Below, piece by piece: positions 1 through 34,045 of a stretch of 34,045 bases of DNA (position 1 is the stretch's first letter; every line of letters begins with the position of its first letter). The translations under genes were made by a program, and so were the position numbers. The notes below the pieces were generated by a model. It was given only the letters and a program-made list of their open reading frames with translations, ran no database searches and was not told where the DNA came from. Where the stretch lies: positions 1 to 34,045 of the forward strand of contig JAFYDY010000009.1 of assembly GCA_017544545.1 (NCBI GenBank), read 5' to 3'. Source of the stretch: a bacterium. Its GTDB lineage: Bacteria > Cyanobacteriota > Vampirovibrionia > Gastranaerophilales > Gastranaerophilaceae.

Positions 1-255
1 AAATTAAAAGAAATTATCCCAAGACAACTATTTGAAGTTCCTGTTCAAGCTGCAATAGGCGGCAGGGTAATTGCAAGAACAACAATTAAAGCCATGCGCA
101 AAAACGTACTTGCAAAATGCTATGGCGGTGATATTACCCGTAAACGTAAACTTCTTGAAAAACAAAAAAAAGGTAAAAAACGTATGAAATCCGTCGGAAG
201 TGTAGAAGTGCCGCAAGAAGCATTTATGGCAGTTCTTAGTCTTGATGAGGATTAG
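1..255 (+). CDS. lepA: Elongation factor 4 (LepA), C-terminal fragment
   Basis: The open frame entering from the left edge encodes 84 residues and ends in TAG. It matches the LepA-specific C-terminal domain: an [16 protein letters not shown]-like segment, then [21 protein letters not shown], a strongly basic [16 protein letters not shown] stretch, and the terminal [14 protein letters not shown] motif. LepA is a ribosome-associated translational GTPase thought to help stalled or misassembled ribosomes; its unique CTD contacts the A-site tRNA region. The GTPase domains lie outside the window. The last 20 bases overlap the 3' end of the convergent LuxR-type gene. The family call is secure; only the tail is visible. 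Confidence 0.96.
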
Positions 256-478
256 TATATCCGTGAGCTGTTGCATACAGAGCCAACTCCAGCCTGTTTT
301 TAACTCCTGTCTTATGCAATATTGAAGATATATGAGCTTTTACTGTTGCAGGTGTTATTACAAGAATTTCTGCAATTCTTCTGTTTGTATAACCTAAAAT
401 TAAATATTTTAAGACTTCAATTTCTCTGGCTGTAAGCTTTGATTTAACAATTTCTGTCACTTTTATATTACTTTCCAA
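236..478 (-). CDS. Solo LuxR/GerE-type helix-turn-helix regulator
   Basis: This is an 80-residue protein consisting almost entirely of a LuxR C-terminal (GerE) DNA-binding domain. The signature runs [25 protein letters not shown], then [22 protein letters not shown], which covers the scaffold helix, the turn and the recognition helix. There is no receiver or ligand-binding domain upstream, and an in-frame stop lies shortly before the start, so it is a stand-alone HTH like GerE, not a visibly truncated response regulator. The first usable start is TTG at 478; a GTG six codons later at 460 is also possible, and neither has a strong Shine-Dalgarno. The gene runs into lepA tail to tail, with a 20-base overlap. 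Its target is unknown; the nearest candidate is the gene at 793, which is divergently transcribed. Confidence 0.8.
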
Positions 479-792
479 ATGATACGCCTGACATAACTAT
501 ATTATTTAAATCTAGGTATAGTGGCTATTAGCCAATAGGCTAATTTCTTTTAAAAACTGTCCGATTAGGTAATTAAAACAAAGGATTCTTATTTGTTTAT
601 TTTATAAACAATCACTCTGCATAAAGGTTTTAGCTATTTGTTAAGAAATTTTAACATTTTATAACATGAACGCAATTATTAAAATCATAAATACTTTATA
701 TATATACGGATGGAAAATCAATTTTAGGATGATATTAAGAGAATACAGATAATTCAATTATCAATGTATGTGAGAAAAAGGAGATTCGAAAA
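479..792. other. Intergenic region between divergent genes, with overlapping small inverted repeats
   Basis: This 314-base A/T-rich gap separates the LuxR-type gene from the gene at 793 and should hold both promoters. At 522-543 two overlapping inverted repeats share an arm: TGGCTA with TAGCCA, and TTAGCC (528-533) with GGCTAA (538-543). A possible plus-strand promoter is TTGTTA at 638-643, a 16-base spacer, and TATAAC at 660-665. A good Shine-Dalgarno (AAAAAGGAG) lies just before 793. I see no tRNA or coding sequence here. Confidence 0.45.
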
Positions 793-1239
793 ATGACAAC
801 AGTAAACGGAACATCAGGAGCAGGTCCAATAAAACCACAAAATAACTGGACTCCGGTTCATACAAAAAAATCTGAACAAATAGAACATAAACCATCGGTA
901 TCACCAGCCACACCTCAAATAACTGTTGATATGAGTGAATTGGAAGTAAAAGCTGCTATGAATCAAGCATTAGGCTTTACCAGAACAACTGATGCAGATT
1001 CGACAAAAATGGCAAAAGCAGATGCTGAATTTGCAAAAGATCCTATTGCTTTCGCTCAGAAATATACATCAGCAGAAGTCAGAGCAAATGCAGAAGAATC
1101 AGGTGTTGAATTTGATGCTCTTGCAACGGTTTTAAAAACATTCTCTCCTGAAAGACAAGCTCAGGTAATTGAAGGTTTTTCGCAAAGAAATAACAGTCCA
1201 AGGGCATTTGCAAATGAATTTTTAGAATTATTTTCATAA
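793..1239 (+). CDS. Hypothetical protein, 148 aa
   Basis: I do not recognise this family. The start ATG has a strong Shine-Dalgarno (AAAAAGGAG) about nine bases upstream. The N-terminal third (about residues 1-45) is rich in Pro, Thr, Ser, Gly and Asn and looks disordered. The rest is predicted largely helical and includes DPIAFAQKYTSAEVRANAEE and a final helix ending in FLELFS. There is no signal peptide, membrane segment or Cys. It is a single-gene unit: a terminator follows, and the divergent LuxR-type gene lies upstream. The clean RBS, the terminator and codon use like its neighbours support a real gene. Its function is unknown. Confidence 0.75.
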   Translation: MTTVNGTSGAGPIKPQNNWTPVHTKKSEQIEHKPSVSPATPQITVDMSELEVKAAMNQALGFTRTTDADSTKMAKADAEFAKDPIAFAQKYTSAEVRANAEESGVEFDALATVLKTFSPERQAQVIEGFSQRNNSPRAFANEFLELFS

Positions 1240-1273
1240 AACGACATAAATCAAAATTATCTCACATATATCA

Positions 1274-1299
1274 AAGCCGACCTTTCAAGTCGGCTTTTT
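1274..1299 (+). terminator. Rho-independent terminator of the 793 gene
   Basis: An 8-bp stem AAGCCGAC/GTCGGCTT (1274-1281 with 1289-1296) with a 7-base loop is followed by a T run. The T run overlaps the stop codon of the convergent pgeF gene. The same hairpin may also act on pgeF transcripts, but the T run in that direction is weak. Confidence 0.85.
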
Positions 1300-2038
1300 A
1301 ATTGAGTTTTAAAACAGCACTGTGTCTCAATGTTGTGCCGTTTTCATTTCTGTAGGAATAAAACAGGTCATTGTTGTGAACCGTACAGTACGAACAAACA
1401 TCTATACGCCCGACTCCTGCTTCTTCAAGCTGGCGTTTATTTATATTTTTGAGATCAACAAAGATTTTTCCCTCACGAATTTCATATAATCCCGAAAAAT
1501 CACTCACTGACGCAGAAAGTTTTTCAAAAACTTCTTCCCCCACATCATAACAGCAAAACCCAATCGCAGGACCAATCAACGCAACAATATCCAACGGATT
1601 TGAATTAAATTCATTTTTCATTTTTTCAACCGTCATGCCTGCAATTTTACCGGCAGTTCCACGCCAGCCGGCATGAGAAACTGCACCGATATTTTGTTTT
1701 TCATCATATAAAATTACCGGAGTACAATCGGCAAAGTTCAGAAAGATTGCCAAATCAGGTCTCGTCAGAATAAGTCCGTCTGTTTCGGGATAATCTTTTT
1801 GCGAAATACTTGCTACAGCTATATTTGTACTGTGCGTTTGAGTCGGGAAAACAAGATTTTGACTCTCTATCCCTAGATAATCCGCTATCAATTTTTTGTT
1901 TCGGGTAATTTCATCCTCATTTACCCTTGTCCCTTTGTCACAAATACAAATATCGCGTGTAGTAAAAAACGCCTCAGCCCGTTTTATTAAGTCTGATTTT
2001 AATATCCTGTTTCCGTTAATTTGCTCAAAGTAAAACAT
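1298..2038 (-). CDS. pgeF: Purine nucleoside phosphorylase / polyphenol oxidase family protein (YfiH/LACC1)
   Basis: This 246-aa protein has full-length YfiH/PgeF (cytosolic Cu/Zn 'laccase-domain') architecture. The family's metal-site residues are visible: H69 in PTQTHS, C105 in NFADCTPV and H122 in SHAGWRG. DGL, the IGPAIGFCCYDVG stretch and the C-terminal FYSYRNE motif are also present. Members phosphorolyse or deaminate purine nucleosides (the FAMIN/LACC1 activity); the E. coli homologue has also been linked to peptidoglycan editing. Which activity applies here cannot be read from the sequence. The gene is monocistronic and convergent with the 793 gene, sharing its terminator region, and divergent from the gene at 2107. 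The start is ATG. Confidence 0.93.
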   Translation of the reverse strand: MFYFEQINGNRILKSDLIKRAEAFFTTRDICICDKGTRVNEDEITRNKKLIADYLGIESQNLVFPTQTHSTNIAVASISQKDYPETDGLILTRPDLAIFLNFADCTPVILYDEKQNIGAVSHAGWRGTAGKIAGMTVEKMKNEFNSNPLDIVALIGPAIGFCCYDVGEEVFEKLSASVSDFSGLYEIREGKIFVDLKNINKRQLEEAGVGRIDVCSYCTVHNNDLFYSYRNENGTTLRHSAVLKLN

Positions 2039-2106
2039 ATTTACATAATAAACAAATTAAGCATTTTTTACAAAGACAAATACTTTATATGAATAAGGGG
2101 ATAACT

Positions 2107-2502
2107 ATGGATTACACTATTTTCATAAAAAATAGATTTTTGAACACATCTATCGGTGAGTTTTCACAAACATTTGACAAAACCGACTATAAAGGTTTTG
2201 AGCGTATTGTTACACGCAACACCGTTCTGGGAATGGGAAAAATTGCCCTAAAAGTTTGTAGAAAAAATGTAAAATCCGTATTTGATAAAGTAGACGGAAT
2301 CCCGCTGAAAAAAGACAATAGTGCAACTCCGGTAATTCGTGAAGACGGATTTGTTGATAAAGATGAAATGTACCAACTGATAAAAGACAGTTATCAAGAA
2401 GTTACAGGTCAAAAAATTACAAACATTCAAATCTCAAAACTAACAATCAAAGAAGCAATAGATTTGGTAATTGATTATTGGAATAACAGGAAAAGAGCTT
2501 AA
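2107..2502 (+). CDS. Hypothetical protein upstream of rpoB, 131 aa
   Basis: I do not recognise this family. I chose the ATG at 2107 over the one at 2089 because AAGGGG lies six bases before it. The protein is basic and soluble, with no signal peptide or Cys pair. It has an N-terminal alpha/beta-looking half (YTIFIKNRFLNTSIGEF), a variable middle, and a C-terminal helical half beginning at GFVDKDEMYQLIKDSYQEV and ending in YWNNRKRA. It is divergent from pgeF and co-directional with rpoB. No terminator is visible before rpoB, so read-through into the polymerase operon is possible. A regulatory link to rpoB would be speculation. Confidence 0.7.
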   Translation: MDYTIFIKNRFLNTSIGEFSQTFDKTDYKGFERIVTRNTVLGMGKIALKVCRKNVKSVFDKVDGIPLKKDNSATPVIREDGFVDKDEMYQLIKDSYQEVTGQKITNIQISKLTIKEAIDLVIDYWNNRKRA

Positions 2503-2558
2503 AAAATAAAATTGTTACAAAAATTTACAAAAAACCCTTAAAAATAACAAGTGTTTAC

Positions 2559-2586
2559 TTGACTATAAATATTGAAGTTATATGAT
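2559..2586 (+). promoter_or_regulatory. Candidate sigma70-type promoter of rpoB-rpoC1-rpoC2
   Basis: TTGACT (2559-2564), a 16-base spacer and TATGAT (2581-2586) closely match the -35/-10 consensus. Initiation near 2593 would leave a leader of about 180 nt before rpoB. There is no rplJ/rplL upstream, so the polymerase operon needs its own promoter. Confidence 0.7.
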
Positions 2587-2592
2587 TAGAGA

Positions 2593-2771
2593 ACATGCAA
2601 AAGTAAAGTTGGGTGAAGTGTGCGTAAAACCCTAAATCAAGACTATGAGCTGCTTTTAACAACATTTACAACTATCAAGATTTGCATTTTTCCACCGGCT
2701 TTGGTGGGGGTTTACAGCCTTAAGTTAGAAAAAAGATTTTAGTAGTACACCATTTAAAATGAGGTGAATTG
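2593..2771 (+). promoter_or_regulatory. Long rpoB leader with a possible RNA fold
   Basis: About 180 bases lie between the predicted start site and rpoB. GTAAAACCC (2624-2632) can pair with GGGTTTAC (2708-2715) with one bulge. This encloses a local hairpin CCACC/GGTGG (2692-2696 with 2703-2707). No T run follows, so this is not a simple terminator. It resembles no riboswitch I can name and is not recognisably an L10 leader. The Shine-Dalgarno GAGGTG at 2761-2766 lies downstream of the fold. The fold was found by eye only. Confidence 0.4.
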
Positions 2772-5700
2772 ATGTCTGAGACAAAATATGCAAAAAGGGT
2801 AACTCCGATGGGTATTCCCCATACTCGATTGGATGATTTACCGGACCTTATTGAAGTGCAAAAAAAATCGTTTGAATGGTTCTTAAAAGAGGGTTTGAAG
2901 GAAGAATTACTTTCATTCTCTCCTATTAAAGACTATACGGGCAGATTAGAACTGCATTTCTTACCAAATTACACCTTCGACAATGCAAAATACACAGTCG
3001 AAGAAGCAAGAATCCATGACGCAACATATGCAAAACAATTGCGCGTTATGATCAGATTAGTTAACCGTGACAGCGGTGAAATTAAAGAACAAGAAGTTTA
3101 CATCGGCGATATCCCGACAATGACTGACAAAGGTACATTCATTGTAAACGGTGCTGAACGTGTAATCGTATCACAAATCGTTCGTTCTCCCGGTGTTTAT
3201 TTCAAATGCGATCCATCCCCGACAGGAAAACGTTTGTACAACGCTACAATGATTCCTAACCGCGGAGCATGGTTGAAAATCGAAACAGATTCTAACGATA
3301 TTATTCACGTTAAAATCGATAAGAACAGAAAAATCTTGGCTACAACATTACTTAAAGCTATGGGTATCACTGTTTCTGAAATGGAATCAAAATTCACACA
3401 CTTTGAATTTTTGAAGAAAACTCTTGAAAAAGATACAACAGAAACAACCGATGATGCTTTAATTGAATTGTACAAAAAGCTAAGACCGGGCGATCCTGCA
3501 TCTCCGCAGGGAGGCCGTCAAATCTTAGAATCAAGATTCTTTGACGAAAAGAAATATGATATCGGTCGTGTAGGTCGTTATAAGTTAAACAAAAAGTTAA
3601 ACTTAAACATTCCTGACAACCGCAGAACTCTTACAGTTGAAGATATCGTTTCTACAATTGAATACTTGATCAACTTAACTTATGATGAAGGACAATTAGA
3701 CGATATTGACCACTTAGGAAACAGAAGAATCCGTTCAGTTGGTGAATTGTTACAAAACCAATTCAGAGTAGGTCTTTCAAGAATTGAAAGAATCGTTAAA
3801 GAAAGAATGACTCTGCAGGATTCAGAAACATTAACTCCGTTGAACTTGTTGAACACCAAACCTTTGGTTGCTTCATTAAAAGAATTCTTCGGAAGTTCAC
3901 AGTTATCACAATTTATGGACCAAACAAACCCATTGGCTGAATTGACTCACAAACGTCGTATTTCAGCTTTAGGACCCGGCGGTTTACAAAGAGAAAGAGC
4001 AGGATTTGCTGTTCGTGATATTCACCCTTCTCACTACGGACGTATTTGTCCTATTGAAACACCTGAAGGACCTAACGCAGGTTTGATAGGTTCATTGGCA
4101 ACTCACGCTAAAGTCAATGATTACGGATTTGTTGAATCTCCGTTCTTCGTTGTTAAAGACGGCGTTATTACAGACGAAGTTGTATATATGACAGCAGACG
4201 AAGACGAAAACTTCCGTTGCGCTCCTGCTGACGTTAAAAGAACAAAAGACGGAAAATTCGTTGAAAAAGTCGTTCCGGCAAGATATCGTTCAGAATTTAT
4301 TATGTGCGATGCGTCTAAAATCGACTACGTCGGTGTTTGTCCTATTCAAATCATTTCAGTTGCGACTTCAATGATTCCGTTCATTGAACACGACGATGCT
4401 AACCGTGCTTTGATGGGTTCTAACATGCAACGTCAGGCAGTACCGCTTTTAATCACAGAAAGACCAAGAGTTGGTACAGGTCTTGAATCACGTGTTGCAA
4501 AAGACTCCGGAATGGTTGTTGTAGCTGATGTTGATGGTACTGTTGAAAAAGTTGTCGGCGAAGAAATTGTTGTTCGTGATCAACATAATAAACAGCACAT
4601 ATATACATTAATGAAATATGTAAGATCTAACCAAGATACATGTATTAACCAAAGACCTTTGGTTCACGAAGGCGATAAGGTTAAAGCCGGTCAGGTAATT
4701 GCTGACGGTGCTTCAACTTGCGGCGGTGAACTTTCATTAGGTAAAAACATTTTGGTAGCATACATGCCTTGGGAAGGTTATAACTTCGAAGATGCTATCC
4801 TGTTATCTGAAAGATGCGTACACGATGACATCTTCACATCATTACACATTGAAAAATTAGAAATCGAAGCTCGTCAGACAAAACTCGGACCTGAAGAAAT
4901 TACCCGTGAAATTCCGAACGTTTCAGAAGATGCTTTAAGACATTTGGATGAACGTGGTATTGTTCGTATAGGTGCTCGTGTTTATGCTGATGATATATTA
5001 GTCGGTAAAGTTACACCGAAAGGTGAATCTGAACATCCGCCGGAAGAAAAATTGTTGAGAGCAATCTTTGCTGAAAAAGCAAGAGATGTTAAAGACAATT
5101 CTCTTCGTGTTCCTCACGGAGAAGGCGGAAGAGTTCTCGACGTAAAAGTATTTGACAGAGAAAAAGGTGATGAATTACCACCGGGAGCAAATACTGTAAT
5201 CCGAGTTTATATCGCACAAAAACGTAAGGTTTCTGTCGGTGATAAACTTTCAGGACGTCACGGTAACAAAGGTATTGTATCTCGTATATTACCGAAAGAA
5301 GATATGCCGTTCTTGCCTGACGGAACTCCTGTTGATATAGTATTGAATCCTCTGGGTGTACCTTCTCGTATGAACGTCGGTCAAACTTATGAATTGTTGT
5401 TAGGTTTGGCTGCATACTTGACAGGAAATTACTATGAAGCTCCGTCATTTGATGAAATGTACGGTGAAAACCAATCAGAAATCGCAACAAAGGCTGAACT
5501 TTTGAAAGGTATCAAAGAATCAGGCTGCGATTGGGTTGGCGAAGACGGTAAGGTAATGCTTATTGATGGTAGAACCGGTGAACCGTTTGACAGACCTGTT
5601 GCTGTTGGTTTAACCTACTTCTTGAAACTTGTCCACCTTGTTGATGACAAAATCCACGCTCGTTCAACAGGTCCTTACTCACTGGTTACACAACAACCTT

Positions 5701-6089
5701 TGGGTGGTAAGGCTCAGTTCGGCGGACAAAGATTCGGTGAAATGGAAGTTTGGGCATTGGAAGCATACGGTGCAGCTTATACTCTGCAAGAAATGTTGAC
5801 AATCAAATCAGATGATGTTAACGGACGTAACAGAGCATATGAAGCTATCGTAAAAGGCGACAATATCCCAAGACCTGGTATTCCTGAATCATTCAAGGTA
5901 CTTGTAAGAGAATTACAAAGTATTGGTTTAGACATAACAGTAGCAAAGAAAGACGGTCAGGAAGTTGACTTGATGACGGATATGGACGATTTGAGAAAAG
6001 CCGCTCCTAAACGTACACTGTCAGACGTTGATTCAGAGTTATTGAATATCAATTTCTTTGAAACACCGACCACTTTTGGCGATTTATAG
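2772..6089 (+). CDS. rpoB: DNA-directed RNA polymerase subunit beta
   Basis: This is a full-length beta subunit of 1105 aa, starting at ATG 2772 with GAGGTG five bases upstream; the adjacent TTG at 2769 is less likely. It includes the RSPGVYF segment of the beta lobe and the rifampicin-pocket block starting at [11 protein letters not shown] (about residue 375) and running through [13 protein letters not shown]. It also has [13 protein letters not shown], the catalytic-side [10 protein letters not shown] region, and the C-terminal clamp [21 protein letters not shown]. The residues corresponding to E. coli D516, H526 and S531 are Asp, His and Ser, so the rifampicin pocket looks wild type. It is the first gene of rpoB-rpoC1-rpoC2. 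The short length (E. coli has 1342) reflects absence of the proteobacterial insertions and is normal for this branch. Confidence 0.99.
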
Positions 6090-6099
6090 TAAATTTCTA

Positions 6100-6117
6100 G
6101 GCGGGGTAACACCCGCC
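6100..6117 (+). promoter_or_regulatory. Intercistronic G/C hairpin between rpoB and rpoC1
   Basis: GGCGGG (6100-6105) pairs with CCCGCC (6112-6117) around a GTAACA loop. It is the most G/C-rich short stretch in the locus. No T run follows and the rpoC1 Shine-Dalgarno comes right after, so it is better read as an mRNA processing or stability hairpin than as a terminator. Confidence 0.6.
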
Positions 6118-6141
6118 AGTAAGAAAAGGAGAAAATGACAA

Positions 6142-7848
6142 ATGTCAACAAGTATTGATTATTTTGATTATATACGAATAAGTATTGCCTCTCCGGAAAG
6201 AATACTTCAATGGTCGCACGGCGAAGTTACAAAACCGGAAACAATCAACTATCGTACATTAAAACCGGAAAGAGACGGTTTATTCTGCGAAAGAATTTTC
6301 GGGCCTACAAAGGACTGGGAATGCTATTGCGGTAAATATAAACGTGTAAGACACAAAGGTATCATCTGTGAACGTTGCGGCGTTGAAGTTACAGATTCAA
6401 AAGTAAGACGTCACAGAATGGGCCACATTAAGCTTGCCGCTCCTGTTTCACATATTTGGTTTTTGAAAGGTATTCCATCATATCTTGGTTTACTTTTGGA
6501 TATGACCTTAAAAGATTTGGAACAGGTTATCTATTTCAACAGTTATGTTGTATTGGACGGCGGTGACAGCGAATTCAAAAAACTTCAACTTTTAACAGAA
6601 GAAGAATATGAAGATTATAAAGCTGAAAACGAAGAAACCACATTGAAAGTCGGTATCGGTGCAGAAGCTATTAAAGAATTATTATCAGAAATTGATATTA
6701 AGGCTTTAGCTGAAGAAATCAGAACCGAATTGGCTGACGGAACTACAGCAGTTCAAAAGAAAGCTAAATTAATCAAGAGATTAAGATTATTGGATTCTTT
6801 GATTTCTTCAGAAACAAATCCGACCTGGATGATTATGGATGTACTTCCTGTTACTCCTCCGGATTTGAGACCGATGGTACAACTTGACGGCGGACGTTTT
6901 GCAACATCTGACCTGAACGATTTGTACAGACGTGTAATTAACAGAAACAACCGTTTAGCAAGACTGCTTGATATGGGTGCTCCTGAAATTATCGTCAGAA
7001 ACGAAAAGAGAATGTTACAGGAAGCTGTTGATGCTTTGATTGATAACGGACGTCGCGGAAGAACCGTTGTCGGCCCGAATAACAGAGCATTGAAATCTTT
7101 ATCTAACATTATTGAAGGTAAACAAGGTCGTTTCCGTCAAAACCTGTTAGGTAAACGTGTTGACTACTCCGGCCGTTCAGTAATCGTTGTTGGTCCTACA
7201 CTTCAACTGAACCAATGCGGTTTGCCGAAAGAAATGGCAATTGAATTGTTCAAGCCGTTCGTTGTTAATAAACTTATTGAAAGAGGATATGTTCAAAACA
7301 TAAAATCTGCCAAGAAGAAAATTGAAAGATCCGAACACATCGTTTGGGATATCTTGGAAGAAGTAATTGACGGACATCCGGTATTATTGAACCGTGCTCC
7401 TACGCTTCACAGATTAGGTATTCAGGCTTTTGAACCAAAACTTGTTGAAGGTCGTGCAATTCAGCTTCACCCGTTAGCATGTACAGCGTTCAACGCTGAC
7501 TTCGACGGTGACCAAATGGCTGTTCACGTTCCGCTTTCAATTGAAGCTCAGGCTGAAGCAAGAATGCTGATGCTTGCAACTAACAACTTGTTAGCACCGG
7601 CTAACGGTAAACCAATTGTTACTCCATCTCAAGATATGGTTTTGGGTATGTATTACCTTACATCAGAAAACCAAAACCAAGAGCCGAAGGGTTATTTCTA
7701 CAACTTCGCTGATGCAATCGCTGCATACGAAGTAGGAGTTATTAAACTTCACGATAAAATCGTTGTCAGAGATGAAGAAAACCAAAAATTGGAAACAACC
7801 GTTGGCAGAATTATCTTCAACGAAGAAGTAAGAAAAGCGTTAGTATAA
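6142..7848 (+). CDS. rpoC1: DNA-directed RNA polymerase subunit gamma (RpoC1, N-terminal part of beta-prime)
   Basis: This 568-aa protein corresponds to the N-terminal half of beta-prime. It has the zinc-ribbon cysteines [20 protein letters not shown] (about residues 61-81), the clamp and lid/rudder regions, [17 protein letters not shown], and the catalytic Mg-binding NADFDGD motif (about residues 451-457). It ends at [16 protein letters not shown], the natural cyanobacterial break point, and the C-terminal half is a separate gene. The break is not a frameshift: there is a 47-base gap and a fresh Shine-Dalgarno for rpoC2. The start ATG follows AAAAGGAG. At 568 aa it is somewhat shorter than the roughly 620 aa I recall for photosynthetic cyanobacteria. 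Confidence 0.98.
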
Positions 7849-7855
7849 TTGTAGG

Positions 7856-7874
7856 GTGAGGCTGTATGTCTCAC
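7856..7874 (+). promoter_or_regulatory. Intercistronic hairpin between rpoC1 and rpoC2
   Basis: GTGAG (7856-7860) and CTCAC (7870-7874) form a short stem with a 9-base loop. No T run follows. It sits directly before the rpoC2 Shine-Dalgarno AAAGGAA. It is weaker than the rpoB-rpoC1 hairpin and could be chance. Confidence 0.35.
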
Positions 7875-7895
7875 ACAAAATAAAGGAAAATTAGA

Positions 7896-10800
7896 ATGGA
7901 AAGAACATATACAAATACTAAAAAAACTCCTGATTTCATCAACAAACAGATGGATAAAGGTTCCTTGAAAAAACTTTTAGGTCAAATGTATTTGGAATAC
8001 GGCGGTGCTAAAGCTGCAGCATTGGCTAATGCTCTTAAAAACTTGGGTTACAAATATGCAACCAAGTCAGGTACCACAATTTCAATTGCTGACCTTTCTG
8101 TTCCGGAATCCAAAAAAGAATTGTTGAAATCAGCAGAAGAAGAAATTGAAAAATCTACAAACAGATACCTAAAAGGTGAAATTACTGAAGTAGAAAGATA
8201 CACCAAGGTTATTGACACCTGGTCTGAAACAACAGCAAAATTGACAGAACAGGTTGTAGAAAACTTTGATAAATTGAATCCGGTATATATGATGGCTTTC
8301 TCCGGAGCCCGTGGTAACTTATCACAGGTATCACAGCTGGTCGGTATGAGAGGTTTGATGGCTGATGCACAAGGTCAAATCATCGACTTGCCGATTAAAT
8401 CAAACTTTAAAGAAGGCTTGTCTGTTACTGAATACATTATTTCATCATACGGTGCACGTAAAGGTCTTGTAGATACAGCGTTGAAAACAGCTGACTCAGG
8501 ATACTTAACCAGACGTTTGGTTGACGTTGCACAAGACGTAATAATCAGAGCTGACGATTGTCATACTGATAAATATATCAATATGAAACCGATTACCGAC
8601 GGTGATACAATTATTGTTCCGTTGATTGACAGATTACTGGGCAGAACAGTTGCTCAGGATATCGTTGATGCTGACGGTAAAGTTGTTGTTCCGAACGGTA
8701 AAACAATGGACAGAGATGATATCAAAGAAGTTTCAAAACTTGATTTGAAGGAATTGAAAGTTCGTTCAGGTTTAACTTGCGGTTTGGAATACGGTGTATG
8801 CCAAAAATGTTACGGTTGGGCAATGACCACTCAAAAACTTGTTGATATCGGTGAAGCTATCGGTATTATTGCAGCTCAATCAATCGGTGAACCCGGTACA
8901 CAGCTGACAATGAGAACCTTCCACACAGGTGGTGCTGTCGGCGTTAAAGAAGCTAAGAAAGAAATTATAGCTCGTGAAGCCGGTACCGTTATTTCTAAGA
9001 TTAAAGCAAGAGAATTAAGAACTCGTCACGGTGATGTTGTTAATGTTTCTATGTATGAAGCTGATATCGAAATTAAAGGCGAAAAAAGAACAACAAAATA
9101 TCACATACCTGCCGGTGCAACATTGTTTGTAACCGACGGTATGAAAGTTTCAAAAGGCTTCAAGATAGCAGAACATGCTCCGTCATCTCAAAGTGATAGT
9201 TCACGTCTTACAGAAAAAGCTACAAAAGATATCACAACCGATATTTCAGGTGAAATCGTATTTGAAGATTTTAAAGCTGACGAAAAGAAAGACAGACAGG
9301 GTAACGTTTCAAGAACATCAAACAAACAAGGTATTATTTGGGTTCTTGGCGGTGATGTTTATACTCTGCCAGGCGGTTCTGAAGTTCTTGTAAAAGACGG
9401 TCAGAAGGTTTCTGAAGGCGAAAAATTAGCTGAAGCTGAAACAAAATCCGAACACGGCGGTGAAGTAAGAATCGGTGACGATTTAGTTGTTGAAGATGCT
9501 AAATTTGACGGCAAAAAGATTAAAAAGATTGTTTCCGGTAAAGAATTAACTATCGTAATCGCTTCTATGCAGCCAAAGAACGCATCTTTTGAACAAACTA
9601 AAAAAGAACAGCTTTGGACAGTTGATAAAACCGGTGAAAAATATATCGTTAAAGCTCCTGTTGATACAACAGTTGAAAACGGTATGATTATCGCCGAACT
9701 TATAAGTGACGATTGCGCTGTTTCATCATCAGGTGAAATCAGATACGTTGACGTTGAAGTTGATGATAACCAAATCATCACAAAACCGGGCAGCGTTGTA
9801 TTTATTCCTGAAGAAATTCACCAAATCAACAAAGATGCAACTTTGAAAATGGTAGAAAACGGAACAGCCGTTACTGCCGGAACTGAAGTTGTAAAAGACG
9901 TATACTGCCACATTGACGGTATTGTTGAATTTAAGGAATACAACGATGTAATTCACGAAGTTACAATTCGTCCGGGACAAGTTCACACCTTATCAAGCAT
10001 TTCTGAATTGAAAGTTGATGAAGGCGAAGTAATCAAAAAAGGTACGGTAATTGCTGACGGAATTAAAGCCAAAGCAACTTCAATCGTTACCATTATGGAT
10101 TCTTCAGTGGATGATTTGGCAGCATTAGATGAATTAGACGAGGAATTAGACTCATCACTTGCTTTAGATGATGAATCAATTACAAACCAACCTGTACAAA
10201 TCCTTGTAAGACCTGTTCAGGTATTGGAAGTTAATGAAAAAGAAGTTTCTATTGACTTCACCTCATCTGATGATTTGATCAATATCGTTCCTGTAACACA
10301 ACTTCAATATAAAGATGGTGCAAGAGTAAGAAATGTTGAAGGCGCAACTTTGACAAGAACAAGTCTTGTTCTTCAAATGCAGGGTTACCTGTCACACCTT
10401 AAAGGTATGGTTGAACTTGACTCCAAAGGCGAATTGAGAATCGTTGTATTGGAAAACCTCATTGTTCGTCGTGAAACAGAAGGTTCTGCTCATTCATCAT
10501 TACAAACTGAATTGCTTGTTAAAAACGGTCAGATAATTGAACCGAAAACAGCTGTTGCAAAAACACAAGTTCTTGCAATGCATGATGCTGTTGCTTCAAT
10601 TAAAAATACCGAAGCTGAAACAAGAAGATTGTTGTTAATCTCTGACAATTCTTCAACTGATGTAAAAATCAAAGGTAAGGCAACAGTTAAGAAAGGTTCA
10701 TTTGTTAAAGCCGACAGTGTTATTACCGAAAGTGGAGAAAAAGCTCCTGTTTCGGGTATTGTTACAGAAACAAGCAAAACCGGTATAACAATCAGAAACG

Positions 10801-11753
10801 GTCGTCCGTATTTGATTAGCCCAGGTACAATGCTGTTGATTGATTCAGGCTCTTTAGTATTAAGAGGTGACTTGTTGGCAACATTAGTATTTGAAAGAGA
10901 AAAAACAGGCGATATCGTTCAAGGTTTGCCTAAAGTTGAAGAACTTTTGGAAGGAAGAAAACCAAAAGATTGTGCAATTTTAGCAGAATATGACGGTACT
11001 GCAAAAATAGAAATCGATGACGACGGCTTACCGAGATTATTCCTGGAAGATGCTGACGGTGCTTCCACAGAAATCAAATATGCCATCGATTCTAACATCA
11101 TCGTTTCAAACGGACAGAAGATTACAAAAGGTGAGGCCCTTACTTCCGGACCTTTGAACCCGCACGATGTTATGAGATTATGCGGACCTGAAGCAGCACA
11201 ACAATACCTGGTTGATGAAGTACAACGTGTATATCGTTCACAAGGTGTTGAAATTGCTGATAAACACATTGAAATTATCGTTCGTCAAATGACTAAGAAA
11301 GTTCGTGTAGTTGATGCAGGTGATACTAATTTGTTACCTGGCGAACTGATTGAAGTTCAGACATTTGAAAAAGAAAATAAAGCTGCAGAAGAAGCAGGAA
11401 AAGCACCTGCAACTTGTGAATACATGTTGTTAGGTATTACAAAAGCTTCATTGAACACTGAAAGCTTTATTTCAGCAGCATCATTCCAGGAAACAACAAG
11501 AATCCTTACAGAAGCTGCTGTTGAGGGTAAAAAAGACTTGTTGAGAGGTTTGAAAGAAAACGTTATTATTGGTCGTCTGATACCGGCAGGTACAGGTTTC
11601 CATCATCTTATCAATGCTGATGAAGAACGCGACAGAGAAGAAAGAAAACGCGCTGTTGCACAAAGAAATCAAGCAAGAAAACCGTCTGCAATTTTGGAAG
11701 AAATTGAAGGCATGTTCGGTGCTCCTGATTTCAATCTTGACGATGAAGAATAA
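7896..11753 (+). CDS. rpoC2: DNA-directed RNA polymerase subunit beta-prime (RpoC2) with large trigger-loop insertion
   Basis: This 1285-aa protein is the C-terminal half of beta-prime. It opens with [19 protein letters not shown], then the bridge-helix region [20 protein letters not shown] and the secondary zinc site [14 protein letters not shown] (about residues 294-307). The first half of the trigger loop is [20 protein letters not shown] (about 328-347). The second half resumes only at [19 protein letters not shown] (about residue 1006). Between them lie about 650 residues of repeated beta-rich modules, equivalent to the cyanobacterial SI3 insertion. Inside it (about 736-762) is a very acidic Asp/Leu-rich stretch. 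The C-terminus has the [15 protein letters not shown] and [12 protein letters not shown] segments expected near the omega contact. The product joins RpoB and RpoC1 in the core enzyme. Confidence 0.98.
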
Positions 11754-11771
11754 TCTCATTATCAACATAAT

Positions 11772-11800
11772 AAAAAAGCTCCCAATCGGGAGCTTTTTTT
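11772..11800. terminator. Bidirectional terminator after rpoC2
   Basis: AGCTCCC/GGGAGCT (11777-11783 with 11788-11794), loop AATC, is flanked by an A run upstream and a T run downstream. It can therefore terminate both the rpo operon and the convergent thrC-lipoprotein transcript. Confidence 0.93.
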
Positions 11801-11813
11801 ATTTGTTCTTTTA

Positions 11814-12275
11814 TTAGTGTTTAATACAAACCGTTACGACATCACTTCCTGCCGTACTGTCAATAGACTTCCAGTCCGTTTGACTCTTATAGAAGTTTCT
11901 TATATATACATATTTTTTTGCTTGTTCTGTTTCTTCGGAAAAAATCATAAAACTTCCTGTTTTATTCAAATCGAAATACTTAAAAGATTCTGTCGGTTTT
12001 AAACCGGTTTTTAGTTCATCAGCCGGAAAACGAGGTTCGCCTTCATACACCAAAGCGGCAATTTTGGTTAAATCAGTCGCTTTGGGCAAATTTTGAGCCC
12101 CGCCGCAAAGTTCTTTTGCGCCTTCCCAATAATTTCCGCCAATATTATAGGATTTTGATATTTTTGTTATACATAATTCTTTTGTTTCAATTAAACAATC
12201 CGGATCTTTTTCAGGTTTTCCGCAAGCTGTTAATAATAAACTCAAAACCAAAATTAAGCTTAAATTCTTATACAT
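11814..12275 (-). CDS. Putative lipoprotein, 153 aa
   Basis: The N-terminus is a lipoprotein signal: MYK, a hydrophobic core LSLILVLSLL, and the lipobox LTAC with Cys18 as the lipidated residue. This predicts a membrane-anchored extracytoplasmic protein. The mature part has paired Cys (CLIETKELC, and one each in KELCGG and VTVCIKH). Its NYWEGAKELCGGAQNLPKA stretch, followed by an IAALVYEG region and a late YVYIRNF strand, is reminiscent of DUF1566/Lcl-type surface domains; that resemblance is from memory and unconfirmed. It lies 10 bases downstream of thrC on the same strand and probably shares its transcript. It ends at the shared bidirectional terminator. Its function is unknown. Confidence 0.82.
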   Translation of the reverse strand: MYKNLSLILVLSLLLTACGKPEKDPDCLIETKELCITKISKSYNIGGNYWEGAKELCGGAQNLPKATDLTKIAALVYEGEPRFPADELKTGLKPTESFKYFDLNKTGSFMIFSEETEQAKKYVYIRNFYKSQTDWKSIDSTAGSDVVTVCIKH

Positions 12276-12285
12276 AAGACTCCTT

Positions 12286-13338
12286 TTATATATTCATAAC
12301 CCGCAAAATATCGTTTATATCAGATGATGTTTTCTTGACATCTGCATTTGAATATTTAATAGCATTATCAGGATCTTTCAGACCGTTTCCTGTCAGAATA
12401 CAAACGATTTTTGACCCCTCTTTAACCTGATTTTTTACTTTTATAAGTCCTGCAACAGAAGCAGCAGACGCAGGCTCAGCTAAAACACCTTCTGAAGATG
12501 CTATCAGCTTATAAGCAGCGACGATTTCATCATCAGTAACAAAGTTTATCATACCACCGCTTTCATCTCTTGCAGCCTCGGCAAATTTCCAGCTTGCAGG
12601 ATTACCGATACGAATCGCTGTTGCTATTGTTTCAGGATTCATTATTCTTTCACCTTTTACAATTGCTGCGGCACCCTCTGCTTCAAAACCCATCATTTTA
12701 GGTCTTGTAGTAATTTTACCGGCCTGATACCAATGATTGTACCCTTTCCAGTATGCTGTTATATTTCCTGCATTACCAACCGGAATGAAATGATAGTCCG
12801 GCGCTCCGCCCAAGGCTTCGCATATTTCGAATGCTCCGGTTTTTTGACCTTCAATTCTATATGGATTTACGGAATTTACGAGTGTTATCGGGTATTTTTC
12901 CGAAATCTCACGAACAACCTCTAATGCTCTGTCAAAATTTCCCTGTATCGCCACAATTTCAGCGCCATACATCATTGCCTGCGACAATTTTCCCAAAGCT
13001 ATATATCCGTCAGGAATAAGAACATAAGTTTTCATGCCGGCTTTTGCGCCGTATGCGGCAGCAGAAGCAGAAGTGTTTCCGGTTGATGCACATATAATTG
13101 CTCCTGAACCGGCTTCTTTTGCTTTTGAAACAGCCATAGTCATTCCACGGTCTTTGAAACTTCCGGTCGGGTTACAACCCTCAAATTTCAGATAGATTTC
13201 TGCATCAATACCTATCTTTTTTGCCAAATTATCTGCCTTTATAAGCGGAGTATTACCTTCATTAAGGGTTACAACAGGTGTTGCATCCGTTACGGGTAAA
13301 AACTCTCTGTATTTGTTTATTAATCCTTGATAATACAT
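12286..13338 (-). CDS. thrC: Threonine synthase
   Basis: This 350-aa PLP-dependent fold-type II enzyme converts O-phosphohomoserine to threonine, the last step of the pathway. The cofactor lysine is K62 in PTGSFKDRG. The substrate/phosphate segments [13 protein letters not shown] and [15 protein letters not shown] are present, as is the C-terminal GNGLKDPD motif. The length matches the short, bacterial/archaeal type of threonine synthase. The start ATG is preceded by AGAGGAAG, and a consensus promoter lies just upstream. The lipoprotein gene follows within 10 bases. No other threonine-pathway gene is in the window. Confidence 0.96.
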
Positions 13339-13364
13339 AACTTCCTCTTTCTCTTATTGAATAA

Positions 13365-13392
13365 ATTATACAACAAAAGGGGCAAATCACAA
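13365..13392 (-). promoter_or_regulatory. Candidate thrC promoter
   Basis: Read on the minus strand: TTGTGA (-35), a 16-base spacer and TATAAT (-10), with the start site expected about 25 bases before thrC. The -10 is a perfect consensus. Confidence 0.7.
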
Positions 13393-13449
13393 AGTTATTA
13401 ATAGTGAATTCAGGCATGTAATTTTAGCTTTACATTATGAAACAGAATA

Positions 13450-13477
13450 TAAACATGTTTTTGTTTTCCTGTAAAAT
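13450..13477 (+). promoter_or_regulatory. Candidate promoter placing the start site on the ATG at 13484
   Basis: TAAACA (13450-13455), a 16-base spacer and TAAAAT (13472-13477). Initiation about 7 bases after the -10 falls on or next to the ATG at 13484, which would make a leaderless mRNA. There is no purine-rich Shine-Dalgarno before that ATG. The -35 match is weak. Confidence 0.4.
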
Positions 13478-13483
13478 GTTGTT

Positions 13484-14788
13484 ATGAAAAAGATTTTGAT
13501 TTGTATTATTATTTCCGTTATTTGTCAAACTTCTGTTTTTGCCGGACAGGGCTATGTTTATACAAGTCAAAATACTAAAAATGTGTCCTCTAATCAAAAA
13601 CCGTTTTCTTCAAAAATTCCGTACGGAGAATATTTGCAGTTTTATAATCTTAATGCAGATGAAATAAACGCTGAATTTATTTATCTGACACATTCGGATG
13701 AAAGCACTTTCCTCAAATCTTTGACAAGCGAGGAAAAAGAAAACTACAAATATGTGAAAAAAATCCAAAAACTGATAGCTAAAGAAGATTGGAACAAGGT
13801 TTTCAGCGAATATCCGAATTTTTATCCGGCGTATTTGCAATATTATCATCTTTGCTACGAAAATGAAGATTACCCTGAAGCTTTGAGAATATTAAACAAA
13901 ATCAAAAGTCTTGATCCAAACGGAAGAATATTTTCCCAAAGAGTTATGAATATTGCGTTTGCGCAATTATATTATGAAACAAAGCAATATAACAGGGCTT
14001 TAACCTACTATAAAATGTTTGAAGCCGAAGGAGACGATAAAATTCTTATTGCAATCGCCAGATGTTACTACAATTCTGCAGACTATCTTCAGGCAATAAG
14101 CTACTGCAACAAGTTGAAGGATCAGACTTACGAGGCAAAAGAGATTATCTATGACAGCTATATGCGCCTGAAAGATATGAAAAACGCAAATAAGTACGCC
14201 AAAGAATTGTTGCAGATAGAATTCAGTTTTACAAATCTTATGAGAGTTCAGGCTATGGAAACAAATGACAGCGCAAGACTTTCGTACTGCTATCATGCCA
14301 GAGAACTTGCACTGGAGGAAAAAGATATAAGAGCCGTAAATCGTCTTATTGCAGATTTGGAACAAAAAAAGCTTGAAGATTCGGCTGCAAAAATAAACAA
14401 ATCTTTAAGGGTCCCCAAATGGATTGATTTTGAAAAACAACTTCCTCCAAATATGACTCTGCAGGAAATTGCAGCAAAACAGGATGAATATTTTAAAAAG
14501 GCTAATGAATACCTTACTCAATACAAAGATCAGCAGCTATACAGCGCTTTTAATTTGCTGACACAAGAATTTAATAACTTCATACAAAGCAAGCAAAATC
14601 AATATCATCAGGAGCAGCAATACCTTTTGCAACAGGCAATTTTAGAACAGCAGCAGCGTGAAAATGAACTCCGTCAGCAGATGATTTATGAACAGCAGAT
14701 GATGGATATGATGAACAGACAAAATTATTATATGAACAGATATCATCCATATAACAGATTCTATGACCCCTTTATGTACGGCTGGTAA
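13484..14788 (+). CDS. Secreted TPR-like repeat protein with Gln/Met/Tyr-rich tail, 434 aa
   Basis: The first 20 residues form a Sec signal peptide (MKK, then ILICIIISVICQTSVFAG) with a likely cut after the Ala in VFA, so the protein is exported. Residues about 95-290 are helical pairs that read like degenerate TPR units: PAYLQYYHLCYENEDYPEAL, QLYYETKQYNRALTYYKMFE and CYYNSADYLQAISYCNKLK. The last 70 or so residues are dominated by Gln, Met and Tyr and end in NRFYDPFMYGW, an aromatic tail suggestive of surface or matrix association. No enzyme domain is visible. Its stop codon directly abuts that of the convergent CooC-like gene, with no room for a terminator. A role as a scaffold or envelope adaptor is inference. 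Confidence 0.8.
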   Translation: MKKILICIIISVICQTSVFAGQGYVYTSQNTKNVSSNQKPFSSKIPYGEYLQFYNLNADEINAEFIYLTHSDESTFLKSLTSEEKENYKYVKKIQKLIAKEDWNKVFSEYPNFYPAYLQYYHLCYENEDYPEALRILNKIKSLDPNGRIFSQRVMNIAFAQLYYETKQYNRALTYYKMFEAEGDDKILIAIARCYYNSADYLQAISYCNKLKDQTYEAKEIIYDSYMRLKDMKNANKYAKELLQIEFSFTNLMRVQAMETNDSARLSYCYHARELALEEKDIRAVNRLIADLEQKKLEDSAAKINKSLRVPKWIDFEKQLPPNMTLQEIAAKQDEYFKKANEYLTQYKDQQLYSAFNLLTQEFNNFIQSKQNQYHQEQQYLLQQAILEQQQRENELRQQMIYEQQMMDMMNRQNYYMNRYHPYNRFYDPFMYGW

Positions 14789-15538
14789 TTATTTTGCCTG
14801 AGGAAGATTTAATCTGAAATAAAACTGTCTTATTGCATCCTGTACAACCTTTGATTCTCTTGAAATCGGGTCGTTTTTTAATTCTTTGTCATAAGGAACA
14901 ACGCCCAAAACATCTATATCGTATTTTTTCAAAAGGTCGTAAACTGAAGATAAATTATCATTATCTACTTTGTTAATAACAACACCCAACTGGTTTCCTG
15001 CCGCATATTTTGCACTGAATTCTTCAATACGTTTTGCCAAATGTGCAGATTCTTCCGAGGGTTTTCCCACAATTATTGTTGAATCAATATCAATATCAAC
15101 AAGTTGATTTAAGTATTTTAAATCAAATTCGCAGTCAAAAATAACTATGTCATAGCGATTTATCAGCTTATAAACAGCATCATTTATAAGTTTTGTAATT
15201 GGGCAGCGGCAATCCTTTGAACCTACAAACCACGAAACAATTATATCAACATTATCGTCAAGAGAAACCAAAATATCTTCCATAGCCCATTCTATAAATT
15301 CCTGTTTGGACATATCCTCCGGTATTCCGGTCTTATATTCGTGTTTACCGCTTCTGATACCGTAGATAGTGTTTCTTATATCAAGCCCAAAACTGTGCCC
15401 GAGCTCACTTGACAGGTCATTATCAAAAAGCAAAATAGTTTTCTCGGGGAACATCTCTTTAAATATGTGCATAAAAGCTTTTACTAGTGTTGTTTTTCCA
15501 CTGCCGCTTTTACCCGTAATTGCCAGTTTTACCGTCAA
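14789..15538 (-). CDS. CooC-like MinD/ParA-superfamily ATPase
   Basis: This 249-aa P-loop protein has a deviant Walker A ITGKSGSGKTT (residues 7-17) with the MinD-type signature Lys10. It also has FDND at 38-41, a CRCP motif (C110, C112) and a hydrophobic strand ending in Asp (DIVIFDCE, about 130-137). The CxC followed by a helix and the YDIVIFD strand match the layout of CooC, the ATPase that inserts nickel into carbon monoxide dehydrogenase through its CxC. The start is TTG at 15538; GGAG lies 10 bases before it, and the first internal ATG would remove the P-loop. No CODH or other nickel-enzyme gene is present, so the client is unknown. A generic ParA-like ATPase remains possible. Confidence 0.8.
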   Translation of the reverse strand: MTVKLAITGKSGSGKTTLVKAFMHIFKEMFPEKTILLFDNDLSSELGHSFGLDIRNTIYGIRSGKHEYKTGIPEDMSKQEFIEWAMEDILVSLDDNVDIIVSWFVGSKDCRCPITKLINDAVYKLINRYDIVIFDCEFDLKYLNQLVDIDIDSTIIVGKPSEESAHLAKRIEEFSAKYAAGNQLGVVINKVDNDNLSSVYDLLKKYDIDVLGVVPYDKELKNDPISRESKVVQDAIRQFYFRLNLPQAK

Positions 15539-15620
15539 ACTATAAAATCTCCATTATTCTTCGTCTTTATCCAGTTTCGCATTTATTGTGCTTTTAGTCA
15601 AATAATTTACCGGACTTAAT

Positions 15621-15660
15621 AAAAAAATGACGGACACATAAACGCTATGCCCGTCATTTT
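15621..15660 (-). terminator. Terminator of rplI
   Basis: On the minus strand, AAAATGACGG and CCGTCATTTT (plus positions 15651-15660 and 15624-15633) form a 10-bp stem with a 17-base loop, followed by a run of T. It lies just after the rplI stop. Confidence 0.85.
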
Positions 15661-15679
15661 AAATATTTTGTTATGATGC

Positions 15680-16204
15680 TTATTCAGCAGCTTCTTCTTT
15701 TGCTTCTTCAGCTTCTTTTGCTTCAACTTCTTCAACGATAGATTCTTTAACAACTTCAGAAGCTGTAACTGATACTGCCAATTCACATTTAACTTTTGAA
15801 GTCAATTTGATAAGCATTGTGTATTCTCCGACTTTGTTAATCGGGGCATTCAATGAAACTGATTTTTTATCAACTTCGATACCTGCTTTTGCTGACAATT
15901 CTTCAGTTAATTTCTTAGTGGTAATAGTACCGAACAATTTGCCTGATTCACCTGCTTTTGCTGACAATTCCAATTTGCCGAATTTTTTGATTTCTTCAGC
16001 TTTTGCAAGAGCTTCTTGGTGCAATTTTTCTTGTTTTGCTTGAATTCTTGCCATATTCTTTTCTCTGTTAGCCAAAGCGCCCGGTGTAGCAATTTCTGCA
16101 GAACCGTTAGCAAGTAAAAAGTTTCTTGCATAACCGTCTTTAACGTTAACTACGTCACCGACTTCGCCAAGGTTTTGTACTTCTTTCTTTAATATAACTT
16201 GCAT
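15680..16204 (-). CDS. rplI: Large ribosomal subunit protein bL9 with acidic tail
   Basis: The N-terminal domain is typical bL9 (MQVILKKEVQNLGEVGDVV, then VKDGYARNFLLANGSA), with the long connecting helix and a C-terminal 23S-binding domain containing GKLFGTITTKKL. bL9 is usually about 148-150 aa; this one is 174 aa because of a C-terminal Glu/Ala-rich extension (about residues 150-174) ending in KEEAAE. The start ATG follows AAAGGAG. The gene is isolated from the usual rpsF-ssb-rpsR cluster and has its own terminator. The function in translation fidelity and ribosome spacing is known for the family; the role of the tail is unknown. Confidence 0.97.
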   Translation of the reverse strand: MQVILKKEVQNLGEVGDVVNVKDGYARNFLLANGSAEIATPGALANREKNMARIQAKQEKLHQEALAKAEEIKKFGKLELSAKAGESGKLFGTITTKKLTEELSAKAGIEVDKKSVSLNAPINKVGEYTMLIKLTSKVKCELAVSVTASEVVKESIVEEVEAKEAEEAKEEAAE

Positions 16205-16255
16205 TTTATATTTCTCCTTTTCTATTTATATTTCTATTCTTGGCTTTAACGTACA

Positions 16256-16273
16256 ACAAACATAACTGTTTGT
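16256..16273. repeat. Inverted repeat in the rplI upstream region
   Basis: ACAAACA (16256-16262) and TGTTTGT (16267-16273) are perfect inverted arms with a 4-base TAAC spacer. They lie about 55-70 bases before rplI and overlap where its promoter would be expected (TCGACA and a weak TACGTT on the minus strand). The repeat could be an operator or a leader hairpin. Confidence 0.4.
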
Positions 16274-16311
16274 CGAGTGTTTTTATAATTTTGTTAAGGA
16301 AAAATCGCTTA

Positions 16312-17118
16312 TTAACCCAACAATATCAAACTTAGCCAAATGAACAATATCCCTGACATAATTCCGACAATGGATAAGTGCCAGTTTCCGTATTCTTTTG
16401 CAAGCGGTAGCAGTGTATCAAATGAAATATAGGTCATAATTCCGGCAACACCTGCCATCAAAACACCCACCAATATATTCGGAACAAAAAGCCCGAAAAT
16501 CATCATCCCGACCAATGCTCCTATTGGTTCGGTTATACCTGATAACGCTGCATATAACATTGCATAACGTTTTTTGCCCGTCGCATGATAAATCGGCAGA
16601 GCAACTGCGATACCTTCCGGAATATTGTGTATCGCAATAGCAAAAGCTACCGAAACCCCAAGAGTAATACTTTGTGTTGTTGTCAAAAACGTTGCCATAC
16701 CTTCTGGGAAATTGTGAATACAAATCGCAATAGCCGTCATAAAACCTGCTCTTTGCAGTTTGTAATGACTATGTGAATACGCTTCCGGATCGTCCGGATG
16801 TAAAAGTTCTTCCGTATCAACGTGATCCGGCAAAAAATAGTCAATCGCTACTGATAACAGCAAACCTACCAAAAATCCGCCAAAGACCATCCACCTGTAC
16901 GAATCGGGAAAATTCACCTTCAATAAATTTTCCGCACCGGGTATTATATCAACCAGAGAAATAAATATCATTACACCGGCAGAAAAGCCCAAGCCCAAAG
17001 ATAATACCTTCAGATTGTCTTTCTTTGTGATAAACGCAATCATACCGCCTATTGCAGTCGTTAAACCCGCAAGCATGGTAAGGGAAAATGCTATTGCAAA
17101 ATTGTTTTGTACATTCAT
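16312..17118 (-). CDS. zupT: ZIP-family zinc/divalent metal transporter (ZupT-like)
   Basis: This 268-aa membrane protein has about eight hydrophobic segments. The two metal-site helices carry the ZIP signatures HNFPEGMATF (H135, N136, E139) and HNIPEGIAVALP (H164, N165, E168). Between helices 3 and 4 is a His/Asp/Glu-rich loop (about residues 97-120, including DDPEAYSHSH), typical of ZIP metal-sensing loops. ZupT proteins import Zn(II) and other divalent metals into the cytoplasm. The length fits the ZupT/GufA group. A TATAAT -10-like element lies upstream on the minus strand. It has no obvious operon partners. Confidence 0.93.
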   Translation of the reverse strand: MNVQNNFAIAFSLTMLAGLTTAIGGMIAFITKKDNLKVLSLGLGFSAGVMIFISLVDIIPGAENLLKVNFPDSYRWMVFGGFLVGLLLSVAIDYFLPDHVDTEELLHPDDPEAYSHSHYKLQRAGFMTAIAICIHNFPEGMATFLTTTQSITLGVSVAFAIAIHNIPEGIAVALPIYHATGKKRYAMLYAALSGITEPIGALVGMMIFGLFVPNILVGVLMAGVAGIMTYISFDTLLPLAKEYGNWHLSIVGIMSGILFIWLSLILLG

Positions 17119-17466
17119 ATCGTGTAAATCCTTCTGATTTGATTATATCATAAAATAGTTTTTATTTGATTTTGCAAAAATTTTTTTAAAATTCATCTGT
17201 TTGGAGGAGAAAAATATAACAAATTTAAAAAATGCCATGCCTTTACGATGTGACATGGGTTTTCGGGATTTTCACTTTTTCAATATTAAGTTTTGTTAAG
17301 TATAGCAAGGGTTTCGGAATTAGGCTGAAACCATGACTGTGACATGGTTTTGGCCGTTTTAGTTTTTTTGAGAAAATTAAGGGAAAAAATATTTTGGACA
17401 TGACAAAAAAGCAAGGTACAATTAAATTATGCTCGTCATGGAGCAGTTTTCTTGTAGAGGTTATTG
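17119..17466. other. Intergenic region between divergent zupT and yggS
   Basis: This 348-base A/T-rich gap has no convincing gene. It holds a perfect 8-bp stem AAACCATG/CATGGTTT (17328-17335 with 17343-17350), followed 13 bases later by a run of seven T, so a small transcript ending here is possible. The word GTGACATGG occurs twice (about 17250-17258 and 17339-17347). The yggS promoter lies at the right end. Confidence 0.5.
17394..17422 (+). promoter_or_regulatory. Promoter of yggS-sepF
   Basis: TTGGAC (17394-17399), a 17-base spacer and TACAAT (17417-17422): each hexamer is one mismatch from consensus. The start site is expected near 17429, about 38 bases before yggS. Confidence 0.75.
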
Positions 17467-18129
17467 ATGTACGAAACAATTAAGGGAAATCTTTTACGGA
17501 TACAAGAAGAAATCGCACCTTGTAAACCCAGAATAATTGCAGTTACAAAGTATTTTGACGAAGAGGCAATCGTATCAGCATACAAGGCAGGATTGCGTGA
17601 CTTTGGCGAATCCAGAGTAATTGAAGCTTCGGAAAAGATTAGTCATCTTCCCGAGGAAGTGAGAGAAAACTCAACTTTCCACTTTATTGGTCATTTACAG
17701 ACAAACAAAGTGAAACAGGCAATAAAAGTTTTTGATTACATACATTCTGTCGATTCGGTGAAACTCGCACAAAGCATTGATACACATTGCAAAGAGACAG
17801 GAAAAATTCAAAATGTACTTCTTCAAATCAATAATGCAAACGAGGAACAAAAATTCGGATTTTCCGTTTCTGAGATTTTCAAAGACTTTGACCAAATTAA
17901 GCGACTTGAACATATCAATATTGTGGGTGTTATGAACATGGCACCGTTTGGGATAGAAGACGAAGAGATTTTGAGGTTATTCAAAGAAATAACAGCAACA
18001 AGGGATAAACTGGAAAAAGAATTTAACTGCAAGTTGGACGAAATATCGATGGGAATGAGTCAAGATTACAGGTTGGCAGCAACTGCAGGGGCGACAATGT
18101 TAAGGATAGGTAGAAAATTATTTAAGTAA
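17467..18129 (+). CDS. yggS: YggS/PROSC-family pyridoxal-phosphate homeostasis protein
   Basis: This 220-aa, single-domain alanine-racemase-fold PLP protein has the cofactor lysine K28 in IIAVTKYF. The family motifs FGESRV, FIGHLQTNKVK, GVMNMAP, EISMGMSQDYRLA and the phosphate-binding GATMLRIGRKLF are present. YggS/PLPBP proteins bind PLP and maintain vitamin B6 and amino-acid balance, with no robust enzymatic activity known. I chose ATG 17467 over the adjacent TTG at 17464 because AGAGG precedes it. It is followed 17 bases later by sepF, the common yggS-sepF pairing of Gram-positive bacteria and cyanobacteria. FGESRV in place of the usual FGENYVQE is a minor variation. Confidence 0.95.
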   Translation: MYETIKGNLLRIQEEIAPCKPRIIAVTKYFDEEAIVSAYKAGLRDFGESRVIEASEKISHLPEEVRENSTFHFIGHLQTNKVKQAIKVFDYIHSVDSVKLAQSIDTHCKETGKIQNVLLQINNANEEQKFGFSVSEIFKDFDQIKRLEHINIVGVMNMAPFGIEDEEILRLFKEITATRDKLEKEFNCKLDEISMGMSQDYRLAATAGATMLRIGRKLFK

Positions 18130-18146
18130 TTACGGAGGATAAATCA

Positions 18147-18659
18147 GTGGCAGCGATTATAGACGGTTTCAAAAAATTTGCAAACTACGTAGTAGAAGGT
18201 ATTGGAGGAGAAGGTCCTTTTGATGTACTGAACAACGAAGAAGACGAATACGGTGATGGTTATGATTATGGTTATGAAGACGGAAATGCTGTCACAAAAC
18301 CCGAACCAATATACGCACCTGTAGAAAAACCGGAAACTAAAGTTGTAGGACATGACCGTTTCAACAGAGGCGGAAACGATATTATTACTATTGAACCACG
18401 TTCATTTGACGATGCTGCTACAATCGTTCAACATATAAAAGACAGAAAAATCGTTATGCTGAATCTGCACCTGTTAGACAAAGAACAATCTCAAAGAACA
18501 ATTGACTTTGTTTGCGGTGCATCACACGCCCTGAACGGTAATCAAAAGAAGGTTGGAGATGTATTCGTATTTGCTCCGAGCAATGTAACATTATCAGCTG
18601 ACGTCCAACCTCAACAAAGCAAGTTTAATGATTCTTTGTGGAGTACATCTCTGCAGTAG
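18147..18659 (+). CDS. sepF: Cell division protein SepF
   Basis: This 170-aa protein starts at GTG with GGAGG eight bases upstream. The N-terminal segment AAIIDGFKKFANYVVEG is an amphipathic membrane-targeting helix. An acidic Tyr/Gly-rich linker (about residues 31-65) follows, then the SepF core DIITIEPRSFDDAATIVQHI, KIVMLNLHLLDKEQSQRTIDFVCG and VGDVFVFAPSNV. SepF polymerises into rings and tethers FtsZ to the membrane. It is co-transcribed with yggS and followed by a strong terminator. In cyanobacteria (Cdv2/Ftn) and Firmicutes SepF is the usual Z-ring anchor, consistent with the inferred lineage. Confidence 0.95.
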   Translation: MAAIIDGFKKFANYVVEGIGGEGPFDVLNNEEDEYGDGYDYGYEDGNAVTKPEPIYAPVEKPETKVVGHDRFNRGGNDIITIEPRSFDDAATIVQHIKDRKIVMLNLHLLDKEQSQRTIDFVCGASHALNGNQKKVGDVFVFAPSNVTLSADVQPQQSKFNDSLWSTSLQ

Positions 18660-18698
18660 AATAATTTTGGTATGAGAAGAGAGATAGTTTAGATAAAC

Positions 18699-18723
18699 AG
18701 GCGGTTTCAACCGCCTTTTTTTT
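18699..18723 (+). terminator. Terminator after sepF
   Basis: AGGCGGTT (18699-18706) and AACCGCCT (18709-18716) form a tight stem followed by eight T residues. Confidence 0.93.
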
Positions 18724-18767
18724 GCGGATTTTGTGTAGGGCAAGCCTCAAGTGGAAAATATTTACCC

Positions 18768-20171
18768 CTAAAACTTAAACCCTTTTCCTTTTGCACCTTT
18801 CATCATGCCCATGGCTTTTGCCATCATCTTCTTTTCGTTGAGTTTATTACCTTTGCCAAAACCACCGAGCATCTTTTGCATTTTGCCCATTCCACCCATC
18901 ATTTGACGCATTTGCTCAAACTGTTTTACGTATAGATTTACGGTGTGTAAATCCATCCCGCAGCCTTGCGCTATACGCTTTTTACGGCTTGTATCCATGA
19001 GCTCGGGGAATTCACGTTCCTCGGGAGTCATACTCTGTATAAACACTTCTATTTTCTTAAATTCCGTATCCGCTGCGTGCGAAATCTTTTCTCTGTCTGC
19101 TTTTTTAATATTCATTCCGGGCAGCATGCCTAAGATATTATCCATAGAGCCAAACATTTTCATCTGTTTTTGCATATTTAGAAAGTCATTGTATGAAAAT
19201 TCGGCTTTTTGCATTTTTTCCTGCATTTTTAACGCTTCTTTTTCGTCAAAAACCTCCTGAGCACGCTCAACAAGAGAAACAATGTCGCCCATTCCCAAAA
19301 TTCTTGTTGCCATACGCTCGGGGTAAAAATCTTCAAGAGCGTTTAGTTTTTCACCCGTACCCGTTAGTTTGATTGGTTTCCCGGTACAATGAACAACTGA
19401 CAGCGCAGCACCACCACGGGAATCCCCATCTAATTTAGTTAAAACAAGACCGGTTAAACCGATTTGAGCATCAAAGTTTTCCGCAACATTAACGGCTTCT
19501 TGTCCTGTCATAGCGTCTATTACAAGGAGTTTTTCCTGCGGCTGATAAACTCTGTCGATAATCAAAAGTTCCGACATCATCTCTGTATCAATCTGTAAAC
19601 GGCCTGCCGTATCCAGAATAAGAACATTGTAGCCGTTATCTTTTGCATATTGAATAGCTTGTCCGACAATACTTTGAACATCAACTGAACCGTCAACTGA
19701 AAATACTTCGCAGCCGATTTCCTGTCCAAGAGTTTTTAATTGTGTAATTGCCGCCGGACGATAGACGTCACACGCAACCAGTAAGGGGTTTTTGCCTTCT
19801 TTTTTAAGTTTTACCGCAAGTTTTGCCGAAGATGTAGTTTTACCTGAACCCTGTAAGCCAAGCATCATAATAAGACTCGGATGAGCCGATAAATTAAGCG
19901 GCTGAAGCTCTTTACCCAAAATTTCAATGAGTTCGTCATTTACTATTTTGACAAGCTGCTGGGACGGATCGACACCCTGCAGTACATTTTCACCTTCTGC
20001 CTTATCTTGTATTGAAGATATGAAAGACTTTACAACTCTCAGGTTTACATCAGCCTCCAATAATGCACGTCTGATTTCACGCAGAGCTTCTTGCATATTG
20101 TCCTGTGTCAGTTCTTTTGAACGTGTTTTTGATATTATTTCCTGTAATTTTTCACTTAAGTTATCAAACAT
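18768..20171 (-). CDS. ffh: Signal recognition particle protein Ffh (SRP54)
   Basis: This 467-aa protein has the full NG plus M architecture: an N-terminal four-helix bundle, the G1 P-loop GLQGSGKTTSSAKL (residues 105-118), DTAGRL (G3) and TKLDGDSRGGAALS (G4). The Met-rich M domain includes the RNA-binding SGCGMD-type helix, here AQGCGMDLHTVN. The C-terminus is a dense Met/Gly/Lys stretch (MRQMMGGMGKMQKML). Ffh binds signal sequences and 4.5S RNA and docks with FtsY for co-translational insertion. It is not next to rpsP or ylxM, its common neighbours. It is divergent from the gene at 20222. Confidence 0.98.
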   Translation of the reverse strand: MFDNLSEKLQEIISKTRSKELTQDNMQEALREIRRALLEADVNLRVVKSFISSIQDKAEGENVLQGVDPSQQLVKIVNDELIEILGKELQPLNLSAHPSLIMMLGLQGSGKTTSSAKLAVKLKKEGKNPLLVACDVYRPAAITQLKTLGQEIGCEVFSVDGSVDVQSIVGQAIQYAKDNGYNVLILDTAGRLQIDTEMMSELLIIDRVYQPQEKLLVIDAMTGQEAVNVAENFDAQIGLTGLVLTKLDGDSRGGAALSVVHCTGKPIKLTGTGEKLNALEDFYPERMATRILGMGDIVSLVERAQEVFDEKEALKMQEKMQKAEFSYNDFLNMQKQMKMFGSMDNILGMLPGMNIKKADREKISHAADTEFKKIEVFIQSMTPEEREFPELMDTSRKKRIAQGCGMDLHTVNLYVKQFEQMRQMMGGMGKMQKMLGGFGKGNKLNEKKMMAKAMGMMKGAKGKGFKF

Positions 20172-20221
20172 AAATATATCCCTTTAAATTATATTAAAAT
20201 CATAGCATAAATATTAAAGTT

Positions 20222-21769
20222 TTGCCCAAAAATGCCGTATATGTGAATATGCCACAGGACAAATTCTATATAACCAACAACGGCACGCAGGTAACAGGTT
20301 CTGTTTTAAGAAGTACACAGGTAGAAAGATCAAAAATTGCAAACAATAAAGAGTTAAATCTGCTTTTTGACTTTTACAGCAAAACCAGTGCGTCCATGAA
20401 TAAAGACATTATCAACGGCACGGCTATGAGCAAATTATATAGCGATTTTGCAAAAATGGCCGGCAAGGATAGTGTTTTGTCGTCTGCGGAAATTCATAAA
20501 TTTTTAATACAGAATAATTTAAAGGGGAAAGTCAGCGAAATTTCCGTCAGAAATTTTCTCACAAAAGTAAGTGATTCCTGTACAATAAGTGCTATTTATA
20601 ATGCGATAGACGGTATCGGGACAAAGAGTTCACTGAAAGAGATTTTACAGAGTATTCCGGCAAAAAATATAAATAATATTCTGACATCATTTAAAAAGGA
20701 ATACGGAGTCGGTCTTATTCAGCTAATTGCAAACGAATCCGGCAGTCTTGGCTCAACAAGAGAAAGCTATTTAGGTATTATCAGGGATAAAATTGCCAAA
20801 AACCAAGATGATGTAACGGCAAACATGTTTAAATCCGAGTTCAATAATATTATGAAAAAAATGGACATGACCATTTTTAAAGAAGCGAATGCAACTGAGT
20901 TGGAAAAACTGGCAGAAGGTAAACTTCAGCTCAAATACCCAAACCCCAAAAAAAGAACTCCAAATGAACTCTATGCCTACAACAGAAAAGTTATTACAAA
21001 AATGATGAATGACATTAAATACTGCCATGCCATTAAAAATAAAGATAAAATTATTGACAAAATAATGACATACGCAGATTTGAACAGTCCGAAAAAAATG
21101 GTTTTAGAATATACCAAAAGCCAAGACCCGCGAGTCAGAAAAGCTGCACAAAACCTGCTTGATTCAACACTTTTGGACTATTTCCCAATATTTGTTGCCG
21201 CAATTATTTCAAAAGAATCCAAGTTTTTAGAAACAGCAGATAAAATATTTAAAGATAACGGCAAAGGTGTAATGCAGATAACCTCTTCCGTTGCGGAAAA
21301 TATTGCAAAAAATCCCGAACAATATGATAAAGCGTTTATTGAAAGATTAAGTAAACACTGTGATATCAAAGATCCCCAATCCATTATTGCCGCATACACC
21401 ACGAAAACAAAGCTCGGCGTAAGTTTAAACTACGATACCGGCGCTGCAACTCTAACAAACAAATTACGCACCTATTTTAACCAAATAAATGACAGCAATA
21501 AGGAAAGCCGATTCTATAAAGCATATATGAAAATGGGTGTTGATTTAGTAAATCCTGCCACAATAATGGAAATTGTCGCCATGAACTATAATGCAAACCC
21601 TGCTCCAAAAAAAGATCCCAAGCAAAAAAACGCTGTATCACAACTGAATTACGTGTACGGGCGTGATGTAATTGAAAGGTTCAGAATGTTTACCCCATCT
21701 GATGTCGTTATAAGAAATTACTTTCAGTATAATCCTGATAAACAAAGGTTTGATATTATTACAAAATAA
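20222..21769 (+). CDS. Protein with C-terminal lytic-transglycosylase-like (lysozyme fold) domain, 515 aa
   Basis: Residues about 320-470 look like an SLT/lysozyme-fold domain: FVAAIISKESKF with candidate catalytic Glu332, then NGKGVMQIT (347-354) and later IVAMNYNANP. This is the E...GxMQ...NYN order of goose-type or Slt transglycosylases, which cleave peptidoglycan glycan strands. The N-terminal 300 residues are helical, Lys/Asn-rich and unrecognised. No signal peptide is visible, so how it reaches the wall is unclear. The start is uncertain: TTG 20222 and ATG 20249 are both in frame and neither has a Shine-Dalgarno. It is monocistronic, with a terminator directly after the stop. Being an unusual member with no visible export signal, it needs confirmation as an enzyme. 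Confidence 0.72.
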   Translation: MPKNAVYVNMPQDKFYITNNGTQVTGSVLRSTQVERSKIANNKELNLLFDFYSKTSASMNKDIINGTAMSKLYSDFAKMAGKDSVLSSAEIHKFLIQNNLKGKVSEISVRNFLTKVSDSCTISAIYNAIDGIGTKSSLKEILQSIPAKNINNILTSFKKEYGVGLIQLIANESGSLGSTRESYLGIIRDKIAKNQDDVTANMFKSEFNNIMKKMDMTIFKEANATELEKLAEGKLQLKYPNPKKRTPNELYAYNRKVITKMMNDIKYCHAIKNKDKIIDKIMTYADLNSPKKMVLEYTKSQDPRVRKAAQNLLDSTLLDYFPIFVAAIISKESKFLETADKIFKDNGKGVMQITSSVAENIAKNPEQYDKAFIERLSKHCDIKDPQSIIAAYTTKTKLGVSLNYDTGAATLTNKLRTYFNQINDSNKESRFYKAYMKMGVDLVNPATIMEIVAMNYNANPAPKKDPKQKNAVSQLNYVYGRDVIERFRMFTPSDVVIRNYFQYNPDKQRFDIITK

Positions 21770-21796
21770 AAACCACCCGTTTCCGAGTGGTTTTTT
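21769..21796 (+). terminator. Terminator after the transglycosylase-like gene
   Basis: AAAACCAC (21769-21776) pairs with GTGGTTTT (21787-21794), with a short inner CG/CG extension, followed by a T run. The A run on the left gives some bidirectional character for the convergent fba gene. Confidence 0.85.
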
Positions 21797-21817
21797 AAAG
21801 TTTTGAATTGACCTGAA

Positions 21818-22777
21818 TTAGTCTTTAGCGTGTCCTGCAGTACCCAAAACGTCACGCATTTTGTGCATAACTAATTCTTTAACTGCAGTTCTGCCCGGTC
21901 CCATATATTCTCTCGGGTCAAATTTTTCAGGATGTTCAATAAAGAACTCTCTGATTGTTGATGTCATTGCAAGTCTTAAGTCTGTATCAATATTGATTTT
22001 TGCAACACCGTGTTTTGAAGCATAGTTAAGCATTTCTTCAGGAACACCCTGTGCATCCGGCAAGTTGCCGCCAAATTTGTTGCATTTATCAACAAGATAT
22101 TTCGGAACTGAAGATGAACCGTGTAATACAATCGGATAATCTCCAAAACCTGCTTCTCTCAATGCATCTTTGATTTCTTTAAGTCTTTCAAAGTCTAATT
22201 TTGCTTCGCCTTTGAATTTATAAGCCCCGTGTGAAGTACCGATAGCGATTGCCAAAGAATCACAACCTGTTTGTTTAACGAATTCAACAGCTTCTTTAAC
22301 GTTGGTGTATTTAGCATCTTTGTCAGAAACATTAACGTCATCTTCAACACCTGCCAATTTACCAAGTTCAGCTTCAACTGAAACACCTCTTTGGTGTGCA
22401 TATTCAACAACCTGTTTTGTAACTCTTACGTTTTCTTCAAACGGGAATCTTGAACCGTCAATCATAACTGATGAGAATCCGCCGTCAATACATGCCTTAC
22501 AAATTTCAAAATCTGCACCGTGATCCAAGTGTAATGCGATAGGTACTGTTGTTGTAGCTAATGCAGCTTCAACTAATTTGATAAGGTATGTTTGGTTTGC
22601 ATATTTTCTTGCACCTGCAGAAACCTGTAAAATGATAGGTGATTGTGTTTCTTCTGCAGCTTCTGCAATACCTTGTAAAATTTCCATGTTGTTAACATTG
22701 TAAGCACCGATAGCATATCCGCCGGCAAGCGCTTTTCTGAACATTTCGTCTGTTCCGACTAATTTTCTTTCAGCCAT
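21818..22777 (-). CDS. fba: Class II fructose-1,6-bisphosphate aldolase
   Basis: This 319-aa zinc-dependent aldolase interconverts fructose-1,6-bisphosphate with DHAP and glyceraldehyde-3-phosphate. AYNVNNMEILQGI opens the barrel, and ALHLDHGADF carries catalytic Asp85 and zinc ligand His86. The SVEAELGKLAG segment, the second and third zinc histidines in TSHGAYKF and LHGSSSVP, and the DHAP-phosphate loop INIDTDLR are also present. The start ATG follows GAAGGAG. It is monocistronic, and the 169-base gap to the divergent gene at 22947 holds both promoters. Confidence 0.97.
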   Translation of the reverse strand: MAERKLVGTDEMFRKALAGGYAIGAYNVNNMEILQGIAEAAEETQSPIILQVSAGARKYANQTYLIKLVEAALATTTVPIALHLDHGADFEICKACIDGGFSSVMIDGSRFPFEENVRVTKQVVEYAHQRGVSVEAELGKLAGVEDDVNVSDKDAKYTNVKEAVEFVKQTGCDSLAIAIGTSHGAYKFKGEAKLDFERLKEIKDALREAGFGDYPIVLHGSSSVPKYLVDKCNKFGGNLPDAQGVPEEMLNYASKHGVAKINIDTDLRLAMTSTIREFFIEHPEKFDPREYMGPGRTAVKELVMHKMRDVLGTAGHAKD

Positions 22778-22908
22778 TTTGACTTTCTCCTTCTTTTATC
22801 TAATTTGTCAGGCTAAAAACCCGACCTACACTCTTAAAAATATCCTACCTTAAGTCTATAACAAACAAATTTTAACATCAAGTCACAACCACATAAAAGC
22901 CCCAATCG

Positions 22909-22937
22909 TTGCCTGAGATATATGTTTATAATATAAT
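22909..22937 (+). promoter_or_regulatory. Strong promoter almost on the ATG at 22947
   Basis: TTGCCT (22909-22914), a 17-base spacer and a perfect TATAAT (22932-22937); a second overlapping TATAAT lies at 22927-22932. The start site is expected at 22943-22945, leaving 2-4 bases before the ATG and no space for a Shine-Dalgarno. This predicts a leaderless mRNA. Confidence 0.65.
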
Positions 22938-22946
22938 CTGCATGTT

Positions 22947-23600
22947 ATGTGGGATAAATTTAAAGAACAATTTAATCTGCTGAAACTGGAAAAGAAAAAA
23001 CTTTGTCTGGTCACAAATTCTGATAAATTTGTATCGAACGAACTTTTTTTGGATGCTATTGCATCAGCTATTCAGGGAGGTGCCGACATTATTCAGCTGA
23101 AAGAAACAACTTTTCCGGATGCCGTACTTGCCGAGATTGCCAAGAAAATCAGGATTTTGTGCGATGAATTCGGTGCTACATTCATTGTAAACAGCAGATG
23201 CGACATTGCTCAAATTGCAGAAGCCGACGGAGTGCATCTGGAATCCGGTTGTGTCAGTGTTCACGATGCAAGAACAATTTTGGGCGAACACTCTATAATC
23301 GGTGTAACCACAACAAATACCGAAGAAGTCATCAAGGCCTACAATGAAGGTGCTGATTACATAACCTTCGGCCCCCTATATACAAACAAAAGAAAGGCTC
23401 ACAAAGGTGTCAGTCCTGACGATATTGACTGGATAAACGAAAATATTGATATTCCGGTCTTTATTACCGGAGAAATAGATCTTGATAATATCATTGATGT
23501 TGTTCAACGCGGCGCAACAAAGATTGTTTTGTGCGAGCCGCTTATGTACGCCCAGATTCCTGAAGAAACAGCCCACGAATTTTTAAAATTTCTGCCGTAA
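22947..23600 (+). CDS. ThiE/TenI-family protein with altered active-site motifs
   Basis: This 217-aa TIM-barrel protein is of the thiamine-phosphate synthase/TenI family. It has LCLVTNS, GGADIIQLKE, a FIVNSRCDIA segment, ADGVHLESG, IIGVTTTN, GADYITFGPLYTNKRKAHKG, VFITGEID and ATKIVLCEP. Canonical ThiE has IND-x-x-DLA, GQ-x-D after GVHL, and GGI before the last phosphate loop. Here the Asp after Asn is Ser, the GQxD is replaced by SGCVS, and GGI reads TGEI. It is therefore unlikely to be a standard ThiE; a TenI-like role or a new activity is possible. It has an N-terminal extension of about 15 residues (KFKEQFNLLKLEKKK) and an apparent leaderless start. No other thi gene is nearby. Confidence 0.8.
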   Translation: MWDKFKEQFNLLKLEKKKLCLVTNSDKFVSNELFLDAIASAIQGGADIIQLKETTFPDAVLAEIAKKIRILCDEFGATFIVNSRCDIAQIAEADGVHLESGCVSVHDARTILGEHSIIGVTTTNTEEVIKAYNEGADYITFGPLYTNKRKAHKGVSPDDIDWINENIDIPVFITGEIDLDNIIDVVQRGATKIVLCEPLMYAQIPEETAHEFLKFLP

Positions 23601-23610
23601 AAGCCAAACG

Positions 23611-23638
23611 AAAAGCCATAAACTATTTTGTCTATGGC
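23611..23638. repeat. Hairpin after the ThiE-like gene, copy 1 of AAAAGCCATA element
   Basis: AAAAGCCATA (23611-23620) pairs through GCCATA with TATGGC (23633-23638). A closely similar element follows the c-di-GMP gene at 26585-26610. No T run follows, so it is not a standard terminator. Confidence 0.5.
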
Positions 23639-23679
23639 GAAAATTTGTATTATGTATGTGTAGTGTAGTCTGGTAGTCG

Positions 23680-23907
23680 TTATTGTTCAGCTAGATTGTG
23701 GTCATGAAAATAAATCTTTCTTGCAAGAATCCACTGCCTTGCCTGAATTTCCTGAATTTTTTCTTTAATTTCATCAAGTTCATTCAGCAGGGTTGGCAAA
23801 TCTTTATGCTGCCTTGTAAATGCTTGCGTTTCCGGTGTTTCTTCCCTGTCATCCGTTACCCATTCGGGAAGGAAACAGCCCTGTTCAAATAGTTCCATGT
23901 TGTCCAT
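23680..23907 (-). CDS. Hypothetical small coiled-coil protein, 75 aa
   Basis: I do not recognise this family. ATG 23907 is preceded by GGAG eight bases upstream; the GTG at 23910 is also possible. The N-terminus is acidic with EWVTDDREETPETQAF. Residues about 35-62 form a heptad-like helix (LPTLLNELDEIKEKIQEIQ), suggesting a short coiled coil. There is no membrane segment. It follows the 23991 gene on the same strand after about 80 bases and may be part of a two-gene unit. No clear terminator is seen downstream. Confidence 0.6.
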   Translation of the reverse strand: MDNMELFEQGCFLPEWVTDDREETPETQAFTRQHKDLPTLLNELDEIKEKIQEIQARQWILARKIYFHDHNLAEQ

Positions 23908-23990
23908 CACATATTCTCCAAATCAACAGCTATTACACCGTTGTTTTTATACTCCTTGCTTTTTATCCGTATTTTTTAATGTTGAATAAT

Positions 23991-24194
23991 CTATTCGGTC
24001 ATCCATGAACGGAACAAATCAACAAATTTGAAGTTTCCGTACTTGAACGGATATGGTTTCTTTGCATATTCACTGTTTGTGATTTTATTCAATGTTGCCA
24101 TCTCTTCGTCAGATAATGAACCAAAGTCAAAACTTGTCATTTCTGCATAATCAATCATCAAATCTTCTTCACTCATAATTTTCTTTTCAGACAT
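23991..24194 (-). CDS. Hypothetical small acidic protein, 67 aa
   Basis: I do not recognise this family. ATG 24194 (MSEKKIMSEEDL) was chosen because AAGGAG sits eight bases before it; the upstream GTG at 24203 leaves no spacing. The protein is acidic and Met-rich, with a soluble SFDFGSLSDEEMATLN stretch and a Tyr/Phe/Lys-rich C-terminus ending in FRSWMTE. It has no signal peptide, Cys or known motif. It lies upstream of the 23680 gene on the same strand, and the unusually large 375-base gap above it probably holds its promoter. Confidence 0.6.
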   Translation of the reverse strand: MSEKKIMSEEDLMIDYAEMTSFDFGSLSDEEMATLNKITNSEYAKKPYPFKYGNFKFVDLFRSWMTE

Positions 24195-24578
24195 CTTACA
24201 CACTCCTTGAAATTTTCTGATTACTTTTTTTATATCGGAATGTTTTTTCTGAAACTTTAGAGTTTTTGGTCAATTTGTTACATATATTAACAATGAGTAA
24301 AAACAAGAGTTTGAGAGAGTTTTAATTTTAACCCTTTCCTCTTTTTGTTCAAATTTACATTCAAAACACTAGAAAAATCGCAGCATATAGTTTATACTAT
24401 AAGTGTAGTAGATGTGTGAATATCGGTTTCTTGTGTATGCAGGGATATTCCCTCTGTTTGCAGTATTGTATTAATGTACAAATGAGGTAAAATTGTATCA
24501 TAATGTAAAAAATATGAGACAAAACGTCAAATATTTTTTATCACAAGATTTAAAGTAGAAAAGTTGTAGGTAGACCTT
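24195..24578. other. Long intergenic region with inverted repeats
   Basis: This 384-base A/T-rich gap lies between divergent genes and has no credible ORF. TTGTTA (24275-24280) and TAACAA (24288-24293) form an operator-like inverted repeat with a 7-base spacer. AGGGA/TCCCT (24441-24445 with 24449-24453) is a small hairpin near the right-hand promoter. I looked for a c-di-GMP riboswitch because of the downstream gene and saw no match to its conserved core. Confidence 0.5.
24466..24493 (+). promoter_or_regulatory. Candidate promoter of the c-di-GMP gene
   Basis: TTGTAT (24466-24471), a 16-base spacer and TAAAAT (24488-24493). The start site near 24500 leaves a leader of about 80 nt. Confidence 0.5.
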
Positions 24579-26576
24579 TTGGACAAATTAGACAAAAAAA
24601 GTACCAATAGAACGAAATCTAAGGACAAAAAATCCTTAAATTCAAATCCCATCAGCAAGGCAAAAATTCCTGCTGATGCAATCAAGATGATTTCTGTTCC
24701 GAAAAAAGCCGCTGCCTCAACAGAAACTTCAAAACTTAAAGAAACAAAACAACAATTAGAAAACACGATAAAACCTATTTCCATTACGGAAGATACAAGC
24801 CTTGACAGTATTGTAGAAACAATTAACAATTTCAATACTTCTAAAACAAGGCCGAGGATGTATGCTGATAAAACCTACAACGCAACAACAAACACTATAA
24901 AAAGAAATGTCAATTATTTTGAAATAATGACAGATTTGTCGGATGCCTTCAACAATAACAAGAACATGGTGGATTTATTCGGGAAATTGACAAACATCTT
25001 TATAGGTAAATTACAATGGAATTTTGCCGGATTTGGCTTGTTCCACGAAAAATCAAAATGTATAAATCTGAAATTGTTCTCCAAAACCGGTAATACATAT
25101 ACTTCAAAAGTATTTCTGTCAGATGAATATAACCCGATTATAGAATGTTTCAACACAAAAGAAACCATAACGAAAGATAACATAAATTATCTGAATATAC
25201 CGTATCTTGTTAAAACAAGCTCGGTTATTGTCCCGATGATATCTGTTAATAAGTGTATCGGAATAATGATTATCGGACAGAGTGCAGCCAACATAAATAC
25301 AAATCTCTCGACGTTTATTGCAAATTATATGGGAATGTACATCCACAACCTGCAACTACAGGAACAGACCAACAAGTTTGCAAATACGGATAACCTTACA
25401 TCTTTGTACAACCACAGAGGTTTTCAGGAAGTTTTGGCAAAAGAGCTGGCTAAAGCAAAAGACAGCAACACACCTTTGTCCGTTGTTATGTTTGATGTAA
25501 ACAATATCTCCAAAATAAACAGAGAACTCGGTCACGCAAAAGGTGATGAAGTAATCAAGACTATTGCGGAAAAAATTAAACAAAATATAAGGGCAAACGA
25601 TTCGGCAGGTCGTTATGGCGGAGATGAAATCGCCGTTATCATGCCGGAAACAGACACCAAAGATGCAAAATATCTGGCAGAATATATCACATATTGCCTG
25701 TCATGCTGTTTTGTGGACGACGTAGGACCGATTAAGGTTTCTGTCGGTGTTTCAACATATCCGGAATGCACAATAGATCAAGAAAAATTATTAATATTGG
25801 CAGAACAGGCAATGTTTATATCTCAGGCAAAAGGTTATAAAGAAGGCATGTCCGCAATCGTAAGTTCTTCAGACTTTAATTTCTGGGATGATATGGCATT
25901 AGAATCCTTTGCGGGAGTTCTTGCAAAACGTCATGCCCAAATTGGTATAAACTTTGAAGAAGAACTTGTTCATAAGTTTAATCAGGAAGAAATAATTAAC
26001 CACAATCACTTGATTGAAATGGTTACATCACTGGCAGGCGCTATTGATGCAAAAGACCCGTATACAAAAGGTCACTCTACATCTGTTTCAAGATACTCAG
26101 AGGCTCTGGCTCGTGCAATAAATCTTCCTGAAGCTGAAGTTGAAAGAATTAAAATTGGTGCTATGCTTCACGACGTCGGCAAAATCGGTATTCCCGAAAG
26201 CGTTTTGAAAAAGCCGGGTAAACTTGACGACGAAGAATGGCAAATTATGAAACAACACCCGACAATCGGTGCTGAAAAAGTTCTTGCGCCTAATGAAGCG
26301 TTGAGGGATTTAATTCCTATTGTTAAATACCACCACGAAAGACTCGACGGAAAAGGTTATCCTGAAGGTTTGAAAGGGGAAGAAATTCCGCTTGCTGCAA
26401 GAATCGTATCTGTTGCCGATGCATATCACGCTCTGGTAAGCGACAGACCTTACAGAAAAGGTATGCCTATTGAAAAAGCCTGCGCAATCTTGAAAGAAGG
26501 TGCCGGAGTTCAGTGGGATGCCGATTTGGTTCGCAGCTTCATTTCTATTGCTCCGTCTTTAACAACAAAAGTGTAA
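24579..26576 (+). CDS. GAF-GGDEF-HD-GYP hybrid c-di-GMP signalling protein
   Basis: This 665-aa cytoplasmic protein has a Lys/Ser/Thr-rich disordered start (1-100) and a GAF-like sensor domain (about 115-260). The GGDEF domain has active-site GGDE at 347-350 and a product-inhibition RxxD (R338-A-N-D341) exactly five residues upstream. The HD-GYP domain has KGHS, H531-D532, QHP, HHE (585-587), DGKGYP (590-595) and VADAYHAL. Both catalytic sites look complete, so it could both make c-di-GMP and degrade it, with the GAF ligand setting the balance. The start is TTG 24579 with a weak AGG eight bases upstream; the next Met is at residue 37. There is no membrane segment. It is monocistronic, and a palindromic element follows the stop. 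Confidence 0.95.
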   Translation: MDKLDKKSTNRTKSKDKKSLNSNPISKAKIPADAIKMISVPKKAAASTETSKLKETKQQLENTIKPISITEDTSLDSIVETINNFNTSKTRPRMYADKTYNATTNTIKRNVNYFEIMTDLSDAFNNNKNMVDLFGKLTNIFIGKLQWNFAGFGLFHEKSKCINLKLFSKTGNTYTSKVFLSDEYNPIIECFNTKETITKDNINYLNIPYLVKTSSVIVPMISVNKCIGIMIIGQSAANINTNLSTFIANYMGMYIHNLQLQEQTNKFANTDNLTSLYNHRGFQEVLAKELAKAKDSNTPLSVVMFDVNNISKINRELGHAKGDEVIKTIAEKIKQNIRANDSAGRYGGDEIAVIMPETDTKDAKYLAEYITYCLSCCFVDDVGPIKVSVGVSTYPECTIDQEKLLILAEQAMFISQAKGYKEGMSAIVSSSDFNFWDDMALESFAGVLAKRHAQIGINFEEELVHKFNQEEIINHNHLIEMVTSLAGAIDAKDPYTKGHSTSVSRYSEALARAINLPEAEVERIKIGAMLHDVGKIGIPESVLKKPGKLDDEEWQIMKQHPTIGAEKVLAPNEALRDLIPIVKYHHERLDGKGYPEGLKGEEIPLAARIVSVADAYHALVSDRPYRKGMPIEKACAILKEGAGVQWDADLVRSFISIAPSLTTKV

Positions 26577-26584
26577 ACCAACGG

Positions 26585-26610
26585 AAAAGCCATAGAGGTT
26601 ATCTATGGCT
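26585..26610. repeat. Hairpin after the c-di-GMP gene, copy 2 of AAAAGCCATA element
   Basis: AGCCATAGA (26588-26596) pairs perfectly with TCTATGGCT (26602-26610) around GGTTA. The left arm, with its AACG-AAAAGCCATA context, closely resembles the element at 23611. No T run follows, so it is a weak terminator candidate at best. Confidence 0.55.
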
Positions 26611-26636
26611 CACATAAATTTCAGGGTTACACACAT

Positions 26637-26873
26637 TTACGCAGTTTTTCTTTGTTCTTCAGGCTCCCCTATAGTCTGAATTAATATGTCGATTACCTTC
26701 GGCATTTGACAAATAAAAGAATAATTTCCCTGACTGAGAGAACATTTCTTACAGTCACAGTTTATTGAGTAGCACTCAAGAGCCTGCTCTGTCCAATTTT
26801 GTGTGATTGAATCAGACATCTCATCGTTTGCGGGACTATATAAATCTACGTTTTCAGATATTATTCTGTCCAT
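26637..26873 (-). CDS. Small Cys-rich protein, 78 aa
   Basis: ATG 26873 has a strong GGAG six bases upstream. A TTG at 26930 would add 19 residues (including a CPNG) but has poorer signals. The core is NWTEQALECYSINCDCKKC followed by a further Cys at 55. The spacing C34-x4-C39-x-C41-x2-C44-x10-C55 looks like a small metal (Zn or Fe-S) site. The WTEQA-ECY-CxCxxC pattern reminds me of a small motif in clostridial and melainabacterial proteins, but I cannot name a family. The C-terminus, KVIDILIQTIGEPEE, is helical. It is transcribed against the c-di-GMP gene and ends about 60 bases after its stop. Confidence 0.65.
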   Translation of the reverse strand: MDRIISENVDLYSPANDEMSDSITQNWTEQALECYSINCDCKKCSLSQGNYSFICQMPKVIDILIQTIGEPEEQRKTA

Positions 26874-26991
26874 GCTACTCTCCAAGATTTTTAAAAGATC
26901 ACCATTAGGGCATGTATACTCGCCACCCAATCTTATTTTAAAGTATTAAGACTTCTTTTCAATCCTCTGTTTAATGTATTTCCTTTAGAAT

Positions 26992-27020
26992 TTGCTTTTA
27001 AAAAGTTTTTTCAGTAAAAT
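26992..27020 (+). promoter_or_regulatory. Promoter of the 27048-fabG block
   Basis: TTGCTT (26992-26997), a 17-base spacer and TAAAAT (27015-27020). The start site near 27027 leaves about 20 bases before ATG 27048, enough for the AAAAGGAG Shine-Dalgarno. This probably drives the small ORF, DUF177, rpmF and possibly the fatty-acid genes. Confidence 0.7.
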
Positions 27021-27047
27021 AGTTGTACTTAGCAAAAGGAGAAATTT

Positions 27048-27302
27048 ATGGCACAACAATTTAATCCAAACGCACAAAATATTAAAATACGTTATGCTGT
27101 TTTGGTATTCTTAAAAGGCTCAACTGCTCCGTTGGTTTTGTATGTAAACGAATATATGGATCTTTACCGTGAATTGTCGGAATATATGAAATCAAATCAG
27201 GCTGTTGTTATTGAAAAAGAAACCGAAGGGCCTTTAAAGAAAGTGTGCTTCGCCTCCAATCAAATTGCTGCAGTTGCAATTCAGGAAGAACAATATTTAT
27301 AA
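27048..27302 (+). CDS. Hypothetical small protein leading the rpmF-fab block, 84 aa
   Basis: I do not recognise this family. The ATG follows AAAAGGAG. It looks like a compact alpha/beta fold: KIRYAVLVFLKG strand, PLVLYVNEYMDLYRELSEYM strand plus helix, AVVIEKETEG strand, and CFASNQIAAVAIQEEQYL strand. It has one Cys and no signal peptide. The stop codon is two bases before the next ATG, which suggests translational coupling with the DUF177 gene and a role linked to ribosome or lipid gene expression; that link is inference. Size and layout suggest a small regulatory or RNA-binding protein, but nothing proves this. Confidence 0.75.
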   Translation: MAQQFNPNAQNIKIRYAVLVFLKGSTAPLVLYVNEYMDLYRELSEYMKSNQAVVIEKETEGPLKKVCFASNQIAAVAIQEEQYL

Positions 27303-27304
27303 AA

Positions 27305-27808
27305 ATGAAAACCATTTTATCACTGGACGAACTGGAAAATAGCGAACATAAAACACTATACTTTACTTTCAATGAAAAAATTGAAGGTCTGAATTGTGTT
27401 ACCCCGATACACGCACAATTATGTGCAAAATCTCTGGAGGATTTTGTACAAATTACAGGAAATGTTAAAGGAAAAGTTTTACTTGAATGCGATTTATGTT
27501 TGGATAAATTTGAATATGATGTTGATTTTGAACTTGATGAGATGTTCTCAAAAGGTTCACTAATAGGCGATTACACAGAATCGGGACAAGAGTTTGAAAT
27601 CAAAGACGGACAATTTGTTACAGATTTGAACGGAGAAAATGAAATAGATATTTATGACTTATTGTATCAATCCGTAATATTAAGTTTCCCAAATAAAAAA
27701 GTTTGTGGTATTAATTGTAAAGGGAAGGAATATCTAACCGAAGAAAATGATATCACTGATCCAAGACTGGAAGTCTTTAATAATCTCCAAATTAACCCAA
27801 AAAAGTAG
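27305..27808 (+). CDS. yceD: DUF177 (YceD/Rlm-type) protein upstream of rpmF
   Basis: This 167-aa YceD/DUF177-family protein has the hallmark VLLECDLCLDKFEYDVDFELDEMF (a CxxC followed by acidic strands) and a second Cys pair, CGINCKG, near the C-terminus. Members almost always precede rpmF and are implicated in 23S rRNA or ribosome maturation. The start is ATG 27305, two bases after the previous stop; its only Shine-Dalgarno-like GGAAG is about 17 bases away, so coupling is likely. rpmF starts 70 bases after its stop. Confidence 0.92.
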   Translation: MKTILSLDELENSEHKTLYFTFNEKIEGLNCVTPIHAQLCAKSLEDFVQITGNVKGKVLLECDLCLDKFEYDVDFELDEMFSKGSLIGDYTESGQEFEIKDGQFVTDLNGENEIDIYDLLYQSVILSFPNKKVCGINCKGKEYLTEENDITDPRLEVFNNLQINPKK

Positions 27809-27878
27809 TGTTGATTGAATTTTAATTCATCACACGTTGTAAAAGACAGTTAGTACATGAAATAAAAAGGAAAGAAAA

Positions 27879-28259
27879 ATGGCAGTACCAAAGAAAAGAA
27901 CAGGACATTCGGCTCAGGGAAGCAGAAGAGCTAATTGGAAAGCTACCAAACCGACAACAACAAAATGTCCTAATTGCGGCGCTACAGTTCTGGCACATAC
28001 AGTATGCACAGTTTGCGGAACTTACAAAGGTCAGCCCGTAAAATTAGCAGATAAAGCTGCAGCAGCAATGGCAGCTGAACCGGCTAAAAAAACTGTAAAG
28101 AAAGCTGAAACAGCTACAAAAGCTACTCCGGAAGCAGAAAAAGTTGAAAAGACTGAAAAAGCTGCAAAAACCACAAAAACCACAAAAACTACAAAGTCTA
28201 CTAAGACTGCAAGTGCAGCAAAAACAACAAAGGCTAAAGCTAAAAAGACAGAAGAATAA
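27879..28259 (+). CDS. rpmF: Large ribosomal subunit protein bL32 with long Lys/Ala/Thr tail
   Basis: The first 60 or so residues are standard bL32: MAVPKKRTGHSAQGSRRA followed by the zinc ribbon CPNCGATVLAHTVCTVCG (Cys pairs at about 29/32 and 43/46). bL32 is usually 55-65 aa; this protein is 126 aa. The added 65 or so residues are low-complexity KAETATKATPEAEK and TTKTTKTTKSTKTASAAK, like a histone-H1-type tail. The coding DNA there is a near-tandem ACAAAAACC repeat. The start follows AAAAAGGAAAG. The gene lies between DUF177 and plsX, the common conserved order. Function in the 50S subunit is certain for the core; the tail is unexplained. Confidence 0.96.
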   Translation: MAVPKKRTGHSAQGSRRANWKATKPTTTKCPNCGATVLAHTVCTVCGTYKGQPVKLADKAAAAMAAEPAKKTVKKAETATKATPEAEKVEKTEKAAKTTKTTKTTKSTKTASAAKTTKAKAKKTEE

Positions 28260-28267
28260 CAGAGATG

Positions 28268-28298
28268 AGAGTGAAGTGAAATAATTTCACTTCACTCT
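28268..28298. repeat. Perfect 14-bp inverted repeat between rpmF and plsX
   Basis: AGAGTGAAGTGAAA (28268-28281) and TTTCACTTCACTCT (28285-28298) are exact inverted arms with a 3-base TAA loop. There is no T run, so it is not a plain terminator. It sits 26 bases before the plsX ATG. It could be an RNase processing hairpin or an operator for the fatty-acid genes. Confidence 0.8.
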
Positions 28299-28324
28299 GA
28301 TAATTCTTATCAAAAGGGGAGAGT

Positions 28325-29389
28325 ATGGCAAGAATCGCAATAGATGCAATGGGCGGAGATTACGCACCAAGAACTATAGTAGAAGGAGCATTGTGGGCGG
28401 CACAGGAATATGGTGTCGGTCTGGAACTTGTCGGAAGACAAGATGAAATTCAGGCAGAAATTGACCGAATTAAATCTGCCGGTTACATTCTTTCTGATTG
28501 CGGAACAAAAGGTCATAAAAGAAGAATTAAAATTGATGTAGACACTATTGATTATACAATCAGTCACGCTAACGAAGTTATCGGTATGGGAGAAGCCGTC
28601 GGACAATCTATTCGCAGAAAACAGGATTCCTCCATTGTTGCAGCTGTCAAAGCTGTAGCCGAAGGCAGATGTGAAGCTGTTGTATCAGCCGGCTCAACAG
28701 GTGCGGCAATGGCTGCAAGTTTGTTTGGCTTAGGCAGAATCCACGGTGTTACAAGACCTGCAATTGCAGTTACCCTTCCGACTATGGGAAAACCTGTTGT
28801 ACTGATTGATGGTGGTGCAAACAGTGATTGTACCGCTGAGATGCTTGCTCAATTTGCAGAAATGGGTTTGGTTTATGATGAAGACATCGTTGGAGTTGAA
28901 AACCCAAGAGTCGGAATTTTGAGTATCGGCGAAGAAGAAGGTAAAGGTAATGCTTTAGTTAAAGAAGCATATCCTCTATTGAAAGATTTACATGAACAGG
29001 GCAGAATTAATTTTGTCGGAAATATTGAAGGAAAAGAATTGTGCATAAACAAAGCTGACGTTGTTGTTTGTGACGGTTTTGCCGGAAATATTGCATTAAA
29101 AGTAACCGAAGGTACTGCATCACTGTTGATAAAAATGATTTCAACTGAATTTAAGTCTGATTTAATCGGTTGTATTGTCGGCTTGATGGCAAAACCTGTT
29201 TTAAGAAGAATTTTAAAACGAACTAACTGGGAAGGCTTTGGCGGCATGCTTTTATTAGGTGTCAAAGGAATCTCGGTTATCGCTCACGGAAGAAGTTCAT
29301 CTTACGCTATGAAAAACGCCGTACGGGCTGCCGTAAGAGTTCTGAACAAAGATATAAATTCAAAAATCGCAGAAAAGATAAACAGATAG
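28325..29389 (+). CDS. plsX: Phosphate acyltransferase PlsX
   Basis: This 354-aa enzyme converts acyl-ACP and phosphate to acyl-phosphate, the acyl donor for PlsY in phosphatidic-acid synthesis. It opens with RIAIDAMGGDYAPRTIVEG. Also visible are the SIRRKQDSSIVAAVKAVAEG region, VSAGSTGAAMAAS, NPRVGILSIGEEEGKG, FVGNIEGKELC, VCDGFAGNIALKVTEG and the C-terminal LLGVKGISVIAHGRSS. It is slightly longer than typical (about 330-345). The start ATG has AAAAGGGGAG upstream. It is followed by fabH after 9 bases; plsX-fabH-fabD-fabG-acpP-fabF is a classic conserved order. Confidence 0.97.
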   Translation: MARIAIDAMGGDYAPRTIVEGALWAAQEYGVGLELVGRQDEIQAEIDRIKSAGYILSDCGTKGHKRRIKIDVDTIDYTISHANEVIGMGEAVGQSIRRKQDSSIVAAVKAVAEGRCEAVVSAGSTGAAMAASLFGLGRIHGVTRPAIAVTLPTMGKPVVLIDGGANSDCTAEMLAQFAEMGLVYDEDIVGVENPRVGILSIGEEEGKGNALVKEAYPLLKDLHEQGRINFVGNIEGKELCINKADVVVCDGFAGNIALKVTEGTASLLIKMISTEFKSDLIGCIVGLMAKPVLRRILKRTNWEGFGGMLLLGVKGISVIAHGRSSSYAMKNAVRAAVRVLNKDINSKIAEKINR

Positions 29390-29398
29390 GAAATAATT

Positions 29399-30412
29399 AT
29401 GTCCAGCAGTATAAAACCATTAAGAATAGCAGGAATCGGATATTGTGTACCGAGCACGGTAATCACTAATGACGATTTGACAAAGCTTTATGATACATCT
29501 GATGAATGGATTTATACAAGAACAGGCATAAAAGAACGCAGAGTTGTTTCAGGAAATGAAACTGCCATCGATTTGGGATTGGATGCAGCTAAAAAAGCTC
29601 TCAAAAAATCAGGATTTAAACCGGAAGATATTGATTGTGTTATCTCTGCATCATCAGCTCCCCCGCAGCTATATCCTACAATGGCATGTACTATTCAGGA
29701 TAAATTGGGAATTCCGGGTAATATTCCGGCTTTTGATATTACTGCTGCGTGTACCGGTTTGATTTATGCTCTTCAGATTGCAAGAGGTTTTATCGGAATC
29801 GGAATATACAAAACAATCCTGATTCTTGCAGCTGATAACAACTCAAAAATTACAGACTGGAATGACAGAGGAACATCAATTCTGTTTGGCGACGGAGCGG
29901 GGGCAATGGTTGTGACTGAAGCTCTTGACGGAGTTGATGATATACTTGCACTGAATATGAGTGCAAACGGTACTATCGGACAACTTATTTTTACCGATAT
30001 GCCGGGTCAAAATTGCCCACTGGTAACACCAAACAATTATGTTGGTGACGGCAAAATCCATATGAACGGAAAAGAAGTTTATAAATTTGCTGTTACAACC
30101 GTTCCTAAATATGTTGAAGAATGCATTGCATCAGCAGGAATGAAAGCGGAAGACGTAGATTATTTAATTCCGCATCAGGCAAACCAAAGAATTATAGAAG
30201 CAATACAATCCAGATTGAAATATTCTGATGAAAAGGTTATTTCTAATATAAAATATTACGGAAATACTTCGGCAGCTTCTATTCCGATTGCATTAGGAGA
30301 AGGAGTTGAACAGGGTAAAATAAGACTCGGATCAACTGCCGTACTTTGCGGATTCGGTGCCGGTATGACATGGGGTGCTGCTGTTGTTCGCCTCAGAGAA
30401 GGTATTTGTTAG
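29399..30412 (+). CDS. fabH: Beta-ketoacyl-ACP synthase III
   Basis: This 337-aa condensing enzyme starts fatty-acid synthesis by joining acyl-CoA and malonyl-ACP. The catalytic triad is visible: Cys118 in DITAACTGLIYAL, His in YLIPHQANQR (about residue 255) and Asn in YYGNTSAASIP (about 284). EWIYTRTGIKERR is the substrate-channel segment and GFGAGMTWGAAVVR closes the protein. The start ATG follows AGGAAATAATT. It lies between plsX and fabD, with a 25-base gap to fabD. Confidence 0.97.
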   Translation: MSSSIKPLRIAGIGYCVPSTVITNDDLTKLYDTSDEWIYTRTGIKERRVVSGNETAIDLGLDAAKKALKKSGFKPEDIDCVISASSAPPQLYPTMACTIQDKLGIPGNIPAFDITAACTGLIYALQIARGFIGIGIYKTILILAADNNSKITDWNDRGTSILFGDGAGAMVVTEALDGVDDILALNMSANGTIGQLIFTDMPGQNCPLVTPNNYVGDGKIHMNGKEVYKFAVTTVPKYVEECIASAGMKAEDVDYLIPHQANQRIIEAIQSRLKYSDEKVISNIKYYGNTSAASIPIALGEGVEQGKIRLGSTAVLCGFGAGMTWGAAVVRLREGIC

Positions 30413-30437
30413 GAAGATTAGTTTATAGGGATATAAT

Positions 30438-31385
30438 ATGACAAAAAAAATAGCATTTTTGTTTCCGGGACAGGGTTCACAATCTGTCGGAATGGGAAAA
30501 GATTTATATGATAGTTACCCCGCAGCAAAAGAAATTTTTGATACTGCCGATAAGGTTTTGGGAAAAAGTATTTCAAACATATGTTTTTGCGGACCGGAAG
30601 ACGATTTAAAATTGACAATAAACACTCAGCCTGCAATTGTAACAACATCAATAGCAGCTTTAGAAGCTTTAAAATCCGAATTTGATATTACACCGACATG
30701 CACAGCCGGTCACAGTTTGGGTGAATATTGTGCTATGTATGCCTCAGGAGTTATGAATTTAGAAACAACCCTGAAGGCAATTCAAAAAAGAGCCAACCTG
30801 ATGAGCGAAACAAAAGGCGGAGCTATGGCTGCAATATTAAACGCACCCGAAGGAAGTCTTGAAAAAGCTTTGGAAGAAGCATCTTCTATCGGTTATGTTG
30901 ATGTTGCAAATTATAATTCACCCGTTCAGGTTGTAATAACAGGCGATGAGGCAGCTGTTTCAAAAGCAGGCGAGCTTTTATCAGCAGCCGGAGCAAGAAG
31001 AGTTGTACCTCTAGCTGTTTCCGGAGCTTTCCATTCAAAATATATGGAACAGGCCGGTGAAAAATTTAAAGAATTTGTTTCTGAACTGGAAATAAATAAT
31101 GCACAAGTTCCGGTATTTACAAACGTTGATGCTTCCGCAACTATATTGGGGGCTGAATTTAAAAATAAAATACCAAGACAGATTTATTCATCAGTTCAGT
31201 GGACAAAAACCATTCAAAATATGATAAAAGACGGGGTTGATACATTTATTGAAATCGGGCCGGGGAAAGTTCTTTCCGGTTTGGTCAGAAAAATTGAACC
31301 TGATGTCACAACATACAACATCTATGACAAAAATTCTCTGGAAGAAGTAGTATCATCTTTAAAAGAGGAATTAACAAAGGTATAA
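30438..31385 (+). CDS. fabD: Malonyl-CoA:ACP transacylase
   Basis: This 315-aa enzyme loads malonyl groups onto ACP. Motifs are the N-terminal FLFPGQGSQSVGMG, nucleophile Ser93 in AGHSLGEYCAM, the GGAMAAIL segment, SGAFHSKYM with the catalytic His near residue 197, and FIEIGPGKVLSGLVRKI. The start ATG has a weak AGGGAT upstream. It lies within the plsX-fabG block; fabG follows after 43 bases with its own AAGGAGAAAG. Confidence 0.97.
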   Translation: MTKKIAFLFPGQGSQSVGMGKDLYDSYPAAKEIFDTADKVLGKSISNICFCGPEDDLKLTINTQPAIVTTSIAALEALKSEFDITPTCTAGHSLGEYCAMYASGVMNLETTLKAIQKRANLMSETKGGAMAAILNAPEGSLEKALEEASSIGYVDVANYNSPVQVVITGDEAAVSKAGELLSAAGARRVVPLAVSGAFHSKYMEQAGEKFKEFVSELEINNAQVPVFTNVDASATILGAEFKNKIPRQIYSSVQWTKTIQNMIKDGVDTFIEIGPGKVLSGLVRKIEPDVTTYNIYDKNSLEEVVSSLKEELTKV

Positions 31386-31428
31386 GGTATAGTGCAATTA
31401 TTTGCACCGAAAATAAGGAGAAAGTAAT

Positions 31429-32160
31429 ATGACAGAAAGAAAAATTGCTTTAATTACAGGCGGCTCCCGCGGTATAGGTTTTAGCTGTGCAAAAGAACTT
31501 GCCGTGAACGGTTGCGATATCATTATCAATGATATTTGCGATGCTGCTACAGCACAGCCGGCTATTGATGAGATTAAAGCACTTGGAGTTAATGCTTGGT
31601 TTTACCAGTTTGACGTTTCTAATGACGAACAGGTTAAGGCAGCTGTTGACAAAATGATTGAAGAACACGGTCACATCGATATTCTTTTGAACAATGCCGG
31701 TATCACAAAAGACGGTTTGTTCTTGAGAATGGATGCTGAACAATGGGAAAGAGTTATAAAAATCAACCTTGGATCAGCATATTATGTAACACACGCAGTT
31801 ATTAAGTATATGATGAAAGCTCGTCAGGGTTCTATTATCAATATGTCATCCATTGTCGGTGTTCACGGAAACGCAGGTCAGGCAAATTATTCTGCTTCAA
31901 AAGCAGGTTTGATTGGCTTAACAAAAACTCTTGCAAAAGAATTCGGTTCAAGAAACATCAGAGTAAACGCAGTATGTCCCGGATTTATCCAAACAGCAAT
32001 GACTGCTAACCTCGGTAATATTGAAGAATACGCAAAAGCAATACCTATGCAAAGATTTGGCACACCCGAAGATATTGCTAAAGTTGTTAAGTTCTTGGCT
32101 CTTGATACAGACTATGTAACAGGGCAAGCTATTGAAGTTGCAGGCGGTTTGATGTTATAA
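31429..32160 (+). CDS. fabG: 3-oxoacyl-ACP reductase
   Basis: This 243-aa short-chain dehydrogenase reduces 3-ketoacyl-ACP with NADPH. Motifs are ALITGGSRGIGFSCAKEL (cofactor-binding TGxxxGxG), NNAGITKDGLFLRM, the catalytic Ser-Tyr-Lys (MSSIVGVHG, then YSASKAG) and the substrate-loop CPGFIQTAMT. The C-terminus VTGQAIEVAGGLML is typical. A strong AAGGAGAAAG precedes the ATG. It is the last gene before the separate acpP promoter, 113 bases away. Confidence 0.97.
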   Translation: MTERKIALITGGSRGIGFSCAKELAVNGCDIIINDICDAATAQPAIDEIKALGVNAWFYQFDVSNDEQVKAAVDKMIEEHGHIDILLNNAGITKDGLFLRMDAEQWERVIKINLGSAYYVTHAVIKYMMKARQGSIINMSSIVGVHGNAGQANYSASKAGLIGLTKTLAKEFGSRNIRVNAVCPGFIQTAMTANLGNIEEYAKAIPMQRFGTPEDIAKVVKFLALDTDYVTGQAIEVAGGLML

Positions 32161-32170
32161 TTCTCAACCG

Positions 32171-32186
32171 TTACAAATATTTGTAA
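32171..32186. promoter_or_regulatory. Perfect 16-bp palindrome just upstream of the acpP promoter
   Basis: TTACAAATATTTGTAA is an exact palindrome whose end lies 5 bases before the -35 of acpP (about -56 to -41 from the predicted start). This is an operator or activator position. It does not match the FapR (TTAGTAC-) or FabT (TTTGAT-) consensus as I know them. Confidence 0.6.
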
Positions 32187-32191
32187 ATTTC

Positions 32192-32220
32192 TTGCAAAAA
32201 AATATTCATAGGGTTATAAT
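32192..32220 (+). promoter_or_regulatory. Strong promoter of acpP
   Basis: TTGCAA (32192-32197), an exact 17-base spacer and a perfect TATAAT (32215-32220). The start site near 32227 leaves about 47 bases before the acpP ATG. It is the best sigma70-type match in the lipid block and explains high acyl-carrier output. Confidence 0.85.
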
Positions 32221-32273
32221 ATAACCGAAATAGTATTAGTAATACAATTTAAAATTAAAGAGGAAAAGAAAAA

Positions 32274-32510
32274 ATGAGTACATTAGACACAGTAAAAAAA
32301 GTTGTAGTAGATCAATTAAGCGTAGATGAAAAATTAGTTACACCTGAAGCTCGCTTTACAGATGATTTGGGTGCTGATTCTTTAGATACAGTTGAATTGG
32401 TTATGGCTTTAGAAGAAGAATTCAAGTGCGAAATCCCTGATGAAGACGCAGAAAAAATTCAAACAGTTCAAGATGCTGTATCATACATTGACAGCAAATT
32501 AGGTAAGTAA
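32274..32510 (+). CDS. acpP: Acyl carrier protein
   Basis: This 78-aa acidic four-helix ACP has the 4'-phosphopantetheine attachment Ser36 in [20 protein letters not shown]. Length, acidity and the C-terminal [14 protein letters not shown] are standard. The ATG follows AGAGGAAAAG. It has its own promoter and upstream palindrome, and a terminator-like hairpin precedes fabF. That arrangement is expected to give much more ACP than FabF. Confidence 0.98.
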
Positions 32511-32555
32511 TTATCTCACTAATTTGAGTTTTTTAATTGAATTTATTATATTTAT

Positions 32556-32594
32556 AAATGCGGGTGTGAGATACGTTTTCATATCCGCATTTTT
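32556..32594 (+). terminator. Partial terminator/attenuator between acpP and fabF
   Basis: AAATGCGG (32556-32563) pairs with CCGCATTT (32585-32592), and an inner GTGTGA/TCATAT helix with wobble pairs extends it. A short T run follows. It probably trims most acpP transcripts while allowing some read-through into fabF, for which I see no clear promoter. Confidence 0.65.
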
Positions 32595-32627
32595 ATCAAA
32601 GTTTAAATATTTAATAAGGATATATTT

Positions 32628-33884
32628 ATGAACAAAAGAAGAGTAGTAATTACCGGCTTAGGAGTAGTAACCCCATGCGGTATCGGGATGAAAGATTTTT
32701 GGAACAGTATGGTTGAGGGGAAAAGCGGAGTCTCCCTTATTGAAAGAATTGATACCGAAAAACAGGCAGTAAAAATTGCTGCAGAAATTAAAGATAAAGA
32801 TTTTAACCCTGAAGATTATATAGACCCCAAAGAAGCAAAAAGAATGGACAGATTCACTCAATTTGGTGTTGTTGCAGCAAATGAAGCTATTGCAGATGCC
32901 AAATTAGACGAAGCAGGATATGATCCATACAGAATTGGTGTTTTGGTTAGTTCTGCGGCCGGTGGATTTCATACTTTTGAGAAAAATCACCTGATTATGA
33001 TGGAAAAAGGCCCGACAAAAGGCTCTCCTTTTACGGTTCCTATGTTAATCGTAGATATGGCATCCGGCAGAATTTCTATCCAACACGGATATAAAGGTGT
33101 AAACAAAGTAGTTGTATCAGCTTGTGCAACCGGAACTCATTCTATAGGAGATGCGTTCCGTTCTATTCAGTATGGTGATGCAGATGCAATGGTAGCAGGA
33201 GGCTGCGAAGCAACAATTACCACCTTGGGTATTGGTGCATTTACGGCATGCCGTGCATTATCAAAAAGAAATGATGAGCCGCAAAAAGCATCCAGACCTT
33301 ATGATGTTGATAGAGATGGATTTATAATGGGTGAAGGTGCTGCTGTTATGGTTCTTGAAGAATATGAACACGCAAAAACTCGCGGTGCAAAAATATATGC
33401 CGAAATCGTCGGTTACGGTCAAACTGCAGATGCTCACGATATTGTAGCTCCGGATCCAGAAGGTAAAGGTGCAAAAAAATCAATGGAATTTGCTCTTGCA
33501 GATGCCGGCATGAAGCCTGAGGATATTGATTATATCAACCCACACGGAACAAGTACAGGTTTGGGAGATATGGCAGAATCACAGGCTATTGAACAAATTT
33601 TCGGTGATAAAGAAAAGAATCCGAACTTGTTAGTAAGTTCAACAAAGAGTATGCACGGCCATATGCTTGGTGCAACAGGTGCTGTTGAGGCTATCGTTTG
33701 TACAAAAGTTATTACAGATGGTATTGTTCCTCCAACAATTAACCTTGACCATCAGGATGAACATTGTGCAAACTTAGATTATGTACCGCATAAAGCAAGA
33801 CAAAAGAAAGTCCGTGCAGCACTTTCAAATTCATTCGGTTTTGGCGGACACAACACAACGTTGATCTTCAAAGAAGTACAATAA
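32628..33884 (+). CDS. fabF: Beta-ketoacyl-ACP synthase II
   Basis: This 418-aa KAS II enzyme elongates acyl-ACP. The catalytic Cys-His-His set is present: Cys166 in SACATGTHSIGDAFR, His in NPHGTSTGLGD (about residue 307) and His in KSMHGHMLGATGAVEA (about 344). The opening RRVVITGLGVVTPCG and closing SNSFGFGGHNTTLIF are family hallmarks. The Shine-Dalgarno is modest (AAGGAT, 7 bases before the ATG). It is the last gene of the lipid block and ends at a strong terminator. Confidence 0.98.
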   Translation: MNKRRVVITGLGVVTPCGIGMKDFWNSMVEGKSGVSLIERIDTEKQAVKIAAEIKDKDFNPEDYIDPKEAKRMDRFTQFGVVAANEAIADAKLDEAGYDPYRIGVLVSSAAGGFHTFEKNHLIMMEKGPTKGSPFTVPMLIVDMASGRISIQHGYKGVNKVVVSACATGTHSIGDAFRSIQYGDADAMVAGGCEATITTLGIGAFTACRALSKRNDEPQKASRPYDVDRDGFIMGEGAAVMVLEEYEHAKTRGAKIYAEIVGYGQTADAHDIVAPDPEGKGAKKSMEFALADAGMKPEDIDYINPHGTSTGLGDMAESQAIEQIFGDKEKNPNLLVSSTKSMHGHMLGATGAVEAIVCTKVITDGIVPPTINLDHQDEHCANLDYVPHKARQKKVRAALSNSFGFGGHNTTLIFKEVQ

Positions 33885-33901
33885 TTGCAAATATATAGTT
33901 G

Positions 33902-33931
33902 AAAAAACCTCTCATATACGAGAGGTTTTTT
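33902..33931. terminator. Bidirectional terminator after fabF
   Basis: AAAAAACCTCTC (33902-33913) and GAGAGGTTTTTT (33920-33931) form a perfect 12-bp stem with a 6-base loop, with A and T runs on the two sides. It serves fabF and the convergent transporter. Confidence 0.93.
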
Positions 33932-33932
33932 A

Positions 33933-34045
33933 TTATCTGCTTACACTCTTTTTGAACAAGAATAATAACGGTATCAGAGCAAAACATAAGAAACCGAAGA
34001 TTCTGAAAGAATCCATAAATGCCCACAAGGTAGACTGTTTAAGCA
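33933..34045 (-). CDS. MFS drug transporter (EmrB/DHA2 type), C-terminal fragment
   Basis: The frame leaving the right edge encodes the last 37 residues and stops at 33933-33935. The tail reads QSTLWAFMDSFRIFGFLCF, then ALIPLLFLF and KKSVSR. This is the last transmembrane helix of 14-helix DHA2/EmrB-type multidrug exporters, which typically have QA-x3-AY-x-D-x-F before it. It uses the terminator shared with fabF. The family call rests on this short piece only. Confidence 0.7.
   Translation of the reverse strand, partial: LKQSTLWAFMDSFRIFGFLCFALIPLLFLFKKSVSR

Follow-up and report, generated by a model that had tools for sequence, protein, structure and literature searches.

A palindrome beside the acpP promoter of a Gastranaerophilaceae bacterium as a possible variant arrangement of HLR1-like half-sites

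Results

A perfect palindrome lies directly upstream of the predicted acpP promoter in a 34,045-base stretch of Gastranaerophilaceae DNA, which was analysed as a whole and is called the window here. We suggest that the acpP promoter has a conserved, helically phased activator region, which in this one species is arranged as a palindrome. It would consist of KTTACAWW-like half-sites, on either strand, for a response regulator of the OmpR/PhoB family, and the RpaB orthologue encoded by the Gastranaerophilales genome would be their most likely reader. We put the probability that this is a phased RpaB-type activator site, palindromic by chance in one species, at roughly 0.5.

The acpP promoter and its surroundings

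The window comes from a 1.09-Mb, 66%-complete assembly. Melainabacteria/Gastranaerophilales have been characterised as relatives of cyanobacteria that lack photosynthesis (PMC3787301). Pfam annotation around the palindrome gave the gene order yceD, ribosomal L32, plsX, fabH, fabD, fabG, acpP, fabF, all in one direction. The features used below are as follows.

2514-2531, plus strand: exact HLR1 GTTACAAAAATTTACAAA, 240 bp upstream of the rpoB ATG at 2772
32170-32177, plus strand: left box GTTACAAA, 8/8 match to the HLR1 half-site KTTACAWW
32171-32186, no strand: perfect 16-bp palindrome TTACAAATATTTGTAA
32180-32187, minus strand: right box TTTGTAAA, which reads TTTACAAA on the minus strand, 8/8 match to KTTACAWW
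32192-32197, plus strand: predicted -35 hexamer TTGCAA of the acpP promoter
32215-32220, plus strand: predicted -10 hexamer TATAAT of the acpP promoter
32233-32245, plus strand: short inverted repeat GTATTAGTAATAC, GTATT-loop-AATAC, in the predicted acpP 5' leader
32274-32510, plus strand: acpP, acyl carrier protein of 78 aa

The first-pass annotation had described a perfect palindrome ending 5 bases before the -35 hexamer of a near-consensus promoter, and both parts of this description were confirmed: the gap between the 3' end of TTACAAATATTTGTAA and TTGCAA is 5 bp, and TTGCAA is separated from TATAAT by 17 bp. Transcription is predicted to start at about 32227.

Two boxes are conserved upstream of acpP

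Within the genus, the DNA upstream of acpP retains two boxes, T(T/A)ACAA and TTGTAAA, with a variable spacer between them. In 28 distinct congeneric promoters the consensus has AGTAAAGATTTTTAACAAA followed by variable sequence and then by TTGTAAATTTC and TTGCAAAAAAATATT, the last 15 bases being taken from the alignment rows. In mean majority frequency, the left box reached 0.89 and the right box 0.92, compared with 0.55 for the spacer and 0.50 for the DNA further upstream, and conservation continued through the -35 box into TTGCAAAAAAATATT. These column frequencies cover 28 of the 32 distinct congeneric promoters (the window, L045, L007 and L011 were excluded). L052, a putative member of the genus, was also kept out of the column frequencies and was included with the genus in the half-site shuffle count. 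L051, which has no upstream DNA, and L122 and L132, for which the wrong start had been used, were excluded from every count.

As read from the sequence, the arms of the palindrome correspond to these two boxes. In the other congeneric species the boxes usually stand 9 bp further apart than in the window, and most left boxes read KT-A-ACAA, which deviates from KTTACAWW at one base. The pattern KTWACAAW-N12-TTGYAAA was found 107 times in 46 congeneric genomes vs 19 times in the control, a count that mixes acpP promoters with other places. The candidate TTGTAAANNNCTTGCAAA, with up to two mismatches, exceeded its reversed control in 6/6 genomes, but it was rejected with 23-69 matches per genome as too loose for naming targets.

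Conservation was then followed into other genera. Forty-one genera were searched and 30 were represented among the matches listed, with one promoter each. Exact KTTACAWW on either strand occurred 22 times in 29 other genera, vs 6.9 in 200 shuffles (sd 2.4, maximum 15). Exact half-sites numbered 0.76 per 115 nt in the acpP segments vs 0.23 in other intergenic DNA, the acpP segments being more AT-rich (24% vs 31% GC). For the forward boxes 29 of the 30 genera were used, L191 having no promoter model; forward KTWACAWW boxes occurred 18 times in these 29 vs 2.8 in 500 shuffles (maximum 8). The genera share ancestry, and such family counts are not independent.

The forward boxes were phased. Relative to the -10 box, seven started at -53/-54, seven at -42/-43 and one at -32, and the remaining ones were that of the window at -45 and two others at -57 and -62. 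The period was near 11 bp and was equalled by none of 20,000 uniform draws; the -54 and -42 classes are one helical turn apart. From this spacing against the core promoter we infer that it would fit a protein touching the polymerase. Twelve of the 29 genera lacked a forward box within the span examined, which ends at -32, and four of these twelve have one at -30 or -31.

Such a conserved, phased and AT-rich region might also be a UP-element-like stretch of a strong promoter, read by the C-terminal domains of the RNA polymerase alpha subunit. Those domains likewise bind in helical-turn steps upstream of -40, acpP is usually highly expressed, and the region of the boxes, very AT-rich at 24% GC, adjoins the -35 box, through which its conservation extends into TTGCAAAAAAATATT. 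UP elements are, however, A/T runs without fixed C or G, whereas the ACAA and TTGTAAA cores retain C and G and the equally AT-rich spacer varies. The box words also match a half-site motif that is abundant genome-wide and intergenic (see below). We consider a UP element an unlikely explanation of the boxes.

The palindrome arms match the half-site of HLR1

HLR1, the site of the cyanobacterial light-response regulator RpaB, is the direct repeat KTTACAWW-N2-KTTACAWW, and it is reported to activate in cyanobacteria when located at about -45 to -66 (PMC13421787). At acpP both arms matched KTTACAWW at 8/8 positions, on opposite strands. Counted from the -10 box, the left box begins at -45 and the right box, which is conserved in the genus, at -35. 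Relative to the estimated start the left box begins at about -57, and the two boxes together span about -57 to -40 from this predicted start. The full definition of HLR1, with both halves direct and a 2-bp gap, does not describe acpP, whose second half has the opposite orientation and where no direct match is better than 14/16. A direct match of 14/16 was reached in 57/1000 shuffles of the same segment and was present at 8 places in the window, acpP included. We classed acpP as an HLR1-like variant because of the inverted half, the common 14/16 match, the unenriched inverted pairs, the genera without boxes and the left boxes that are off by one base. The chances seem to us about even that acpP carries HLR1-like half-sites in this variant form, with RpaB as their most likely reader.

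Exact HLR1 was abundant in the genus, with 795 matches in 46 congeneric genomes vs 92 control matches, and above the control in 46/46. When G007 and G226, in which repeats inflate or may inflate the count, were left aside, there were 740 matches vs 84. Among 77 genomes sampled from the class, the counts were 369 vs 68 in the 19 genomes of the own family and 103 vs 26 in the remaining 58, where many genomes had none. In G007, the sites L221, L222, L225, L231, L232, L245, L247 and L248 had one shared flanking pattern, in which -10-like hexamers on the opposite strand stand at constant distances; this looks like a dispersed repeat carrying HLR1.

The exact sites were almost always intergenic: 66/67 scored sites, vs 380/2244 random places in the same loci. 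The loci taken were 12/12 from G000, 16/16 from G009, 28/28 from G007 and 12/21 from G015, 68 in total, and one (L228 of G007) was too near a contig end to be scored. The stricter ORF rule placed 1/67 sites under an ORF (L225) and counted L197 and L209 as intergenic, and the looser rule placed 2/28 inside an ORF (L197 and L209). Distances from the 67 exact sites to -10-like hexamers were spread, with no sharp peak.

Genes downstream of exact HLR1 in the genus were rpoB, tuf, rpsA, fabI, aroQ, purA, thyX and pyruvate:ferredoxin oxidoreductase. These names are the best NCBIfam matches; tuf, aroQ and thyX were over the curated cut-off and the others below it, four of the latter being compared as fragments or divergent from the models. 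The orthologous rpoB promoter of G007 (L223, about 940-957) carries the site reversed, so the orientation of HLR1 may be flexible.

Elsewhere in the window, two 15/16 HLR1-like matches, at 24277-24294 (plus strand) and 24492-24509 (minus strand), were found upstream of an ORF of 665 aa at 24579. The size and place of the two ORFs after rpoB, 6142-7848 (568 aa) and 7896-11753 (1285 aa), suggest the split rpoC1/rpoC2 of cyanobacteria.

The same genome encodes RpaB

An RpaB protein is encoded in the genome that carries the palindrome, by a gene at 976-1749 of locus L115. It scored 361.7 bits with the curated equivalog NF045944 (cut-off 330), a cut-off exceeded in 137/146 sampled genomes of the phylum. 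The protein scored as RpaB and not as YycF (226 bits with the YycF model, cut-off 340), and it was about 70-71% identical to 30 fetched RpaB sequences. It keeps 15/18 residues of what we take, from the fold, to be the recognition-helix segment. Homologues of RpaB, RpaA and NblS were reported in Melainabacteria in 2013, possibly with another function there (PMC3787301).

Two further OmpR-type regulators (L116 and L117) were present in the genome, with 213.5 and 200.6 bits, below the RpaB cut-off of 330. Related regulators can share similar sites, and one of these ORFs, or a different DNA-binding protein, might read the boxes. The half-site word is that of RpaB, however, and RpaB keeps most of its presumed recognition segment, so we regard another reader as less likely still than the UP element.

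If RpaB is the reader, it would contact RNA polymerase from its place immediately upstream of the -35 box and increase the transcription of acpP in parallel with that of rpoB, tuf, rpsA and fabI, genes that have exact HLR1 in the genus. We infer RpaB binding at acpP, the sign of regulation, the transcription start and the signal.

The palindrome as one proposed arrangement of the boxes

The left box of the window, at -45, is outside the usual -42/-43 and -54 classes. It is 9 bp off the usual congeneric place and 2-3 bp off the -42/-43 class of other genera, as would be expected if the left arm were a chance word without function here and the right box and core promoter alone did the work. The left box is nevertheless a full 8/8 half-site, and the acpP promoter of L045 has a similar close box pair, the sole congeneric parallel to the palindrome. 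It is very unlikely, in our judgement, that the left arm has no function. In a FabF tree the window and L045 fell within one fork without resolution, where one and two origins of the close spacing are indistinguishable.

Symmetry was assessed separately. TTACAAATATTTGTAA is the sole perfect 16-bp palindrome in the window, and dinucleotide shuffles of the window contained 0.97 of them on average (at least one in 61/100). The symmetry by itself is therefore at chance level and does not speak for a function. In the genome the exact 16-mer is present a single time, with 0 places at one mismatch and 4 further places at two; this makes 5 forward matches with up to two mismatches vs 3 for the reversed control. 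Within the window, 4 matches with up to three mismatches were found vs 1.02 in shuffles, and one of the other three, at 2515-2530, sits within the exact HLR1 before rpoB. The relaxed palindrome KTTACAWW-N2-WWTGTAAM showed no clear enrichment in the genus, with 23 sites (in 15 of 46 congeneric genomes) vs 18 in the reversed control. Apart from that of the window, none of the 32 distinct congeneric acpP promoters contained the exact palindrome. Two perfect facing KTTACAWW boxes with a 2-bp gap appeared in the 115-nt acpP upstream segment in 1/5000 shuffles, a test whose motif was picked after the fact. We rejected the palindrome as a genome-wide operator, given the single exact word, the relaxed form near its control and the chance-level symmetry.

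The first-pass annotation had suggested that the palindrome may be the operator of an undescribed lipid regulator, and had proposed phylogenetic footprinting upstream of acpP and a search of the genome for similar sites near lipid genes. Footprinting gave partial support, in that the region is conserved and the arms lie within conserved boxes; the palindrome itself is not conserved in congeners, and the count of palindrome-like sites stayed near the control. Although its symmetry is perfect, its arms adjoin the -35 box and facing half-sites are rare in shuffles of the segment, an operator of an undescribed dimeric lipid regulator is highly improbable in view of the chance-level symmetry for this window size, the absence of the palindrome from congeneric promoters (except the similar pair in L045) and the relaxed form near control. 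The boxes would be better explained by the described regulator RpaB, because its site is abundant, intergenic and located before general growth genes as well as the lipid gene fabI.

An inverted repeat in the acpP leader

A stem of GTATT/AATAC or GTGT-ATT-ACAC was present in 28/32 distinct congeneric acpP leaders, the GTGT/ACAC version being that of L007 and L011. Loops in the congeneric relatives were 3-7 bases long and varied in sequence. Since the stem is kept with variable loops, the repeat points more to an RNA stem close to the 5' end than to a DNA site, possibly a guard of the mRNA 5' end. An Rfam search over 26500-34045 gave zero matches. Between acpP and fabF, a terminator-like inverted repeat (32559-32589, TGCGG...CCGCA followed by a T run) was observed, and similar hairpins were present in congeneric loci. 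In L007 the promoter stretch upstream of acpP was tandemly doubled with a single N between the copies, which is either a duplication or an assembly scar.

Discussion

Beyond acpP, we hold it possible, at somewhat less than even odds, that RpaB with its HLR1 site is an active global regulator of growth genes in gut bacteria that are non-photosynthetic relatives of cyanobacteria. Its targets would include RNA polymerase beta, EF-Tu, ribosomal protein S1 and enoyl-ACP reductase, with acpP reached via inverted or single half-sites. If this is true, the light/redox regulator of photosynthesis would be a growth regulator of older origin in its photosynthetic form, or it would have been rewired in this lineage. 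The genus-wide excess of intergenic HLR1 supplies a concrete target list, including the rpoB site and the acpP boxes in the window, and therefore makes the question of RpaB function in Melainabacteria directly testable. Within the literature searched, nothing was found on RpaB together with acpP, the RpaB-HLR1 and RpaB-Melainabacteria literature had no overlap, and a search for Gastranaerophilales and fatty acids gave nothing useful.

The acpP site can be compared with several known systems. The operators of FapR and FabT are palindromic and located at fatty-acid-synthesis promoters. The acpP site shares their palindromy, and its sequence differs by eye from their consensuses. The WalR/YycF box of Bacillota is the direct repeat TGTWAH-N5-TGTWAH. 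WalR/YycF belongs to a related regulator family, and the right box plus the -35 hexamer reads TGTAAA-N5-TGCAAA, but the second half of the acpP sequence is one base off, and the direct repeat is incomplete. The WalR box was rejected as a candidate, since its relaxed pattern (with Y allowed) was unenriched in the own genome, 28 vs 24 in the control. Published work exists on YycF and pneumococcal genes of fatty acid synthesis (PMC4996995).

Compared with HLR1, the second half at acpP is inverted and the boxes stand 9 bp further apart in other congeners, and the lineage is described as non-photosynthetic (PMC3787301). What acpP shares with the HLR1/RpaB system of photosynthetic cyanobacteria is the half-site sequence, the 2-bp gap in the window and the place just upstream of the -35 box, in a genome that encodes RpaB and carries exact HLR1 elsewhere, including before rpoB.
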